From NCBI GenBank assembly GCA_003218375.1, contig QHNH01000016.1:183009-247008 (forward strand): a DNA stretch of 64,000 nucleotides, given 5' to 3'. Origin of the DNA: Verrucomicrobiota bacterium (GTDB taxonomy: Bacteria; Verrucomicrobiota; Verrucomicrobiia; Chthoniobacterales; UBA10450). A program made the translations under genes and the position numbers. Below are positions 1 through 64,000 of the stretch, piece by piece; positions within the stretch are counted from its first letter, which is position 1, and each line of letters opens with the position of its first letter. The notes under the pieces were generated by a model. It saw only the letters and a list, made by a program, of their open reading frames with translations, had not been told where the DNA came from and did not search any database.

Positions 1-165
1 CGGGATGGTTGGACGCAGTGGGGAAACGAAGATGTCGAGCAGAACACGAAACAAAACGTTGCTCACCGCAAAGGGCACGTAGAACCCCAGATGCGGCTAC
101 TTGAATCCCCCAGAGGATATCGTGGGAAGTAATTCCGGCTTCAACACAGCACGGGAGACTGACCG

Positions 166-759
166 TTGGTCATAGGCGCATTGGACCCGCTCACTCTTTC
201 CACAGTCGCTGCGACGATTGTGCAGCTAATCGGTATGTACCGACAGGAACGAGGTTCAAGAAAGGATCTCGACCATCGGGACTTCATCGAGTGGCTGGAA
301 TATCACCGACACGAAGACATTAAAGAACTCATCACGCACACCTTTAATCTGCAGTCGCAGGTCGACGACTTGTTGAGGCAGGACCACCGCGAAATCTTAC
401 GCCAGCTTGGTGAGGTGAACGGGATCGTCGGCGATATCCTCGCGCGGATGGACTCTTTCAAAGCGGTTGCTCTAACGATTTCTCCGGATCTGGGATTGTC
501 GGATCAGGCGCTGGGGTTTTTGCGCTTGCTCGCTGGGTCGAAAACGGCGGAACTCGCAGCACCGGGAGAAGGTCAGATTTTTGTCGACGGTTCCTTTTAC
601 CAAGCGACAGACGAACGGTTTGTCGACGACGATCTTCGTACGCTTGCACAGCACGGTTTCGTTACGCCCGGTTCGAGATCTTCGACCGGCAAGTACTTTA
701 AGCTCACGCGACGCGGGGCGAAGCTGGTCGAGTTGCTCCCGCCTGGCGACAACGGCTAG
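166..759 (+). CDS. hypothetical protein, helical N-terminus with possible winged-helix C-terminus
   Basis: I do not recognise this 197-residue protein. It begins at a TTG codon; no better ATG fits the frame. The first 25 residues are hydrophobic-leaning. Residues 30-100 are rich in charged helix formers (HRHEDIKELI, DDLLRQDHREILRQL), which suggests a coiled coil or helical bundle. Residues 125-195 (DDDLRTLAQHGFVTPG, then KYFKLTRRGAKLVELL) resemble a winged-helix fold, where a final helix-wing reads '..LTRRGAKLVE'. A regulatory or DNA-contacting role is only a guess. It stands alone, followed by about 700 bases without a convincing gene. Confidence 0.55.
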   Translation: MVIGALDPLTLSTVAATIVQLIGMYRQERGSRKDLDHRDFIEWLEYHRHEDIKELITHTFNLQSQVDDLLRQDHREILRQLGEVNGIVGDILARMDSFKAVALTISPDLGLSDQALGFLRLLAGSKTAELAAPGEGQIFVDGSFYQATDERFVDDDLRTLAQHGFVTPGSRSSTGKYFKLTRRGAKLVELLPPGDNG

Positions 760-955
760 GGTCGAACCTGATCGAGAGGGAGGGGCTGTATCTTGTGCAT
801 CGGCAGGCGAGTTCCACTGCCCATAGCACTTTTTGAAAGAAAAAGCTTGCAACGCAGTGGCTTCAAACCGCATTCTCGATTTACTGGCATGAAATAGAGC
901 CAGCGTTCGGGTTCAAAGCCGAGACGGGACGTCCGACATTTTCTAGTAAAAAATT

Positions 956-1036
956 GCCGCTCAGTCTGCCGCATCCGTGAGGACCGGCACCCTAAACGCC
1001 CGTTAAGGCTTTGAAAGACTGAGCGGCTTTCTTTTT
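956..1036 (+). terminator. 12-bp perfect stem with 48-nt loop and T-tract (terminator or small structured RNA)
   Basis: GCCGCTCAGTCT at 956-967 pairs perfectly with AGACTGAGCGGC at 1016-1027 and is followed directly by TTTCTTTTT. The long internal loop contains further short GC complementarity. It may terminate transcription from the gene ending at 759, or it may be a small RNA with an intrinsic terminator. Nothing else in 760-1478 looks coding: the ORFs there lack recognisable domains. Confidence 0.5.
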
Positions 1037-1478
1037 GAAGGCGGGTTCTTTCAAAAGAAGAGGCCGCTCGCGGCGCTAACCACGAACGGCCCGGGATTTT
1101 CCAAGCGTTCACGAACTCGCGCTTGGAGGCGCGCGTCCGTTTCAGAACGCTGTGGTGAAATCACACAATTGCACTTTCAGCTTTTTGCCCGGATGGCGTC
1201 AAGGGAGTTCGAAAGCTTCCATTGGAGGACTTGCTTATATGCAAACGAACCCATGGCATTCGGTGAAGCCGGAAACGAAAAACGTTTACCATGACAACAC
1301 CGAGTGCACCGAAGGCAATAACATTGAGGCTCACTATCGGCGCTCCGGCACCGCTAGTCGGCCTCGATGTGAGCATTGCACCCGTATCGACACGGGCGCG
1401 GGCCGGTAACCAACTGGCCGATTAGTAGCGGGCATGGTGGGACGCGATTGTTTCCACCATGCCCTGCCCGTCGCGAGA

Positions 1479-2171
1479 CTACCCGCCGACCGTCACGCTG
1501 ACCGGTTTGCTCCATTGGCCGACGCGGTTATCGCCGATGCGATAGATGGCGCGGTAGGTCCATTTTGCGGGCGCAGCGGGGAAGGACTGGGTATCTGTGT
1601 AACCAGGCGTCGTGTCGATCGCCAACAGGCCGAAGCCCTGGCCGCGGTCGACTTCGAGTTCGAGCTGGTCGAGAAAACTGGAGAAGCCGCCCCAATCCCA
1701 GCCGACATCGACCCGAGTGCCGTTAATCGTAGCGCTGATGTCGGGCTGAATGGTCGCGAGATCGGGGCCGGTTTGTTGCGCGCCCTCGATGCCGAGCGCC
1801 TGGCCCATCGCTGCATTGTAACCCGGGTGGGCCTTGACCTGTTTTACGAGGGCACGGAATCGCGGCTCGATTCCCGGCGCGACGGGCAGAACGGCGAGTG
1901 GAAACACGGGCGCGACGGGCGCACCGCTCGGAGGCAGATCGCCGCCGTAGCGGGCGAGGTCTTTCCATGCCGTCCACTGGCGGGAGCCGCCCAGCATGAT
2001 TTGCTGGCACTGGATCGTGTAGCTGAAGTAATCGGCATCGTTTGCCTGGGCGGTGACGGCGGCGGGGCTGAGATCAAGGGTGGCCGCGTAAGACGGAATG
2101 GCGTTTTTGAAGGTCTGGAGCTGAGCGCCGAAGCCTTCGTCGGCGGGGTTAATGGAACTGGATTTGGGCAT
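1479..2171 (-). CDS. FN3-like protein of the verrucomicrobial small-protein type (copy 1)
   Basis: The product is 230 residues from ATG 2171 (MPKSSSINPADEGFG). The frame stays open further upstream, but that stretch is low-complexity and covers a repeat array, so the internal ATG is preferred. Residues 1-130 are mainly helical. About 135-230 form a beta-rich, fibronectin-III-like domain ending in RAIYRIGDNRVGQWSKPVSVTVGG-type sequence. The overall plan matches the gene at 39182-39811: helical N-terminus, FN3-like C-terminus ending in '..GxWS(D/K)P..', and a 21-nt periodic array just upstream. No signal peptide is visible. The function is unknown. Confidence 0.7.
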   Translation of the reverse strand: MPKSSSINPADEGFGAQLQTFKNAIPSYAATLDLSPAAVTAQANDADYFSYTIQCQQIMLGGSRQWTAWKDLARYGGDLPPSGAPVAPVFPLAVLPVAPGIEPRFRALVKQVKAHPGYNAAMGQALGIEGAQQTGPDLATIQPDISATINGTRVDVGWDWGGFSSFLDQLELEVDRGQGFGLLAIDTTPGYTDTQSFPAAPAKWTYRAIYRIGDNRVGQWSKPVSVTVGG

Positions 2172-2224
2172 GGTTATTGGCGATTCGGGTGTTTTGAGGT
2201 TGAAACTGCGGGTGTCTGGAAAAG

Positions 2225-2503
2225 GTGGAGGCGTCGGGATGTTCGGCGCGCGCGTCGGGACGCCGGACGCGACCACCGCGAACCTGGAGGCGTGCGCGTC
2301 CACGATCCGCGTGATACGCCGTAGACTTGGACGCGTGCGCGCGGAGTTTGGCGGCAGCCCGGGGAACCAATGCGGCGCGGTGTTACCACTAGCCGGGCGG
2401 TCCGGCGAGAAATGGACGCGTGTGCCGGCAAGACGGACGCGCGCGGGTCGAAGGCTCCGACGCGTGGGGACAGCATCCCCATTCGCGCGGGGAGAACGCC
2501 GGC
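2225..2503. repeat. degenerate ~21-nt periodic repeat array upstream of FN3-like gene (array 1)
   Basis: The word GACGCG recurs at 2267, 2330, 2415, 2436 and 2459, and GGCGTG/GGCGCG variants occur near 2246 and 2288. Spacings are 21 or close multiples (63, 85, 21, 23). Reading in 21-nt steps gives about 13 units with the loose consensus GACGCGTGNGNGCGGAANNTG, several of them centred on the palindrome ACGCGT. The array ends about 54 bases before the ATG of the minus-strand gene at 2171. Beyond 2503 up to 2784 I see only GC-rich sequence with weak continuation of the period. Confidence 0.6.
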
Positions 2504-2784
2504 GAAAGCGAGCGGGAGCGGGGCAACGTCTGGGGAAATATTCACGGACGGAGCACATCATGCCCGATGTCCCCGAATCCCCGCAATGGGCCAAATGGCG
2601 TATGCCAGTCAGGGTCTGCCGAGCGGGCCAAAAGCGGACCGGGTGGCGTCCGTTGCCTTGGGGATTGCACATCGCCCTCCAGCGAGGCAAACTCCAACTG
2701 GGAGCCCCGCATGAACTTCACCCGTTACCCAATTTCCGAGTCAGGTGAAATGTCTTCGTCTAGTTCCCGCTAGATGTAAGCGCG

Positions 2785-3198
2785 ATGAAGCTGCTAATGT
2801 TCCTTATCGATCTTCCCATCAGGTTCATTTTCGCATTAGTCGGGTTCACACTTGGCGGATGGATTGGCTGGCTGGGAATAATCTTAGTCTTATTAAGATT
2901 CTTCGGCGTTATACATTGGCCGTGGTGGTTAGTAGCGGTGCCACTCGAATATGGCGTCATCTATTGTCTGTATATGACCATCGATGGAGCACTGCATCGG
3001 GCAGGGCTAAAAAAGATCGGTGGCTATGCGCGTTTCACGTCATTCGAAAGTAGGGAAGCCGAGGAGGCTTTCAAGCTTTCGCAGATGGGGACGGACGCAT
3101 ATATGGCCGAGAAGCAAGCTGAACTCGCTCCCAAGATTGACGCAATCATTGCTGAAGCGAAAGCACGACAAGAAGGCGAGAAAAAGCAGAACGAATGA
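2785..3198 (+). CDS. small two-helix membrane protein (integron cassette ORF)
   Basis: This 137-residue protein has two strongly hydrophobic segments, at about residues 3-38 (FIFALVGFTLGGWIGWLGII) and 45-66. A hydrophilic, Glu/Lys/Ala-rich cytoplasmic tail follows from about residue 85 to the end. Base composition is more AT-rich than in the core genes, suggesting acquisition. It ends eight bases before an attC site (3206-3329), so it is best read as a gene cassette. I could not find a clear recombination core on its left side, so it may be the first cassette remaining. The family is unknown. Confidence 0.7.
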   Translation: MKLLMFLIDLPIRFIFALVGFTLGGWIGWLGIILVLLRFFGVIHWPWWLVAVPLEYGVIYCLYMTIDGALHRAGLKKIGGYARFTSFESREAEEAFKLSQMGTDAYMAEKQAELAPKIDAIIAEAKARQEGEKKQNE

Positions 3199-3205
3199 TG
3201 GAATC

Positions 3206-3329
3206 ATCTAACCAAGTGCCGCAGCCAACCGCTGGCCGTTTTGTTGTTTAGATTTCAGATGACTTCAACATTAAACTCAGCAGCAAAGCTCGCTCCCGCC
3301 AGCGGTGGCTGAGCTTTGTCTCGTTAGAC
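3206..3329 (+). other. integron attC recombination site 1
   Basis: The R'' box ATCTAAC (3206-3212) is complementary to the R' box GTTAGA(C) at 3323-3329. Inside them, CAGCCAACCGCTGGC pairs with GCCAGCGGTGGCTG and leaves one unpaired A, the extrahelical base typical of folded attC. The length of about 124 bp is within the known attC range. It follows the stop codon of the upstream ORF and precedes the next ORF, as expected for cassettes. Confidence 0.85.
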
Positions 3330-3345
3330 CTACATATCGTACCTC

Positions 3346-3741
3346 ATGAATGATCACTCACCCAACTACTGGACCTACAGAATCTATCGACAGGGTTTCA
3401 ACGGTCAGCCGGAGTTTGTCGCATCCTATCTCGCCGAGACTGATCGCGAGTCACTAGATGCAGACCTCGCAGCCGAGCGAAGCCACCTAAGAGGTTATCT
3501 CGAGCGGTTCTTCCGCGGGGATGCTGGCGACTATGTTCGGCAGAATCAGTTGCGGGCCCAAGCTCTTCTCGGTGGTTTGGTCGCCAATGACCATTGTGCT
3601 TTGCATTCTGGTCTCTGGATCGACATAGCCGCGCCACGTGCGCGGCGCGCTGAGCGTCCCGAGCGGCTTGAGGCGCCCTCGCATGTTGACGGCAGAGTGC
3701 GCATTTGGCTGCAAGAGCGAAGCAACGCAAAAGAGATCTAA
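3346..3741 (+). CDS. hypothetical cassette protein
   Basis: The protein has 131 residues and no recognisable domain. The N-terminal half (YWTYRIYRQGFNGQPEF, ASYLAETDRESLDADLAAE) looks like a small folded alpha/beta protein. The C-terminal part is Arg/Ala-rich and may be disordered. The ORF lies exactly between attC sites 1 and 2, and its TAA stop is part of the R'' box of attC 2, an arrangement common for compact gene cassettes. The function is unknown. The reading frame is supported mainly by cassette geometry. Confidence 0.6.
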   Translation: MNDHSPNYWTYRIYRQGFNGQPEFVASYLAETDRESLDADLAAERSHLRGYLERFFRGDAGDYVRQNQLRAQALLGGLVANDHCALHSGLWIDIAAPRARRAERPERLEAPSHVDGRVRIWLQERSNAKEI

Positions 3742-3801
3742 CCGGACGATCTAGCGAACTCCGAAAAGGTTCGGAGTCGCTGATCTCATTCTCACTAGGC
3801 C
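3736..3801 (+). other. integron attC recombination site 2 (short)
   Basis: The R'' box is ATCTAAC at 3736-3742. The arms GATCTAGCGAACTCCGAA and TTCGGAGTCGCTGATC pair with two unpaired bases, around an AAGG loop. The R' side is ACTAGGC (3794-3800), a degenerate GTTAGGC. At about 66 bp this is the short attC class, shorter than sites 1 and 3. Confidence 0.8.
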
Positions 3802-3825
3802 AGTTTCCACACGCCCTTACAGCAC

Positions 3826-4743
3826 ATGCGCTTTCCCGCTGATAGTGAAGATCCGTTTTACGTTGGACTCGCAGGGATCAACGTTGAAGAGGGTGAAGTC
3901 AATTTGGGTATGGGGGTATTGCTTCGTCCTACCTTCGCTCATCTCATGGCTCCTTTCTTACTGGCATTCGCCCCAGCACGCCAGGGGTGCGCTCATCCTG
4001 CTCCGTGGAAAGCGGCAACTGGCGGTCTGGGATGGGATATACATGCCGAAATCGAAATCCCCCATATCTCTGGAGCTAGCTTAGATGACAGGCTAACTTT
4101 CGTTAGAACGGTTCTGGCACTTATTCGGCTCTGGGCATGCCCATCGATACTTGCACCCGTCGTATCCACAATTCGTTTCGCGACGGCCGCGAACGCGCCG
4201 GACAACGCTGCTCACTTCCTGCCTTTCGAAGTCGAGCCGATGCACATGCGGCTGAAATCAGCCTCGGATTGCTGCCTATCACACGAATCGCTCGGATGGA
4301 TAACCACCGCTTTGCCGAAGACCGTTGTTCTTGTCGATCGGCATCCGGAACTCGACATGGCGATGGTAGCGCTGGATCGATCCCAGTTTGTTCGAGAGCC
4401 GGCATTGATTCTGATGTCACTCTGGGCTGCGCTTGAGGCGATCTTCTCGCCGGACAAGGCCGCTGAGTTGAAGTTCCGGGTTGCTGCCCGTATTGCCTCC
4501 TATCTCGAACCCGCGGGAGCGGGGCGCCTGGAACTTTACAAAAAGGTTCGGAAGCTCTACGACGCACGCTCTGCGGCCGCTCACGGCAGCTCCAAGCTGA
4601 AGCCCGAATTTTCCCTAATCGAAACCTATTCCGTCCTCAGGCGCGCGTTCATCCTGATCATTGACAGGAATCACTTTCCCACGCAGCAAGAGCTTGAGGC
4701 TCTAATATTCTCTCCCGAGGATGCACACGCAACGACAGCATGA
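3826..4743 (+). CDS. Apea-type HEPN domain protein (integron cassette ORF)
   Basis: The product has 305 residues. The C-terminal part, about 185-300, reads like an Apea/HEPN domain: a hydrophobic helix (LILMSLWAALEAIFSP), a basic helix (KFRVAARIASYL), then LYDARSAAAHGS, which holds R248-x4-H253, the Rx4-6H motif of HEPN ribonucleases. Residues 1-180 are an unassigned N-terminal domain. HEPN proteins often act as RNA-cutting toxins or defence effectors; that role is inference here. The gene lies between attC 2 and attC 3, so it is a cassette. The next cassette encodes a nucleotidyltransferase, a fold known to pair with HEPN proteins. Confidence 0.7.
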   Translation: MRFPADSEDPFYVGLAGINVEEGEVNLGMGVLLRPTFAHLMAPFLLAFAPARQGCAHPAPWKAATGGLGWDIHAEIEIPHISGASLDDRLTFVRTVLALIRLWACPSILAPVVSTIRFATAANAPDNAAHFLPFEVEPMHMRLKSASDCCLSHESLGWITTALPKTVVLVDRHPELDMAMVALDRSQFVREPALILMSLWAALEAIFSPDKAAELKFRVAARIASYLEPAGAGRLELYKKVRKLYDARSAAAHGSSKLKPEFSLIETYSVLRRAFILIIDRNHFPTQQELEALIFSPEDAHATTA

Positions 4744-4746
4744 GCG

Positions 4747-4868
4747 ATCTAACCGGACGATGCGGCGAAGGACTGGCGATGCGAAGCCGAGTTAATTGTT
4801 ATGAGTTATCTGTTATCGGGAAGAAGGCTCTCGTCGCCAGTCGTCGCTGATCTTGGGTCTCGTTAGGC
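4747..4868 (+). other. integron attC recombination site 3
   Basis: R'' is ATCTAAC (4747-4753) and R' is GTTAGGC (4862-4868). GGCGAAGGACTGGCGA pairs with TCGCCAGTCGTCGCT with extrahelical bases. The roughly 65-base terminal loop is variable and AT-richer. Its left half starts with ATCTAACCGGACGAT, the same 15 bases that open attC 2, which shows the two sites are related. Confidence 0.85.
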
Positions 4869-4878
4869 GGTCGAAGCC

Positions 4879-5628
4879 ATGTTTACCGTAGGAGATCGGG
4901 AGCGGATTCACGACCGGGTTCTGCAAATAGCCGCAAACGATCCGCGCGTTGTCAGCGGCGCGATTGTCGGTTCGCTCGCGGTGTCGGAGGGAGATCGCTG
5001 GTCGGACCTCGATTTGACGTTCGCTGTCAGCGACGATTCCTCGCTCACGGATATCCTGGGGGATTGGACACGGACGCTTGTCGAGGAGTTCGGCGCTACG
5101 CCGCTGTTCGATTTGCCGAGCGGCGCTTCGATCTATCGCGTATTTCTGCTGCCGGGCTGCCTCCAGTTCGACCTCTCCTTCACGCCAGCAGCTAGTTTTG
5201 GCGCGATCGGTCCGAAGTTTAAGCTACTGTTCGGGACTGCGGCCGAAAGGCCGCCGGTCGGCTCTCCGGCACTGCACGAGCTCTTCGGTTATGCAGTCCA
5301 CCATTTCTTACGCGCTCGGATTTGCATCGAGCGACGGCGATTTTGGCAGGCAGAGTACTGGCTTGGCAGCGGACGAGATTACACGCTCAGCCTCGCCTGC
5401 GCGACGCGCGGTCTTACGCCGTTCCACGGTCGCGCCTTTGACGATCTCCCGGAGGAGGTGCGCGAGGGATTTGCCCAGGCGCTGCCGGCTTCGCTGGAGC
5501 GGGACGACCTGCTCGCCGCGCTTCGCGCCGCGATTGACGGGCTACTTCGCGAAGCAACTGCGGTAAAGGAAGTCGCGTCTAAAGTAGAGCCGCAGCTGCG
5601 TCAGCTCACGAAGCCCTGGAGTTTCTAA
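4879..5628 (+). CDS. nucleotidyltransferase-fold protein (ANT/Lnu-like), cassette ORF
   Basis: The product has 249 residues. It shows the nucleotidyltransferase signature G31-S32, D43-x-D45 (RWSDLDLTF) and a third acidic residue D98 in QFDLSF, the usual metal-binding carboxylates. The rest is helical (YAVHHFLRARICIERRRFW, then a C-terminal bundle), as in aminoglycoside or lincosamide nucleotidyltransferases, which also travel in integron cassettes. The substrate cannot be assigned from sequence. The ORF begins 10 bases after attC 3, and its own stop region contains a new R''-like TTCTAAC. The alternative reading is the antitoxin-like partner of the HEPN protein in the previous cassette. Confidence 0.75.
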   Translation: MFTVGDRERIHDRVLQIAANDPRVVSGAIVGSLAVSEGDRWSDLDLTFAVSDDSSLTDILGDWTRTLVEEFGATPLFDLPSGASIYRVFLLPGCLQFDLSFTPAASFGAIGPKFKLLFGTAAERPPVGSPALHELFGYAVHHFLRARICIERRRFWQAEYWLGSGRDYTLSLACATRGLTPFHGRAFDDLPEEVREGFAQALPASLERDDLLAALRAAIDGLLREATAVKEVASKVEPQLRQLTKPWSF

Positions 5629-5660
5629 CCAGGGCGAGGCAGCGAACGGTTGGGCACACG
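5623..5660 (+). other. half attC-like site (R'' side only)
   Basis: TTCTAAC at 5623-5629 overlaps the end of the nucleotidyltransferase ORF exactly as in the other cassettes. I could not find a matching R' arm downstream; a hairpin-forming intergenic repeat and a glmS 3' fragment follow instead. It probably marks where the cassette array was broken. Confidence 0.4.
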
Positions 5661-5689
5661 TTGGTCATCCCGAGGCTGGCCAAGCGCGC

Positions 5690-5835
5690 CGAGGGGCGGA
5701 GCGAAAGCACCAAGCACCAAGCACCAAGCTCCAGAGAAGCTCCAATAACCAAGCACCAAAGCAACGAGACGTGTGCCCTTTGAAGTTTGGAGCTTGGAGT
5801 TTCTCTGGAGCTTGGAGCTTGGAATTTGGAGCTCG
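5690..5835. repeat. long inverted repeat of CCAAGCACCAAGCTCC type
   Basis: The left arm has CAAGCACCAAGCACCAAGCT and CCAGAGAAGCTCC. The right arm has GGAGTTTCTCTGGAGCTTGG and TTGGAGCTTGGAATTTGGAG. Together they fold into an imperfect long hairpin. ACGTGTGCCC at 5770 is also complementary to GGGCACACGT at 5652. It fills most of the gene-free stretch 5629-5890. Confidence 0.7.
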
Positions 5836-5890
5836 ACCGCTTCCTCGCCGTCTACCCGGCTCGGGATGACATCCACTTTGGATGCCGGGC

Positions 5891-5968
5891 TTGTCGACGT
5901 CGCGGCCGAGCTCGACGGCGAGATGGCAGGCGAGAAGCTGGAGAGGAATCACGGTCAGGATGGGGCTG
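5891..5968 (-). pseudogene. truncated glmS 3'-end copy 3
   Basis: About 78 bases match the 3' end of the intact glmS gene (roughly 90% by eye). Read on the minus strand it encodes SPILTVIPLQLLACHLAVEL and then GRDVDKP, after which homology and the stop codon are lost. It is in the same orientation as glmS and lies at the left edge of the membrane-protein gene at 5993-7072. Confidence 0.85.
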
Positions 5969-5992
5969 ACCATTTACAAATTGTTGACGGCG

Positions 5993-7072
5993 TTACGTTG
6001 GCGGTCCCCAAATGTTCCAAATAAATTTGCTGTAGGGATCTTCGGCGACAGCTTGCAGAGTATACCGCAACGTTTTTGGATCGATATTCAACTTCGCGGC
6101 TGCCTGAGTCAGCGCCATTCTGGCGTCTCTTTGTTCCGGAGTTGCGTCGGCACTTTCGATATCCGCCCCAATGTCGTCGATCATTGCCGACGCTTCCTGG
6201 GCGCCGCGGAGGGAGAAGAGAGCTAGGTCCTTAATCCTTTCTCCCACATAGACCGCGAGCAACGCCTGGCTCATACAATCCGATACGTAATTGAAGTCGA
6301 AATTTGTTCGCACCGCCAAATCGACGGGGTCGGTCCACGCCAATTCGGCAATCGTCGTCACACCTTCATCATAAAAACGCTCGGCATTTACCTTGCCGAT
6401 ATTTTGCAGTATTTCGAGTTCGCTGTGTCCGGCTGCCGGATCTTCACCAAGGCCAAGCTGTTTTGAAGCAATGCGGCGACCGATCGTAAAAAGAGTGGTG
6501 GTCGGGAAGACACCGATCAGAAACGCGAGCGGAATCCCAACGGTGTCTTTTGCGAACACGGCTAATGCAACGGCGAATGGAGCCGCGATTAAGAACCGGA
6601 AGGCACCATTGTAAATATCGCCGGAGTTTAGATCACGTCGCCGGAGTCGGTCTAACTGATCGGACGTGACCCAGGTAAATGCTCCGACAAATGCGCTAAG
6701 AATAATTGGCGGCCAAGCGAATGAGCCATGCTGGGTTTGCCAAGTCTTTAAGGTCTCCGCGGTCCCCCACATACCCAGTCCAGCAACGGCCGCGAGCAGG
6801 AGCAAAGGAATAATGAAGTGCCGCCGCCCGTAATAACAGCCGTAATGTTTCTTGAACCGCTCGGCGAGTTGAGCGTCGGATTCTCCCTGGATATTAAGCG
6901 AGGGAAAATAGAGTCCGAAATAGAGCCGCAATGCGGCCCCGGTGAAATTAGTAAAGATCCTTTGACGCCGCTCTGCCCAGCCGGCTTTCGCAATCAAATA
7001 GAAGAACGCCGGCCAGAGCACGAGCATCCAGCCGAGGAGGCAGACGCTATCGATGAGGAAGTCGTAACGCAT
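5993..7072 (-). CDS. membrane protein with cytoplasmic C-terminal helical domain
   Basis: This 359-residue protein is not recognised. The hydrophobic segments suggest five or so membrane helices: residues 7-28, 85-103, 120-140, 162-180 and 185-200. After about residue 210 it is soluble. The stretch ILQNIGKVNAERFYDEGVTT followed by ELAWTDPVDLAVRTNF resembles a helix-hairpin-helix-like unit. The last 50 residues are helical (MIDDIGADIESADATPEQRD). The gene sits between two degenerate copies of the glmS 3' end, so it looks like cargo of an insertion. Function is unknown; a membrane effector or sensor is possible but unproven. Confidence 0.75.
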   Translation of the reverse strand: MRYDFLIDSVCLLGWMLVLWPAFFYLIAKAGWAERRQRIFTNFTGAALRLYFGLYFPSLNIQGESDAQLAERFKKHYGCYYGRRHFIIPLLLLAAVAGLGMWGTAETLKTWQTQHGSFAWPPIILSAFVGAFTWVTSDQLDRLRRRDLNSGDIYNGAFRFLIAAPFAVALAVFAKDTVGIPLAFLIGVFPTTTLFTIGRRIASKQLGLGEDPAAGHSELEILQNIGKVNAERFYDEGVTTIAELAWTDPVDLAVRTNFDFNYVSDCMSQALLAVYVGERIKDLALFSLRGAQEASAMIDDIGADIESADATPEQRDARMALTQAAAKLNIDPKTLRYTLQAVAEDPYSKFIWNIWGPPT

Positions 7073-7293
7073 TTGGGGGTTGTGTTAACCGTCCTCTGGT
7101 AAGAGCCTCCCACCGGCGTTTAGATCGCTGCTCGGAGAGTTTTTCATACCTGTAACTACGAAAGTCGTGAAAAGAGGTTCCAGGAAATCGTTAGGAAAAA
7201 CTTTTCTCGCGAATTCCGCCAACCACAGATCGCCGCGAGCAACCCCGAGATGAGGGCGCGTAGTTCCTCGTCTAAATCCAGCTACGTCCTCGC

Positions 7294-7415
7294 AAGTCAC
7301 TCGACCGTGACGCTCTTGACGAGATTGCGCGGCTTGTCGACGTCGCGGCCGAGCTCGACGGCGAGATGGTAGGCGAGGAGCTGAAGCGGATGACTGTGAG
7401 AATAGGGCTGACGTA
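7294..7415 (-). pseudogene. truncated glmS 3'-end copy 2
   Basis: About 120 bases are roughly 91% identical to the last 120 bases of glmS. They include the same stop position and encode [20 protein letters not shown] followed by KSVTVE. A one-base deletion near 7400 puts the upstream part out of frame relative to glmS. It lies between the methyltransferase gene (7512-8462) and the membrane-protein gene, in the same orientation as glmS. 7073-7293 holds no gene that I can support. Confidence 0.9.
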
Positions 7416-7511
7416 ACGGGGACGGGAGAGTGACGAGCGCCGGCAATTCCTCACGCGCCATCCGCAGCCCGGTCGTGCCATCCGTCGCCGTAAACAAAGC
7501 GTAGCTGGATT

Positions 7512-8462
7512 TCATTTGTAGAACACCGCGACGATGTGATCGCGTGAACAATTGTAATTCGGCGCGAGCCTCCCTGATTTGAGCTCGCGCATTCCGGGGA
7601 GAAATCGGAGCACGAACCGCGACATCCACGTCCGGCGCCGGAATTGCCAAAAGAGAAAGTTTTGCAGGATTTGAACGGTTTTCTCCCGCAGCGACAGATC
7701 GTAGTGCCTCAACTCAACCCATCGCTCGAGCCGCAGCCGGAGCCGCTCGCAAATGAACTCGGCGTGTTTGCGGGTCATCATGCAAAGATGTTGGAGATTG
7801 CGAAAATACCAAAACAACGCCGGATCCCGCCGGCATGCCGTGGCGTCCCCGTTGCCGGTGGCAATGAGCAGCAGACCGTTGTCGGTCAACCGCTGCGACA
7901 ATTTGTTCAAGAGCTCGAGCGGTCGCGAAAGGTGTTCAAAGAGATCGACGAGGATGATGGCGCGAAACATCGGTGCGCCGGCCGTGTCCAATTCGGCGTC
8001 CGATAAGACCTTGATCCCTTTTCGGACGGCTTCGGTGGCAGCGGCCGCGTTCACTTCGACGCCGTAGCAATCGTAACTCTCGGTCAGCGGTGCGAGGAGC
8101 CGTCCCGAACTGCAACCGAAATCCAGGATTGCGCTTCCAGGAGGCAGTTCCCGCAGGATTCGCAGGACGCAACGCTCAGGAGGAAAGAATCCGGCGATCT
8201 CCCATTCGCGGAAATCTACCTTGGCATAGTACCGGTCCAGCGCGGCCTGCGAAAGCGTCGGCGTTCGAAAAAGCAATCCGCAACGGCCGCATTCCCGCAC
8301 GAAATAGGCTGGCTGCACGAACGTTTCATCACCAGCCGGCATCGCAAATTGCGGCGCCTCGGGTCCGGTCGAAATCGTCGATACCGATCCACAAGCGGGG
8401 CAACGGAACCGGTCGTAATCAACGGGTGACCCTGACTCGTTAGGCCTACTCACGGAGCACAC
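7512..8462 (-). CDS. class I SAM-dependent methyltransferase with N-terminal zinc-binding motif
   Basis: The product has 316 residues. CPAC (about residues 21-24) and CGRCG (about 57-61) form a probable zinc ribbon, as in the C-methyltransferase/Methyltransf_23 group. The SAM motif I is [12 protein letters not shown] (about 114-125), followed by YGVEVN (acidic ribose ligand) and the motif [10 protein letters not shown]. The substrate is unknown; relatives modify sugars, lipids or quinone-like molecules. It lies between intact glmS and glmS copy 2, so it too appears to be inserted cargo. A TCGTTAGGCC word sits at its start codon region (8437-8446). Confidence 0.8.
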
Positions 8463-8598
8463 GGATGTCGGGCGCGGTCGCTAGTCTAATTGATGAACTC
8501 GCGCTACCTCGTTCACCCTCCGGGCGGCCTGTCTATGTCACGGCTTGGCAGTCCGTTCCATTCTCTTTAGCTTTTATGCGCTCTAATGAAAAGGAGCG

Positions 8599-10494
8599 TC
8601 ATTCCACCGTGACGCTTTTGGCGAGATTACGCGGCTTATCGACGTCGCGGCCGAGCTCGACGGCGAGATGGTAGGCGAGGAGCTGAAGGGGAATGACAGT
8701 GAGGATGGGGCTGACGAAATCTGGAACTTTGGGGACGGTAACGATGTCGTCGGCGATGCCTTTGAGCTGCTTCGCGCAATTGCCGGAAGTGATGGCAATG
8801 ACGGGACCTTTGCGGGCGCGGACTTGCTCGATGTTGTTCATGTTCTTCGAGAAGACGGCGTCGTCGGGCGCGATGAACACCGAAGGGAGATCGGGGCGGA
8901 TGAGGGCGATGATGCCGTGCTTGAGCTCGGCGCTCGGGTGGCCTTCGGCGAAAAGATAGGTGATCTCCTTTAATTTCAGCGCAGCTTCGACGGCGATCGG
9001 GAAATTAAATTGGCGGCCGAAGAAGAGGAGGCCGCTCACCGAGGCGTATTTCTTCGCGATCGCTTTCATCTGGTCGCTGAGCTTGAGGACTTCTTCGATT
9101 TGTTCGGGCAACGCTTCGAGCGCTTCGATGATCCGTGTTCCTTCGGAAGTTGAGAGATGCCGCATCCGGCCGAGGAGCAAACCGATCGCGGTCAGGATCG
9201 CGACCTGAGAGGTGAACGATTTCGTGGCGGCGACGCCGATCTCCGGACCGGCGTGCATGTAAACGCCGCCGTCGCTCTCCCGCGCGATCGTGCTGGCGAC
9301 GTTATTGCAAATGCCGAGGGTGCGATAGCCTTTGCGGCGGCTCTCGCGCAGCGCGCCGAGTGTGTCCGCCGTTTCGCCGCTCTGGCTGATCGCGAAGACG
9401 AGCGTGTCGCGCGTCATCGGCGTATTGCGATGGCGGAATTCGCTGGCGTATTCCACTTCGGTCGGAATCTGCGCGAGCTGCTCGATCAAATATTCGCCGA
9501 TCATCGCGGCGTGAAGCGCCGTGCCGCATCCGGTTAAAACGACGCGGCCGACATCACGCAACTGCGCCGGCGTCATGTTCAAGCCGCCGAGTTTCGCGGT
9601 GCACTCTTCCTGGCTAAGCCGGCCGCGCATGGCGTCGCGGACCGAGCCGGGCTGCTCAAAGATTTCCTTGAGCATGTAATGCGGGTAATCGCCCTTCTTG
9701 ATGTCGGCGTCGGTGAACTCGACTTTGCTAACCTGATAATTGCCGCCCTCGCCGGCGACCGAGCTGATCTCGAACTTGTCGCGCTCGACGGCGACGACGT
9801 CGAAGTCGTTCAGGTAAACCGCGTCGCGGGTGTAGGCGACGATCGCGCTCACATCGCTCGCGAGAAAATTTTCATCCTTGCCGACGCCGAGCACGAGCGG
9901 GCTGCCGCGCCGCGCCCCGACGATGAAGTCGGGAATGTCGCGATGGACGAGCGCAATTCCATAAGTGCCGATGACCTGGCGCAAGGCGGTGCGAACCGCT
10001 TCGACGAGCCGTCCCTTTTTATTCGGCAATTCCGCTTTGGTTTTGCCATTCGAACTGGTATCGGCGGCGATCGATTGGTCGTAAAGTTTTCCAATCAAAT
10101 GGGCGAGGACCTCGGTGTCGGTTTCGGAAGCGAAATTGGTGTCGCCGTCGCGGATGAGCTGGTCCTTGAGCGCCTGATAATTTTCGATCACGCCGTTGTG
10201 GACCAGGGCGAGGCGCCCAGTCGCATCGAAGTGGGGATGCGCGTTTTGGTCGGTCGGTTTGCCGTGGGTGGCCCACCGGGTATGGCTGATGCCGTAGGTG
10301 CCGGTCGGCGGCCGTTCTGCCATTAGTTTGCCGAGCTCGGCAATTCGGCCAGCGCATTTGCGGGTCTCGACTTTGTTGCCGTTGACGATGGCGACCCCTG
10401 CCGAATCGTAGCCGCGATATCCCAGCCGGCGCAAACCATCCAGAAGAATGGGTGCCGCTTCAGAACGTCCGACGTAACCGACAATGCCGCACAT
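8599..10494 (-). CDS. glmS: glutamine--fructose-6-phosphate aminotransferase (isomerizing)
   Basis: GlmS makes glucosamine-6-phosphate from fructose-6-phosphate and glutamine, the entry to peptidoglycan and LPS amino sugars. ATG 10494 is chosen because it gives MCGIVGYVG, which exposes the N-terminal nucleophile Cys after Met removal; the longer ORF would bury it. The amidotransferase domain spans about 1-240. Two SIS sugar-isomerase domains follow (GCGTALHAAMIGEYL near 320 and FGRQFNFPIAVEAALKLKE near 490), then the C-terminal DKPRNLAKSVTVE tail. The 631 residues are slightly long because of an insert around QSIAADTSSNGKTKAELPNK. Two partial copies of its 3' end lie downstream. Confidence 0.97.
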   Translation of the reverse strand: MCGIVGYVGRSEAAPILLDGLRRLGYRGYDSAGVAIVNGNKVETRKCAGRIAELGKLMAERPPTGTYGISHTRWATHGKPTDQNAHPHFDATGRLALVHNGVIENYQALKDQLIRDGDTNFASETDTEVLAHLIGKLYDQSIAADTSSNGKTKAELPNKKGRLVEAVRTALRQVIGTYGIALVHRDIPDFIVGARRGSPLVLGVGKDENFLASDVSAIVAYTRDAVYLNDFDVVAVERDKFEISSVAGEGGNYQVSKVEFTDADIKKGDYPHYMLKEIFEQPGSVRDAMRGRLSQEECTAKLGGLNMTPAQLRDVGRVVLTGCGTALHAAMIGEYLIEQLAQIPTEVEYASEFRHRNTPMTRDTLVFAISQSGETADTLGALRESRRKGYRTLGICNNVASTIARESDGGVYMHAGPEIGVAATKSFTSQVAILTAIGLLLGRMRHLSTSEGTRIIEALEALPEQIEEVLKLSDQMKAIAKKYASVSGLLFFGRQFNFPIAVEAALKLKEITYLFAEGHPSAELKHGIIALIRPDLPSVFIAPDDAVFSKNMNNIEQVRARKGPVIAITSGNCAKQLKGIADDIVTVPKVPDFVSPILTVIPLQLLAYHLAVELGRDVDKPRNLAKSVTVE

Positions 10495-10615
10495 GATAGG
10501 GAGCGTGACATCAAGCGGCGGCAGGCGCAACCGGCGCAGAGCGCGGGCCTGTCGGCGCTGTAGTTACGGTCCGGCAGCTGCAGGGTCGCCGTGCTGAGAG
10601 ACGCGTTGGCGCCGG

Positions 10616-10652
10616 AATGACGAATGACGAATAACGAATGACGAAGATGACG
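10616..10652. repeat. GAATGACGA-type short direct repeats
   Basis: Consecutive AATGACGAATGACGAATAA and CGAATGACGAAGATGACGAC form a string of 8-10-base direct repeats in the intergenic space between the divergent glmS and glgC genes. Similar word-like strings occur at other gene boundaries in this window. Confidence 0.7.
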
Positions 10653-10702
10653 ACGCGCAAAAAGGTTGATGGCCCCCGAAGCATTCTGCGTTAATTGAAA
10701 TT

Positions 10703-12046
10703 GTGGAACCGAAAAGCCGCTCCCTGCGAGACCCAGTTTCGGGCGCGGTTCCTCCTCCGGCGCTTCCGCCGGGGACGACCGAGCGAACGCTCGCGATCAT
10801 CATGGGCGGTGGCGCGGGAACGCGATTGTTCCCGCTAACGAAGGACCGGGCGAAGCCGGCGGTGCCGATCGGGGGCAAGTACCGGATCGTCGATATTCCG
10901 ATCAGCAATTGCCTGAACTCCGGGCTGCGCTCGATCTACATCCTGACCCAGTTCAACAGCATGTCGCTTCATCGGCATATCCAGGCGAGCTATAAGTTCG
11001 ACAATTTTTCGCGCAGCTTCGTGGACATTCTCGCCGCGCAGCAAACGCCGGAAGGTTCGCAATGGTACCAGGGCACCGCCGACGCCGTCCGTCAGAACAT
11101 GCGCTACTTCCTCGAGCGGCCGTTCGATTATTACATCATCCTCAGCGGCGATCAGCTTTACCGGATGGATTTTCGGGCGCTCCTCCACCAGCACATTCGT
11201 TCCGGCGCCGATATCACGCTCGCGATCAAGCCGGTCGAGCGCGGTGAGGTGTCGGAATTCGGCATCATGCAGAGCGACGCGAACCGGCGGGTGACGAAGT
11301 TCGTCGAGAAACCGAAGGACGAAGCGGTCTTGAGCGAGTTCCGGATGGGCCCGGAACTTTTGGCGTCCGTCGGCTCGGGGCCGGACGAAGAACTCTATCA
11401 GGCCTCGATGGGCATCTACGTTTTCAACCGCGACGTGCTCGTCGAATGCCTGAACAACGATCTGGCGGACTTCGGCAAACACGTCATCCCGCAGTCGATC
11501 GAGCAACGGCAGGTGAGCGGTTACATTTTCAACGGCTACTGGGAAGACATCGGGACGATCCGCGCTTTTTACGAAGCGAATCTCGATCTGACGGACCTCC
11601 TGCCGCAATACAGTTTCTTCGAGGCCTCTGCGCCGATCTACACGCACCCGCGGTTCTTGCCGGGCAGCAAAATCAACGGCGCGACGTTGCGCCAGGCGAT
11701 CATCGCGGACGGCTGCATCATCTCGGACGCGCACATCGAGCGGTCGGTGATCGGCGTGCGGAGCACAATCGAAAGCGGGGCCACGATCCGGAACAGCATC
11801 GTGATGGGGGCGGATTACTATGAAACGGAACCGACCAGCGAACGCTACCGGCTGCCGCCGATCGGGATTGGGCGGAATTGCGTGATCGACCGGGCGATCA
11901 TCGACAAGAATGCGCGGATCGCGGACGGCGTTGTGATTACGCCGGAAGGAAAACCGCCGGACCTGGACGCGGGAAATTATTTTATCCGCGACGGGATCGT
12001 GGTGGTGCCGAAAAACGCGATTATCCCCGCGGGATTCTGGATCTGA
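10703..12046 (+). CDS. glgC: glucose-1-phosphate adenylyltransferase (ADP-glucose pyrophosphorylase)
   Basis: The enzyme makes ADP-glucose from ATP and glucose-1-phosphate for glycogen synthesis. The product has 447 residues from a GTG start. The nucleotide-binding signature is MGGGAGTRLFPLTKDRAKPA (residues 34-53), followed by GGKYRIVDIPISNCLNSG. Other sites visible are QGTADAVRQN, the sugar-binding FVEKPK and YWEDIGTI. The C-terminal third is a left-handed beta-helix allosteric domain (IERSVIGVRSTIESGATI). The sequence style is closer to plant and cyanobacterial enzymes than to the enterobacterial type. It is divergent from glmS. Confidence 0.96.
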   Translation: MEPKSRSLRDPVSGAVPPPALPPGTTERTLAIIMGGGAGTRLFPLTKDRAKPAVPIGGKYRIVDIPISNCLNSGLRSIYILTQFNSMSLHRHIQASYKFDNFSRSFVDILAAQQTPEGSQWYQGTADAVRQNMRYFLERPFDYYIILSGDQLYRMDFRALLHQHIRSGADITLAIKPVERGEVSEFGIMQSDANRRVTKFVEKPKDEAVLSEFRMGPELLASVGSGPDEELYQASMGIYVFNRDVLVECLNNDLADFGKHVIPQSIEQRQVSGYIFNGYWEDIGTIRAFYEANLDLTDLLPQYSFFEASAPIYTHPRFLPGSKINGATLRQAIIADGCIISDAHIERSVIGVRSTIESGATIRNSIVMGADYYETEPTSERYRLPPIGIGRNCVIDRAIIDKNARIADGVVITPEGKPPDLDAGNYFIRDGIVVVPKNAIIPAGFWI

Positions 12047-12058
12047 ATGTCGAGCGGC

Positions 12059-12274
12059 CTATCGGCGTTGCTGGTTGAGTATGGCCCCCTCGCCTTCACG
12101 CTCCCACTTCTGTTGCTCGTTCCAAGGAAGCGCGGTTTCTTTTTTGTCGTTCGGGTCAGTGATGAACGCCGTGGTTCGTTTGGTGGCGCACGAGCTAAAA
12201 GCAAGCGCGAGCGCGGCGAGCAGGGCCTTTCCCGCGATTCTCAAATGGATCCGACTACGAATTATTGCCAGCAT
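12059..12274 (-). CDS. small putative lipoprotein
   Basis: The protein has 71 residues starting at ATG 12274. A basic stretch and hydrophobic segment (GKALLAALALAFSSC) end in a lipobox-like FSSC at about residue 28. A short polar mature part rich in Lys/Glu/Gln follows. Its start overlaps the 3' end of the coiled-coil gene (12255-13091) by about 20 bases, implying translational coupling. The function is unknown. The longer ORF upstream of this ATG lies inside the neighbouring gene and was not used. Confidence 0.6.
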   Translation of the reverse strand: MLAIIRSRIHLRIAGKALLAALALAFSSCATKRTTAFITDPNDKKETALPWNEQQKWEREGEGAILNQQRR

Positions 12275-13091
12275 AGACGACGGTATCTCCAGGTTGCACC
12301 TGGACCCCACGGGCCAAAGTGCTGGTGATGATATCGCCGATGGCTGTCGCCGGTTCAACCGACGAAATGCGGATCTTGCCGATGAACGCGCCGCCCCGCA
12401 GCACCAGCATTTCGCTATTGGCCTCCACTCCCTGCCGGGCGCCAAGGCTCAGGACAACAAAATTATAAGCCGGGTTCACGGCCAGCACGGTGCCGCGAAT
12501 CCCGGCGGTATTCGCTCCCGGCGCGGGCCGATGTTTCCTTTCCGTTTCGAGCTGGGTCGATTTCTCCTGCGTGACTTTCATCTTGTCGGAGAGTAGGACT
12601 TTCTCGCGCTCGGCCGCGTCGAGTTGCTTCTTTGCATCTTCCAATTGCGCCTGGAGCTCCGCGGTCGATCCCGAGGGCGAAGCACCGGGCGGCGCCGGCT
12701 TGGTCGACGCGTTGTCGATCCGTTTCCTTAGCTCGGCGATCTCGGTCTCGTTCGCGCGCAGTTTTCCCTGCAGATCGTTTTTCTCCGCCTGGACCCTGGC
12801 CAGCTCGGCCTCGGTGCTTGCCACCTTGTTTTGAGTGTCGCCGAACTTGGCGTTGGCCGCAGCAACGGCCGCTTCGCGATCCTTGAGCTGTTTCTCGCGT
12901 GAGGCGAGTGGCTGTTCCGCAGTCTGGCGAGCCGCATCGCTTTGCCCGACCTCGGTCCGCAACCCGCGGGTCTTTTGCAAATTGAGAACGGCAAAAACCG
13001 CCGACACTCCCAGCAAGACGACCGATGCGAGAATCAGTTGCCGGGCCGTGATCGGGAAACGAGAAAGAGAAAACGCGCTGATAAAGCGCAT
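12255..13091 (-). CDS. membrane-anchored coiled-coil protein
   Basis: The protein has 278 residues. A single membrane helix (LILASVVLLGVSAVFAVLNL, about 19-38) follows a basic N-terminus. A long coiled coil runs over about 45-185, rich in Ala/Gln/Lys/Glu, with a Pro-rich break (STKPAPPGASPSGST, about 130-144). A compact beta-rich C-terminal domain (about 190-278, GTVLAVNPAYNFVVLSLGAR) resembles domains found after coiled coils in verrucomicrobial and planctomycetal proteins of unknown function. It likely sits in the inner membrane with the bulk outside the cytoplasm. It precedes the small lipoprotein in a two-gene unit. Confidence 0.8.
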   Translation of the reverse strand: MRFISAFSLSRFPITARQLILASVVLLGVSAVFAVLNLQKTRGLRTEVGQSDAARQTAEQPLASREKQLKDREAAVAAANAKFGDTQNKVASTEAELARVQAEKNDLQGKLRANETEIAELRKRIDNASTKPAPPGASPSGSTAELQAQLEDAKKQLDAAEREKVLLSDKMKVTQEKSTQLETERKHRPAPGANTAGIRGTVLAVNPAYNFVVLSLGARQGVEANSEMLVLRGGAFIGKIRISSVEPATAIGDIITSTLARGVQVQPGDTVVYAGNNS

Positions 13092-13175
13092 CGTATGAAA
13101 CCCCGGGCGTCGATGGCAATCTCATTCAGGAATTCGCGTTGCACCCCTCTGACTTCCGCCCTATAGAAGCGCGAT

Positions 13176-13337
13176 ATGGGTCAGCAACATCGGGTGAGAA
13201 CGAAGCGGCGCCGGCGTGCGGCTTATCTGGAACGAAAGAAAACCGCGGCCAAAGCTGCGCCCGTTCGGCGGGAAGTGACGAAGCCGGCGAAGGCGAAATC
13301 GAAGAAGCCGGCGGCTGCGGCGGCCGACGAATCGTAG
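13176..13337 (+). CDS. small highly basic protein MGQQHRVRTKRRRRAAYLER-type
   Basis: This is a 53-residue protein starting at ATG 13176 (MGQQHRVRTKRRRRAAYLER) and ending in a Lys/Ala/Pro-rich tail. About a third of residues are Lys or Arg, as in ribosomal or nucleic-acid-binding small proteins. I recall similar short MGQQ..KR.RR..YL.R proteins being common in verrucomicrobial genomes, but I cannot check that here. It lies about 40 bases upstream of, and in the same direction as, the YacP-like gene. Confidence 0.65.
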   Translation: MGQQHRVRTKRRRRAAYLERKKTAAKAAPVRREVTKPAKAKSKKPAAAAADES

Positions 13338-13377
13338 CGCTTCGCAACGGTCTTGCGGTCCTGCCTTTTCCAGGCGA

Positions 13378-13782
13378 GTGCGCGCGGAATACCTCATCGT
13401 CGACGGCCACAGCGTGATTTTTGCGTGGCCGGAACTGCGCAAACTCCACGCCCGCCGCACTTCGCTCGCGCGCGAGGCGTTAACCAAAAAGCTCCGCGAT
13501 TACCAGGACTGGACTGGGATCCGCGTCGCTGTGGTCTTCGATGGGAAAGGGGATTCGGTCAGCGTCAGTTCCGACCCGGGCGAAATCCAAATCTTTTATT
13601 CGCGGGAAGGACAAACGGCTGATTCGATCATTGAGCGGCTGGCGAGCAAATATGGCGGCCGGTTCAAACTCCTCGTCGCGACGAGCGACGTCCTGGAACA
13701 GGAGACCGCGAGCGCTTGCGGGGCGGAATGCATTTCCGCGGAGGCCTTGCGCTGGCTTCTCGAAGAAGCCACGCCAAAATAA
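13378..13782 (+). CDS. YacP-like NYN-domain ribonuclease
   Basis: The product has 134 residues from GTG 13378. It has the NYN/PIN-like pattern: AEYLIVDGHSVIFAW with the first catalytic Asp, VAVVFDGKGD with the second acidic cluster, and GQTADSIIERL and LLVATSDVLEQETA with further acidic residues and the conserved TSD. The YacP (Rae1) family includes ribosome-associated mRNA endonucleases. The length (about 130-170 usual) fits. The pairing with the preceding small basic protein suggests an RNA-related pair, which is inference. Confidence 0.8.
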   Translation: MRAEYLIVDGHSVIFAWPELRKLHARRTSLAREALTKKLRDYQDWTGIRVAVVFDGKGDSVSVSSDPGEIQIFYSREGQTADSIIERLASKYGGRFKLLVATSDVLEQETASACGAECISAEALRWLLEEATPK

Positions 13783-13800
13783 TTCGCCGACTGCGAAGCT

Positions 13801-14247
13801 TTAGGCCGCGCCAGCCAACACGTGCTGCGGGCGGGCGAGCGATTCGCGCCGGGCGCGCTGCTGGCAGGTCGCCAGGACGCGCGACAGAACGCAGTAGAGC
13901 TGCTCGATCGGGAGATTTTTGCTCACGTAACCGTTGGCGCCGGCTCGAAGCGCGGCATGCATCCGCTCTTCGTCGTAGCCGACGCCAGTGAAAACGATAA
14001 TCGGGAGAGTCTGGCTCATCTCGCGGATGAACGAAATGAGGGAAATGCCATCCACTTTCGGCATGTTGAGATCGACGACGGCCACATCGCAGCGGTGGAA
14101 TTCGAGCCAGGCGGCGGTTTTGAAACCTTCGGTGAGGAACTCGCAGGTATGTCCTTTTTGCTTGAGGTAAGTGACCAGGAACTTGGTGATGGCGGGGTCA
14201 TCATCGATGAGGAGGAATTCGACGGCATCGCGGGCAAGGATTTTCAT
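13801..14247 (-). CDS. single-domain response regulator (receiver)
   Basis: The product has 148 residues from ATG 14247 (MKILARDAVEFLLIDDDPAI). It is a lone REC domain: acidic pocket DDD (about 15-17), phosphoacceptor Asp in VAVVDLNMPKVDG, conserved Thr in PIIVFTGVGYD and Lys in NGYVSKNLPIEQ. A short Arg-rich tail (QQRARRESLARPQ) lacks an output domain. It is probably a phosphorelay intermediate or CheY-like partner of one of the nearby histidine kinases. A possible sigma-54 promoter precedes it. The longer N-terminus of the ORF would include that promoter and was not used. Confidence 0.85.
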   Translation of the reverse strand: MKILARDAVEFLLIDDDPAITKFLVTYLKQKGHTCEFLTEGFKTAAWLEFHRCDVAVVDLNMPKVDGISLISFIREMSQTLPIIVFTGVGYDEERMHAALRAGANGYVSKNLPIEQLYCVLSRVLATCQQRARRESLARPQHVLAGAA

Positions 14248-14280
14248 AGGTGGCCTTCTTATAATTACTATAAGGAATAT

Positions 14281-14298
14281 AAGCACTATCCTTGCCAA
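14281..14298 (-). promoter_or_regulatory. possible sigma-54 (-24/-12) promoter
   Basis: On the minus strand the sequence is TTGGCAAGGATAGTGCTT, which has GG and GC separated by exactly ten bases, as in the TTGGCAC-N5-TTGC consensus. It lies 34 bases before the ATG of the response regulator. No sigma-54 gene is in the window, so this rests on sequence alone. Confidence 0.4.
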
Positions 14299-14369
14299 CC
14301 CGGAATCCGGCTGACTGGGACCGCCGCGTCTGGGGACGGCGTGGCTCGAGAGGGATGAACGTCTCTCTC

Positions 14370-14400
14370 GCGCTTCGCGTAGCGAAGCGGCTACAGAAGA
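14370..14400. repeat. half copy of GCTTCGC..GCGAAGCGGCTACAGAAG repeat
   Basis: GCGCTTCGCGTAGCGAAGCG followed by GCTACAGAAG forms a hairpin. It matches the right half of the longer elements at 27575-27651 and 28262-28338. It lies between fba and the response regulator. Confidence 0.75.
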
Positions 14401-14420
14401 CGCGGCTAGGAAGGAAAGTT

Positions 14421-15374
14421 CTAGCTCTTTAGACTATCGCGCACCGCGTCGAGCTGCCCGGCCGAGCCGAGTTTCCCGTTCTTGTGGGCGATGAACTTCG
14501 CGTATTCCTCGACGAAGATTTTGCCCGGCGGCCGGAAATCGAACTCGGCGGGTTTGTCCCGGAAAAATTCACGATGGACCCGGGTCCAGACCAGGCGCCC
14601 ATCGGTATCGATGTTTACCTTCGTAACGCCGAGCCTGGCGGCCGGCAGGTATTCTTCTTCGTTCACGCCGCGGGCAGAGGGATCGAGCTTTCCGCCTGCG
14701 GCATTGATCCGCTGCACTTCTTCGATCGGCACGCTGGAGCTGCCATGCATCACGATTGGCATGCCGGGGATGAGCTGTTGGATCTCTTCGATCACGTCGA
14801 AGTGCAGGCTTTGCTGGCCTTTGAACTTGTAGGCGCCGTGGCTGGTGCCGATCGCGGCGGCCAATGAATCGCACCCGGTTTGCTTCACGAATTCGACGGC
14901 TTCCTTTGGATTCGTCAGCGACGCGTGTCCCTCATCGACCTTGATGTCTTCCTCGACGCCTCCGAGTTGGCCCAGCTCGGCTTCGACGCTGATGCCTTTG
15001 GCGTGCGCCTTCTCCACGACTCGTTTCGTGATCGCGACATTTTCTTCGAACGGCTCGTGGCTGGCGTCGATCATCACCGAGCTGTAGAACCCGGACTCGA
15101 TGCAATCGTAGCAGGTCTCCTCATCGCCATGGTCGAGGTGGACGGCGAAGATCGCTTCCGGAAATATCTGCTCGGCGGTGCGGATCATCGCCTCGAGCAT
15201 GCGCTTGTCGGCATATTTCCGGGCGCCTTTGGAAAGCTGGATAATAAACGGCGCTTTGCTGCGAACGTTGCCGCTGAACAACCCGAGGAGCTGTTCCATG
15301 TTGTTAATGTTGTAGGCGCCGACGGCGTACTTGCCGTAGGCGTGTTTATAAAGCTGAGCGGTGGTGACGATCAT
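14421..15374 (-). CDS. fba: class II fructose-bisphosphate aldolase
   Basis: This is a zinc-dependent enzyme of glycolysis and gluconeogenesis that cleaves fructose-1,6-bisphosphate to DHAP and glyceraldehyde-3-phosphate. The product has 317 residues. Metal and substrate sites are visible: AVHLDHGDEETC (His82 region), MIDASHEPFEENV, VEAELGQLGG, AIGTSHGAYKF, VMHGSSSVP and KVNIDTDGRL. The length matches the family. It follows the histidine kinase gene by about 80 bases in the same direction. The gap carries the AATCCGAAATCGAAAATC-type intergenic repeat, so it is probably a separate unit. Confidence 0.95.
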   Translation of the reverse strand: MIVTTAQLYKHAYGKYAVGAYNINNMEQLLGLFSGNVRSKAPFIIQLSKGARKYADKRMLEAMIRTAEQIFPEAIFAVHLDHGDEETCYDCIESGFYSSVMIDASHEPFEENVAITKRVVEKAHAKGISVEAELGQLGGVEEDIKVDEGHASLTNPKEAVEFVKQTGCDSLAAAIGTSHGAYKFKGQQSLHFDVIEEIQQLIPGMPIVMHGSSSVPIEEVQRINAAGGKLDPSARGVNEEEYLPAARLGVTKVNIDTDGRLVWTRVHREFFRDKPAEFDFRPPGKIFVEEYAKFIAHKNGKLGSAGQLDAVRDSLKS

Positions 15375-15454
15375 GCGATTTGGATGGTTGGATTGCGCCC
15401 GGAATGGGAACGCAACCTTAAATCCAAAATCCGAAATCGAAAATCTAAAATGGG

Positions 15455-17455
15455 CTACTCCGCGACCGTCGTTGCGGGCAGCATGATACTCACGGAAGTG
15501 CCGTGCGGATTCGAATCGATATCGACGCGGCCGTTGTGATCGAAAACGGTCCGCTTCACGATGGGAAGCCCCAGACCCATGCCCCGCGCCTTAGTCGTGC
15601 AAAACGGCGAGAAGATTTTCTCGCGCAGGTCGGGCGAAATGCCGCGGCCGTTGTCCTGGACGGTGATTACCACGCCGCTGGTGCGGCCGCCTTCCCGGAT
15701 CGGTTTGGCGGCGAGGGTGATCCGCGGTTTGGTCTGACCGGAGGTCGCTTCGGCCGCGTTGGCCACGATGTGGGCGAAAGCTTCGGCCAGGGCGTCTTCG
15801 TCGCCGAGGACCCGCGGCAGGTCGTTAGGCAACGTCGTATCGATCGCGACACCGTTCTTTGCGACGCGCCCCTTGGCCAGCTCGATCGCTTTCTTCAACG
15901 AGGTGCGGAGGTCCACCGGTTTCATTACCAGCTCGGATGGGTGCGCGAAGTTGTTGATCTGCGTAATGATCTTGTCGAGCCGGTCGATTTCCTGGACGAC
16001 GATCTCGTTGAAATCCTTGCGGAAATCGGGGTCTTCGAAACGCTCGGGCAACAACTGGGCGAAAGTCTTGATCGCCACGAGCGGATTTCGAATTTCGTGC
16101 GACATGCTGGCTGCGAGATCGGTCCAGAACGCCGCGCGATCCACGAGGTCCTGCTTCTGGCGCATGTTATCTTCCGCGGTGAGATCATGGACGACAGCCA
16201 CCGCGCCGAGCGGAGTTTTGTGGTCGACCAGGCGGCGGGTTTCGACGGAAAGTGAGCGGCGAGTGTTGGGATCGATCCACTGGCGCGCCGGAAGATTCTC
16301 TCGCGCCTCGAGGGTTTCGCGCAGAAAGGCCGCGAGCCGGCCGCCGACAGCTTCGATCGGCTGATTCAATGCGTCCCGGGCATCGACCCCGAGGATTTGT
16401 TCCGCGGTCGAGTTGAACCAGCGAATGTTCGCCTCTTCATCGGTGGCGACGATTCCTGGCGGAATGGATTTGAGAAGGGTTTCGGCCAGCGTTTTTTGGA
16501 CGGTCACCTCTTCGTTGAGGAGCGCGTTTTCCAGGACGGTGGAGACGTGCTCCGCGAGAACCATTAGTCCTTCGAGGTCGCTCGATTCAAAACGCTGGCC
16601 GGTGACCCGGTGACCGAAAAAGACCCATCCGATGATCCGGCCCCCGGCATGGAGCGGCACGATCACTTCCGCCGCGAAAGTATCGAGGGCGCGCCGCATG
16701 AGGGCGCGTTGCCCGGGATCGACGTGCGGCAGGTTCGCGCGGGAAATCAGGTGCGCGTGCAGCTCGAACCAGCGGACGAGAGCGTCGCGCTCCCCGTACT
16801 CGATGTCGTAGGTTTCCGGAAGGCAACGCAGGCCGGCGCGCAGGCGATAGCGATCGCTCTGCCTGATCTTGGAAAAAATTCCAACGCGTCCTACGCCGGT
16901 CGCGTCGGCCACACTTTCGACGAGGTTCGCCAGGAGGGCTTCGACGTTATCGAAACGCCGGAACACGCGGGGAAAACGCAGGAGAGGCAGGGCCGGCTCA
17001 CGCCGCTCGGGTGGAGCGTCAAGGCGCCGGACCGGTTCTGGGGCGTAGGGGACCATGGTGTGTTCGCGGAGATCACGATTCTCCTGCAGGACGCGCAGAT
17101 GGTCAAAACCGCGCGAGACCAGACCCTGCAAGCGCCGCCGATCGATTTGCAAATCTTCAGCTGCATACACGCCGGAATTTTCCACTTCGCGCAGCGGTTC
17201 GGAGCGCAACGTTCCCAGCGCGATCACCAAAATTTCCGGAAGCGCCGTCTGGATTTGTTCGAACAAATCGCGGGCTTCTTTCGCACGCAGGTCGAGGACC
17301 AGAATCGCGGGGCTGTTTTGTTGCAGAACGGCTTCGAGCCGGTCCGGCGAATTGACATGGCGCACCTGCGCCAGCGCGCTCAGGAAAGCCTTCACGCGGC
17401 GGACGAGGTCGGCATCCTGCGAGTAAAGGATGCAAATCGGGGGGGAGGGAATCAT
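15455..17455 (-). CDS. GAF-PAS sensor histidine kinase with receiver-like N-terminus
   Basis: The protein has 666 residues. About 1-115 look like a degenerate receiver domain ([20 protein letters not shown]). A GAF domain covers about 165-325 and a PAS domain about 330-440 ([19 protein letters not shown]). The HisKA motif [20 protein letters not shown] carries the phosphorylated His, and the HATPase_c domain has N (IVANAAEAT), G1 (VQDNGRGIS) and G2 (GLGLPIVKR) boxes. No membrane segment is visible, so it is probably cytoplasmic. It overlaps the upstream kinase gene by four bases, indicating translational coupling. The HisKA motif is nearly identical to that of its neighbour. Confidence 0.93.
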
Positions 17456-19965
17456 GCCGCGACAACCCCCTGCGCGAAACGAACCAGGGGCAACAGAATA
17501 TGAAATGACGTCCCCTTCCGCAGCTCGCTTTCCACTTCAATTTGTCCGCCGTGTTCCTGGATGATCCCGTGCACGACCGATAACCCCAGCCCCGTGCCGT
17601 AATCTTTGGTGGTAAAGAACGGATCGAAGACGTGCGGGATATCTTCCTTGCGAATGCCTTCACCGTCGTCGCGGATCGTCACCCGCAGGACCTCGTGCGA
17701 ATCGCCGTTGGTTCCCGAGATAGCCGCGACCCATTCGGACGCCGGATGAATTTCCGTGCCCACGCTCAGTTCGCCGCCGCGCTTCATGGCGTCCATCGCG
17801 TTAAGGAAAAAATTGAGGAACACTTGTTCGAGCTGGTCGGCATCGGCGCGGATAGTATCCACATCGGCCTGCCAGGAACGAGTTAATTTGATTTCCTTTT
17901 GATAAAGCCGGTGGCCGATGAGCTGGAGCGATTTTTCCAGGACCTCGTGGACGTGCATCGGCCTCAGCACGGGCTTAGCCGGACGGGCGAAACGCAGGAG
18001 TTGGTTCACCAGCGAATCGATCCGGTCGATCTCGTGCCCGATCAGGTTCGAGAAAGTGTCGCGGAAATCGGAGTCCTGGTAACGTTCGGGCAAGAGCTGC
18101 GCGAAAGTTTTGATCGAGACGAGCGGGTTCTTGATTTCGTGGGCCATGCCGGCGGAAAGCGTGCCGAGGCTGGCGAGCCGGTCGCTGCGGCGAATCTGCA
18201 ACTCCAGCCGCTTCAGCGCGGTGATGTCGGTGAGCACGACCAGCGCCCCGAGCATCTCGCCCTGTTGCCCATGGAAGATCGAACTGCTCGCGCGCACCAC
18301 GGCATTGTGATCGTCGAGGGGCAAGACCAGCTCGCCGTTTTCCTGCCGGTCCCCGCTGCGGAGCGTTTCGCAGAGAATTTCGCGCAGCCCAGCTGGCAAC
18401 CGATCGAGCGAATAATCGATGATTTCGCGCGGGTTTAGCCCAGTGATCTGGCCCGCCTCATTATTAAATACCGTGACCCGCTCGTCCGCCCCCGCCGCGA
18501 TCACGCCGGTCGTCAGGTTCTCCAGCAGGGTCTCATTATAAATGCGCGCGTTCTCCACTTCGGTGAAGAGCTGGGCGTTATCGATCGCCACCGCGAGCTG
18601 GCCGCACAGCACCTGAAGGGCGTTTTGTTCGACCGCACCATAGATCCGTCCGGAAAGGCGCGGGCCCAGGAGCATGACACCGGCGAGATGTTGCCGCGAA
18701 AAAATGCCGAGCGCGACGGCGGTCTTTAACCGTCCCATTTCCTGCGCCGCCAGATCCAGCTCCTCCGTGGTGCGAATGCGATGCAGTTCATCCAGGACGA
18801 GTACTTCCTGGTTGGTTTGGACGTAGGAGATCATCGGATCGCTCCGGCTCAGCCGCAGTTCCTCCGCATCTGAATCCGGAAAAACCGCCGGATAATGCTG
18901 AACGTAGGCCTCCTTCTCGGGCAGGAGGATGAAAACGCGATCGGTGCCGACAGCTTCGCCGATCGTCTTGGCGAAACGATCGAGCAGGTCCTGCAATGTC
19001 GTGACCGATTTCAAGATACCGGCCGCCTGGTTCATGGTGGATTGGAAATCGATGCCGCGCGATCCGATAAACAGCCGGTTCGCAAACCGCTGCGAAATCC
19101 CGCGCGCCGGCGCCATGGCAAAAGCGACGACAAGCGCCGCTGCCAGGTGCCCAAAGGTTCGCGCTTCATTTGGGAACACCGGCTTGGAGGCAGTCGAAAC
19201 CAGCCACCAAACCAGCGCGTAGAGCGCGAGCAGATAGGCGGTCAGGACCGCATAAGACGTGACTCGCCGGAAGAAGAATCCGACGTCCATGATCTTCCGG
19301 GTTGCGATCCCGTAGGCGATGATGAGGCTGAAGACGACGATCCGGAAGGGTGCGACCTGCATCGCGATCGCGCGTTCCACGAACTGAGTCGGCGCTACGA
19401 GAATAGCGAGGGCGACTCCGCCCGCGACGATGAACTGGAGTTCGACCTTCTGCACCCCGGCTGTTCGCCGAAGATCGCGCACATAAAAGACGATCAGAAT
19501 GATGACGGAACTTGCGAAAAACGCCGCTAACACGGGAAACAATGGCCCGTAAACCGGCAGCGGAATTAATTCCTGACCGCTCTCGCGACGAATCTCTGCG
19601 GATTTCAGAAAGAAGGGCGTATAGCACGCGACGATCGCGACCAAGCTGGCAATACCGGGCCCCGTCGCCCGCCTCCCGATCTCCTTCCATCCGCTATCGC
19701 GGCAGAGAATCCCAAGCCGCAGAAGATTGAACCCGTTCACCATCAACACGCCGCTCGCCCAAGCGTTGCGAATCCAAAATGCGGCCTTCGCTGGATCGGA
19801 CGCGTCGAACGCGAACTGGAGGGAGAGGAGCCACGCCGAGATGAAGAACGAGACGATGAGGAAGCTTTGGTTCGCGTGGTTGCGCGAATTGGCGCGATAA
19901 ACCGCAAGCCCGAGCCCGAACTGAATCAGGAGAGCCAGCCAGAGGGAAATGTTGCCGGCGTTCAT
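17452..19965 (-). CDS. membrane sensor histidine kinase (PrsK-like architecture)
   Basis: The protein has 837 residues. About seven to nine membrane helices fill residues 5-300. A GAF domain follows (about 325-475), then PAS (about 485-590, GVIAAGADERVTVFNNEAGQ), HisKA ([20 protein letters not shown]) and HATPase_c (FLNAMDAMKRG, IRDDGEGIRKED, GTGLGLSVVHGII). The plan resembles PrsK, the kinase of PEP-CTERM/exosortase systems, but the ligand is unknown. Its start overlaps the end of the KAS-like gene by four bases, and its end overlaps the second kinase by four. The three genes form one coupled operon. Confidence 0.93.
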   Translation of the reverse strand: MNAGNISLWLALLIQFGLGLAVYRANSRNHANQSFLIVSFFISAWLLSLQFAFDASDPAKAAFWIRNAWASGVLMVNGFNLLRLGILCRDSGWKEIGRRATGPGIASLVAIVACYTPFFLKSAEIRRESGQELIPLPVYGPLFPVLAAFFASSVIILIVFYVRDLRRTAGVQKVELQFIVAGGVALAILVAPTQFVERAIAMQVAPFRIVVFSLIIAYGIATRKIMDVGFFFRRVTSYAVLTAYLLALYALVWWLVSTASKPVFPNEARTFGHLAAALVVAFAMAPARGISQRFANRLFIGSRGIDFQSTMNQAAGILKSVTTLQDLLDRFAKTIGEAVGTDRVFILLPEKEAYVQHYPAVFPDSDAEELRLSRSDPMISYVQTNQEVLVLDELHRIRTTEELDLAAQEMGRLKTAVALGIFSRQHLAGVMLLGPRLSGRIYGAVEQNALQVLCGQLAVAIDNAQLFTEVENARIYNETLLENLTTGVIAAGADERVTVFNNEAGQITGLNPREIIDYSLDRLPAGLREILCETLRSGDRQENGELVLPLDDHNAVVRASSSIFHGQQGEMLGALVVLTDITALKRLELQIRRSDRLASLGTLSAGMAHEIKNPLVSIKTFAQLLPERYQDSDFRDTFSNLIGHEIDRIDSLVNQLLRFARPAKPVLRPMHVHEVLEKSLQLIGHRLYQKEIKLTRSWQADVDTIRADADQLEQVFLNFFLNAMDAMKRGGELSVGTEIHPASEWVAAISGTNGDSHEVLRVTIRDDGEGIRKEDIPHVFDPFFTTKDYGTGLGLSVVHGIIQEHGGQIEVESELRKGTSFHILLPLVRFAQGVVAA

Positions 19966-21200
19966 TCGTGAACGCGTTCCACCACCATGCTGCTGTTCCC
20001 GCCGCCCAGCCCGCGCACGTTGATCAAAGCCACGTTGATCCGGCGATTGCGAAAACGGCCCGGGACATAATCCAAGTCGCAGCGAGGATCGGATACTTCG
20101 TAATTGGCGGTCGGCGGGATGATCCCATGTTTAAAGCATAAAGCGCACGTGATCACCTGGTGCGGTCCTGCCGCAGAGAGTGCGTTGCCGGTTACGCCCT
20201 TGATCGAGCTCATCGGAATGCTGTAAGCCCGGCGGCCGAAGACGCGCTTCACCATGTCGGTCTCGACAATGTCGAGCGCGGGATGGCCAGGGCCATAGGC
20301 GCAGATATAATCCACATCCTCCGTCGTTTTCCCGGCGCTGTTCAGGGCGGCTCGCATCGTTTGCCCCAGTCCGAATAATTCACCGCTGGCGTAATCATCA
20401 CCCTGCGTCCCGTAGCCGGTAATTTCAAGATATGGCGAAACGCCCCGCGCGATCGCGCTCTCGTAATTTTCCAGGACCACGATGCCGGCGCCTTCCGAGA
20501 TGACACCCGAATCGCGTTGCAGGTCGAACGGCCGGCTCGCCCGTTCCGGATCGGAATTTCGCGTCGAGCTTAACCCGGCCGTGGCGAAGCTCGCCATCGA
20601 TAACGGCGTGATCGTCGCGTCCGTTCCACCGGCTACCGCGATGTCCGCTTCGCCGTGACGGATCATTGTTGCGGCGGAAGCGATCGCATCCAGGCCGGAC
20701 GGGCACGCCGAAGAAATCGTGGTGGCCCGCGCCGAAATTCCGAGCGCCATCGTTAACACCTGCGTCGCCGCCTGCGGCTGACAATCCACCACCCCAGCGC
20801 TCACGCCGCGCGGACCGCGCCGCGAAAGATCTTCCCATCCGCCCTCGAGAATTTCCATCGCCGTGCTGCTCACGCCCAGCATGACCGGAATGGGATGATC
20901 GATCGAGTGTTCCGACGGTTCGAAGTCCGCGTCCGCCAGCGCCATCTTCATCGCGGCAAAAGCGAACTGCGTGTGTCGCGCCATTCGTTTCGGTTTGAAC
21001 TTCGGATCGATGTAATCCAGCGGCTGAAATCCTTTCACTTCCCCGGCAATCCGGCTCTTGAATGCGCTCGCGTCGAAATGCGTAATCGGCCCCACGCCGC
21101 TGCGTCCGGCCACGAGTGAATCCCAGAACGCCTCGAGCCCGATTCCATTCGGGGCCAGGACACCCATTCCGGTAACAACGACACGATTACGCTTTGGCAT
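19962..21200 (-). CDS. beta-ketoacyl-ACP synthase homologue lacking the two catalytic histidines
   Basis: The protein has 412 residues and the KAS I/II thiolase fold throughout. The nucleophile Cys166 is present (TTISSACPSGLDA). In FabF the two catalytic His lie in NAHGTSTP and TGHLLGA. Here the matching stretches read CAYGPGHPALD (Tyr302 replaces His, although His306 is near) and TGNALSAAG (Asn339 replaces His). The C-terminal GFGGTN is GLGGGN. Decarboxylative condensation by the usual mechanism is therefore doubtful; an acyl-transfer or regulatory role is possible. It is the first gene of the operon with two sensor kinases. Confidence 0.9.
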   Translation of the reverse strand: MPKRNRVVVTGMGVLAPNGIGLEAFWDSLVAGRSGVGPITHFDASAFKSRIAGEVKGFQPLDYIDPKFKPKRMARHTQFAFAAMKMALADADFEPSEHSIDHPIPVMLGVSSTAMEILEGGWEDLSRRGPRGVSAGVVDCQPQAATQVLTMALGISARATTISSACPSGLDAIASAATMIRHGEADIAVAGGTDATITPLSMASFATAGLSSTRNSDPERASRPFDLQRDSGVISEGAGIVVLENYESAIARGVSPYLEITGYGTQGDDYASGELFGLGQTMRAALNSAGKTTEDVDYICAYGPGHPALDIVETDMVKRVFGRRAYSIPMSSIKGVTGNALSAAGPHQVITCALCFKHGIIPPTANYEVSDPRCDLDYVPGRFRNRRINVALINVRGLGGGNSSMVVERVHE

Positions 21201-21295
21201 GGCTCATCTAAGAATCGGATTTGGCGGGAAGGGCGCACATTCTAGCGATTACGCTAAATCCAGTCATTATGTTTCTATCGCCGGTGTTCTCGACC

Positions 21296-21342
21296 TTATT
21301 CACCAAATTTTCGACTTATTCACAAGTTACATCTTGTGTGAA
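21296..21342. promoter_or_regulatory. AT-rich control region with inverted repeat and two DnaA-box-like 9-mers
   Basis: TTATTCACC (21296-21304) and TTATTCACA (21316-21324) are spaced 20 bases apart and match or nearly match TTATNCACA. TTCACAAG and CTTGTG(T)GAA (21319-21342) form an inverted repeat around TTACAT, and a further TTTCACAC follows at 21353. The region lies between the divergent KAS operon and the receiver-kinase gene, so a shared operator is the simplest reading. Confidence 0.4.
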
Positions 21343-21441
21343 GGGCAAAAAGTTTCACACTCCAATAGACGCCATTTGAGGCGGAGGGCAGTTCATTATA
21401 CACTCTTTGCGCGGTACGGCCTTAGCTTTCACTCACGCACC

Positions 21442-22590
21442 ATGACTGTTGCCTCCGACCTTCCCCAAGTCCTCGTGATCGATGACGAGATGGGTCCGCG
21501 CGAAAGTTTGCGCATGCTTCTCAAGCCGAATTACCAGGTCTACACCGCCGATTGCGTGGACGCCGGGATCAAACTCTTGAAGGAAAAACATCCCGATGCC
21601 GTGATCACCGACATTCGCATGCCCGGGGCGAGCGGCATCGACGGTTTGCGGCGGATCCGCGAAATCGATCCGCACGTCGCGGTCATCATGCTGACCGGAT
21701 TCGGCGCGTTGGAGACGGCGCAGGAAGCGCTTCGGCTCGGCGCGAACGATTACATCAACAAACCGTTTGATGCTCGCGAAATGCGGGAAGTGATCGGGCG
21801 CAACGTCGAGCGCACCCGGCTGCATCGCACGGGCGTGAACGCGGCCGAGGAAATTAAGGAGCTGAACAATCGGCTCCTGAAAGAACTCGCCCAGAAAGAG
21901 CGGCTCGCGTCGTTAGGCCAGGCTTCGGCGGAGTTTGTCCACGATCTCGGCAATCCGCTCACGATCGTCTGGGGTTACGTCCAGCTGCTCGCGAAGAAGC
22001 TCGAGCAATCGGAAAAAGAGAATGGCGCGAAGAGCCAGAATGCGAAGGAGCTTCAGATCATCGAGCAAAATGTCCGGCTCTGCCGGGAGTTGCTGACGAT
22101 GTGGCAGAGCTACGGCAGTGTCGAAGCCGCGCCGCACAAACCAATTTCCATCTCCGCCATCGTCCGCGAAGTCGTGAAAAGCGTGACCGCGATGGCCGCG
22201 CAAAACGGCGTCGAGCTGAAATCCAGCTTGTGCGAGGACGCCTGCACCCTGTTGGGCGATTCCACCCAGATGACCCGCGCGATTCAAAACGTGATCATCA
22301 ACGCGATCCAGGCAGCCAGTGAAAAAAAGGGTACCGTTACCGTGACCTGTGTCCGGAAAGATTTTTACGTCGATGTTCGGGTCGAGGATACCGGGTACGG
22401 AATTGCGCCGGCGCAGATGGCGAAAATTTTCGATCCATATTTCACGACCAAACAAGGCAAGAGCGGCACCGGCCTCGGGCTCTACATCACCAAGAAGGTG
22501 GTCGAAGATCACAACGGCTCGATCAAAGTCGACAGCACTCCGCAGGTCGGCACCAGTTTCACGATTCGTCTGCCGCTGCTGAATAACTAG
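21442..22590 (+). CDS. receiver-histidine kinase hybrid
   Basis: The product has 382 residues from ATG 21442 (MTVASDLPQVLVIDDEMGPR). The longer ORF covers the promoter region and was rejected. An N-terminal REC domain spans about 1-125 (VLVIDDE, phosphoacceptor in AVITDIRMPGASG, MLTGFG, NDYINKPFDAREM). A coiled linker and HisKA-type dimerisation helix follow (about 140-215), with the His in SAEFVHDLGNPLTIVWGYVQ. HATPase_c is complete (VIINAIQAAS, VRVEDTGYGI, GTGLGLYITKKVV). It is soluble. It is divergent from the KAS/kinase operon and may receive phosphate from those kinases. Confidence 0.93.
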   Translation: MTVASDLPQVLVIDDEMGPRESLRMLLKPNYQVYTADCVDAGIKLLKEKHPDAVITDIRMPGASGIDGLRRIREIDPHVAVIMLTGFGALETAQEALRLGANDYINKPFDAREMREVIGRNVERTRLHRTGVNAAEEIKELNNRLLKELAQKERLASLGQASAEFVHDLGNPLTIVWGYVQLLAKKLEQSEKENGAKSQNAKELQIIEQNVRLCRELLTMWQSYGSVEAAPHKPISISAIVREVVKSVTAMAAQNGVELKSSLCEDACTLLGDSTQMTRAIQNVIINAIQAASEKKGTVTVTCVRKDFYVDVRVEDTGYGIAPAQMAKIFDPYFTTKQGKSGTGLGLYITKKVVEDHNGSIKVDSTPQVGTSFTIRLPLLNN

Positions 22591-22603
22591 GCGGCTGCGC
22601 CTT

Positions 22604-22695
22604 CCTCGGAGGGACGTGCTTCCGCACGTCCCATTTCTTCCGGAACGCCGTTGAGCGCGTTGAAAAGTCGGACGTGCGGAAGCACGTCCCTCCGA
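22604..22695. repeat. BIME-like paired hairpins (GGGACGTGCTTCCGCACGTCCC type)
   Basis: The left hairpin GGGACGTGC-TTCC-GCACGTCCC and the right hairpin GGACGTGC-GGAA-GCACGTCC are each self-complementary and also complementary to one another. They lie between the receiver-kinase gene and the LanB-like gene. The element has the same design as 26801-26892. Confidence 0.85.
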
Positions 22696-22708
22696 ATAAG
22701 TTGATCGA

Positions 22709-25123
22709 GTGTCTGATTATCGCGTTGCCCCCATCTTCTTAATTCGAATGGCCGGGGTGCCGTTCGACGTCCTGGAAAAACTGGGCACGGTCGAGACCGC
22801 GCGGATCGCCCGCGAACTGGTCGCCAGGGAGGACGAGTTCGCGAAAGCCAGGGCTGAAGTCGAAGAACTGCTTCGGCATCGCGGCCATGGGCTCTCCGAG
22901 GAATTGTTTCGCGCCTGGCGCAAAGCAATTCGATCCGGGACGATGCCGCCGGCGGGTGACGCGTCTTCGCGGGCGTTCGCCCATTGTTGGGAATGCGCCT
23001 CGCAGCTCGCCGCCGTCGAAGCACAACTGGAGGAATCGCTCCAGCGCGAACTCGCGAAGGCCCGGACAAACCTGCTCGAAGCCGCGCGCACGATTCTCCC
23101 GCCGTATCTGGTTTTCACTGCGGAGGGCTTGCGCGAGCGCCTCGCGAAACAAACCGCGGACTCCGGCGTTCTGCCGCCGCGCAACAAGGCGTCGCGCGCC
23201 CACGAGCGCCATCTGCTTCTTTATTTGCAGCGGGTCGCTGCCAAGAACGATTCCTTGAGCGCGTTCGGTCCGGAAGGGTGGGGGACAGTCGCCGGGGAGT
23301 CGGGAAGCTTGCAGCTCTCGCCGCGGCCCGGCATCGCGGCGCGCGAAACTTTTCTCGAGCGTTGGACCGCGCACGGCGTCGCCGCGGCCCTGAATGCCGA
23401 CTCGGAAATTCGCGGCGAGCTTTCGCCGCGCTTGAATCCCAATGGCCTGATCGCGGGGAACCGATTCGTCTTTGCCGACACCGGCGACACGATCGAGCTG
23501 GACGACGCGACTTTGCAGGCGCTTCGACGGATCGATTCAAAAACTCCGGCGCACTCGTTAGGCCTCGACACCCCGGTCCTGGAGCGGCTGGCCGGACAAA
23601 AAATTATCCGCTGGGAAGTTGAAGTTCCCGCCCTCGAGCCGCATGCCTTCGAGGTGTTGCTTGCGGATGTCGAAGCATGGCGCGACACGCCGGTCCGCTC
23701 GCGCTGGCTCGAACGTCTTCAGCCGATCGCCGCGCTTCCGCGAAAATTCGCCGGGACCGAAGAGACCGCGGCGCGCATCCGAATCATCGAAGAAGCCGAT
23801 GACCGGCTTCAGCGCCTCGGCGCGCTGCCGAAAACCGGAACGCGCTTCTTGTACGCGGCCGCCAATCCCATCGGCGAAGAATGTTTTCGCGAATGCGGTT
23901 TCACCATCGGCGAAGATCTCGTCGGCGAAGTCGCGCGCGATGCCGCGCCGTGGATCGATCTCTGGCGCGATGCCTATGCCTTTATCGCGAGCCGGGTTGC
24001 CGCCGGGTTGCGTGGAATTCTGGAGAAAGCGCCGACAAAAAATGGGGCCATGCCGTTGCCGGCGTTTCTTCACGTGTGCGAGCAACTGCGAATGCCGCTC
24101 GCCGGCCCGGCGCTGGTCGGCCTCGCCCACATGGCGTTCCAGGAATTGAAGGCGGCTTTTCGCCAACGGGTCGCGTCGCGCGCGGATGCCGAAGAATGGC
24201 AGCTCACCGCGGAAGATTGCCATTTTGTTCGCAAGAATTTTCAGTATCCGAAGTTCGACGAATACACCTATCCCTCCGCCGACATCCAGATCTCGGCGAA
24301 ATCGGTGGAAGCGGTCGCGCGCGGCGAATACGAATGGGTCCTGGCCGAGCTTCATCCGCCGGTGGCGCTGCTGCATCACGGTTTTTACTGGGGATGCCCG
24401 GACAAGGAGGCGCTCGGCCGCGCCCTCGCTAGCACGACGAAAGGCCGCCCGACTTTTCACTTCGGATTTTTCGCAATCGATTTCACCGCGACCACCGCGG
24501 TCCGCGTGCTCGATGCGATGCCCGGACTTACCTATTTCGTCGCACCGCAACGCGGCGATCGGCGCTGGCGCGTCATCGCGCCGGCCGAGATCGATGTGTT
24601 CGTCGACGAAGCGAGCGGCGACGTCGGTTTGCGCACGCGCGCCTCGGGCGAATACCTCGGCTCATTCGCGCGCGCCTGGGTGATCCCGCTTGGGTTCCAT
24701 CCGTTCCTGTTTGGGCGCAGCCCGCACATGCCGCGCTTGCGTTGCGGCAAAGTGATCGTGCAACGGCGCTCCTGGACAGTCAGTCTGGAGGAAATGCCGC
24801 CCGGAAATTACACCGGTGTTTCGCGCAATCTCGTCGCGGCGATCGAGCGCTTGCGCGCCGCGAAAGGTTGGCCGCGCTACATCTTTATTCGGCCCAGCGA
24901 ACAAGCCCTCCGCCGGAGCGGCGCCGAAGGCCGCGACAAGGACACCAAACCGGTCTTCATCGACCTCGAGAGCTACCTCTTCCTCGAAATTTTCCACGGC
25001 TGGCTGACGAAAGCCGGCGAGCTGGAAGTGAGCGAGATGCTGCCGGATCCCGAACACCTGCTCTGGCAGGAACCGGACGGCAGGCGGACTTTCGAGCTTC
25101 GAACCCAGATCGTTCCGGGATAA
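22709..25123 (+). CDS. lantibiotic dehydratase N-domain-like protein (orphan)
   Basis: The product has 804 residues from GTG 22709. The opening VAPIFLIRMAGVPFDVLEKL, the HLLLYLQRVAAKNDSLSAFG segment (about 170-190) and the C-terminal VFIDLESYLFLEIFHGWL resemble the Lant_dehydr_N family (tRNA-Glu-dependent glutamylation domain of LanB enzymes). Full LanB proteins carry a second elimination domain of about 250 residues, which is not evident here. No precursor peptide, cyclase (LanC) or transporter is adjacent. It could be a split LanB, a PEARL-like peptide aminoacyl ligase, or a repurposed enzyme. Family assignment is by motif memory only. Confidence 0.6.
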   Translation: MSDYRVAPIFLIRMAGVPFDVLEKLGTVETARIARELVAREDEFAKARAEVEELLRHRGHGLSEELFRAWRKAIRSGTMPPAGDASSRAFAHCWECASQLAAVEAQLEESLQRELAKARTNLLEAARTILPPYLVFTAEGLRERLAKQTADSGVLPPRNKASRAHERHLLLYLQRVAAKNDSLSAFGPEGWGTVAGESGSLQLSPRPGIAARETFLERWTAHGVAAALNADSEIRGELSPRLNPNGLIAGNRFVFADTGDTIELDDATLQALRRIDSKTPAHSLGLDTPVLERLAGQKIIRWEVEVPALEPHAFEVLLADVEAWRDTPVRSRWLERLQPIAALPRKFAGTEETAARIRIIEEADDRLQRLGALPKTGTRFLYAAANPIGEECFRECGFTIGEDLVGEVARDAAPWIDLWRDAYAFIASRVAAGLRGILEKAPTKNGAMPLPAFLHVCEQLRMPLAGPALVGLAHMAFQELKAAFRQRVASRADAEEWQLTAEDCHFVRKNFQYPKFDEYTYPSADIQISAKSVEAVARGEYEWVLAELHPPVALLHHGFYWGCPDKEALGRALASTTKGRPTFHFGFFAIDFTATTAVRVLDAMPGLTYFVAPQRGDRRWRVIAPAEIDVFVDEASGDVGLRTRASGEYLGSFARAWVIPLGFHPFLFGRSPHMPRLRCGKVIVQRRSWTVSLEEMPPGNYTGVSRNLVAAIERLRAAKGWPRYIFIRPSEQALRRSGAEGRDKDTKPVFIDLESYLFLEIFHGWLTKAGELEVSEMLPDPEHLLWQEPDGRRTFELRTQIVPG

Positions 25124-25254
25124 TTTCGAAATCCGAAGCACGAAATCCGAAACAATGACCAAGGAAAAATTTCCAAACGCGGACTCTGCGTTTTTTAAGA
25201 TTCGGATTTTGAATTTGTTTCGAGTTTCGAACTTCGAATTTCGGATTTTCTTCC
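25124..25254. repeat. ATCCGAA/TTCGGAT word-rich intergenic hairpin
   Basis: CGAAATCCGAAGCACGAAAT and CCGAAACAATGACC on the left face TTCGGATTTTGAATTTG and TTCGAACTTCGAATTTCGGA on the right, giving an imperfect long hairpin immediately before parA. The same words occur at 15421-15452 upstream of fba. Confidence 0.65.
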
Positions 25255-25255
25255 C

Positions 25256-26023
25256 ATGAAGATCATCGCGATCGCGAACCAGAAAGGCGGCGTTGGGAAA
25301 ACGACCACCGCTGTGAATCTCGGTTGCGCGTTGGCCGAGGAAGGCTTGCGCGTGCTGATCATTGATCTCGATCCGCAGGGGAACGCGACCAGCTCATTCG
25401 GTTTGCAGGAACTGGAAGGCGAAAGCTTGTATGAACCGCTCCTCGGCAACGCATCGATCGCCGACAAGATCTTGCCGACCCGCGTCGAACGCGTCTTCAT
25501 CGTTCCCGCGGACCTCGATCTCGCCGGCGCCGAAGTGGAAATCGCGCGGCTCGATAATCATCTTACCCGGCTCGCCGAAACCCTGGCCCCGCTGCGTTCC
25601 GATAACACCTTCGATTTCGTTCTGCTCGATTGCCCGCCGTCCCTCGGCATCCTGATGACGAACGCGCTCGCCGCCGCCGACGAGCTGCTCACGCCGATCC
25701 AGTGCGAATATTTCGCGCTCGAAGGGCTGGTGAAGATCGTGCGCATTATCGAGCAGGTGCGCGACTCCGGCGCGAATGACCGGCTTGAGATTGGCGGCAT
25801 TGTCATGACCATGTTCGACAGCCGGACGAACTTGAGCCCGCAAGTCGTTGCCGATGTCCGCGCCCATTTCGGCGAACGCGTTTACGAAACGGTCATCCCG
25901 CGCACCGTCCGCCTGAGTGAAGCGCCAAGCTTCGGCAAATCAATTCTCGAACACGACCCGACCGGCGCCGGCGCCCGCGCCTACCGCGCCCTCGCGAAAG
26001 AATTTATCCAGCGCCATCGCTAA
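25256..26023 (+). CDS. parA: ParA/Soj-family chromosome-partitioning ATPase
   Basis: The product has 255 residues. The deviant Walker A motif KGGVGKT is at residues 10-16, the A' motif is IIDLDPQGNATSSFG and Walker B is VLLDCPPSLG. The length and the ending (YRALAKEFIQRH) match the chromosomal Soj/ParA group, which loads on DNA with ATP and works with ParB to segregate origins. No parB is adjacent in this window, which is unusual for chromosomal loci, so a role as an orphan ParA positioning other cargo remains possible. Its 3' end overlaps the convergent DUF190 gene by about 20 bases. Confidence 0.9.
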   Translation: MKIIAIANQKGGVGKTTTAVNLGCALAEEGLRVLIIDLDPQGNATSSFGLQELEGESLYEPLLGNASIADKILPTRVERVFIVPADLDLAGAEVEIARLDNHLTRLAETLAPLRSDNTFDFVLLDCPPSLGILMTNALAAADELLTPIQCEYFALEGLVKIVRIIEQVRDSGANDRLEIGGIVMTMFDSRTNLSPQVVADVRAHFGERVYETVIPRTVRLSEAPSFGKSILEHDPTGAGARAYRALAKEFIQRHR

Positions 26024-26354
26024 CCGCGCCGCGGTAATGCAAAGCGCGGACTTTTTCCATCGTCACCAGGCCGCCCGTGATCATTTTGTCGAGGACGGGG
26101 AGAAAGCTTTGGATTTTTTCCTCGCTGTCGACGATCTCGATGATCATGGGCAGGTCCATCGAGAGCCGGAGGATCTTGGAAGTGTGCATCCGGCTTGACT
26201 TGCCGAAACCGATTGGGCCCCGCAAGGCGGTAGCGCCGGCCAGGTGCATTTCGCGCGCTTTCAGGATGATCGCTTCGTAGAGCGGCCGATGCTCGTAGCG
26301 ATCGCTCTCGCCGATGAAGATGCGGAGAAGGGTGGCTTCGTGCGGGATTTCCAT
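26004..26354 (-). CDS. DUF190 family protein
   Basis: The protein has 116 residues from ATG 26354 (MEIPHEATLLRIFIGESDRY). The DUF190 pattern is clear: LRIFIGESDRYEHRPLYEAI, AREMHLAGATALRGPIGFG and LPMIIEIVDSEEKIQSFLP. It is a PII-like ferredoxin fold. DUF190 genes are often linked to crcB, as here, where crcB ends five bases upstream. A role in sensing or regulating fluoride export is suggested by that linkage but not proven. The longer ORF upstream of this ATG lies inside crcB. Confidence 0.88.
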   Translation of the reverse strand: MEIPHEATLLRIFIGESDRYEHRPLYEAIILKAREMHLAGATALRGPIGFGKSSRMHTSKILRLSMDLPMIIEIVDSEEKIQSFLPVLDKMITGGLVTMEKVRALHYRGAVSDGAG

Positions 26355-26359
26355 ACGCT

Positions 26360-26752
26360 TTATCGGCTGATGGCGGCGGCGCAGAGCTGGCCGAGCCAGA
26401 CCGCGCCGAGGCAAAGGACGACGGAGAGGATCACGTTGGCGGCCGCCCGCAGCCAATCGCCTTCCATGGTCAGGTTCAGGGTTTGCAGGCTGAAGGAAGA
26501 AAAGGTCGTGTAACCGCCGCACACTCCGGCCATGAACGCGAGCCGCCATTCCGGCCTAACGAGAAGACGCCCTTCCGGACCGGTATAAGCGGCGAAGAAT
26601 CCGATCACGAGACAGCCGCTCACATTCACCAGCAAAGTGCCATAAGGAAATGTTTCGCCGAAGCGCCGGCCGATCACGCCGGAGAGCCAGAAGCGCGCGA
26701 CACTCCCAAGCGCGCCGCCACCCGCTACGAGCCAATAATCCAGGCGATGCAT
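26360..26752 (-). CDS. crcB: fluoride ion channel CrcB/Fluc
   Basis: This 130-residue, four-helix membrane protein exports fluoride as an antiparallel dimer. Family motifs are visible: GGGALGSVARFWLSG, FPYGTLLVNVSGCLVIGFF (with the conserved Asn) and GVCGGYTTFSSFSLQ (the Phe-box and Thr/Ser track). ATG 26752 is preferred over the more upstream ATG because it starts directly at the first helix. A crcB-type fluoride riboswitch was looked for upstream and not recognised; that space carries a BIME-like repeat instead. A TCGTTAGGCC word lies within the gene on the minus strand. Confidence 0.93.
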   Translation of the reverse strand: MHRLDYWLVAGGGALGSVARFWLSGVIGRRFGETFPYGTLLVNVSGCLVIGFFAAYTGPEGRLLVRPEWRLAFMAGVCGGYTTFSSFSLQTLNLTMEGDWLRAAANVILSVVLCLGAVWLGQLCAAAISR

Positions 26753-26800
26753 TCCGCGTCTGTATAACAAAAGACGCGAGGCGCGCATAGCAGACTTAGC

Positions 26801-26892
26801 AGGTAGGGACGCTTTTCCGAAGCGTCCGACTATTTCGAGAATGCGGCTGGAATACCGAATTAGTCGGACGCCTCGGAAAGGCGTCCCTACCT
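26801..26892. repeat. BIME-like paired hairpins (GGTAGGGACGC type)
   Basis: AGGTAGGGACGCTTTTCCGA with AGCGTCCGAC on the left, and AGTCGGACGCCTCGGAAAGG with CGTCCCTACCT on the right. Each side forms its own hairpin and the two sides are mutual complements. The space lies between the divergent crcB and UdgX genes. Confidence 0.85.
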
Positions 26893-26935
26893 AAAAAGTT
26901 GCACGCGCGAGAGGCGGAATAGGCGAACAATTATT

Positions 26936-27580
26936 GTGGACGCGAAGTTTGTAGCGAAGGAGGAACGCGATTGGCGGCCGGCGCCGGCGCCCGAAACCTC
27001 GAGCCTGGCGACGTTGAAGAACGCGGCCAAAACCTGCACCGCCTGCCATCTTTTTCGACACGCCACCCAGACTGTGTTCGGCGAGGGGGCCAAAGGCGCG
27101 AAGCTGATGTTGCTCGGAGAACAACCGGGAGATCAGGAAGATCTGGCGGGGAAACCGTTCGTGGGGCCGGCGGGCAAAATTCTGGATCGCGCCCTCGAAG
27201 AAGCCGGGATCGATCGCGGCGAGGTTTACGTCACGAACACGGTGAAGCATTTCAAATGGGAGCCGCGCGGCAAACGCCGGATCCACAAGAAGCCGAACTC
27301 ACGCGAGATCGCGGCCTGCCGGCCGTGGCTCGAGGCCGAGCTTCGAGTCGTTAGGCCGGGATTGTTGGTTTGTCTTGGCGCGACCGCAGCCCAGGCGGTC
27401 TTCGGCCCGACGTTTCGCGTCACCCGCGAGCGCGGCAAGGTTCTGAAATCGGAAATCGCGCCGAAAATTGTCGCGACCGTTCATCCTTCGTCGCTCTTGC
27501 GCCAGCCCGATGAAGAATCGCGCGAGCGGGAATACAAACTCTTCGTTGCCGATCTCCGCGTTGCGGTGAAAGCCCTGTAG
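26936..27580 (+). CDS. udgX: UdgX-type uracil-DNA glycosylase (covalent uracil-DNA binding)
   Basis: The product has 214 residues from GTG 26936. The family 4/UdgX signature motifs are GEQPGDQEDLAGKPFVGPAG (residues 61-80) and VTNTVKHFKWEP, and the diagnostic loop KRRIH is at residues 113-117. In characterised mycobacterial UdgX the His of this loop forms a covalent bond with the abasic site after uracil excision; here it is His117. C34-x2-C37 and later Cys (AACRPW, LVCLGA) fit the 4Fe-4S cluster. The C-terminal ATVHPSSLLR motif is present. It stands alone, divergent from crcB. Confidence 0.92.
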   Translation: MDAKFVAKEERDWRPAPAPETSSLATLKNAAKTCTACHLFRHATQTVFGEGAKGAKLMLLGEQPGDQEDLAGKPFVGPAGKILDRALEEAGIDRGEVYVTNTVKHFKWEPRGKRRIHKKPNSREIAACRPWLEAELRVVRPGLLVCLGATAAQAVFGPTFRVTRERGKVLKSEIAPKIVATVHPSSLLRQPDEESREREYKLFVADLRVAVKAL

Positions 27581-27651
27581 CCGTCGCCCTGTGGGCGACG
27601 TGGGGGGCAGTCACGCGAACGCTCACGCTTCGCACAGCGAAGCGGCTACAG
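27575..27651. repeat. CTGTAGCC..GGCTACAG inverted repeat, copy a
   Basis: CTGTAGCCGTCGCCCTGTGG GCGACG at the left and CACGCTTCGCACAGCGAAGC GGCTACAG at the right, with internal hairpins on both sides. Copy b is at 28262-28338 and a half copy at 14370-14400. It begins at the stop codon of udgX. Confidence 0.9.
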
Positions 27652-27660
27652 AAGAAGCGG

Positions 27661-28200
27661 CTACGGCTTCGGCGAGGACGAGGGCGAAGCGCTGGGAGAT
27701 GCTTCGGGCGAAGTCTCGCTCTTGGTCGACTTCTTCTTGCGCTTCTCGTCGGCTGCTTTCTCAGCCTCGGTCTTCGGTCCGAGCTTTACGGTCTTCGCTT
27801 CCAGGGTTCCGTCGGTCAGCTTCCAATAAGAGCCGCGCACTTCCTCATTCGCGACCGCGTCTTTCATCGTTGCGGCCGCACCGGCTTTCGAGAGGACGCT
27901 TTTGTCCGTGACCTTGAAGACGCGCGATTTCTCCTTGCCCGCGATCGTGAAGGTCTTCGCCTTCTGATCGACTGCGGAAATTATTCCGCGGAAGGGAAGC
28001 GGGCGGCCCACCGTGGGATGGGGTGAAGGTTTCGCCGACGGTGAAGGACTCGTTTTGGGTGACGGAGAGCTCTTGATTTTCGGCGACGGTGAAACGTTCG
28101 GGCTCGGCGAGGGCGATGTCTTGGCTGCGATCGCTGCAAGAGGCGCGCAACATACTAACGCCGCGATGCAGGCCGTAACGATAGGGAATTTGTTTTTCAT
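27661..28200 (-). CDS. secreted Ser/Pro-rich protein
   Basis: The product has 179 residues from ATG 28200 (MKNKFPIVTACIAALVCCAP). A clear signal peptide ends around AIAA. A Ser/Pro/Lys-repeat linker follows (TSPSPSPNVSPSPKIKSSPS), then a small beta-rich domain at about 75-150 (FRGIISAVDQKAKTFTIAGK) that looks like an OB-like fold of unknown function. A second charged and Ser/Pro-rich tail closes it. It is probably periplasmic or surface-exposed. It is flanked on both sides by copies of the CTGTAGCC inverted repeat. Confidence 0.75.
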   Translation of the reverse strand: MKNKFPIVTACIAALVCCAPLAAIAAKTSPSPSPNVSPSPKIKSSPSPKTSPSPSAKPSPHPTVGRPLPFRGIISAVDQKAKTFTIAGKEKSRVFKVTDKSVLSKAGAAATMKDAVANEEVRGSYWKLTDGTLEAKTVKLGPKTEAEKAADEKRKKKSTKSETSPEASPSASPSSSPKP

Positions 28201-28261
28201 AGATTTGGGGTGTTTCGGGGACTCGATTCTAGCGAGTTTACGGAGACGGGGCAATGCCCAC

Positions 28262-28338
28262 CTGTAGCCATCGCCCTGTGGGCGATGCGGGGATTAGCCA
28301 CGTCTGTTCTCACGCTTCGCATAGCGAAGCGGCTACAG
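28262..28338. repeat. CTGTAGCC..GGCTACAG inverted repeat, copy b
   Basis: CTGTAGCCATCGCCCTGTGG GCGATG and CACGCTTCGCATAGCGAAGC GGCTACAG. It shares the same plan and spacing as copy a at 27575-27651, so the Ser/Pro-rich gene is bracketed by direct copies of the element. Confidence 0.9.
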
Positions 28339-28352
28339 AAGATTTTCCAGGG

Positions 28353-29468
28353 CTATTCGTCCGCTTTGCCTTGGAGCAGCGGCTCGCACGGCAACGTCTC
28401 CGGGCCTTTCTCGGTGCAGACCGCGTAATTCGCTCCCGGATACATCGACACGCCGGCGAATTCGCCCTTCGCATTCAACGCGTAAAAGTTGATCCCGAAA
28501 TTCGGGTTCCCTTTGCTGTTGAGCAATCGTTTCTCGACCGTGTTCGCCTTGATCCGTTTGCAGGCCTCGAGCCCGGCGTCCTTCGGATGCATCCCGCGCC
28601 GCATGTTTTCCACGATCATGTAGGAACAGAGATTGTAGAGGTTCGCTTCGCCGCGTCCCGTCGAGCCGGCGGCGCCGATTTCGCCGTCCACGTAAAGGCC
28701 CGCTCCCAGGATCGGTGAATCGCCCACGCGTCCCGGAATTTTCCAGGCGAGGCCGCTCGTCGTGGTGACCCCGCAGATCTCGCCCTTCGCATTAATCCCG
28801 TCGCAATTGATCGTCCCGTAAATGTGCCGGGCATCGATCAGCCCTTCCGCCACCATTTGTCGCGTCGCACGCCGACTGGCCTCCGCGCGCTTTTGCGGAT
28901 CGAGATAATGCGACGGATCGATCCGCCGTTTCCATTCCAGCCAAAGCTTCCGTGAGTGTTCCGTGTTCAGGTCGTCCTCGATCTTGAACCCGAGCCCGCG
29001 CGCGAAATCCTGCGCGCCTTTTCCCACGATCAAATGATGATCGGTCTGCTCCATCACCGCCTTCGCCACCAGCGACGGTGTCCGCACGCCCTCGATGCAC
29101 GCCACGCCGCCGGCCCGCTTCTTCGGCCCGTGCATGCAACACGAGTCGAGCTGCACCACCCCATCCGCATTCGGCAACCCGCCGTAGCCAACGCTGTCAT
29201 CCAGCGGATCGAGCTCGACGATGTTCACGCCCGCGATCAGCGCATCGAGCACGTCCGCGCCGCCTTGCGTCATCATCGTGAACGCCTTCTGCACGCAGGT
29301 CATGTCGCCGCCGTTCTTGAATTCGTTGCCGTTGGCCGAAGCGATCACGACCGGCTTGACTGGTTTCGAATTCATAACGGTAGGACCCTGTCCCAAAAGG
29401 GCGCGGGGCGCGACCGCCAGGGTCAACCCGCCCGCCACACTCGATTGCACAAAACGGCGTCTATTCAT
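28353..29468 (-). CDS. N4-(beta-N-acetylglucosaminyl)-L-asparaginase (glycosylasparaginase), Tat-exported
   Basis: The product has 371 residues with a twin-arginine signal (NRRRFVQSSVAGGLTLAVAP). The Ntn-hydrolase family match is clear: CVQKAFTMMTQGGADVLDAL, ELDPLDDSVGYGGLPNADGV, and the autocleavage site before the catalytic Thr in GEICGVTTTSGLAWKIPGR, followed by GDSPILGAGLYVDGEIGAAG. The enzyme removes asparagine-linked N-acetylglucosamine from degraded glycoproteins. Tat export places it in the periplasm or outside, consistent with scavenging of glycoprotein nitrogen. Confidence 0.92.
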   Translation of the reverse strand: MNRRRFVQSSVAGGLTLAVAPRALLGQGPTVMNSKPVKPVVIASANGNEFKNGGDMTCVQKAFTMMTQGGADVLDALIAGVNIVELDPLDDSVGYGGLPNADGVVQLDSCCMHGPKKRAGGVACIEGVRTPSLVAKAVMEQTDHHLIVGKGAQDFARGLGFKIEDDLNTEHSRKLWLEWKRRIDPSHYLDPQKRAEASRRATRQMVAEGLIDARHIYGTINCDGINAKGEICGVTTTSGLAWKIPGRVGDSPILGAGLYVDGEIGAAGSTGRGEANLYNLCSYMIVENMRRGMHPKDAGLEACKRIKANTVEKRLLNSKGNPNFGINFYALNAKGEFAGVSMYPGANYAVCTEKGPETLPCEPLLQGKADE

Positions 29469-29538
29469 GCTTCATGGAATCACGGGATGCAGCCGAATGG
29501 CAATCCCCGACCTGCGATCTCTGACTTTCGACTCTCTT

Positions 29539-29955
29539 CTACGTCGCTCGCCAGCACGCCGTGATGCCGCACGCGAGAATCGAAGTCGTTAACGCATTCA
29601 CGACCTGGCCGACTACCACCCAGGGATGCAGATTGATGAACACCGCGGCACTAACCTGCATCGGCGCGGCGAACGCCATCCACGCCACCGCTGCGAAGCG
29701 CAACGCCCCGGGCAGTCCCCCGGCGAACACGCCGCCCATTCGCGCCACCAGCAAAAACAACGTCGCGATCGCGATACAGGTCAGGAAAGAGATCGCCGAC
29801 GAAAGTGTGTAGCTCCTGTTATTTTCCGGGCGCCAGGTGTTCGGCGTCAGTTTTTGAAACCGATGAAACACCAGGCCCATCCAGAGCCAGCCGGTGAAGA
29901 TGGAAATAATTCCGGCTACTGCGCCGGGTGCCAGAGCCAATTGTAATGTTTTCAT
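29539..29955 (-). CDS. four-helix membrane protein (DUF1761-like)
   Basis: The protein has 138 residues with about four hydrophobic helices: 10-30, 52-75, 85-105 and 112-132. The first helix carries GIISIFTGWLWMGLVFHRF, and the Trp-rich first helix followed by three more helices resembles the DUF1761 family. No catalytic motif is visible. It sits between the asparaginase (same strand) and the divergent GDSL esterase. The function is unknown. Confidence 0.65.
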   Translation of the reverse strand: MKTLQLALAPGAVAGIISIFTGWLWMGLVFHRFQKLTPNTWRPENNRSYTLSSAISFLTCIAIATLFLLVARMGGVFAGGLPGALRFAAVAWMAFAAPMQVSAAVFINLHPWVVVGQVVNALTTSILACGITACWRAT

Positions 29956-30090
29956 ATCGTCGAGCGCGAGTCTAACGATCCCGCCACTGCCTTGTCACGC
30001 CCGGAGAAATTCGGGAATGACGAAATGTTTTCCACCCAAATCGCGTCGCAGAACCGAATCAAGAGTGTCCCAGGGGGAAAAAGGAGGGAT

Positions 30091-31854
30091 ATGATTTCAG
30101 CACGTCAAATTACCTGTGCAGGGCTTACGCTCATCGGCGTTTCGCTCGCAAACATCGCTGCCACCGCACAGCAAGCGGCGCCGGCCTTCACTCGCGTCGT
30201 CCTTTTCGGAGACAGCCTTTCCGATACCGGGAACGTCCGCAACCGCACCAACTCGAAAACCAACGGCGCCATCGATTATCCGAGTCACACCTTCAATTAC
30301 GACAACGGCCGCTTCACCAATGACGACCAGACCGATCCCTCGTCGAAGACCTACTTCGGAGTCTGGCACGAACAGCTCGCCCGCACCTTCCTCGGGTTGC
30401 AGCCCGCGACCTTTAGCCTGGGTGGCGGCCTTAACTACGGTTTCGGCGGCGCCACCACCATGAATGGCACACACCAAGAGACCGTGGTCACCACTCCCTT
30501 CGGCGATGTCACCATCACCATCGACGACATGGGCAAACAAATGGACGACTATCTCGCTTCGCACGTCGTCGATCCTCAGGCGCTCTATATAGTCTGGGGC
30601 GGCAGTAACGATCTGCGGAACGACGATACCGCCACGAGCGTCACCGCGACCGCGGCCCGCGCCACCGCCCTGGTCAGTCGCCTCGCTACCGCCGGCGCCC
30701 AATACATCCTGATCCCAAACGTTGCGCCGCTCGGCGACATTCCGAAGTACGCTGGCACTGCCAAAGTTGTCACGGCGAACCGCGCTTCCGCTAATTATCG
30801 CGTCGAACTCGATGCCGATCTCACTTCGCTCCAAAGCAGCCTTGCGGTGCAAGGTCTGATGCCCACGATTTACCGCGTCGATGAATGGGCGGACGCTGTC
30901 CGCGTTTTCAGCAACGGCCCCCGATTCGGATTCACGAACCTCACCAACCCGTGCCAGGGCTCGAGCAGCAGCCCCGACCAGTACGTGTTCTGGGATGACA
31001 AGCATCCCACCACCGCCGGGCACTTTCGCATCGCCAAGACCGCGTTCGACGCGATGACGAATCCAACGCCCGCGCCTTCGAAAGCGCTAAACATTTCCAC
31101 GCGTGTTTTCGTAGACACCGGTGAGCGCGTTTCCATCGCCGGCTTTATTGTCACCGGCGACATTGCCAAGAAAGTGCTTATCCGCGGCATCGGTCCTTCC
31201 CTCGCCGCGAACGGAGTGCCCACTCCGCTGGCTAATCCTACGCTGACTTTGTTCGATAGCGCCGGCACCGTGAAAATGACAAACGATGACTGGAAAAATT
31301 CGCCCGATGCCGCGGAAATCATGAGCAGCGGCCTCGCGCCCACGAACGATTTGGAGTCGGTCATTATCGCGACGCTTGCGCCCGGCCAGTACACCGCCCA
31401 GCTTGCCGGCAAGAATAATGGCACCGGCAACGGCGTTGTCGAAGTTTACGATCTGCAGTCCAGCACCAGCGCCGTCCTCGCGAACCTGAGCACTCGCGGC
31501 TTCGTAGGCACCGGCGATAACGTGATGATCGGCGGCATCATCATCGGCACCGGCGACAGCCCCATCATGGTCTTCCGCGCCCTGGGTCCATCGCTGGCCA
31601 GCTTCGGCATAACGAACCCACTGCTCGATCCCACCCTCGAGCTGCACGATGGCAGCGGCACCCTGATTGCTTTCGACGACGATTGGAAAATCCCCCAGAT
31701 CCAGGCGGTCCAGGCCGTAAACCTCGCGCCTACCGACGTCCGTGAATCCGCCATCGTCTCCGCTTTCCTCAGCCCTGGCCAATACACCGCCATCGTCCGC
31801 GGCAAGAACAACACCACCGGCGTCGCCCTCGTCGAGGCCTACCGGATTCCGTAG
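30091..31854 (+). CDS. secreted GDSL/SGNH esterase with two C-terminal repeat modules
   Basis: The product has 587 residues from ATG 30091, preceded by an excellent Shine-Dalgarno AAGGAGGGA; a more upstream start was rejected for that reason. A signal peptide ends near ATAQQAA. The GDSL domain (about 33-330) has the nucleophile Ser42 in FGDSLSDTGN, Gly in LNYGFGGATT, Asn in VWGGSNDL and the Asp-His pair in WDDKHPTTAGH. Two tandem modules of about 125 residues follow (NISTRVFVDTGERVSIAGFI and NLSTRGFVGTGDNVMIGGII), each ending LxPGQYTxxxxGKNN..G..VEVY/VEAY. The same module ends the neighbouring protein at 32551-33795. It is a likely extracellular lipase/esterase. Confidence 0.9.
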   Translation: MISARQITCAGLTLIGVSLANIAATAQQAAPAFTRVVLFGDSLSDTGNVRNRTNSKTNGAIDYPSHTFNYDNGRFTNDDQTDPSSKTYFGVWHEQLARTFLGLQPATFSLGGGLNYGFGGATTMNGTHQETVVTTPFGDVTITIDDMGKQMDDYLASHVVDPQALYIVWGGSNDLRNDDTATSVTATAARATALVSRLATAGAQYILIPNVAPLGDIPKYAGTAKVVTANRASANYRVELDADLTSLQSSLAVQGLMPTIYRVDEWADAVRVFSNGPRFGFTNLTNPCQGSSSSPDQYVFWDDKHPTTAGHFRIAKTAFDAMTNPTPAPSKALNISTRVFVDTGERVSIAGFIVTGDIAKKVLIRGIGPSLAANGVPTPLANPTLTLFDSAGTVKMTNDDWKNSPDAAEIMSSGLAPTNDLESVIIATLAPGQYTAQLAGKNNGTGNGVVEVYDLQSSTSAVLANLSTRGFVGTGDNVMIGGIIIGTGDSPIMVFRALGPSLASFGITNPLLDPTLELHDGSGTLIAFDDDWKIPQIQAVQAVNLAPTDVRESAIVSAFLSPGQYTAIVRGKNNTTGVALVEAYRIP

Positions 31855-31865
31855 GGACGAAAGCA

Positions 31866-32006
31866 GTGACATGTGACGAGTGAAATCCTCGTTCCCAAAC
31901 TCTGTTTGGGAACGCAATTGTCTTCAAAACTCCGTTTTGTTTTCTGACTTCTTGTCATCTGCTTGTCACACGTCACACGTCACACGTCACATGTCACTCG
32001 TCACTA
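31866..32006. repeat. hairpin and CACACGTCA-type direct repeats
   Basis: CGTTCCCAAACTCTGTTTGG GAACG (31887-31911) forms a hairpin. A string of CACACGTCACACGTCACACG and TCACATGTCACTCGTCAC (about 31967-32005) runs into the thioesterase start codon, and GTGACATGTGACGAGTG (31867-31883) is its inverted counterpart. Related words occur at 35140-35168 and 54022-54090. Confidence 0.7.
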
Positions 32007-32476
32007 ATCTTCCCTTCGAGCTCACAGTCACGGTTCAACCCGCCGATATCGATCGCCAGAATCACGTCAACAACACCGTTTACGTGCGCTGGATCCAGGA
32101 AGTCGCCACCGCGCATTGGGAAGCACGCGCTCCCGCTGATTCCCGCGATGCGATCGGTTGGGTCGTCTTACGCCATGAGATCGATTACAAATCGCCCGCC
32201 TCCCTTGGCGACGAACTGCTTCTCCGCACCTGGGTGGGAAAAGCCACCCGGGCTACCTTCGAACGTTTCGTTGAAATCCGCCGCCTGACCTCTGATCCGC
32301 CAGCGGACGGATTCGCCGTGTCCGCCATTGGACGGACTGGCCGTGGCGAGGCGAACCTCCGATCTCCGACCTCTGACCTTCTGGCTCAGGCCCGCACTCT
32401 ATGGGTCCCGATCAATCCCGACACTGCGAAACCTACTCGCGTCCCTCCCGAAGTCCGCGCCCGTTTCTCCACCTGA
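31991..32476 (+). CDS. acyl-CoA thioesterase (4HBT hotdog family) with in-frame insert
   Basis: The product has 161 residues from ATG 31991 (MSLVTNLPFELTVTVQPADI). It has the 4HBT pattern: Asp in PADIDRQNHVNNTVYVRWIQ, then the GWVVLRHEIDYKSPASLGDE strand-helix and TRATFERFVEIRRL. Normally a short turn leads to the last strand LLAQARTLWVPI. Here about 30 residues (TSDPPADGFAVSAIGRTGRG and on) are inserted, and their DNA (about 32290-32380) consists of the CTCCGATCTCCGACCTCTGA type of intergenic word repeat. The insertion may be tolerated in a loop. The start lies within the upstream repeat string, so its exact position is uncertain. Confidence 0.8.
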   Translation: MSLVTNLPFELTVTVQPADIDRQNHVNNTVYVRWIQEVATAHWEARAPADSRDAIGWVVLRHEIDYKSPASLGDELLLRTWVGKATRATFERFVEIRRLTSDPPADGFAVSAIGRTGRGEANLRSPTSDLLAQARTLWVPINPDTAKPTRVPPEVRARFST

Positions 32477-32488
32477 TTCCTTATCCCT

Positions 32489-32527
32489 AAAAAGAAAACG
32501 CCCTCGCGCATTACACGCGAGGGCGTT
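32489..32527 (-). terminator. rho-independent terminator
   Basis: A perfect 12-bp stem AACGCCCTCGCG / CGCGAGGGCGTT around the loop CATTACA. On the minus strand it is followed by TTCTTTTT. It is correctly placed 24 bases after the stop of the minus-strand gene at 32551, and it also lies after the convergent thioesterase gene. Confidence 0.9.
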
Positions 32528-32550
32528 CAATTCACTATCGCGGCCGCCGG

Positions 32551-33795
32551 CTAATCGAGATCGATTTCGTAGACCTCCACCAGCGCAATCCCGGTGCCGC
32601 CATCGGCCCCGGTCACGACCGTTGTGTAATAACCAGGCTCCAATCGCACGAGCACCGCGGCCTCTTTCGGATCGGTGGGCGGAATGGTTGTTGCCACGAT
32701 CTCTGCCGCGTTGTCGTTCGTCTGCCAATCGTTGTTCTCCTTCAGCATGGTTCCACCTTCGAAGAGCTGGAGCTTCGGATCCGCCAGGACCGGGCTTACT
32801 CCGTGCTGCACGAGCGTCGGCCCGAGGGCACGGATCAGGACCAACTTCGGTCCGCCGGTAAGGATGAACCCGCCGATCAACTGCCCCTGGCCTGTATTCA
32901 CAAACCCGCGGGTCGAGATATTCGCCATATGATTCGCCGCCGATTCCTGCGTGGCCCGAATCTCATAGACGACGCCGTTCCAGGTGAACGTGCCGAAGAT
33001 CACGCCATGATTAAACGTCAGGTTGCCCGTGATCGTCTCGCCGGTGACGAGCGTTAACGTGAACGTCGCGTGAATCGTTCGCGCGCTTGCATCCTCGTCG
33101 TGGTCCTCCTGATCGTCTTCATCCTCATCGCCGTCGCCGGGTGTAGCTGTCGGTGTCGCGGTTGGAGTTGCCGTCGGAGTGGCTGTAGGTGTTGCCGTCG
33201 GCGTCGCGGTTGCAGTTGCCGTCGGAGTGGCCGTCGGTGTCGCCATCGGCGTCCCACTCGGGGTTGCAGTTGGCGTCGGTGTCGGCGTCGCGTTTGGAAC
33301 GATCGTGATCGTGCCGAAACCACCGATCGTCGTCGTCCCATGTTTGCCGACCAGGAAGATGTGGTTCTGCGAATCGATCAGAATCTTCGTCTCGATATTT
33401 CCGGCCGAGCTCTGCGCCGGCGCCGAGTAGCGTCCTGCGATCGCTTCCGTGTCGCCAAACGCCGAGACGCGATTGGCCGTGATGTTCTGGCCCAGATACG
33501 TCGCCGTGATGGTCGTGTCCGTGATCGTGCCAGTGATCGTCAATTGCTTGTTCGTCTTTAACGAAAACTTGCCGTTGCCGCCTGCGCCGCCGCCCGCGAA
33601 CCCCGATTGCTGGCCGGCCACGTCAAAGAAGTAAGCCGAGATCGCGTGGTTGCCCTGGACGAAAAAGACAATCTTGCCGCCTCCAGCCAGATCGCCCTCG
33701 TAAAAACCGCGTTTGCTTTGATCGCCCCATGCCGTCGGCGCCAGACAAAGCGCCAGAACGAGGACGGATAAGAATTTCCCTAAAATACCCTTCAT
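32551..33795 (-). CDS. secreted protein with Thr-Pro linker and C-terminal verrucomicrobial module
   Basis: The product has 414 residues. A signal peptide spans about 1-24 (FLSVLVLALCLAPTAWG). A beta-rich N-terminal domain covers about 25-165. A linker of ATPTATPT repeats (about 168-218) is encoded by 12-base tandem repeats and is followed by an acidic patch (DGDEDEDDQEDHDEDA). A second beta domain follows, then a C-terminal module (about 290-412: NISTRGFVNTGQGQLIGGFI, RALGPTLVQHG, LEPGYYTTVVTG). That last module is the same type that occurs twice in the esterase at 30091-31854. It is probably surface-exposed. The enzymatic role is unknown. Confidence 0.85.
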   Translation of the reverse strand: MKGILGKFLSVLVLALCLAPTAWGDQSKRGFYEGDLAGGGKIVFFVQGNHAISAYFFDVAGQQSGFAGGGAGGNGKFSLKTNKQLTITGTITDTTITATYLGQNITANRVSAFGDTEAIAGRYSAPAQSSAGNIETKILIDSQNHIFLVGKHGTTTIGGFGTITIVPNATPTPTPTATPSGTPMATPTATPTATATATPTATPTATPTATPTATPTATPGDGDEDEDDQEDHDEDASARTIHATFTLTLVTGETITGNLTFNHGVIFGTFTWNGVVYEIRATQESAANHMANISTRGFVNTGQGQLIGGFILTGGPKLVLIRALGPTLVQHGVSPVLADPKLQLFEGGTMLKENNDWQTNDNAAEIVATTIPPTDPKEAAVLVRLEPGYYTTVVTGADGGTGIALVEVYEIDLD

Positions 33796-34000
33796 AACTC
33801 CTCCCGTTAATTAATTGTTTAAGGGACATAATAAAATACGTCCGGTCGGCAATCAATGGCCGTATCATGCGCCCCGTTTCCGACCCTCTTTCTTCTCTCG
33901 CTTTCGGCATTGGGCGTTGGGCGTTTGCTGCGCTCCCGAGGCGCGCAGCCGCCGTGCGCCAAACGAATCAAAGAAAGAGAATCAAATCCAAGGAACCCAA

Positions 34001-34966
34001 ATGAAAACACTTATCGCACTCCTGACCGCCTGTTGCTGCGCTCTGGCTTTCGCAGCCCAGCCCGTGGAACCGGTCGAGCAGGCCGACGTCACGAAACCAG
34101 CGCAAAAACCGAAGAATGCGCCGAAGCAACAGATCGTGCCGCAACCGCAGCGCACGTTGCCGAACACGAAAGTCCAGAAGCCGCACATCGAGCGCTCGAC
34201 GAATGCCGTCCATGACAACACCCTGCGCAAGAATGGGCCGAAGAAGGAACGGACGGTGCCCGCGGTTCAATCCAACACCCTGAACAACGTCCAGTCGAAG
34301 AAGACCCAAACCAGCAAATCACCCAAGCTCGAGAAAAAACAAACGGCGCCCATTACGAACACAACGACAAACCCGCCCGCCACCACTACGACCGCTCCGA
34401 GCACGACTACGACGGCCCCGACCACTAACGTTCAGCCGAAGAACGTCAAGGTCGACCCGGCGACCGTGAAAAACGTCCAGGCCAAGTACGCGAACTTTAA
34501 AGCGCAACCCAAGACCAACGTCACCAGTGCCCAGTTCAATCCCAATTATCGGATCGCAGCCGCGCAGAATTGGACCGGCCCGCAGTACAACGCTTTCCGG
34601 ACCTACCAGCCTCAGTGGCACGACCAGGGCTGGTGGAGTTCTCATTACACCACCCTCAGCCTCATCGCGGGTGGCTGGTACTTCTGGGACGCCGGCTATT
34701 GGTATCCTGCCTGGGGTTACGATGAAGCCGCCGCCTATTACCCGTACGACGGCCCCATTTACGTCGGCCCGCAGGCGCGCCCGTTCGACCAGGTCGTAGC
34801 CGATGTCCAGGCCATCTTGCAGGAGCAAGGCTATTACAAAGGCGAAGTCGACGGTCTGGTCGGCCCGCTCACTCGCGAAGCGCTCACCGCTTATCAGGCA
34901 GCCGCCGGTCTGCCGCCCACCGCTTCCATCGACGAGCCGACCTTGAACTCACTCGGCCTGAGTTAA
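34001..34966 (+). CDS. secreted peptidoglycan-binding-domain protein
   Basis: The product has 321 residues from ATG 34001 with AAGGAAC upstream; the longer ORF lacks a signal peptide at its start. The signal peptide is KTLIALLTACCCALAFA. A long Lys/Thr/Pro/Asn-rich disordered region spans about 20-185, including a TTTTAPSTTTTAPTT stretch. A Trp/Tyr-rich segment follows (GGWYFWDAGYWYPAWGYDEA). A C-terminal PG_binding_1 domain ends it (about 262-320: VQAILQEQGYYKGEVDGLVG, LTREALTAYQAAAGL). It shares this plan with 55792-56637. It is likely periplasmic and bound to the cell wall. An AT-rich divergent promoter region lies at 33796-34000. Confidence 0.85.
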   Translation: MKTLIALLTACCCALAFAAQPVEPVEQADVTKPAQKPKNAPKQQIVPQPQRTLPNTKVQKPHIERSTNAVHDNTLRKNGPKKERTVPAVQSNTLNNVQSKKTQTSKSPKLEKKQTAPITNTTTNPPATTTTAPSTTTTAPTTNVQPKNVKVDPATVKNVQAKYANFKAQPKTNVTSAQFNPNYRIAAAQNWTGPQYNAFRTYQPQWHDQGWWSSHYTTLSLIAGGWYFWDAGYWYPAWGYDEAAAYYPYDGPIYVGPQARPFDQVVADVQAILQEQGYYKGEVDGLVGPLTREALTAYQAAAGLPPTASIDEPTLNSLGLS

Positions 34967-34984
34967 TTCGACGTCCGACTTCGT

Positions 34985-35020
34985 CGTTCCTCGTTCCCAA
35001 GTTGCACTTGGGAATCGAGC
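34985..35020. repeat. CGTTCCCAAG..CTTGGGAA hairpin repeat
   Basis: CTCGTTCCCAAGTTGCACTT GGGAATCGAG is a hairpin of the same type as 31887-31911. The rest of 34967-35533 has word-like CTCCGACTTCTGCCTTCCGA and CGTCATTCGCCAGACGTCAC strings and no gene that I can support. Confidence 0.7.
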
Positions 35021-35533
35021 CCTCGGGAGCGGTGCGAGATGGACCTGCCCAACGGGTAAGCTTCGGGGGAAGCGAATCAACGTCAGTGCTTCCCTGTCCT
35101 CCGACTTCTGCCTTCCGACCTCTGACCTCCGCCCCCATCTCGTCACACGTCATTCGCCAGACGTCACTGGCTTCGTCCAACTATCCGGCCCGAAAGCGGC
35201 GTCGCCTGTCATCAAAACTGCGCAACCGAAGAGAATGAGAAACAATCGGATCCGGCCCACTCCGCGCGCCTCCTGGGGAGGAAACATATTGCAGTGGTGA
35301 TTTTATCAAGCCATGGACGCTCACGACAACAGGAATTGACGGATGATCGTGGGCACCGAGAAGCATTCCACTCCGAAAGGAAATCCGATAAAGCGCGGCA
35401 ATCTCGGCGACTTCGTCGCGTGACGGGCCACGATTGGCCCCTCAGCACGCACGGCGGCGTGAGCCACCCGATTTCTGAAATTTTTTCTGGTAACGCGCCT
35501 ATGCCTTGCTGGATTGTCGAAAGAACGCACCGG

Positions 35534-36148
35534 ATGAGAGGAAATGGCAAAATCGGATACTGGAGAAACCCTTCGATTTGGGTCGGGGTCTTGGTGCTAA
35601 TGGCCGGCCTCCTAATCTCTCTTTACCTCGTCTGGCTTGTTTGGGCCCGAGGGTTCGAGCTCGCACGAGCGAGCAGCTATGGCGAACTCCTTCTCGTTGC
35701 GGTCTTGAGCGTTGAGGGTCTTGTTGCAATAGCCGGTTTCTTTCACGCGGATGAAGATCGCCGCCGAGAAAATATGGTAGCGATCATTGAGCAAATCGCG
35801 CAACACAACTGGCAAGTTGCTAGTAATCCAAATTTCCGGCCCGTGGTCAGTCGTCTGTTGGGCCACGCATCTCCGGCAACTCCGGCTGCTATGGACGAAT
35901 ACTGGGCGGCGCGGCTATTGCATTTAAGTCACGTGAACCTTCTGTGGCAAGCATGGGAGCTAAATGGTGAAGCAGATCTTAATAGACACGAGGGGTGGAG
36001 ACGATTTGCCAGACGAGTGGCCGGTCATCTCTCAAAATGCGACCCATCTTCAGCGTCTCAGGAAGAGAAGGCTTGCAGTGACCTCTGGAGAGAGCTTCAT
36101 GATGGGATCTGGCCGAACGCATTCGTACAGTGGCTTGAGCGAGCTTAA
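35534..36148 (+). CDS. membrane protein, unknown
   Basis: The product has 204 residues from ATG 35534 (MRGNGKIGYW). Two membrane helices are clear, at about 13-35 (IWVGVLVLMAGLLISLYLVW) and 48-68 (ELLLVAVLSVEGLVAIAGFF). A soluble helical C-terminal domain follows (about 75-204) with many Trp and His residues (LLHLSHVNLLWQAWEL, RELHDGIWPNAFVQWLERA). The more upstream part of the ORF has no protein-like character and was left out. The neighbourhood (PLD-like protein and beta-helix-like membrane protein) looks accessory. The function is unknown. Confidence 0.6.
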   Translation: MRGNGKIGYWRNPSIWVGVLVLMAGLLISLYLVWLVWARGFELARASSYGELLLVAVLSVEGLVAIAGFFHADEDRRRENMVAIIEQIAQHNWQVASNPNFRPVVSRLLGHASPATPAAMDEYWAARLLHLSHVNLLWQAWELNGEADLNRHEGWRRFARRVAGHLSKCDPSSASQEEKACSDLWRELHDGIWPNAFVQWLERA

Positions 36149-36159
36149 ATAGATAGAGC

Positions 36160-36837
36160 CTAGACCTGCAAATCCGTGGGCCAAAGAAAATAGGGACCTT
36201 TGCCCATCCGAAATTCGCCGCCGGCTTCGCGGCCTTTAGAGGTAATGTAGTGCTTATTCCCCTCGCGACGCTCCAGATAGCCGCGTCCGACTAATTTGTT
36301 GAATAGTTGGGTGGTTTGCACTCCCAGCTTCGCAGCGAGCTTGGCGGTCGTGAGCTTATCATAAAGCGGCGCCGATTCCTCAACCAGAGGAGTTGGCGAG
36401 TTGAGCACCTCGGCTGTTCCTCCGCTGATCCGAATAATCCGCAACGCCTCCTGCGACACGGAGTGATAGAGGTCTGGCTCGGTCAACTTGGCGAACAGAA
36501 TTCCCATTTCCTGGTTATTGGCTTGGCTGAAATCGTAAAGATTTAGGCTCGTTACCATACCGAAGTCTTCGTTCAGGTAACATTTCACATGAACGTTTTT
36601 GCAGAACGTGACAGAGACCCGGTTGATGGCTTTGAGGCGTTCGACCTCGTCGCACTGTTCCTTCTTGCCGTAAACAATTTGAACCTGCACTCCCAGTCTG
36701 GCGGCATCCTCAATTAGCTCCCGGACACGTGGCCGCAGTTTCAAATAGGGACTGATCAAGACGATGCGGCGTTTCGCCGTCTTGAGCAGCTGTTCGAGTT
36801 GATAACTGATCGCCGTCGTGTCGAGGAACTCCGCCAT
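36160..36837 (-). CDS. phospholipase D-like protein with winged-helix C-terminus
   Basis: The product has 225 residues from ATG 36837 (MAEFLDTTAISYQLEQLLKT). One HKD motif is visible: His83-x-Lys85 (NVHVKCYLNEDFG), Ser97, Asn99 (TSLNLYDFS) and Glu110 (NNQEMGILF), as in PLD-family nucleases and phosphodiesterases that dimerise to form one active site. Residues 150-205 form a winged-helix-like domain (AKLAAKLGVQTTQLFNKLVG, GYLERREGNKHYITSKG). The combination suggests a nucleic-acid-acting enzyme. The adjacent genes are of unknown function, and a defence role is only a possibility. Confidence 0.82.
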   Translation of the reverse strand: MAEFLDTTAISYQLEQLLKTAKRRIVLISPYLKLRPRVRELIEDAARLGVQVQIVYGKKEQCDEVERLKAINRVSVTFCKNVHVKCYLNEDFGMVTSLNLYDFSQANNQEMGILFAKLTEPDLYHSVSQEALRIIRISGGTAEVLNSPTPLVEESAPLYDKLTTAKLAAKLGVQTTQLFNKLVGRGYLERREGNKHYITSKGREAGGEFRMGKGPYFLWPTDLQV

Positions 36838-37103
36838 GGGCCAAGGGAAAAGCAGCAACGGTACCAGCGGTAAGGGCGAAGCACGCGCTGTCCCTCGGAA
36901 GGAAGCATATCGCAGGGTCGGTTATCAGGCCTGGGTCAGGTCGGCGAGCGGACGCAGCGGGCAGGACGGTCCGTCGTCTCCCCTGCAAGGCGGGCCGTAG
37001 ATGTGGGCTTTTCGACTCGACGAAGAGGACGGGCTGCTGATAAATCGCTTCGCCGCCCCCGAAACAACCCCAGTCCAAAAATCTACCGCATCATAGCTAT
37101 TAC

Positions 37104-38921
37104 ATGAAGGAAATTATCCATTCTGCACTGTTAGGGGGGTTTGGTCGTATTCGTCCTCGAATTAATAGGATTTCTGCCGCAGGCGAATTGCTCTTCGCCG
37201 CGGTCGCGTTGTGCGCATTGTGGCCAACAACTGCACCGGCGGAGGAAAGAAAAACCGTTACGATTCAAGGGACCGAGCCTGAATTATGGATGATCCGGGA
37301 GCTTCAGGCCAACGGATTTGCGGATTTCCGCGCGCGGGATCCGAAATCTTCGAAGATAGTCTCGGCCAATTTTCTCGAAAAACTACTTAGCGGCAAGCTA
37401 CAGGTGCTTCTACCCCCCGTTATCAAACTATATGACATCACGGTGGAAGGAGACGTTTTCCTCGACGCACAAGTCATTGCACAGCACATATACATTTGTG
37501 GCGCCGAATTCAAAGGTCGAGTTGAGTTACGACATGTTACCGCCAATGGTTCGCTCGAAGTTTGCAACTCATCCTTCGAGTCCGAAGTTACCTTTACAGA
37601 GTGTGACCTGATCGGAGGTGTTCGCTTTGCGAACGACTCTTTCGAGGGGGGATTTTACGCCAAAGATTCTTCGTTTAGACAATATTTGCGCATCATCGGA
37701 CGCGCCCAGTATCCCTCAAAGTTCATCAAGTTGGAAGACGTTCTCGCGTCGACCGCCATCGAGCTTCGGGATGTCGCCTGCGATGACATTATCCTTACTT
37801 CGGTGGACTGTAATTCCCTCGCTATTACTGAAGTTACTGTTTTTGGAGCGCTCAAGGCGTCGGAACTCACCATCACGAAACGACTTTTCGTTAGCGATAA
37901 TGAACTTGGAGTAAAGGGGAGTCCTCCAATCGAGCCGGAGCGAGAATATGCTTTGTTCTTCTCAGATGTTTTCGTCGGCACTACTGCACGTCTATACCGG
38001 AATCGGATCGAGGGAAATGCCACATTCACAAACGTCGTAGCCAACTCGATCTTGGCCTTTGACGGTTCGGAATTTCGATCACCGCTTCCTTCTCATTTTT
38101 CGCTGCTCAACTGTAACGCGGACTGTTCCTTCAGCGATACGACGTTTTCGGCCGGACCTGAACTAAGCTCCTTATCAATCGCGGAACAATTAGTATTCCG
38201 AGGGGCTACAATTCTTGGGGATCACCCGTTATTGATCAAACAATGCAATGTCAATGGAGTGGCAGTACTGGATTTCAAACGAGTGCCGTCGAGTATCTCG
38301 TTAGAGGGCTCCTATTTCAAGGCACTGGGTTTGCCCGATATTCCGGAAAGGCGGCAAACGGTATACGCATTGGGCGGGATGGATTTTCAGCGCATTACGG
38401 CGAAGGGCAATGACCCGTTGCGATGGGTTCGTTTCCTGGAGGCAAGTGATTTCGCGGAACCTTTTGGCTCCCGTCTCAGAACGTTCTTACTGGACGACGG
38501 CCAAAAGAAGGCTGCCGATGGCGTCCGAGTGGAACTGAAACGACACCAACGCAAGACAATGGAAAAAGGCACATGGCCGGAATTTATCGACCGGGTGTAC
38601 GACGCTTTGTTAGAATACGGCACGCGTCCGTGGCGGGGGCTCTGGATCTTTCCACTATGCGTCTTCGTGTTCGGCATGTTTGTGTATCGCAGAAAACACA
38701 TGGAGTATACAGGGGGCACTGCTGAGTTAGGTAGCCGCAAAGAGCCGCCCTACTGGTCGGTGATTTATACAACCCAGAAATTAGTCCCTTTTTTCTTTCT
38801 GCTAGAACTAGAGGGATGGAAGCCTCGAGGGTATGTGGGATGGTTCTACTTATTGCTTTTCCCATTGGCGCAACTATCGCTCGGAGTGTTTTTGGCCCAC
38901 TATGCCTTCGAATTGATCTGA
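37104..38921 (+). CDS. beta-helix/pentapeptide-like membrane protein
   Basis: The product has 605 residues. A signal-like hydrophobic segment lies at about 25-48. A long region of short degenerate beta repeats follows (about 110-420, e.g. RVELRHVTANGSLEVCNSSF, GVRFANDSFEGGFYAKDSSF), consistent with a right-handed beta-helix or pentapeptide-like solenoid. Two or three C-terminal membrane helices lie at about 512-530 (LWIFPLCVFVFGMFVYRR), 555-570 and 578-602. Codon use and AT content differ from the core genes, suggesting transfer. Relatives with this plan are often annotated only as membrane proteins. The function is unknown. Confidence 0.75.
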   Translation: MKEIIHSALLGGFGRIRPRINRISAAGELLFAAVALCALWPTTAPAEERKTVTIQGTEPELWMIRELQANGFADFRARDPKSSKIVSANFLEKLLSGKLQVLLPPVIKLYDITVEGDVFLDAQVIAQHIYICGAEFKGRVELRHVTANGSLEVCNSSFESEVTFTECDLIGGVRFANDSFEGGFYAKDSSFRQYLRIIGRAQYPSKFIKLEDVLASTAIELRDVACDDIILTSVDCNSLAITEVTVFGALKASELTITKRLFVSDNELGVKGSPPIEPEREYALFFSDVFVGTTARLYRNRIEGNATFTNVVANSILAFDGSEFRSPLPSHFSLLNCNADCSFSDTTFSAGPELSSLSIAEQLVFRGATILGDHPLLIKQCNVNGVAVLDFKRVPSSISLEGSYFKALGLPDIPERRQTVYALGGMDFQRITAKGNDPLRWVRFLEASDFAEPFGSRLRTFLLDDGQKKAADGVRVELKRHQRKTMEKGTWPEFIDRVYDALLEYGTRPWRGLWIFPLCVFVFGMFVYRRKHMEYTGGTAELGSRKEPPYWSVIYTTQKLVPFFFLLELEGWKPRGYVGWFYLLLFPLAQLSLGVFLAHYAFELI

Positions 38922-39181
38922 GTGCTGGGCAAGGGAAAATCAGAAGGTCAATCAGCCGGGATTTCTCAGTCGCCAAGTCTCGTGAAACGCGGTGCGATCG
39001 GGACGATACCTCGAAAAAGAAACGGGCTGGAATACGCCGGGCTGGGAATCCGGCGAATAGGCGGTAACGCAGCTAGGGTAGCTGGCATGAGCGCGGGCGC
39101 GCGACTGACCAAAATTATTCCCGCCCGTTCTTCGCTCGTTCGGCTGAAGAATCAGCCGACTCGGATCTGCGCGGGATTGGC

Positions 39182-39811
39182 TTACACCACCATTAGTTTC
39201 GCCGGGTCGCTCCAGGCGCCCATGACGCCTTTGAGGCCACAGGTGCGCACCCGTACCCAGATGACTGTGCCGGGCGTGAAGCCGCCCAGGTTCGCTTTGC
39301 CGCCGCTGAACATGCCGGCCGGTTTCCAATCGCTTTCCGTGTTCGGGTCGCCGGTGTTGGTCTGGACGTCGTTGATGCTGTGTTGACGATCGGGCTGGTA
39401 GCGCGCGATCAGGGTGCCGCTCAGGTCGCCCTGGCGCACCACGAGATTTTGAGGCGCGCCCGGCGGCGTGGTGTCGGGCGTGCGCGCGGTTTCGTAGGAA
39501 GGAAACCCGCTCTGAACGAGAATGGCCGGGTCGCCGTCGGCGATGATGTTAACGTAATTGCCGAGGTTGCCCAGGGCGGTTTCCAGATCGTTCCGGGCCA
39601 CGTTGAACGCGATGATATCGGCCGTGGCTTTGCTGGCTTTCTTGTTCAGCGCGCTTTTGAACGTGTCGATCAAGGTCTGGAACGCGGCCATCGTCACCGG
39701 CGGAGTGGCGAAGGTCGCGGCGTTCGTGGTCGTGTCATCGTGGATTTTTTGGGCGGCCGGGAACAGGTCCGGCCCGGTGTAACCGCTGAAGTCAATGATT
39801 GCTTTAGTCAT
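39182..39811 (-). CDS. FN3-like protein of the verrucomicrobial small-protein type (copy 2)
   Basis: The product has 209 residues from ATG 39811 (MTKAIIDFSGYTGPDLFPAA). Residues 1-115 are helical (ARNDLETALGNLGNYVNIIA, DGDPAILVQSGFPSYETAR). Residues 120-209 are a fibronectin-III-like domain (PGAPQNLVVRQGDLSGTLIA, GTVIWVRVRTCGLKGVMGAW). No signal peptide is seen. The frame stays open 64 codons upstream through the 21-nt array, giving heptad-like peptides, but those codons have no protein character beyond the repeat. It is divergent from a LuxR-type regulator across the array. Compare 1479-2171. Confidence 0.8.
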   Translation of the reverse strand: MTKAIIDFSGYTGPDLFPAAQKIHDDTTTNAATFATPPVTMAAFQTLIDTFKSALNKKASKATADIIAFNVARNDLETALGNLGNYVNIIADGDPAILVQSGFPSYETARTPDTTPPGAPQNLVVRQGDLSGTLIARYQPDRQHSINDVQTNTGDPNTESDWKPAGMFSGGKANLGGFTPGTVIWVRVRTCGLKGVMGAWSDPAKLMVV

Positions 39812-39845
39812 GATTATGAGCGTTCGGGGAAGGGGTTTAGTGGTT

Positions 39846-40223
39846 GGTTGTCGTGAAATCGGGGAAGGTTTTCGGTGAACACCGGGAGCAAACCCGGGAA
39901 ACGAGTACCAGTTTTCGCGAACCTGGTACTTCGGCGCGGAGACATGGAAGGGTTTTCCCGAAACCGGTGCCGGTTTGGCGGAATTGGGTACCGGTTTGGC
40001 CAAATCTGGTACCGGGTTTCCGAAAACCGGCTCAGCTTTTCGAGAAAGGATGACCGGTCTACCGAAAACGAGTACTCAGGTTGCCGCTTGCCGGAAGCGA
40101 CCGCGCGAAAGCTGGAAGCGCCGTGGAAAAGGTAGGCAGCGTTTTCCCGCGAGCCGCGAGCGTTTCGAAGAAAGAAGCGCGCTTTTTGAACCGCTAACGG
40201 AGCCGCGGCCGGAGTTCGCGGAG
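39846..40223. repeat. array of eighteen 21-nt repeats upstream of FN3-like gene (array 2)
   Basis: Units begin at 39846, 39867, 39888, 39909/10, 39930, 39951, 39972, 39993, 40014, 40035, 40056, 40077, 40098, 40119, 40140, 40161, 40182 and 40203, with at most a one-base slip. The clearest unit is GGTTTTCCCGAAACCGGTGC C, and GGTACC or ACCGGT palindromes recur at the unit joints. Units from about 40077 on are more degenerate but keep phase (CGTTTTCCCGCG, CGTTTCGAAGAA, CTTTTTGAACCG). The left end is 35 bases from the FN3-like start codon. Confidence 0.85.
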
Positions 40224-40490
40224 TAATTGTGCTGTCCGAGGGGAGCAGGTTCACAAGGCGGAGTCTGCCAAACGCGCCTCGGCGCCGCTACCCACGAAAG
40301 GAGTAGTCGCCTTGCAAAACGCGGCACCCGCACGTTTCCCCTCGTAAAATCGTTTTTTCGTGCTCGGAAACGGCGCTTTTTTCCTTCGCGAATGTGTTCA
40401 TTCGCGCGGCCGCGCCGGGCGACTCGCGAAGATTGTTGCGGACATTTGACCCGCGCCCCGGTACTTCACTCCGCAACCTCAGAGTTCCCC

Positions 40491-40970
40491 TTGAAGAAAT
40501 CTCGCCCAGAACAGGCTTGCGGAGCGCTCATCGTAGCGCCGCGCGGCCGGATTCGTTTTATTAGCCGGGTAGCTACCCATTATTTAAAGGAACATTTCGG
40601 GCCGCGGCCGGACAGGCATCGTCTCCCGGAGCCGCTCGCTTCCTGGGCCCGGACCACGCCGAACACGCCGTTTTGCCTGTCAAAAAATGGCCGGATTGTT
40701 TTTGTCCATCTTATCGATCGCAGCCGGAAGGGAGCGCAATGTTTTCTCCTGGAAGAACGCGTGATCGAGGAGAGCAACCTCACGCCCCAGGAACTGTTAG
40801 TGCTGTCCTGGGTGAGGAAAGGGAAGTCGACCGAACAAATCGCGGCGATCGTCGGGCGGAAAGTCGGCACGGTGAAGAAACATCTGACCCGGATCTACGA
40901 AAAACTGGGCGTAGAAAACCGCACCGCCGCCGCCTTCTACGCCGACCGCTTCTTCACCGCCGAAGAGTAG
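40491..40970 (+). CDS. LuxR-type HTH regulator
   Basis: The protein has a C-terminal GerE/LuxR helix-turn-helix of about 60 residues (LTPQELLVLSWVRKGKSTEQ, IAAIVGRKVGTVKKHLTRIY, EKLGVENRTAA). About 80 preceding residues (GALIVAPRGRIRFISRVATH YLKEHFG) form a small PAS-like or partner domain seen in similar regulators. The frame is open much further upstream (to 40227), but that part is low-complexity. TTG 40491 is a reasonable start and gives 159 residues; the true start is uncertain. It is divergent from the FN3-like gene, separated by the 21-nt array, so it may bind there. Confidence 0.8.
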   Translation: MKKSRPEQACGALIVAPRGRIRFISRVATHYLKEHFGPRPDRHRLPEPLASWARTTPNTPFCLSKNGRIVFVHLIDRSRKGAQCFLLEERVIEESNLTPQELLVLSWVRKGKSTEQIAAIVGRKVGTVKKHLTRIYEKLGVENRTAAAFYADRFFTAEE

Positions 40971-41050
40971 GGGTGCTCCGCGATCCCGCCACTATTCTGG
41001 TCAATCAGGATTCCAAGGCCAACGGTCGGACGCTGTAATCAGTGTTCACG

Positions 41051-41989
41051 CTACCTGCCGGGAATCACGCATCCAGCGGGCCACTTGCTGTCATCATTTT
41101 GTCCCCCGGCTCCTACCAAACGTCCTGTCTCGTCATAACACTGAATTTGAAAAGAGTAATTGATGTTGTCCTGACCGGCCTCAACTTCCGTCATTTTTCG
41201 CGCCACTGAAATATCTGAGCCAGTGATGTCAATAAGAGGCTTCGGGGGATCGGTGGACAGCCGATAAATTTTTAGTTTCACTGTGGACGGGACAGGAGTT
41301 GGCGTTGGCTTCTGCACTGCGGCACTCACGGCGACTAATGGTCCCTTGTTCGTTTGCAACTGCAATTCAACTGGCTGCTCACGATTCACCGGCTCCGCAC
41401 TAACAAGTGTAAGCAAGTCCAGCTTTGCATTCTTTTGCGGGATCCCCCACGCATTTTTTGCGTTGGACAGCAGAACGTCAGTTACAGTAGGCATCTCATC
41501 CGCCGAGAGCGCGGACATCGGTTGGTACCGAACGATGAAGTGCACGCGTTTGCCAATCATTTCCGACGTGTAACTGAAGCCATGCCCCAATATCCGAATG
41601 ACACAGTCATAATATTTGGTCACGAACGGCACATTGAGAGTCGACCGTCTGGCGCTCGCTGCGAATATTTCGTTGAGCTCTGCCGAAGAAAGCTTTTCCA
41701 CCTCTTGGCTGAACTTCCTAAAATCCTCATCACTGCTATTGGCATTAACACCAAGAGGAACGCCTTCAACGGGAACGACGATGCCGCCGCCCCACTTGCT
41801 GTTCTTCACATCCTCCTTGAAATCCTTTGACTTAAAATACTCCTTAACATTGGAATATTTTGAGCTGTAGCTCGCTTGCTGAAAATAGTCGCGAACTCCG
41901 TCTTTAAGACCTTCTAAGCAGGGGTTAGATTGGCCGCAAAGCGTCGTCGCGATGGAAATTCCGATTACATACAGGACAAAGGGTTTCAT
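41051..41989 (-). CDS. secreted protein of unknown function
   Basis: The product has 312 residues from ATG 41989 (MKPFVLYVIGISIATTLCGQ), with a signal peptide. Residues 35-190 form an alpha/beta domain with no motif known to me (GLKDGVRDYFQQASYSSKYS, NVPFVTKYYDCVIRILGHGF). Short PTPTPVP linkers lie around 228-235. A C-terminal beta domain follows (about 238-312) ending in QCYDETGRLVGAGGQNDDSK. A periplasmic or exported location is likely. The codon use is less GC-rich than that of core genes. The longer ORF lacks a signal and was trimmed to the signal peptide. Confidence 0.65.
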   Translation of the reverse strand: MKPFVLYVIGISIATTLCGQSNPCLEGLKDGVRDYFQQASYSSKYSNVKEYFKSKDFKEDVKNSKWGGGIVVPVEGVPLGVNANSSDEDFRKFSQEVEKLSSAELNEIFAASARRSTLNVPFVTKYYDCVIRILGHGFSYTSEMIGKRVHFIVRYQPMSALSADEMPTVTDVLLSNAKNAWGIPQKNAKLDLLTLVSAEPVNREQPVELQLQTNKGPLVAVSAAVQKPTPTPVPSTVKLKIYRLSTDPPKPLIDITGSDISVARKMTEVEAGQDNINYSFQIQCYDETGRLVGAGGQNDDSKWPAGCVIPGR

Positions 41990-42122
41990 GACGTGGGAAT
42001 TCGGACAGTGAAGCAAACAATCGTTATAACGTGCAACAATAAATATCAGCCGGCCTCCGCGCTCTCGCGGCCTTCGCCGGAGAGGGCGCGCTTTCCTTCG
42101 GGGATGAAATCGCCGAGCCAGA

Positions 42123-42986
42123 ATGAATCCTAAAGAACAGAACAAAGCCCTGGAGGCGTGGCAGGCTTCGGCGCGGTATTGGGACAAGTATCGAGTGCTC
42201 ATCGCACAGATGTTCGCGCCATTAACAGCCGGTCTAGTCGAAGAGGCCCGGATCGGGGTTGGCCAGAAGGTGCTCGATATCGGTGGCGGAAGCGGCGAGC
42301 CGTCGCTCACAATCTCATCCATTGTTGGGCCTAACGGATCAGTAACCTACACGGATCCTGTAGCCGGTATGGTCGAGACTGCTCAGGCGGAAGCAGAGAG
42401 GCGGGGCCTGACAAACATCCACTTCAGGCAATGTTCCGCCGACGATCTGCCGTTCGCGGACCGTGCCTTTGATGTAGCGGTCAGCAGGTTATCAGCAATG
42501 TTTTTCGTCGACCCGGTCACTGGGGTTCGGGAGGCGCTGAGAGTAATCGTCGACGATGGGTATGCCTCATTTGTCGTCTGGGGGCCTAAGGAAGCTAACC
42601 CTTTCTTTTCGACTGTTACAGACGTGATAGACCGGTTTGTGGAGTCTCCTAAACAGGACCCCGATGCGCCAGATCCATTCCGTTTTGCCGTTCCCGGTAA
42701 GCTGGCTGGAATCCTGGTAAATGCTGGCGCTGAAAATGTGATTGAGCGCCAGCTGGATTTTCGGATTGAAGGGAAAGTCTCGTTTGAGCAGTTCTGGCAA
42801 TTGCGAACGGAAATGTCCGAAACTTTGCGCGAAAAAATGGCTCGCCTCACGCCCACTCAACTACCAACCATAAAGCAGGCTGCTACCGATGCAGCACGGA
42901 GATACTTTGTGAGCGGAAAGATGAGTTTCCCCGCCCAGGCATTAATCGTTAGCGGTGGGAAATCCGCCGGCCGCGGAGCGCCTTAA
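42123..42986 (+). CDS. class I SAM-dependent methyltransferase (UbiE/Coq5-like)
   Basis: The protein has 287 residues. SAM motif I is KVLDIGGGSGEPSLTIS (about 50-66), the acidic loop is VTYTDPVAGMVE, motif II is FRQCSADDLPFADRAFDVAV, and post-II is EALRVIVDDGYASFVVWGP. This is the Methyltransf_11 / UbiE-like pattern with an additional C-terminal helical part (about 190-280). The substrate is unknown; UbiE relatives methylate quinones or small molecules. Its end overlaps the convergent peroxiredoxin gene by four bases. Confidence 0.85.
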   Translation: MNPKEQNKALEAWQASARYWDKYRVLIAQMFAPLTAGLVEEARIGVGQKVLDIGGGSGEPSLTISSIVGPNGSVTYTDPVAGMVETAQAEAERRGLTNIHFRQCSADDLPFADRAFDVAVSRLSAMFFVDPVTGVREALRVIVDDGYASFVVWGPKEANPFFSTVTDVIDRFVESPKQDPDAPDPFRFAVPGKLAGILVNAGAENVIERQLDFRIEGKVSFEQFWQLRTEMSETLREKMARLTPTQLPTIKQAATDAARRYFVSGKMSFPAQALIVSGGKSAGRGAP

Positions 42987-43636
42987 CCCGGCTGCGGGAC
43001 GATGCGGATATAGGGCTTGGGCGACTTCCAACCTTGCGGATAACGCCGTTTCGCTTCGTCATCGGAGACCGACCCGGCGATGATCACGTCCTCGCCTGGC
43101 TTCCAGTTCACCGGGGTGGCGACCTGGTGCTTCGCAGTCAGTTGGAGCGAGTCGATCACCCGCAGCACCTCATCGAAGTTCCGGCCGGTTGTCATGGGAT
43201 AAACAAGGATGAGCTTCAACTTTTTGTCCGGGCCGATGACGTAAACGTTGCGCACGGTTGCATTATCGGCCGCTTTGCGCTGCTTCGCGTCACCTGCGAT
43301 ATCGGCCGGGAGCATCCCGTAGAGCTTCGACACCGCGAAGTCAGCGTCGCCGATAATTGGATAGTTCGGCGCGTGTCCTTGCGTTTCCTCGATGTCTTTC
43401 GCCCATCCCTGATGATCGCCAGTCGAATCGACTGACAATCCGATGATTTTCACGTTTCGGCGGTCGAACTCGGGTTTTATCCGAGCCATATAGCCGAGCT
43501 CGGTGGTGCACACTGGGGTGAAGTCCTTAGGGTGTGAGAATAGGACCGCCCAGGAGTCACCGATCCAGTCGTGGAAGCGGATTCGGCCCTGGGTCGTTTC
43601 CGCCTCGAAGTCGGGTGCTGTTTCGCCAATTTTCAT
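42983..43636 (-). CDS. 1-Cys peroxiredoxin (Prx6/AhpC-TSA family)
   Basis: The product has 217 residues from ATG 43636 (MKIGETAPDFEAETTQGRIR). It reduces hydrogen and alkyl peroxides. The peroxidatic Cys43 sits in HPKDFTPVCTTELG, the Prx6 signature, and VDSTGDHQGWAKDIEET and the C-terminal dimerisation part (KPGEDVIIAGSVSDDEAKRR YPQGW) match the 1-Cys group. The length of about 215-225 fits. It is cytoplasmic. The upstream ORF extension was rejected because the family begins at this Met. Confidence 0.93.
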   Translation of the reverse strand: MKIGETAPDFEAETTQGRIRFHDWIGDSWAVLFSHPKDFTPVCTTELGYMARIKPEFDRRNVKIIGLSVDSTGDHQGWAKDIEETQGHAPNYPIIGDADFAVSKLYGMLPADIAGDAKQRKAADNATVRNVYVIGPDKKLKLILVYPMTTGRNFDEVLRVIDSLQLTAKHQVATPVNWKPGEDVIIAGSVSDDEAKRRYPQGWKSPKPYIRIVPQPG

Positions 43637-43874
43637 TGATTCTTTCCTCTCTTTTGGTTGGAAACTATTCTTTTCAAATCCAGCAGCGAAAGTCAACAAC
43701 TCCGTGCCGGTCTGGCTGCGCTGCCGTCTGCGGTTTTGAAAACCGAAGTTCGCCGCCAGAGTCGACGATGGCACCGGTGCTGAACGCCCAAATCATCGTG
43801 GTAACTCGCGGCGAAAAATGATTTTCTGTAGTCGATCTTCCGTCCTTCCGGACTTCGGAAATGATATCTGATTG

Positions 43875-43968
43875 TAGTCCCAGCGCTAAAGCGCTGGGCT
43901 ATTGTCAGAAGAAGATGACGATCCGTGGGAGGCTCCCCTGAAACTAGCCCAGTGCTTTAGCGCTGGGT
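43875..43968. repeat. CCCAGCGCTAAAGCGCTGGG inverted repeat pair
   Basis: TAGTCCCAGCGCTAAAGCGC TGGGCT (43875-43900) and ACTAGCCCAGTGCTTTAGCG CTGGGT (43943-43968) are each hairpins and are mutually complementary. The gene-free stretch 43637-44159 holds this element and otherwise nothing I can support. Confidence 0.85.
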
Positions 43969-44159
43969 TGCAGAATGCAAAACAAGGGCGAGTCCCATTC
44001 GGGACGAAAGAATGAAACGTTAGTTATTATTTTTCGAAAGAAGGCACATATCTAGGGAACGAGAGATCATTGCCGTTGATCTGCGCCTTCTCCTTGAATC
44101 TTCGATCTTTTCGACCGCTACAGAAGAAGACCTGGTTGGAGCAACCGTATCATGAAATA

Positions 44160-44636
44160 TTACGGCTTCTTGGCTGGTTCGATTTTCGTGCCTTGGGAAA
44201 CGATGAACTGCCAGGTGCCGCCGCGTTTCGCTAAAACATCGAGCCAGCGGTATTGGCCGTTCAGGTCATGTCCTTCGTAGCTGCCCTTGTCGGTGCTGCG
44301 ATAGGTGACAATGGCGATGTCGGCGTTGGCCGCGTGAACCATCATGTCGTCGAGCTTGTTCGATTCGAGCTTGAACTTACCTGACTTCAGGTCCGCGAGG
44401 AACTCGGCTTTGCCCTGGGTTGTTCCATCGGGATTAACCGCGTAGAAGCTGTCGGCGAGCATCTTCGCCGCGGCCTCCGCATCGGGCTTGGTCAAAGCAG
44501 CGCTCATGTCCTGTTCCATTTTCATCACGGCCTTTTCAACGTCGGGATTTGGTTTGGCCGCGTCGTTGCTTTGGGCCAGAAGCACCGCCGGCAAAGCGAG
44601 GGCGAACAACAGCGCAATCAGTTTGTGGTAGTTCAT
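44160..44636 (-). CDS. secreted SnoaL/DUF4440-type protein
   Basis: The product has 158 residues. A signal peptide spans about 1-21 (KLIALLFALALPAVLLA). The rest fits a DUF4440/SnoaL-like NTF2 fold: VEKAVMKMEQDMSAALTKPD, AAAKMLADSFYAVNPDGTTQ, DMMVHAANADIAIVTYRSTD and YRWLDVLAKRGGTWQFIVSQ. Such proteins are often small-molecule binders or isomerases, and no specific substrate can be given. It is probably periplasmic. Confidence 0.82.
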   Translation of the reverse strand: MNYHKLIALLFALALPAVLLAQSNDAAKPNPDVEKAVMKMEQDMSAALTKPDAEAAAKMLADSFYAVNPDGTTQGKAEFLADLKSGKFKLESNKLDDMMVHAANADIAIVTYRSTDKGSYEGHDLNGQYRWLDVLAKRGGTWQFIVSQGTKIEPAKKP

Positions 44637-44728
44637 GGCCGCAGGCTATCGGCCGGCCGTTGGCCTAACAAGTTTAAAAGACATAGTTAGCAACCGGGGC
44701 GGCTGCCCTGCAATTCCTGATAGAGACC

Positions 44729-44806
44729 TCACACAAAGGACACAAAGGTTCACAAGGGGGGACAGATTCTCATTTCTTTGGGCACCTTTGTGACCGTTGT
44801 GTGAAG
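44729..44806. repeat. CACACAAAGGACACAAAGG inverted repeat
   Basis: CTCACACAAAGGACACAAAG GTTCAC on the left pairs imperfectly with CACCTTTGTGACCGTTGTGT GAA on the right, forming a long hairpin between the divergent SnoaL-like and membrane-protein genes. Confidence 0.75.
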
Positions 44807-44865
44807 AAGTTCTCCGATCCGCTGTCGACAAAGGTCTGGGCGAGTGATAGCGCTGAGGCAGCGGC

Positions 44866-45429
44866 ATGGATGAATTCGGTTATCTCGCGGTCATTCTCTC
44901 CATCATTCTCGGCCTGAGCGTGACGCAATTGCTCCAGGGCTTGAGCAACGTGATTAATGCGCGGGACCGGGTCCGAATCTATTGGCCGGCGATCGGATGG
45001 GCCTTGCTCCTTCTGGTCATCGATGTCCAGGCCTGGTGGTCGATGTTTGGTTATCGAGGCCGGCATACCTGGACCTTTCTTCAGTTCGCGATTCTTCTGC
45101 TCGAGACGATCCTGCTTTACCTGCTCGCTGCCCTCGCTCTGCCGAACGCTTTCGGCGAAGAGATCGTGGATCTGCGAGTAAATTATTTCCGTCACGCCCG
45201 CTGGTTTTTTGGCTCGTTCCTGGGTGTGCTCGCGGTCAGCCTCGTAAAGAATGTGGTGATGAGCGGGTCCTTACAGGGACCTTTCGATCTGGGGTTTCAT
45301 CTCTTCTGGATAGGAGGCGCGACGATTGCAGCGATCACGCGGAGCGATCTCTTTCACAAGGTCTACGTTTGCGTCGCAGGCGTTTCGTTCTTCGTTTACA
45401 TCGGCGCGCTCTTCGCCGAGCTGCGTTGA
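44866..45429 (+). CDS. integral membrane protein, unknown
   Basis: The protein has 187 residues with five to six predicted membrane helices, e.g. about 5-27 (LAVILSIILGLSVTQLLQGL), 40-58, 68-90, 108-128, 140-158 and 166-185. The first helix motif and the short loops resemble uncharacterised small membrane proteins of about 180-200 residues in soil bacteria. No catalytic residues are recognisable. It is followed by a gene-poor stretch with the aminotransferase 3' remnant (45566-45673). Confidence 0.7.
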   Translation: MDEFGYLAVILSIILGLSVTQLLQGLSNVINARDRVRIYWPAIGWALLLLVIDVQAWWSMFGYRGRHTWTFLQFAILLLETILLYLLAALALPNAFGEEIVDLRVNYFRHARWFFGSFLGVLAVSLVKNVVMSGSLQGPFDLGFHLFWIGGATIAAITRSDLFHKVYVCVAGVSFFVYIGALFAELR

Positions 45430-45565
45430 GAGACCGCGTAAAGCCAAGGCAACGAATGATTCCAAGGGAGGATCGAAGCGGCCGTGGAGAGTTCTGGTGA
45501 ACGCGCAGTGGGACATCGCGCAGGCGAAGTTCGTTTCCCAAAAGATTACGCCGGAGAAGTAGCCG

Positions 45566-45673
45566 CTACGCCGGCAAGCCGTTGCACGCGATCAATTCCA
45601 TCTGTTCGCAAAAATAATCCAGCTCGCCGAGCGTGGTGGAGACGTTCGACTTGATGCGAAGGCCTTGCTTCCG
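45566..45673 (-). pseudogene. truncated 3'-end copy of the class V aminotransferase gene
   Basis: About 105 bases are roughly 81% identical by eye to the 3' end of the intact gene at 47488-48789. The encoded remnant reads NVSTTLGELDYFCEQMELIA CNGLPA against NVYTTLGELDRFCDQMELIA RKGLPT. It has the same orientation and the same stop position. Upstream of residue GLRI the similarity ends. Two genes (45786-47377) lie between the remnant and the intact gene. Confidence 0.88.
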
Positions 45674-45785
45674 CGATCCAAAATGAGGGTCACAAAGATT
45701 TTGAAAACTTCGTCCTCCCGTTTTCGTAGAAATCAAACGAACACCTATGAAAAGCAACTCATCGCTCCAACCCACCGACACATTC

Positions 45786-46319
45786 ATGAAAATTCTTCGA
45801 ACGTTGATAATTGCCGCAATCGGCGTCGCGCTGGGCTCCGGTCAATTATTCGCAGAGACCCAGGCGACCAACACCTTTACGCCAGACGCTGTCAAATCAT
45901 ACGCAGAAGCATTTAAGTTTGCCCTCAGCGACCGGCAAGCTGACGGCGAGCAGATCATCAACCGCATTTATACTGTCTTTGCGACAAACGACGACGATAA
46001 AGACCGCCAAGATGGGATTTCGGAGCAATATGCGAGAGCCAGTGAAGTGCTCGCCCAGAACGCCTCTTGGGGTAAAGGTTTAATCTTCCGGGAGCATGGT
46101 ACCGATTACGGACAAAATTTCGACATCTCGACGCGAAAGATCAAAGCCAAAGAGGTAGGGCAAATCGCTTATAAATGGCGCATGGACAACAACGATGGCT
46201 GGAACGTCCAAATGACGGTATTTGTGCAACTGGCCAACGGCTCCGTATACATCGTGGGAGCTCACTACTGGAATATCCACGGAGGTGCGAACGACGGAAG
46301 CATTCGTCTCGCTTGGTAG
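45786..46319 (+). CDS. secreted small protein, unknown
   Basis: The product has 177 residues from ATG 45786 (MKILRTLIIAAIGVALGSGQ), with a signal peptide cleaved near LFA. The mature part (about 140 residues) is alpha/beta: SYAEAFKFALSDRQADGEQI, QYARASEVLAQNASWGKGLI and WNVQMTVFVQLANGSVYIVG. No family is recognised. It could be periplasmic. It lies between the aminotransferase remnant and the SGNH-type gene, so it may have arrived with that segment. A slightly longer start at 45747 is possible but would extend before the signal. Confidence 0.65.
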   Translation: MKILRTLIIAAIGVALGSGQLFAETQATNTFTPDAVKSYAEAFKFALSDRQADGEQIINRIYTVFATNDDDKDRQDGISEQYARASEVLAQNASWGKGLIFREHGTDYGQNFDISTRKIKAKEVGQIAYKWRMDNNDGWNVQMTVFVQLANGSVYIVGAHYWNIHGGANDGSIRLAW

Positions 46320-46396
46320 CGGGACACGAAGGCGTCAGAGCTAAGTATTTGCCCTTCGACGGCCCAGCAATCGATCAATTCAATCATTAACAGTTT

Positions 46397-47377
46397 ATGA
46401 CCCCATCAAATCACAAATCACTCGTGCAGGTTCAAGCCGACATTGCCGAGCACAGGGAGTTGCTCGATGAGATTCACGCGGCCCGGCAGGAGGTGCGTGG
46501 ATACAATACGGTTCCCCTGGACCAGCGAGGGGCGGTCGCTACGTCAGTTCGTGCCATGCTCGCGGCGAGTCCAAACAAGCGAATGTTCAAGCTCCTGGCG
46601 CAAGGCGATTCGTGGTTCGATTATGCTCCGGGCACCGATCTCATTGACTGCCTGCACTCAAATCACGGGCACACCATCACTAACATCGCCGTAGCTGGAT
46701 CGACTTTGAACGATGAAGCTTACGGGCCCGTTCCTCGCCAGATGTTCGGACTTGGCCCGCCGCAATCGAACGACCCCGATCGAATCACCGAGCTTGTTCA
46801 TCAAATCCGCCAGGTAAAACCGCAGGCGCTGCTCCTTTCCGCCGGTGGCAATGACGTAGCTGGCGATGAGTTCTTTTCGTTCATCAACAATGCGCGATCG
46901 GGTTTGCCGCCGGTTAATGCGGAGGTTCTGCACGGGGCCGTTAACGGAACGTTTAAGGCGGCTTACCAATATTTGATAGACATGGCTTTGGCGGCCGCAA
47001 CAGATCTCCACATCAAGATGCCTATCTTTACTCATGGCTACGATTATCCGTGGCCCGATGGCCGACCTGTAGTTTCATTCTTGTGGTGGAAGGTCGGCCC
47101 ATGGTTCCATCGGTCGTTTAACGCGAAGAATTATCCTTACATCAGCGCGGCTACCTTGCTGACGCGGCATAAGATTGTGGGACAGTTCATTGACGCGGTA
47201 AACGACATGCTCGTGGGCCTGGCGGCCGATTTAAAATACGTCGGCAAGGTGTTCCACGTGGACGTGCGAGGAACTGTGCTGACCGAGGGCGAATGGGCCA
47301 ACGAACTCCATCCGCGCAATCCTGGCTTTGCCAAGTTTGCGGACAAGATTGACGCGGCACTACAGGCAAATATCTGA
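46397..47377 (+). CDS. SGNH/GDSL-type hydrolase
   Basis: The protein has 326 residues without an obvious signal peptide. Block I is KLLAQGDSWFDYAPG (nucleophile Ser in GDSW), a Gly block follows around NIAVAGSTLNDEAYG, block III is ALLLSAGGNDVAGDEFF, and the C-terminal His is in WANELHPRNPGFAKFA. These four blocks fit the SGNH fold. The GDSW variant and the long insert around HGYDYPWPDGRPVVSFLWWK are unusual. It is a probable esterase of unknown substrate. It is the second gene in the segment bracketed by the aminotransferase 3' ends. Confidence 0.82.
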   Translation: MTPSNHKSLVQVQADIAEHRELLDEIHAARQEVRGYNTVPLDQRGAVATSVRAMLAASPNKRMFKLLAQGDSWFDYAPGTDLIDCLHSNHGHTITNIAVAGSTLNDEAYGPVPRQMFGLGPPQSNDPDRITELVHQIRQVKPQALLLSAGGNDVAGDEFFSFINNARSGLPPVNAEVLHGAVNGTFKAAYQYLIDMALAAATDLHIKMPIFTHGYDYPWPDGRPVVSFLWWKVGPWFHRSFNAKNYPYISAATLLTRHKIVGQFIDAVNDMLVGLAADLKYVGKVFHVDVRGTVLTEGEWANELHPRNPGFAKFADKIDAALQANI

Positions 47378-47487
47378 TAACAGAAGCGCAGGCTTACGAT
47401 CTCTCGCGTCGCGCAAAGCAGTGACCGAGGCGTTTTTTCATCCTTAAACGTTTTCGGCGCTCATAGCAGCGAGGCGCTACAGCGCCG

Positions 47488-48789
47488 CTACGTCGGCAAT
47501 CCCTTGCGCGCGATTAGCTCCATCTGGTCGCAGAAGCGATCCAGCTCGCCTAGCGTGGTGTAGACGTTAGGCGTGATCCGGAGGCCCTGGAATTCTTCGT
47601 GGACGATGGGCGTAACGAAGATGTGATGTTTGTCGAATAGATACTTACCAACCGCCTCAGGGGTTGTTCCATCGATCTGAACGTTCGCGATGGCGCACGA
47701 TTGGTTCGGGTCGAACGAAGTGTTGAAGCGGATCTTGGGGACGTCCTTGAGCCGGTTCATCCAGTAACGTGACAGGTAACGCAACCGCGCTTCCTTGCGT
47801 CTGCCGCCGATCCCGTTGTGGAATACGAGGGCCTCACCAATGGCCAGTCTTATCGCCGCCGAGTGGGTGCCAATCTCCTCGAACTTGCGGATGTCCGTGG
47901 CCTGTTTGGATTCGGCGGCCATCATTGGCCAGATTTTTTCGATCTTATCGCGCTTCACATAGAGCAGGCCCGTGCCTTTCGGCGCGTATAACCACTTATG
48001 CAGACTGGTGCCGAAGTAATCGCAACCGAGGTCCTCCTGTTTGAAATCGAACTGGGCAAAGGAATGGGCGCCGTCCACGATCGTCTCAATGCCTTTGGCG
48101 CGAGCCATCTCGCAGACCGCTTTCACGGGAGTGATCTGTCCCGTGATGTTGACCTGATGCGCCATGAGGATGAGCCGGGTGCAATCGGTAATTCCTTTCT
48201 CAAAGGCGGCGGTGATTTCGTTGAGGTTCTTGGGCGGAATGGGAATCTGAATGAGCTTAAGCTTCAAGCCTTCTCGCTTCTCACGCTGACGCAGCGTGGT
48301 AAGCATGCGCGGATAATCCTGGGTAGTGGTGAGAATTTCATCGCCGGACTTAAGGTCCATGCCCATCAAAAGAATCTCGAGGGACTCGGAAGCATTGCGC
48401 GTGATCGCAATCTCTTCGCGATCGCAGCCGAACAATTCCGCCAGGCCGGTACGAATCGTTTCGGATTGCGGCTCGAGAATTTGCCACATGGTATAGGCCG
48501 TGGCGTCTTCCTGTTCCCAGGTGTAACGCACCATCGCTTCGGTGACGATCCGCGGGCTCGGCGAGACGCCGCCATTGTTCAGATTGATGATGCCGCGCGT
48601 GACGCTGAAAGAGTTTTGAATGATGGCCCAGTAATCTTCATCCAGGGCCGCCTGCTCCGGGGTCAGGTGCGCCACAGTCTTCGTCGCGGCCTCGACGGTT
48701 TTGAGGAGTGACGCGACTGTAGCGGAAGACAGCACAGCCAGGCCGAGTCCTTTGCCAGCAAGGGAAAGAAAGTCGCGTCGTGTCGACAT
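47488..48789 (-). CDS. class V aminotransferase-fold PLP enzyme, Tat-exported
   Basis: The product has 433 residues from ATG 48789 (MSTRRDFLSLAGKGLGLAVL), a twin-arginine signal. The PLP fold follows: NLNNGGVSPSPRIV, AITRNASESLEILLMGMDLK, the PLP-Asp/His region ETIVDGAHSFAQFDF, and the Schiff-base Lys in GTSLHKWLYAPKGTG. This is the isopenicillin-N epimerase / cysteine desulfurase-like group with an export signal, a family frequent in Verrucomicrobia and Acidobacteria. The reaction is unknown. Its 3' end is duplicated at 45566-45673. Confidence 0.9.
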   Translation of the reverse strand: MSTRRDFLSLAGKGLGLAVLSSATVASLLKTVEAATKTVAHLTPEQAALDEDYWAIIQNSFSVTRGIINLNNGGVSPSPRIVTEAMVRYTWEQEDATAYTMWQILEPQSETIRTGLAELFGCDREEIAITRNASESLEILLMGMDLKSGDEILTTTQDYPRMLTTLRQREKREGLKLKLIQIPIPPKNLNEITAAFEKGITDCTRLILMAHQVNITGQITPVKAVCEMARAKGIETIVDGAHSFAQFDFKQEDLGCDYFGTSLHKWLYAPKGTGLLYVKRDKIEKIWPMMAAESKQATDIRKFEEIGTHSAAIRLAIGEALVFHNGIGGRRKEARLRYLSRYWMNRLKDVPKIRFNTSFDPNQSCAIANVQIDGTTPEAVGKYLFDKHHIFVTPIVHEEFQGLRITPNVYTTLGELDRFCDQMELIARKGLPT

Positions 48790-48948
48790 CTCCACGGGGC
48801 TGATTCTGCTGTAGTCGCGTCGCTGTGTCGAGGCGTCTTCTTGCCTGGGTGCTGCGTTATAGCCGCCTGGCGGCGTAGCGCCGTGGCTTGCAGCGAGCAT
48901 GAATCCGCGCTTCGCGTGATTCGAAATGTCGGATATCAGTCCTTGCGC

Positions 48949-51042
48949 ATGGGAGTTTTATTTTCGACGCAAACCGACAAGACGAAGGCCGTCGTATCGA
49001 ACGCTGGCGCATTGCTGATCAGCGGCGTCCGGCTGCGGATCTTTCTGGTTTCGTTTACGCTCCTCTTCTTCGAGCTGCTCTGCATTCGCTGGATTCCGGC
49101 TTACGTCAGGTATCTCAGCTATTTCACTAATTTTATCCTGCTCGCTTCGTTCCTCGGAATGGGGCTGGGCATCCTGGCCGCGCGGCGCGCTGCGTTCCGG
49201 TTTCCTCCGTTCCCGCTCATGGTGCTGCTGCTCACCGCGGTCGTCGCGGTCAATCGGTTCGAGCTCAATATCTCTTCGACCGATGTTCTCTACTTCGGGT
49301 CCGGGACGCACGGGGTGGCGCGGGCGGAGAGTTTTATCCTTCTGCCGCTGATTTTCACGTTCGTAGCGGCAGCGTTTATTCCACTGGCCCGGACACTCGG
49401 CTCGCTCTTTACCCAAACGGCTCCGCTTACCGCCTACACTTTTGATATCCTCGGCAGCCTGGCAGGGACGGCGGCATTTTTCGTTATCGGCTATTTCGCT
49501 CTTCCGCCCATCTCCTGGTTCGCGGCGCTCGGCCTGCTAGTCCTGATCCTGACCGCAAAGAGTAAACTCTTTCTGTCTGCTTTCATGATGATCGCCGCCG
49601 CCGGGATTGCCTTGTTTCTCCAACGCGGCACCTACTGGTCGCCTTACTACAAGATCACCCTCACGCCCGCGGCGCCGTCCGGCTACAACCTCGACGTCAA
49701 CAGCATCGGCCACCAAAGCATGATCCCGTGGCGGAACAAGGAGCCGTTCTACCGCCGCGTTTACGAACTCTTTCGCGGCGCTTCGTTCGAGCGCGCGCTC
49801 ATTCTCGGTGCGGGCAGCGGCTCCGATACCGCGACGGCCCTGGCGAACGGCGTGAAGTCGGTGACCGCGGTCGAGATCGATCCGGTCATCATGAAGCTCG
49901 GTGGCCGCTTTCATCCGGACCAGCCCTATTCCGATCCGCGCGTGCAGCTGGTGAATGCGGACGGCCGCGTTTTCCTGCGCAACACGAACGAGAAGTTCGA
50001 TCTCATCATCTTCGCGCTGCCGGACTCGCTCACGCTGACCTCGAGCATCGCCAATCTGCGGCTGGAGAGTTTTCTCTTCACCCAGGACTCGCTCGCGGCC
50101 GCGCGCGATGCGCTGGCGCCGAACGGCGTACTCGTGCTCTACAATTACTATCGCGAGCCGTGGCTGATCGAGAAGCTGGCCAGCATGGTAGGGCGCACCT
50201 TTGGTCGCGACTCGTTCGTCTCCACTTACGGCGGACAGGGACGCGGCGCGGTGATCGTGAATGGGCCGAGATTGAGTGAGATTCCGCCGGGCGCATTCGG
50301 TCCTTACCGCGAAGAGACTTTCTTGCCGAACGAAAAGGAGCTGCGCGTAACGGGCGAAGGATTCTTTGCCGCGACCGAGAAACCGCCGGCGACAGACGAT
50401 TGGCCGTTCATCTATCTTCCGAAGAAATCATTTCCCGGCCTCTATCTTCGCGGCCTGGCGGTGATCCTGGGCATTTCGCTGGCTGGGATTTTTTGGGTGG
50501 CGCCGCGGAGCACGCTCCGGCGATTTGATTGGCACATGTTCTTCCTCGGAGTCGCCTTCGCCCTCCTCGAGGTGAAAGCGCTGACGACTTTCGCTCTTCT
50601 TTTCGGCAGCACCTGGAACGTCAACTCCCTCGTCTTCTTCGCGATCCTCACGAGTGTCTTGATCGCGGTCCTGGTCAACGCGCGATTTACGTTTCGCCGG
50701 ATTTGGATTTTCTACCTGCTGCTCTTTGGCATGCTCGCGCTGAACCTCGCCGTCCGACCGGAAACGCTTCTCCTCCAAAACGCGATCGCGCGTTACCTGA
50801 TCGCGAGCGGCCTCATCTTCGCGCCGGTCTTTCTCGCGAACGTGATTTTCTCGAATTCATTTCGCGAGACGGAGCTGGCCGATGTGGCGTTCGCCTCGAA
50901 TCTGCTCGGGATCATGGTGGGCGGAATGCTGGAATACTTCAGCATGCTAGTCGGCTACCACCTCCTGCTCGTGGCAGTGATCACGTTCTATTTTCTCGCG
51001 ATGGTATTGCGGGCGCGGGCGAACCCGGCGAGCGCCATCTGA
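48949..51042 (+). CDS. membrane protein with spermidine-synthase-like domain
   Basis: The product has 697 residues from ATG 48949. About eight N-terminal membrane helices span residues 25-260. A soluble Rossmann domain at about 275-480 carries the spermidine-synthase signature (FERALILGAGSGSDTATALA, VTAVEIDPVIMKLGGRF, VQLVNADGRVFLRNTNEKFD LII). A further six or so helices run to the C-terminus (about 500-690). Such fused SpeE-like membrane proteins are common and uncharacterised; the key aminopropyl-transfer residues cannot be confirmed here. It is likely a transporter-coupled or lipid-related enzyme. Confidence 0.88.
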   Translation: MGVLFSTQTDKTKAVVSNAGALLISGVRLRIFLVSFTLLFFELLCIRWIPAYVRYLSYFTNFILLASFLGMGLGILAARRAAFRFPPFPLMVLLLTAVVAVNRFELNISSTDVLYFGSGTHGVARAESFILLPLIFTFVAAAFIPLARTLGSLFTQTAPLTAYTFDILGSLAGTAAFFVIGYFALPPISWFAALGLLVLILTAKSKLFLSAFMMIAAAGIALFLQRGTYWSPYYKITLTPAAPSGYNLDVNSIGHQSMIPWRNKEPFYRRVYELFRGASFERALILGAGSGSDTATALANGVKSVTAVEIDPVIMKLGGRFHPDQPYSDPRVQLVNADGRVFLRNTNEKFDLIIFALPDSLTLTSSIANLRLESFLFTQDSLAAARDALAPNGVLVLYNYYREPWLIEKLASMVGRTFGRDSFVSTYGGQGRGAVIVNGPRLSEIPPGAFGPYREETFLPNEKELRVTGEGFFAATEKPPATDDWPFIYLPKKSFPGLYLRGLAVILGISLAGIFWVAPRSTLRRFDWHMFFLGVAFALLEVKALTTFALLFGSTWNVNSLVFFAILTSVLIAVLVNARFTFRRIWIFYLLLFGMLALNLAVRPETLLLQNAIARYLIASGLIFAPVFLANVIFSNSFRETELADVAFASNLLGIMVGGMLEYFSMLVGYHLLLVAVITFYFLAMVLRARANPASAI

Positions 51043-51206
51043 CGAGATCACGGGGCGGGATTCGGCCCCATTCTGATCTCAAAGTGTTTCTATCTGATCC
51101 CTAACTGTTCTGCTGGGAGCGATTCGGATCATCGACTACTTCTTTCCGCGGCCGATTCCAGGAACCCCGGCCGGTTGATTTGATCCCCAGCTCGAAAAAC
51201 AAATTC

Positions 51207-51794
51207 ATGAGAACAATTTATTGCTTGGTTGCGTCCCTTTCCCTTTTCATCGCCACCGGCGTGATGGCAGCGCCCTCGATTGTGGTCAGCGTGCCCGATC
51301 AAACCCTGGCGGTGATCGACGGTGGGGTTGTCGTTGAAAAGTTCGCCGTATCGACCTCCAAGTTCGGCCTGGGGGACAATCCCAACAGCTATGCAACGCC
51401 GCTGGGTTCATTGGAGATCGCTTCCAAGATCGGCGCCAATGCGCCGCTGGGCGCCGTCTTCAAATCGCGCAAGCCGACCGGCGAAATTCTGCGGCCCAAT
51501 GCCGCCGGCCGCGATCCGATCGTGACCCGCATCCTATGGCTCCGTGGGCTGGAGCGGGGAAACGCCCGGGCCTACGACCGCGGCATCTACATCCACGGGA
51601 CGCCGGTGGAACAATTGATCGGACGGCCCGCCAGCTACGGGTGTATCCGGATGCGTTCGCAGGATGTCGCGCGTCTCTTCAACGAAGTGCGCGTCGGCAC
51701 AAGGATTGAGGTGGCGAATACACGCCTCGGCCCCGCAGTCGCGAAAGCGAAGTTGGATTCGCAGGTTCGCGGCGCAAGGCTGGCCGCGAACTAG
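51207..51794 (+). CDS. L,D-transpeptidase (YkuD family), copy 1
   Basis: The product has 195 residues from ATG 51207 (MRTIYCLVASLSLFIATGVM), with a signal peptide. The YkuD catalytic block is YIHGTPVEQLIGRPASYGCI RM, with nucleophile Cys and the upstream His. L,D-transpeptidases cross-link peptidoglycan or attach proteins to it. The start of the mature domain, PSIVVSVPDQTLAVIDGGVV, is typical. It is a close paralogue of 54123-54722. The two flank the RND-type exporter, probably after a tandem duplication. It is periplasmic. Confidence 0.93.
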   Translation: MRTIYCLVASLSLFIATGVMAAPSIVVSVPDQTLAVIDGGVVVEKFAVSTSKFGLGDNPNSYATPLGSLEIASKIGANAPLGAVFKSRKPTGEILRPNAAGRDPIVTRILWLRGLERGNARAYDRGIYIHGTPVEQLIGRPASYGCIRMRSQDVARLFNEVRVGTRIEVANTRLGPAVAKAKLDSQVRGARLAAN

Positions 51795-51905
51795 GCGGCG
51801 CTCGTTTGCAAGGCAACCGCATCGGTTGCCGAACGTTGAACATCGCAGGCGATGCGCCTGCCGTACAGCCATTGGCCCAGAGCTGAAATCGGGTGATGTT
51901 GCTCC

Positions 51906-54029
51906 ATGGTCAAGAAGATGACCTCGTTAGGCATCCACTGGTGGATGCTGGCGGTGACGGCCGTGCTCTTCGGGTTGGTCGCGGCTTTTGTCGATCTCAA
52001 GCCGGTCGTCGATGAGAATTTCTTCTTCTCGACGAGGGATCCGCAGCTTCGCGAGACGAAAAAGATCGAGAAGCAGTTCCCTTCCCAGACGGAGGTGATT
52101 TTCGCTGTCGGGTCGCACGATATTTCATCGCCGCGCTACCTCAGCCGAATCCAGCGGCTAACGCAGCAGTTGAAGAAGATCGACGCGGTCAGCACGGTCA
52201 AGAGCCTGACTGATGGGCCGAAAAATGTTGAGGACGCGCTCGCAAGCCCGTTCTGGCACCGGCTCCTTATCTCCTTGGATCGCAAGTCGAGCAACGTGGT
52301 TGCGTTCATGGAGAACAAGGACCCGGAGAAGACGATTAGAGCGTTCGAGCAGGTCGTGCATGAGCTTGATGAGAAGGATTTTCGGATCCACATCGCGGGA
52401 CCGCCGTACGTCGTAGAAATGATCCGGCGAAGTCTGGCCCACGACTTTCGCTACTTCAGCCTGACGGCGGTGGTGTTGTTCGGCCTGACCATGGCGGTGA
52501 TGTTCCGCTCGCTCCGCGTCTTTATCGGGATGCTGGCCACCTGCACGAGCGCGGTTTTGTTGACGTTGCTGCTGCAATCGATCTTCGGCGGACGAATCGG
52601 GATTCTCACGGTGAACCTCGGCACGATCGTGTTCATCGTGGCCCTGTCGCATTTGGTTTACATGACGTTCAACTGGCAGACGCTCGCCGGCCGGCTTGGC
52701 AAAAAGTCGGCCGATCTGGCGTTCGCGGCGCTGCGAATGACGTTTCCGGCGTCGTTCTGGTCGATGATCTGCGCTTCGCTCGGTTTCGGGAGTCTCTTGT
52801 TCGTCGAGGCGAAGCCGCTGCGCGAACTCGGGTTCGGCGGCGTCCTCGGATCAATCGTGGCTTTTGTCTGCGCGTACCTGATGTACCTGCCATTTCTGCG
52901 CTGGGCCGAGCCGCACAAGACGAAAGTCGCGGAGATGAAACCGCCGAGAAAATTTTGGTCGCGCCGGTACGCGTTACTTTCGTTCGGCGTCATCGCGGTG
53001 AGCGCCGGGTTGGGGTTTGGCCTAACCAAGATCAACATCGATCCGAGCCTCCTCGATTACTTCAAACCGAACCAGGAATTGCGCGACGGAATTGAATACG
53101 TCGATCGCGGCGGCGGCTCGAACCCGCTCAAGCTGGTGGTGGCGTCCGCGGACGGCGGTCCATTAAATACGGATGCCGCCTACTCCAGGATGTGGGAGTT
53201 GCAGAAAGCGCTCGAAGCTTACAAGGACGTCGGCGTCGCGATCTCGCTCCCGACGCTTTTAGCGGAAGCCGACCGCGCGCCGTTCTCGTTTTTCTTCAGC
53301 TACGAAACCCTGATGCGGAAGATGGAAGAGCCGCAGCACGCGCGCGTGGCGAAAAGTTTTGTGAACCCGGAGCACACCGAAGCAGTGTTTCTCCTGCGCA
53401 TGAACGAAACGGGCCGCGACAAATACCGGCTCGATGTCGTGAACGATCTGCGCGCCATCGTTCACAAGCACGGCTTCAAAACAAAACTGGTGGGCGGCAT
53501 TTATTATTTGGAAGGGCGTCTGGCGCAATTGGTCTCTTCGAGTCTGGTGACCGGGTTGTTCTGGTTGAATGCGTTGTTCATTTTGATCGCGTGGGTCGTC
53601 GCGCGGTCGGTTCGCGGCGCGGTGGCGATGATCGTGAGCCTGACGCTGGTGCCGCTCTGCATGCTAGGCGGGATCGGCTGGCTGCATGTGCCGATGGACG
53701 TGATCTCGGCGCCCGCCACCAATGTCTGCATCGGAATTGCGATCGATTCGATGATTCATCTCGTCTTCGGGGTGCGGCGCGCGCAACGCGACGGTGCGAA
53801 AGGTTGGGAAGCCTGGGTAGCCGGGCGGAGAGAACAGTGGCGTGGGATTGTTTACTCAGACGTGATCTTCGCGGCGGGGTTCGCGATCTTCGTGCTCTCA
53901 GATTTTCCGCCGACGCAACGTTTTGGTCTCGTCGTCCTGGGCGGATTGATTATCGACATCCTCGGAAACCTTTTCGTGTTGCCACTCCTGGGCGGGGCGC
54001 AGTTGAAAAAAGTGAAGAGCGACGCGTGA
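51906..54029 (+). CDS. MMPL/RND-family exporter
   Basis: The product has 707 residues. One N-terminal helix (WWMLAVTAVLFGLVAAFVDL), a periplasmic loop and a five-helix block (about 190-340) are followed by a second periplasmic loop and a five-helix block (about 540-700). This gives the 12-helix two-lobed plan of MMPL/hopanoid or lipid exporters. The second-helix-bundle motif NLGTIVFIVALSHLVYMTFN fits the family. It may export lipids or small hydrophobic compounds. It sits between the two L,D-transpeptidases, suggesting an envelope role. A TCGTTAGGC word lies at 51924-51932 near its start. Confidence 0.88.
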   Translation: MVKKMTSLGIHWWMLAVTAVLFGLVAAFVDLKPVVDENFFFSTRDPQLRETKKIEKQFPSQTEVIFAVGSHDISSPRYLSRIQRLTQQLKKIDAVSTVKSLTDGPKNVEDALASPFWHRLLISLDRKSSNVVAFMENKDPEKTIRAFEQVVHELDEKDFRIHIAGPPYVVEMIRRSLAHDFRYFSLTAVVLFGLTMAVMFRSLRVFIGMLATCTSAVLLTLLLQSIFGGRIGILTVNLGTIVFIVALSHLVYMTFNWQTLAGRLGKKSADLAFAALRMTFPASFWSMICASLGFGSLLFVEAKPLRELGFGGVLGSIVAFVCAYLMYLPFLRWAEPHKTKVAEMKPPRKFWSRRYALLSFGVIAVSAGLGFGLTKINIDPSLLDYFKPNQELRDGIEYVDRGGGSNPLKLVVASADGGPLNTDAAYSRMWELQKALEAYKDVGVAISLPTLLAEADRAPFSFFFSYETLMRKMEEPQHARVAKSFVNPEHTEAVFLLRMNETGRDKYRLDVVNDLRAIVHKHGFKTKLVGGIYYLEGRLAQLVSSSLVTGLFWLNALFILIAWVVARSVRGAVAMIVSLTLVPLCMLGGIGWLHVPMDVISAPATNVCIGIAIDSMIHLVFGVRRAQRDGAKGWEAWVAGRREQWRGIVYSDVIFAAGFAIFVLSDFPPTQRFGLVVLGGLIIDILGNLFVLPLLGGAQLKKVKSDA

Positions 54030-54090
54030 CGAGTGGCGTGACGGCCACGCGGTAACTCCGACCTCCGAGCTCTGACTTCTGACTTTTGCG
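54022..54090. repeat. word-like CGTGACGAGTGGCGTGACGG / CTCCGACCTCCGAGCTCTGA string
   Basis: Short direct words (GACGAGTG, CTCCGACCTC, TCTGACTTCTGACTT) lie between the exporter and the second transpeptidase. They resemble strings at 31967-32005, 32350-32384 and 35094-35168. Confidence 0.6.
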
Positions 54091-54122
54091 GTTGGCATGA
54101 AGCCCGCTTTATCAGCAGCTGC

Positions 54123-54722
54123 ATGAGGCTTCTCCAATTCAGCATGCTGTTGCTCTGTTTGACCGTGGCGATCATTTGCCCCGCGCCGGCGATGGCAACG
54201 CCATCCATCGTGGTGAGTGTCCCCGACCAGACGCTCGCGCTAATCGATGATGGCGTTGTCGTCGCGCGGTTTCCGGTCTCGACCTCGAAGTTTGGACTCG
54301 GCGACGGTTCCGGCACTTATGCGACGCCGCTCGGTTCGATGGCGATCGCCTCGAAGATTGGAGCCAACGCCCCGTTGGGCTCGGTCTTTAAAAACCGCCG
54401 GATGACTGGCGAAATCCTGCGGCCGAATGCGCCGGGGCGCGACCCAATCGTAACGCGGATCCTTTGGCTGCGCGGTCTGGAAAAACGCAACGCCCGGGCT
54501 TTCGCGCGCAACATTTATATCCATGGAACGCCAGAGGAGCGGCTGATCGGGCGACCCGCGAGCTACGGTTGCATCCGGATGCGCTCGAGCGACGTGGCGC
54601 GGCTCTTCAACGCGGTGGGTGTCGGCACGAAAATCGAAGTCGCGAATTCCCGGCTCGGCCGTGCGGTGGCGCAGGCGAAATTCGAATCCCACGCGCGCCG
54701 GGATCATCTGGCAGCGAACTGA
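54123..54722 (+). CDS. L,D-transpeptidase (YkuD family), copy 2
   Basis: The product has 199 residues from ATG 54123 (MRLLQFSMLLLCLTVAIICP), with a signal peptide. The same catalytic block occurs: YIHGTPEERLIGRPASYGCI RM. The mature domain PSIVVSVPDQTLALIDDGVV is very close to copy 1 (51207-51794), and the differences are scattered rather than clustered. Each copy keeps Cys, His and the surrounding motif, so both are probably active. It ends in a region leading into the GYF-like gene. Confidence 0.93.
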   Translation: MRLLQFSMLLLCLTVAIICPAPAMATPSIVVSVPDQTLALIDDGVVVARFPVSTSKFGLGDGSGTYATPLGSMAIASKIGANAPLGSVFKNRRMTGEILRPNAPGRDPIVTRILWLRGLEKRNARAFARNIYIHGTPEERLIGRPASYGCIRMRSSDVARLFNAVGVGTKIEVANSRLGRAVAQAKFESHARRDHLAAN

Positions 54723-54783
54723 AGCAGCCAGGAGAAGATACGGCCCCGGGAAACAGCGGCATATTAGCTGCTCGAAAGCGGGG

Positions 54784-55677
54784 GTGAAATTCTACGAGCT
54801 GCAGGTCGAGGGTTATCATACCCCGCTTTCCCCCGACCAAATTGCTGATCTTTATCGCGCGGGACGTTTGCGAAATAATGATCCTTGCCGGGAGATCGGT
54901 TCGCCTCGTTGGAAAACGATCGACGAAGTGTTCCCGCTGCTGAAGCACGATTCGGGTAGATGGCCTGCGCTTCCTGTTAAGAGCGTAGCATCCTCTGTCC
55001 TCGAACGGCCCGCCGCTTCCACGACGGCGTTGAAAGCCGGCTGGATTTGCTTCGGCCTGGGACTTTCGATCAGCTGGTTTTTCCCGCCCGGCAACGTTTT
55101 CTTCAGCGTTGCGCTCATTACCGCCGTGGTCGCGATGTGCACACATCAGGTCAACCGGGGCCTGGCCCTCCTGGTTTCGTCTTTCCTTGCGATTGGATTA
55201 TGCGCCGCGCTGTTTTTCGGATTGGTCCTCGGCACGGCTGCGATCACCGGAGCAGCGGCGCTACAGAAGTTCGATGCTGATCTAAAGCGCTCCCAAGCGC
55301 AGCAGCACCAATCGCTCGCCCGGCTGAACGCCGTGGTTCAGCAGTTGCCGCAGCCCTCCTTCCCGCTTCCCGCCTCAACGCCGGGCTACGTCCAAAGCAA
55401 CGCGAGCAACACCACAGCGTCTTCGCAATTCTTCGCCCAGCAAAAGGCCACGTTCGCGCAAGCTCAAGAGGCCCAGGCGAGAAACGCAGGCATTCGGCGA
55501 CTGGAACAGCAGCGCGACGAGAGCAATGCCAAAGAAGCACGCATCGCCCAACTCCAAAAATCGATCGACTGGTACGATGACATGATTCGCCAGGTCCGAA
55601 GTCATGGCGGCAATGAATCGGTTTTTGTAAAAGCCCGCGACCAGCTGCTCACCCAGAAGTGGGAGTTACAGCGGTAG
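54784..55677 (+). CDS. membrane protein with GYF_2-like N-terminal domain and coiled coil
   Basis: The product has 297 residues from GTG 54784 (MKFYELQVEGYHTPLSPDQI). Residues 1-55 resemble the GYF_2/DUF4339-type domain (YHTPLSPDQIADLYRAGRLR, PRWKTIDEVFPLL). Two to three membrane helices lie at about 85-150 (GWICFGLGLSISWFFPPGNV, FLAIGLCAALFFGLVLGTAA). The C-terminal part (about 160-297) is a Gln/Ala-rich helix with coiled-coil character (QQRDESNAKEARIAQLQKSI). Orientation and function are unknown. It ends 114 bases before a PG-binding protein gene. Confidence 0.75.
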   Translation: MKFYELQVEGYHTPLSPDQIADLYRAGRLRNNDPCREIGSPRWKTIDEVFPLLKHDSGRWPALPVKSVASSVLERPAASTTALKAGWICFGLGLSISWFFPPGNVFFSVALITAVVAMCTHQVNRGLALLVSSFLAIGLCAALFFGLVLGTAAITGAAALQKFDADLKRSQAQQHQSLARLNAVVQQLPQPSFPLPASTPGYVQSNASNTTASSQFFAQQKATFAQAQEAQARNAGIRRLEQQRDESNAKEARIAQLQKSIDWYDDMIRQVRSHGGNESVFVKARDQLLTQKWELQR

Positions 55678-55791
55678 TCAGCGGCTGACAGCGCGGAAAG
55701 GGTTTTTGCGAGCGGTTCTCGACGCAGAAAATTTTCTTCCCATTCGACCCGCGGGTTGGTAGAACTCAGTTCGCGCGGGAGGGCGCATCGA

Positions 55792-56637
55792 ATGAAGAGG
55801 ATATGGACTTTCGGTATCGCGGTAACGGCGGGGTTTACTTTGATTCAATCGGCCGAGGCGGGCTCGCGCGGAGCCGCGCGGTCTTTTTCTTCCGCGCCAC
55901 ACTATTCCGCGCCGCATTACTCGGCACCTGCTCACCATTACGCAGGGCCGAGCCGGAGCTTTTCGAATAACAGCGCGCGCTTCTCATCCGCGCCCAGATT
56001 CCAGAACCGGACCTATTCGGCGGCCGGGCCACGCGTGTCTCCACGGGCGGATTTTCGGAATCCGACGTATACAGCGAATCGCACCCGTTTTTCCGGCGAT
56101 CGGACGACGGCCTTTAACAGGCGGACTTCCGCGCAAGCCAACGCGCGGCTGGCGGCCGGTCGCGTCCCGAGAAGTCGCGCCCAGGCTTTCAACAATAACC
56201 AGGAGCGCGTGATCGCCCGGCAAAGCGCCAACTGGCAGCGGAACTGGGACCGAGGCCGCGATCATTGGTGGCACGGGCGGCGTTGCCATTTTCATAATAA
56301 CTTCTGGGTGATTTTCGAGCCACTCTTCTGGTATCCGTACACGTACGGCTATGGTTACGATCCGTACGGCTACTATGACGCTCCCTATTACGACGATAGC
56401 TATGCGCCGAGTGAGTATGCGCCGACGACCTATTCCAACCAGCCGGAACCTGACACCGGCTCGCGCGTAAGCGATGTCCAGAGCGCCCTGGCCCGCGAAG
56501 GATATTACGACGGCCCAATCGATGGAAATCTTGGCGACGCCACCCGCAAAGCTCTGCGTCGGTATCAGCGCGACCATGGCCTGGAAGTTACCGGCGGCAT
56601 TAGCAGTGGTGTGATCAAAGCGCTCCGATTGCGGTAG
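55792..56637 (+). CDS. secreted peptidoglycan-binding-domain protein
   Basis: The product has 281 residues from ATG 55792 (MKRIWTFGIAVTAGFTLIQS), with a signal peptide. The Ser/His/Tyr-rich SAPHYSAPHYSAPAHHY segment and an Arg/Asn-rich stretch (about 80-160) are likely disordered. A Tyr/Asp-rich GYGYDPYGYYDAPYYDDSYA segment is followed by a C-terminal PG_binding_1 domain (VSDVQSALAREGYYDGPIDG, ATRKALRRYQRDHGL). It is a distant relative of 34001-34966 in plan. It is probably anchored to the cell wall by the C-terminal domain. Confidence 0.85.
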   Translation: MKRIWTFGIAVTAGFTLIQSAEAGSRGAARSFSSAPHYSAPHYSAPAHHYAGPSRSFSNNSARFSSAPRFQNRTYSAAGPRVSPRADFRNPTYTANRTRFSGDRTTAFNRRTSAQANARLAAGRVPRSRAQAFNNNQERVIARQSANWQRNWDRGRDHWWHGRRCHFHNNFWVIFEPLFWYPYTYGYGYDPYGYYDAPYYDDSYAPSEYAPTTYSNQPEPDTGSRVSDVQSALAREGYYDGPIDGNLGDATRKALRRYQRDHGLEVTGGISSGVIKALRLR

Positions 56638-56650
56638 ATCGCCAAGGCGA

Positions 56651-57202
56651 ATGCGTTTCCGACGATCGCTGTTCTTGCTGGTCGCGCTGGCGATCATCGA
56701 ACCGCGAATACTGAGCCGGGCCGCGGAAAATCCCAAGGCGCCGGCATTCGAGTTCCGGCAGGTCAGTTATTTCGAGCGCTGGTCGAAAAACGATCAGCAC
56801 GAGTTCACGCCCGATAAACAGGAGGACCTGGATCATTGGTCGGACATGATCACGATCAACGCCTACCCGGGCGTAGATGACGGGGAAAAGATGGCGGGAA
56901 CGGCGAATGCCGTGCTGGGAAATTACCGAAGCCACCAGGGCAAGATTCTTAAGACGGATTCCGTGCCGGCGACCAGCGATCGGCCGGCGGAGCATTTTAT
57001 CTCTGTGATGTTTGTGCGGCCGCAATTCAGCGAGATCGCTTTCGCCCGCTTCAAGCTCGTGGATAAGAAGGGACATTCGTTTGTTTATTCCCATCGCTTC
57101 TACGGCGACAAGGCCAGCGAACAAATGAACGCCTGGATCGCAGCAAACGGCGCCGACGTGGAAAAGGCGCTCCTGGAGTGGGACGGGAAAACTAGAAAGT
57201 AG
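56651..57202 (+). CDS. secreted protein of unknown function
   Basis: The protein has 183 residues. A signal peptide spans about 1-22 (SLFLLVALAIIEPRIL). The mature domain has alpha/beta character: EFRQVSYFERWSKNDQHEFT, DHWSDMITINAYPGVDDGEK, SVMFVRPQFSEIAFARFKLV and SHRFYGDKASEQMNAWIAAN. I do not recognise the family; it may be an uncharacterised exported protein of about 180 residues. It starts 13 bases after the PG-binding protein gene, so the two may be co-transcribed. Confidence 0.72.
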   Translation: MRFRRSLFLLVALAIIEPRILSRAAENPKAPAFEFRQVSYFERWSKNDQHEFTPDKQEDLDHWSDMITINAYPGVDDGEKMAGTANAVLGNYRSHQGKILKTDSVPATSDRPAEHFISVMFVRPQFSEIAFARFKLVDKKGHSFVYSHRFYGDKASEQMNAWIAANGADVEKALLEWDGKTRK

Positions 57203-57256
57203 AAGACGGGGAATCCGGTTGATTGCGAAACCGAACCGGCGAGCGAAATTGCTCCG

Positions 57257-58381
57257 ATGTCTTTCGCGCAGGTCCTGGATAATTTGCCGCTCCAGAAATC
57301 GCCGCTTCTCCGGCGTTTCGCGGCTTTGACTTCCGCGAAATCGGACGCGGAGTTGGAGACGCTGGCGCAGCAGGCGCATGCGCTGACGCTGAAGAATTTC
57401 GGACGGACGATGCGGCTGTTCGCGCCGCTCTATCTCTCGAACGAGTGCATAAACAACTGCAGCTACTGCGGGTTCTCCCGCGACAATCCGATTCTGAGAG
57501 TGACGCTCAGCGTGGAACAGGTGGTCGCCGAAGGCCGGTATCTGGCGCGGGAAGGTTTCCGTCATGTCCTCCTCGTCGCGGGCGAACATCCGAAATTCGT
57601 CAGCCAAAATTATCTGGCGGACTGCGTGCGCGCGCTGGCGCCGGAATTTTCGTCGATCTCGATCGAAGTCGGGCCGATGGAGACCGCGGATTACGTTCCA
57701 ATCATTCAAACCGGCGCGGAAGGGCTCGTGGTTTACCAGGAAACTTACAACCGCGAAACCTATGCCGACCTGCACACGTCAGGACCGAAACGCGATTTCA
57801 ATTGGCGGCTCGATTGCGCGCAGCGCGGTTACGACGCGGGATTTCGACGGCTCGGTATCGGCGCGCTTTTCGGGCTTTGCCACTGGCAGGAGGAAGCGCT
57901 CGGCCTGGCCGCGCACGCGGAATATTTGCTGAAACATTGCTGGCAGGCGCAGATCACCGTGAGCCTGCCGCGCTTGCGTCCGGCAGCGGGAGAATTTCAT
58001 CCGCCATTTTCAATGACGGATCGCGAGCTGGCGCAATTGATTTGCGCCTTTCGCGTCACGTTTCCGGAAGTCGGGATCGTGCTGAGCACGCGCGAGCGCG
58101 CGGCGTTGCGGGATGCGTTGGCGCCCCTGGGCGTAACCATGATGAGCGCCGGGAGCCATACCGAGCCCGGCGGCTATACGCGCCAGGGCAGGGATGATCT
58201 GCATCGCACGGTGCGCGGACGGATCGTTGCGCCGGAGTTTGAAAAGGGCGAGGACCTGCAGGCGACCGGGCAATTCGAAATTAGCGACGGCCGCTCGCCA
58301 GCGGAAGTCGCGGAAGCATTGCGGCAGCGCGGGTTCGAGCCGGTCTGGAAAGATTGGGACGCCAGCCTGGTGGCGACATGA
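57257..58381 (+). CDS. thiH: 2-iminoacetate synthase (tyrosine lyase)
   Basis: A radical SAM enzyme that cleaves tyrosine to dehydroglycine for the thiazole ring of thiamine. The product has 374 residues. The radical SAM Cys cluster C64-x3-C68-x2-C71 lies in SNECINNCSYCGF. Further matches are VLLVAGEHPK, SIEVGPMETADYVPIIQTGA EGLVVYQETYN and the C-terminal GSHTEPGGYT. The length fits (about 370). The stop overlaps the ATG of thiS by four bases, which indicates translational coupling. thiG is not adjacent. Confidence 0.95.
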   Translation: MSFAQVLDNLPLQKSPLLRRFAALTSAKSDAELETLAQQAHALTLKNFGRTMRLFAPLYLSNECINNCSYCGFSRDNPILRVTLSVEQVVAEGRYLAREGFRHVLLVAGEHPKFVSQNYLADCVRALAPEFSSISIEVGPMETADYVPIIQTGAEGLVVYQETYNRETYADLHTSGPKRDFNWRLDCAQRGYDAGFRRLGIGALFGLCHWQEEALGLAAHAEYLLKHCWQAQITVSLPRLRPAAGEFHPPFSMTDRELAQLICAFRVTFPEVGIVLSTRERAALRDALAPLGVTMMSAGSHTEPGGYTRQGRDDLHRTVRGRIVAPEFEKGEDLQATGQFEISDGRSPAEVAEALRQRGFEPVWKDWDASLVAT

Positions 58382-58578
58382 ACGTTTTGGTGAATGGTGA
58401 GCCCGCCGAAATATCTGGCCTAACGAATGTCGCGGAGCTCGCGAAGCACTACGGTTTGCAACCGAACAGTGTCCTGATCGAGCACAACACCGTCGCGCTC
58501 CACCAGCGGGAGTGGACCGAGCGGAAACTTGCCGAAGGCGATCGCATCGAGTTCGTGCGGGTCGTGGCCGGCGGTTAG
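58378..58578 (+). CDS. thiS: sulfur carrier protein ThiS
   Basis: The product has 66 residues from ATG 58378. It is a ubiquitin-like beta-grasp protein ending in RVVAGG; the C-terminal Gly-Gly is adenylated and thiocarboxylated. The N-terminal MNVLVNGEPAEISG and ELAKHYGLQPNSVLIEHNTV are typical ThiS. It overlaps thiH by four bases. The gene order thiH-thiS without thiG is unusual; thiG is presumably elsewhere. A TCGTTAGGCC word (minus strand) occurs near the start. Confidence 0.95.
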   Translation: MNVLVNGEPAEISGLTNVAELAKHYGLQPNSVLIEHNTVALHQREWTERKLAEGDRIEFVRVVAGG

Positions 58579-58580
58579 GT

Positions 58581-58708
58581 GGAACATAGGCCTCGGGCCT
58601 GTGCGCCCAACGGACATTTTGTCCGTTGCCGGATTTCTGTGGGGTGAAAGTCGCGGATTCTGCGGAGTGCAACTCCGCTAGGCGCACAGACCGGAGGTCT
58701 ATGTTCCT
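58581..58708. repeat. GGAACATAGG..CTATGTTCC large inverted repeat with nested hairpins
   Basis: GGAACATAGGCCTCGGGCCT GTGCGC on the left pairs with GCGCACAGACCGGAGGTCTA TGTTCC on the right. Nested hairpins CAACGGACATTTTGTCCGTT G and GCGGAGTGCAACTCCGC lie inside. It spans the whole gap between thiS and the convergent lysE-type gene and may serve as a bidirectional terminator. Confidence 0.88.
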
Positions 58709-59339
58709 ACCTTCGCGCCGCCACCGCCAGGCGCAGCCCGAGAAAAATAAAGAGCGAGCCGACGGCGCGATTGAGGAGCGCGGTAACGCTGGCGCTCTCG
58801 CGCAACCGGGCGCTGAACGCGCTCGCGAACCAGGCCAGGATCAAACACCAGATCGTTCCGGTGGTGACGAAGGTCAGCCCCAGAACAAGGAACGCGATCG
58901 TTTTCGATGGCGCGGCCGAATCGATGAACTGCGGCAGGAACGCCAAGAAGAACAACGCGACTTTCGGATTCAGCACATTCGTCAGGATTCCCTGCCGGAA
59001 AGCGGCCCCGGCGTCCCGGTGCCGAAAGTGCGCGGGCATCGCTAACTCGTGCTGGCGCTCCAGCAACGCGCGCACGCCGAGAAAAATCAGATAGGCCGCG
59101 CCGGCGAGCTTAATGAAGGTGAAGGCCCAGGCGGATGTTGCGAGAAATGCCGAGAGCCCCAGCGCCGCCGCGCCCGTGTGGAAAATGCTCCCGACGCAGA
59201 TGCCCAGCGCGGAAGCGACGCCCGCACGCCGTCCATGCGCGATGCTGCGCCCAAGAATGTAAAGCGTATCCGGGCCCGGGGTCAGATTGAGCAGGATCCC
59301 GGTGGTGACGAAGAGAGCGAAGTCGTGGATTCCAAACAT
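58707..59339 (-). CDS. LysE/RhtB-family amino-acid exporter
   Basis: The product has 210 residues from ATG 59339 (MFGIHDFALFVTTGILLNLT). Five to six membrane helices and the family signatures are visible: NLTPGPDTLYILGRSIAHGR near the N-terminus, KLAGAAYLIFLGVRALL, and GILTNVLNPKVALFFLAFLP. It exports lysine, homoserine, threonine or related compounds; the exact substrate cannot be read from sequence. The longer ORF to 60047 overlaps the NfeD gene in another frame and is spurious beyond this ATG. Confidence 0.92.
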   Translation of the reverse strand: MFGIHDFALFVTTGILLNLTPGPDTLYILGRSIAHGRRAGVASALGICVGSIFHTGAAALGLSAFLATSAWAFTFIKLAGAAYLIFLGVRALLERQHELAMPAHFRHRDAGAAFRQGILTNVLNPKVALFFLAFLPQFIDSAAPSKTIAFLVLGLTFVTTGTIWCLILAWFASAFSARLRESASVTALLNRAVGSLFIFLGLRLAVAARR

Positions 59340-59365
59340 GGTCGAAGCTGAAACACTGAAACGCT

Positions 59366-60769
59366 TTAGCTCGCCTGTTTTACCACGACGCGCATGCCGT
59401 CCTTGTGAATCACCGTGATCGGCGTTTCCGCGGCGATGAATTCGCCTTCCGTCACCACGTCGACGATGTGATCGGCAAAGCGACCTTTGCCGCTGGGCCG
59501 CAAAGTTGTCTGCGCGGTCCCCTGCATACCGGGAGTGAGATCGAGCGCGGTGGCGAATTGGCGCGGAGCCCCGGCGAGCGATGGGCCGGGAGGATTTGTC
59601 GTCATGAGAGCGAAGCGGCGGTAGAGATTGGTCTTCGGGAGATAACGCGCCAGAACCATGATGACCACGGTGGCGGCGACGAGGGAGAAAAAGAGATTCC
59701 GCAGAGGGATCGCAAGCATGTCGCCGGTGGGGAAAAAAGTTTCGCCGGGATAACGATCGATCATGGCCCAAAGGAGCGAGGCCAGCATGAGAAAGACGCC
59801 GATCACGCCGAAGACAATCGTCGAGTGGGCGAAGAAAAGGATTTCGACTAAAACGAAAACCACTCCGAGCACGAAAAGGGCGACGACTTCCCAACCGGCG
59901 AGCCCGGCGAGATAATGTCCGGCAAAGAAAAGCGCGAAACAGATCGCGGCGATGATCCCCGGCATGCTCACACCCGGCATTTTGAATTCGAGATAAGCGC
60001 AGATGATCCCGAGCAGCAGAAGCAAGGGCGCGAGCGAGGTGATCCAAAACGCCAGGCGCTCGAAACCGCTGGGATCGACGGCGACGAGGGCGCCTTTGAG
60101 CCCGGCCTTCTTCGCGAGATCAGCCACAGAATCGGCAAGCCCGTCGGCGAGGAGCGGTTTGCCGTTGATGAGCTCGGTCGCTTCCTGCGCGTTCAAAGTC
60201 AGCAGCGTTCCTTTCGCGTGGACTACGCGGTCGCCGATCTTTACTTCCCTCTCCTTGTCCATGAACGCTTCGCCGATGTCGGGATTGTGGCCGTTGCGGG
60301 TGGCGGAATTGCGGACGAGGGCCGACCAATACGACAGCGTTTTGTCTTTCTCAGTCCCGGTAAGCTCAGCGCCGGTCGCGAGCACGGGAGCGGCGGCGCC
60401 GATCGCGCTCACCGGCGACATATATATATGACGGGTGGCCAGGGCGATGAGGGAGCCGGCGGAACCGGCGTTGGTGTTGATGAAGGTGTAGGTCGGCAGC
60501 GTGGTGCGGTTGAGCGCGCCGGCAATGTCGCCCGCGGAATCGAGCCGGCCGCCATAGGTGTCCATCTCGATGATGATCGCGCCCGCGCCGGCATTCTCCG
60601 CGGCCTTGATCGCCCGGCGCAGATACAAATGCAGAGGCGGCGAGATTTCTCCGCTGAGCGCGATGACCACGGTGTCGCCTTTCCGCACGATCTCGCGCGC
60701 GTGCATTGGCGGCGCGATGGCGGCCAGACCCAGGAGCAACGGCAACAGCCGGAACAATGTTCTCATCAA
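59366..60769 (-). CDS. NfeD-family membrane-bound serine protease
   Basis: The protein has 467 residues. A signal peptide spans about 1-24. A ClpP-like protease domain (about 28-240) has the Ser nucleophile in NTNAGSAGSLIALATRHIYM SP. About four to five membrane helices follow (about 240-380), then a C-terminal OB-fold NfeD domain (about 395-467, GMQGTAQTTLRPSGKGRFAD). The plan is the long form of NfeD, usually linked to stomatin/SPFH proteins and acting in membrane quality control. No SPFH gene is visible nearby. Confidence 0.93.
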   Translation of the reverse strand: MMRTLFRLLPLLLGLAAIAPPMHAREIVRKGDTVVIALSGEISPPLHLYLRRAIKAAENAGAGAIIIEMDTYGGRLDSAGDIAGALNRTTLPTYTFINTNAGSAGSLIALATRHIYMSPVSAIGAAAPVLATGAELTGTEKDKTLSYWSALVRNSATRNGHNPDIGEAFMDKEREVKIGDRVVHAKGTLLTLNAQEATELINGKPLLADGLADSVADLAKKAGLKGALVAVDPSGFERLAFWITSLAPLLLLLGIICAYLEFKMPGVSMPGIIAAICFALFFAGHYLAGLAGWEVVALFVLGVVFVLVEILFFAHSTIVFGVIGVFLMLASLLWAMIDRYPGETFFPTGDMLAIPLRNLFFSLVAATVVIMVLARYLPKTNLYRRFALMTTNPPGPSLAGAPRQFATALDLTPGMQGTAQTTLRPSGKGRFADHIVDVVTEGEFIAAETPITVIHKDGMRVVVKQAS

Positions 60770-60832
60770 AAAATCGCTTCTCGTTTAATTTGAATCGCGA
60801 CCGGCGGCAACACGAGCGAAAAGTAAACGCGC

Positions 60833-62650
60833 ATGGGAACGATCCCGACCCAAACCATCGAGCAGATCGCGGCCGCGAACGATATCGTGGAAGTGATCGG
60901 GACTTATTTCCCGCTCAAGCGCGCGGGCTCGACCTTCAAGGCGCTCTGTCCGTTTCACCAGGAGAAGACGCCGTCGTTCACGGTGAGTCCGTCGCGGCAG
61001 ACGTTCCATTGCTTCGGCTGCGGCGCGGGCGGGAGCGTTTTCCGGTTCGTGATGGATTACGAGCACCTCGATTTCCCGGCGGCGGTGAAGAAACTCGCGA
61101 CCCGAGTGGGAATTCCGGTGATCGAGGAGCGCGGTTCAAGCACCGGGGAAGATGACCGGCAACAGGAGACTCGCCGCGCTCTGCTCCAGTTGCACGCGGA
61201 AGCAGCCGAGTGGTTCTACGAGAACCTGGTGAAGGCGAAGATCGGCGCGCCGGCGCGCGAGTACTTGAAAGGGCGCGGAATCGATCGCCGGATCGCGAAG
61301 GATTGGCAGATCGGTTTCGCGCCGGAGAGCTGGGACGCTTTTCTGAGCTGGGCGCTCGAGCGCGGCTATCAGCAGCGGTTGTTACTCGAGAGTGGACTCG
61401 TCACGCGGCGGGATGAAAGCGCGGGCGAAGACAAAGGCTACGATCGGTTCCGGAACCGGATCATGTTCCCGATCCACAACGATGTGGGCGAAGTGATCGC
61501 GTTTAGCGGGCGCATTCTGGATAAGGAAGCGGAGGCCGCGAAATACGTGAACTCGCCGGAGACGCCGCTGTTCCGAAAAGGCCGCGTGCTTTTCGGTCTG
61601 CACAAAACGAAGCGGGGACTGATCGAGGCGGATTGCGCGATCGTTTGCGAAGGGCAACTCGACCTGATCACGCTATTCGAGGCCGGGATCATCAATGTCG
61701 TCGCGCCGCAGGGGACGGCCTTCACGGAAAACCAGGCGAGGATCCTGAAGCGGTTCGTCAGCGAAGTCGTCCTTTGTTTCGACGCGGACGCGGCCGGGCA
61801 AAAGGCGGCGGAGCGTTCGCTGGATGCATTGCTCCAAAATAATCTCGTGGTGCGCGTCGCAGAAATGCCGGCGGGCGAAGATCCCGACTCGATGGTGCGA
61901 AAAAAGGGTCGCGAGGAATTTGAAAAACGGGTAGCGGCCGCCCGCGATTTTTTCGATTGGTGGATCGAACACGAAACGAGCGCGTCGGATTTGGATTCGC
62001 TCGGTGCCAAAATGCAGCTGGCCCAGAAACTGGCTGAGACGATCGGCCGCGTCCAGGATCCGATGATGCGCGGCGAAGTAGCGAACCGGGCGAGCGCGCG
62101 GATCGGGGTGCCACGGGCGGATTTCGACCGCCTGCTCAGCAAACCGGGCCGCGATCGGTTCTCGATTGATGACGGCGAAGCGCGGGCGGAAGTGTTGCCG
62201 CCGCCGCGACACGATATCGCCATGCTTTGCCTGCTCGCGTTGCGCCACGAGAAAGCGCGGGAGTTTCTCCTCGCCCAGGATTGGCGCGAGATGCTTTCCC
62301 ACACGCCGGATGCGCAAATCCTCGGGCGGATTTTGGAAAGCGACCTGCGCCCGGATGATCCGTCCTCGCTGAACGCGTTCATGTCCAGCCTGAGCCCGGG
62401 CGAAGAGGCGCTGGTGTCCGGTTGGCTGCTCCAGAAGATGCCGCCGAACGGGCTCGAGGTCGCCCAGGGCTGGTGGACTGGGCTCCGCCAGGCAGTTTTG
62501 CGGCGCCAACTCCAGATCGCCGAAGGCCGGATGAAGCTTCCGCGCCTGACCACCGGTGAAGCGGTCAATTTGCAGAAACAAATTCTTGACCTTACGGAGC
62601 AACTCCGCGACCTTTCCGCGTTTTCGTCCGCCCGCGTGCTCGACAGCTGA
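60833..62650 (+). CDS. dnaG: DNA primase
   Basis: The protein has 605 residues and synthesises RNA primers at the replication fork. The zinc-binding domain carries C39-x2-H42 (LCPFHQEKTPSFTVSP) and C60-x2-C63 (FHCFGCGAGGSVF). The TOPRIM domain has acidic residues (IVCEGQLDLITLFEAGI, VVLCFDADAAGQKAAERSLD). A helicase-interacting C-terminal part follows to the end. The length is typical. It precedes rpoD, an order conserved in the macromolecular synthesis operon. Confidence 0.97.
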   Translation: MGTIPTQTIEQIAAANDIVEVIGTYFPLKRAGSTFKALCPFHQEKTPSFTVSPSRQTFHCFGCGAGGSVFRFVMDYEHLDFPAAVKKLATRVGIPVIEERGSSTGEDDRQQETRRALLQLHAEAAEWFYENLVKAKIGAPAREYLKGRGIDRRIAKDWQIGFAPESWDAFLSWALERGYQQRLLLESGLVTRRDESAGEDKGYDRFRNRIMFPIHNDVGEVIAFSGRILDKEAEAAKYVNSPETPLFRKGRVLFGLHKTKRGLIEADCAIVCEGQLDLITLFEAGIINVVAPQGTAFTENQARILKRFVSEVVLCFDADAAGQKAAERSLDALLQNNLVVRVAEMPAGEDPDSMVRKKGREEFEKRVAAARDFFDWWIEHETSASDLDSLGAKMQLAQKLAETIGRVQDPMMRGEVANRASARIGVPRADFDRLLSKPGRDRFSIDDGEARAEVLPPPRHDIAMLCLLALRHEKAREFLLAQDWREMLSHTPDAQILGRILESDLRPDDPSSLNAFMSSLSPGEEALVSGWLLQKMPPNGLEVAQGWWTGLRQAVLRRQLQIAEGRMKLPRLTTGEAVNLQKQILDLTEQLRDLSAFSSARVLDS

Positions 62651-62725
62651 AATGCTGCCGTTGAGGGGGCGGGAAAGGCCGGCGAGCTGGCTTGAAAACA
62701 GCGATACCTCTAAAGCACTCAAGAT

Positions 62726-64000
62726 TTGGCAACTCACTCGAGAAAACAGACGCGACGCGGGGCCCGACCGTCTCCGAAGAAGCCGGCCAAGACAAAGCGG
62801 CCGCAGAAAGCGAAGGCAAAACGAAAAGCTGCGCCTCGACCCTCGAAACGGATCGTCGCTTTCAAGAGTTCCGGTTCGAAGAAAAAGAAGATCTCCGCCT
62901 TGCCGGCAACGAGACAATTAAACGGCGCGGAAGATTCCGGTGTGGAAGATATTTTGCCGCCCACTGGCGGAACCGATGTGCAGACGCGCATCCGCGAGCT
63001 GATCAAGCTCGCGAAGGAACAGGGTTATCTCACCTTCGACGATCTCAACGAGGCGTTGCCGCCCGACATCAGCGACGCGGACGAACTCGACGCCATCCTC
63101 ACCCGGCTACGCCGGATGGAAATCGACATCATCGAAGCGTCCGAGGTGGATCGCTACAAGGACGGCAAGAAGGAAGCCGAGGACGAAGAAGAGGAAAAAC
63201 CGGAGCCGAAGCTCGATATTCTCGACGACCCGGTGCGGATGTATCTCAAGCAAATGGGCCAGGTGCCCTTGCTGACACGCGAGCAGGAGGTCGAGATTTC
63301 GAAACGGATCGAAGAAGCCGAGATCATGGTGCAGCGGCTGATCAATCGCTTCGGGTTCATCGCGCAGGCGCACCTCGATCTCGCCCAGAAACTCACCGAG
63401 GGCGGAGAACGATTCGATCGCGTGATTCTCGACAAGAAAATCGAGAGCCGCGAGCGCTACATGAAAATGTTGCCGCGGCTCTGCAAGCAGGTCGAGAAAC
63501 TGAGCGCTTCAATTCGCCAGCAGTATGCCCACATTTTGCACGGCCCGGGCCGGCGCGACGCGCGGAAGGCGAAAGCGTTCCAGAAAGCGGTCACGGCGTT
63601 GCAGAAGCTTTACCCGAAATTTTATTTCAAACAGAAAGTGACCGAGGAATTCGTCCATCTCGCGGACGAGCGGTTCCAGGCGCTGACCCATTTGCAGGGC
63701 GAAATCAGCAAGCATCCGCGCGACAACGGCGCCCGCTCGCCCCTGGGGATCAAGACGCGGGACTTGGAAAGCTCGCTCTGGCTTTCGCTCGAGGAATACA
63801 CCGAGCAATATCGCGCCCTCAAGAGCTGGCTGCACAAGGCGCTCCGCGCGAAGACGGAAATGGTGGAAGCTAACCTGCGCCTCGTCATTTCCATCGCCAA
63901 GAAATACACGAACCGTGGCCTGTCGTTTCTCGATCTGATCCAGGAAGGGAACATGGGGCTGATGAAGGCGGTGGAGAAATTCGAATACCGGCGCGGCTAT
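62726..64000 (+). CDS. rpoD: RNA polymerase sigma-70 factor RpoD (partial, cut by window end)
   Basis: The frame opens after a stop at 62711-62713 and the only early start is TTG 62726. The first 70 residues are Lys/Arg/Pro/Ala-rich ([20 protein letters not shown]). Region 1.1-like ([20 protein letters not shown]), region 1.2 ([20 protein letters not shown]), the long insert before region 2, and region 2 ([40 protein letters not shown]) follow. The coding region continues past 64000. It is the principal sigma factor. Confidence 0.93.

Follow-up and report, generated by a model that had tools for sequence, protein, structure and literature searches.

Tandem DNA arrays with a period of 21 nt, each in a single phase and with a sequence private to its locus, were found ahead of genes of a new helix-bundle protein family. 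This combination is real and recurrent in the Verrucomicrobiota and Bacteroidota and is, as far as could be found, undescribed: no description of such arrays was met in the literature, with subscription journals mostly outside reach. The array and its downstream gene are best read as one genetic unit. The analysis started from a 64,000-nt stretch of Verrucomicrobiota DNA, herein referred to as the window.

The array of the window and its surroundings

The array of the window occupies positions 39846-40223 and consists of 18 contiguous 21-bp units in one phase. Identity at lag 21 over this region is 0.473 (0.440 at lag 42 and 0.429 at lag 63), above every value obtained in 1000 dinucleotide-preserving shuffles (mean 0.259, sd 0.024, top value at any lag 0.369). 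Against a leave-one-out profile, individual matches at P<0.05 were obtained for 14 of the 18 units but not for the other 4; the 4 units preceding 39846 are at background level, and the strongest units lie at 39951-40055. The array is thus confirmed, with the coordinates, period and unit count given in the earlier note, and the period is indeed retained while the letters drift. Of the array region, Tandem Repeats Finder by itself detects only 39966-40015, because the units agree with their consensus at only ~55% of positions. Dyad symmetry of the units is imperfect and takes the form TTTC..GAAA (p 0.016, arm covariation z 4.3). The hexamers GGTACC and ACCGGT, previously thought to recur at the unit joints, occur only two and three times, respectively, and are therefore not general.

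Both genes expected at the sides of the array are present. The FN3-like gene (209 aa; reverse strand, 39182-39811), recognized from its reading frame, homologues, AlphaFold2 model and Foldseek matches, is separated from the array edge at 39846 by a short leader of 34 bp on the same strand (39812-39845), which ends at the start codon. On the far side, a LuxR-type regulator is encoded on the forward strand at 40227-40970 (Pfam GerE, E 1.5e-14). This regulator is a neighbour outside the recurring unit, because no common neighbour family recurs across the array loci. A shared partner gene was likewise rejected, as none recurs among these loci.

Other repeats were also seen in the window. Just 3' of the FN3-like gene, at 39029-39112, lies a segment of ~55-85 bp that is recurrent at many sites in genomes of the genus. 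A 21-nt periodicity at 34273-34524 falls within a low-complexity reading frame (33815-34966) and probably represents repetitive coding sequence with no relation to the array. Several short stretches of differing sequence are tandemly repeated with a period of 7 nt; they lie at 5705-5833, 10615-10645, 15420-15451, 25218-25248, and 31965-32004, and at 854-1021 of locus L105.

Recurrence upstream of two protein families

The window protein is predicted to consist of an N-terminal three-helix bundle and a C-terminal fibronectin type III (FN3) domain (AlphaFold2, pLDDT 92.7). Its Foldseek matches in the PDB are FN3 domains (E 1.7e-6), which assigns this fold to the C-terminal half. A paralogue, L005, scores 20.6 bits against Pfam fn3, under the 25-bit cut-off. 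A second, all-helical family with two bundles was found through locus L034; its model (pLDDT 89) has no good structural match. Neither family has a significant match in Pfam, and the FN3-like proteins have none in NCBIfam or PADLOC. The two-bundle profile aligns to the N-terminal bundle of the FN3-like proteins (hhalign E 5.5e-5, probability 66%), and the two families are distantly related. Most of the bundles have a neutral or acidic character (median pI of the two-bundle proteins 5.9), and no DNA-binding fold was found among the PDB matches. Two of the two-bundle proteins with upstream arrays, L162 and L168, carry ~90 additional C-terminal residues, which may form a beta domain.

Arrays were called at a peak of at least 0.47 within 1 kb of the gene. 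By this threshold, an upstream 21/22-nt array was found at 31 of the 43 FN3-like loci from Verrucomicrobiota and Bacteroidota, and 4 further loci are borderline. About a quarter of the FN3-like loci are without a clear array, and some of those without a called one are degenerate copies. No downstream arrays were found at the 43 loci after discounting L095, where the single scripted count is an artefact: on this short contig the gene coordinate had been mis-set. In the two-bundle family, the array is present at 13 of 16 loci. In the 685 kb surrounding the genes, 41 lag-21 peaks were found, and no peak at lags 20-23 in 320 kb of control stretches of the same genomes; arrays away from the family genes were covered by sampling. 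Paralogues in the genome of the window (L003, L005), homologues in its relatives and homologues in Bacteroidota all have a 21-nt array ahead of the gene. The idea of the earlier note would have been refuted by orthologous FN3-like genes lacking such arrays; this test came out in support of it, most loci carrying one. The accompanying prediction of a gene-specific consensus is borne out, as the consensus differs from locus to locus.

Several loci depart from this arrangement. At L106, a 14-unit 21-nt array (11921-12214) precedes a reading frame for a secreted protein (12422); the FN3-like gene of this locus is 3.1 kb away and is itself without an array. Such arrays may serve other genes too. 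At L076 (2757-3132, gene-strand orientation), the array runs straight into the 3'-terminal third of an FN3-like gene, an arrangement that would result from loss of the leader and the bundle. At L077 (G000:C19, 6429-8714), a paralogous pentapeptide / LuxR / FN3-like region has no 21-nt array, and the 3' end of the FN3-like gene is found there in several degenerate, repeated pieces. A diversity-generating retroelement or 5'-truncated copies were considered for these repeated fragments and rejected, no reverse transcriptase being seen.

With respect to genomic context, the type I modification gene hsdM adjoins 5 of 41 array loci and none of 20 control loci, which is only suggestive of a partnership. 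At L100, L102, L109, L112, and L114, genes of type I restriction-modification systems lie beside the array and FN3-like gene: HsdM, joined in some cases by HsdS or HsdR. PADLOC models were matched by 219 families near arrays and by 18 in controls, many of them redundant; a location of the array loci in variable or defence-rich regions is suggested. A phage or plasmid element was rejected, since no relative was found in phage records, plasmid records or IMG/VR contigs.

Organization, symmetry and descent of the arrays

Among the 50 arrays of period 21, the number of units ranges from 8 to 20 (median 12). Arrays lie 41-605 bp ahead of the start codon. Only the periods 21 and 22 were found; period 22 is limited to L067 and L089, where it is accompanied by a 44-bp higher-order repeat, and two-unit higher-order repeats are present at L067, L089, and L093. 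Almost every locus has a consensus of its own; even the arrays of the window's own genome (L001, L003, L005, and L076) have unlike consensus sequences by profile comparison. Arrays with near-identical units (L020, L066, and L073) are found alongside decayed ones. Within an array, near and distant units resemble one another almost equally (0.60, declining to 0.58 over a span of eight units). In 35 of 42 arrays the columns differ in their conservation (Fisher 5e-38), as is expected of binding sites and not of neutral decay, which argues against pure neutrality; L032, for example, retains only GARYTC per 21 bp.

Dyad symmetry of the units exceeds that of column-permuted controls under the Watson-Crick rule (8e-16). 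This null was checked with three false pairing rules, one mirror and two pseudo-complement, which gave no excess (0.51-0.85), and against the two-bundle arrays, taken as negative controls. Dyads were found in 18 of 33 FN3-like arrays (Fisher 1.5e-18), that is, in only about half of them, and in 1 of 12 two-bundle arrays (Fisher 0.73), a significant difference between the families (Mann-Whitney p 1.2e-4). This restriction to the FN3-like family is the main reason to suspect the gene product or a matched partner as the reader of the array. At dyad pairs, G-T and A-C mismatches are equally frequent (343 and 337), with no G-U bias, and no purine skew was found on the gene strand of the arrays; the constraint therefore seems to act on double-stranded DNA, not RNA.

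Closely related loci indicate how the arrays are inherited. Three copies in genome G339 share a leader of ~300 bp and the gene at 81-84% identity, which ends at the array edge and shortly past the stop codon (~60 bp in the L082/L087 pair). The proteins of the G339 paralogues are closely alike (score ratios 0.71-0.82), yet their arrays are very different. By profile correlation, the arrays of L083 and L087 are still recognisably related (r 0.56), and those of L081 and L083 are not (0.26). In the G374 pair L166/L170, the arrays are homologous unit by unit with no indels, differing by 12.6% compared to 5.7% in the upstream flank. Among 32 FN3-like loci, array and protein similarity are correlated in a Pearson Mantel test (r 0.21, p 0.0005), and not significantly in a rank test (p 0.09); array similarity tracks protein relatedness weakly. 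By the G339, G374 and Mantel comparisons, arrays descend together with their genes yet diverge fast.

Possible function and comparison with known systems

The best explanation, held tentatively, is that the array offers a series of binding sites spaced by two turns of the helix, read most likely by the product of the unit itself or by a matched partner. The case for it rests on the recurrence in two phyla and two families, the upstream position, the absence from control DNA, the uneven columns, the Watson-Crick dyads and their link to the FN3-like family, the signs of a constraint at the DNA level, the nearly flat unit similarity, the period of 21/22, and the weak co-descent. The array would be a double-stranded DNA element with about 8-20 protein-binding sites, with its own recognition sequence at each locus. 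With a site at every second turn of the helix (21, sometimes 22 bp), the bound proteins would share one face of the DNA, where cooperative binding is possible. The reader would most likely be the gene's own product, or else a co-evolving partner. One-bundle FN3-like proteins might read their palindromic units in the manner of dimers, and tandem two-bundle proteins might read non-palindromic units with one chain of two unlike halves. Occupied sites could regulate the promoter of the gene itself or build a local protein-DNA filament. A protein-binding platform phased at two turns, as suggested in the earlier note, is thus kept as the best reading; protein occupancy, the gene product as binder and the regulatory outcome are what we infer.

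The neutral or acidic bundles argue against simple DNA binding and therefore lower confidence in the gene product as reader. The divergent G339 arrays, the non-significant rank Mantel test, the non-dyadic half of the FN3-like arrays and the quarter of FN3-like loci without a clear array also count against this explanation. A stronger proposal is more doubtful: a self-addressed genetic unit, in which a small helix-bundle protein has its own private 21-bp sites, whose symmetry is dictated by how the protein is built, and recognition diverges so fast between copies that each acts only on its own array.

Ordinary cis-regulation is the leading rival to the best explanation, though rather unlikely. 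The array would then be a multi-site operator for transcription factors that are encoded nearby or elsewhere and vary among loci, and the gene product would never touch DNA. The placement of the array between neighbour and gene fits this reading, as do the LuxR-type gene of the window, XRE-type HTH genes at two G286 loci, a reading frame for an XRE-like HTH that at L067 separates the array from the gene, and HTH/GerE matches among the neighbours of array loci. However, no recurring regulator was found among the loci, as many as 8-20 sites are rarely seen in ordinary operators, and array symmetry that follows the protein family is left unexplained. Less probable is functionless satellite-like DNA, formed by tandem amplification followed by point mutation and hitchhiking with the genes. 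Near-identical arrays beside decayed ones, the two-unit higher-order repeats and the excess of array over flank divergence between L166 and L170 are consistent with such an origin, but the uneven columns, the period of 21 (22) bp irrespective of sequence, the lack of indels between L166 and L170, and the recurrence of arrays upstream of two gene families, with none downstream and none in control DNA, speak against it.

Two further readings place the signal in RNA or protein. A repeat RNA resembling type III toxin-antitoxin systems is improbable: tandem, partly palindromic repeats do precede a small gene, in some cases within defence-rich regions, but dyad pairs show no G-U preference, the two-bundle arrays lack dyads, RNA folding z is only -1.2 and -1.9, no Rfam match reaches gathering level, and the predicted fold is a helix bundle with FN3. 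The earlier note had also proposed that the FN3-like frame stays open through the array and yields heptad peptides; the array would then encode either a protein made of heptapeptide repeats or additional N-terminal sequence of the FN3-like protein. One frame is open in most arrays and continues into the gene at L014, L023, and L032, but the three codon positions vary to the same extent (t 0.8), the open frames are scattered over all six frames and differ from array to array, and the period of 22 at two loci is not divisible by three. With no codon-position signal, no preferred frame and a period of 22, coding is therefore excluded, with a negligible probability left to it.

If the best explanation is right, two uncharacterised families in two phyla would possess built-in, locus-specific DNA addresses of constant pitch, a natural system for the rapid divergence of DNA recognition from which orthogonal protein-DNA pairs might also be drawn. 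With another protein as binder, a fixed 21-bp pitch combined with free sequence is still a recurring and directly testable design with no published description found.

Among known systems, multi-site operators, iterons and parS/centromere arrays (RHH, Rep, Par) likewise have tandem or phased short DNA sites near a putatively controlled gene, with helical phasing. In those systems a single sequence is recognised and the DNA-binding protein that belongs to it is known, whereas here the sequence is private to the locus and no DNA-binding protein recurs. CRISPR arrays also contain many short repeats in a row; here, as previously noted, there are no spacers, and contiguous degenerate units keep one phase over 378 bp. 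Type III toxin-antitoxin systems (ToxIN, AbiQ) share locus-specific tandem repeats ahead of a small gene, and their toxin is an endoribonuclease (PMC8860590). In contrast, the arrays described here have degenerate 21/22-bp units without an RNA signature or base-pairing preference (G-T equal to A-C) and accompany a predicted helix bundle with FN3. REP/BIME elements are likewise short, palindromic and extragenic, and REPs have one sequence common to the whole genome (PMC3733652). Instead of one dispersed palindrome, the arrays L001, L003, L005, and L076 of a single genome are all unlike in consensus, each array being private and tied to one gene family.
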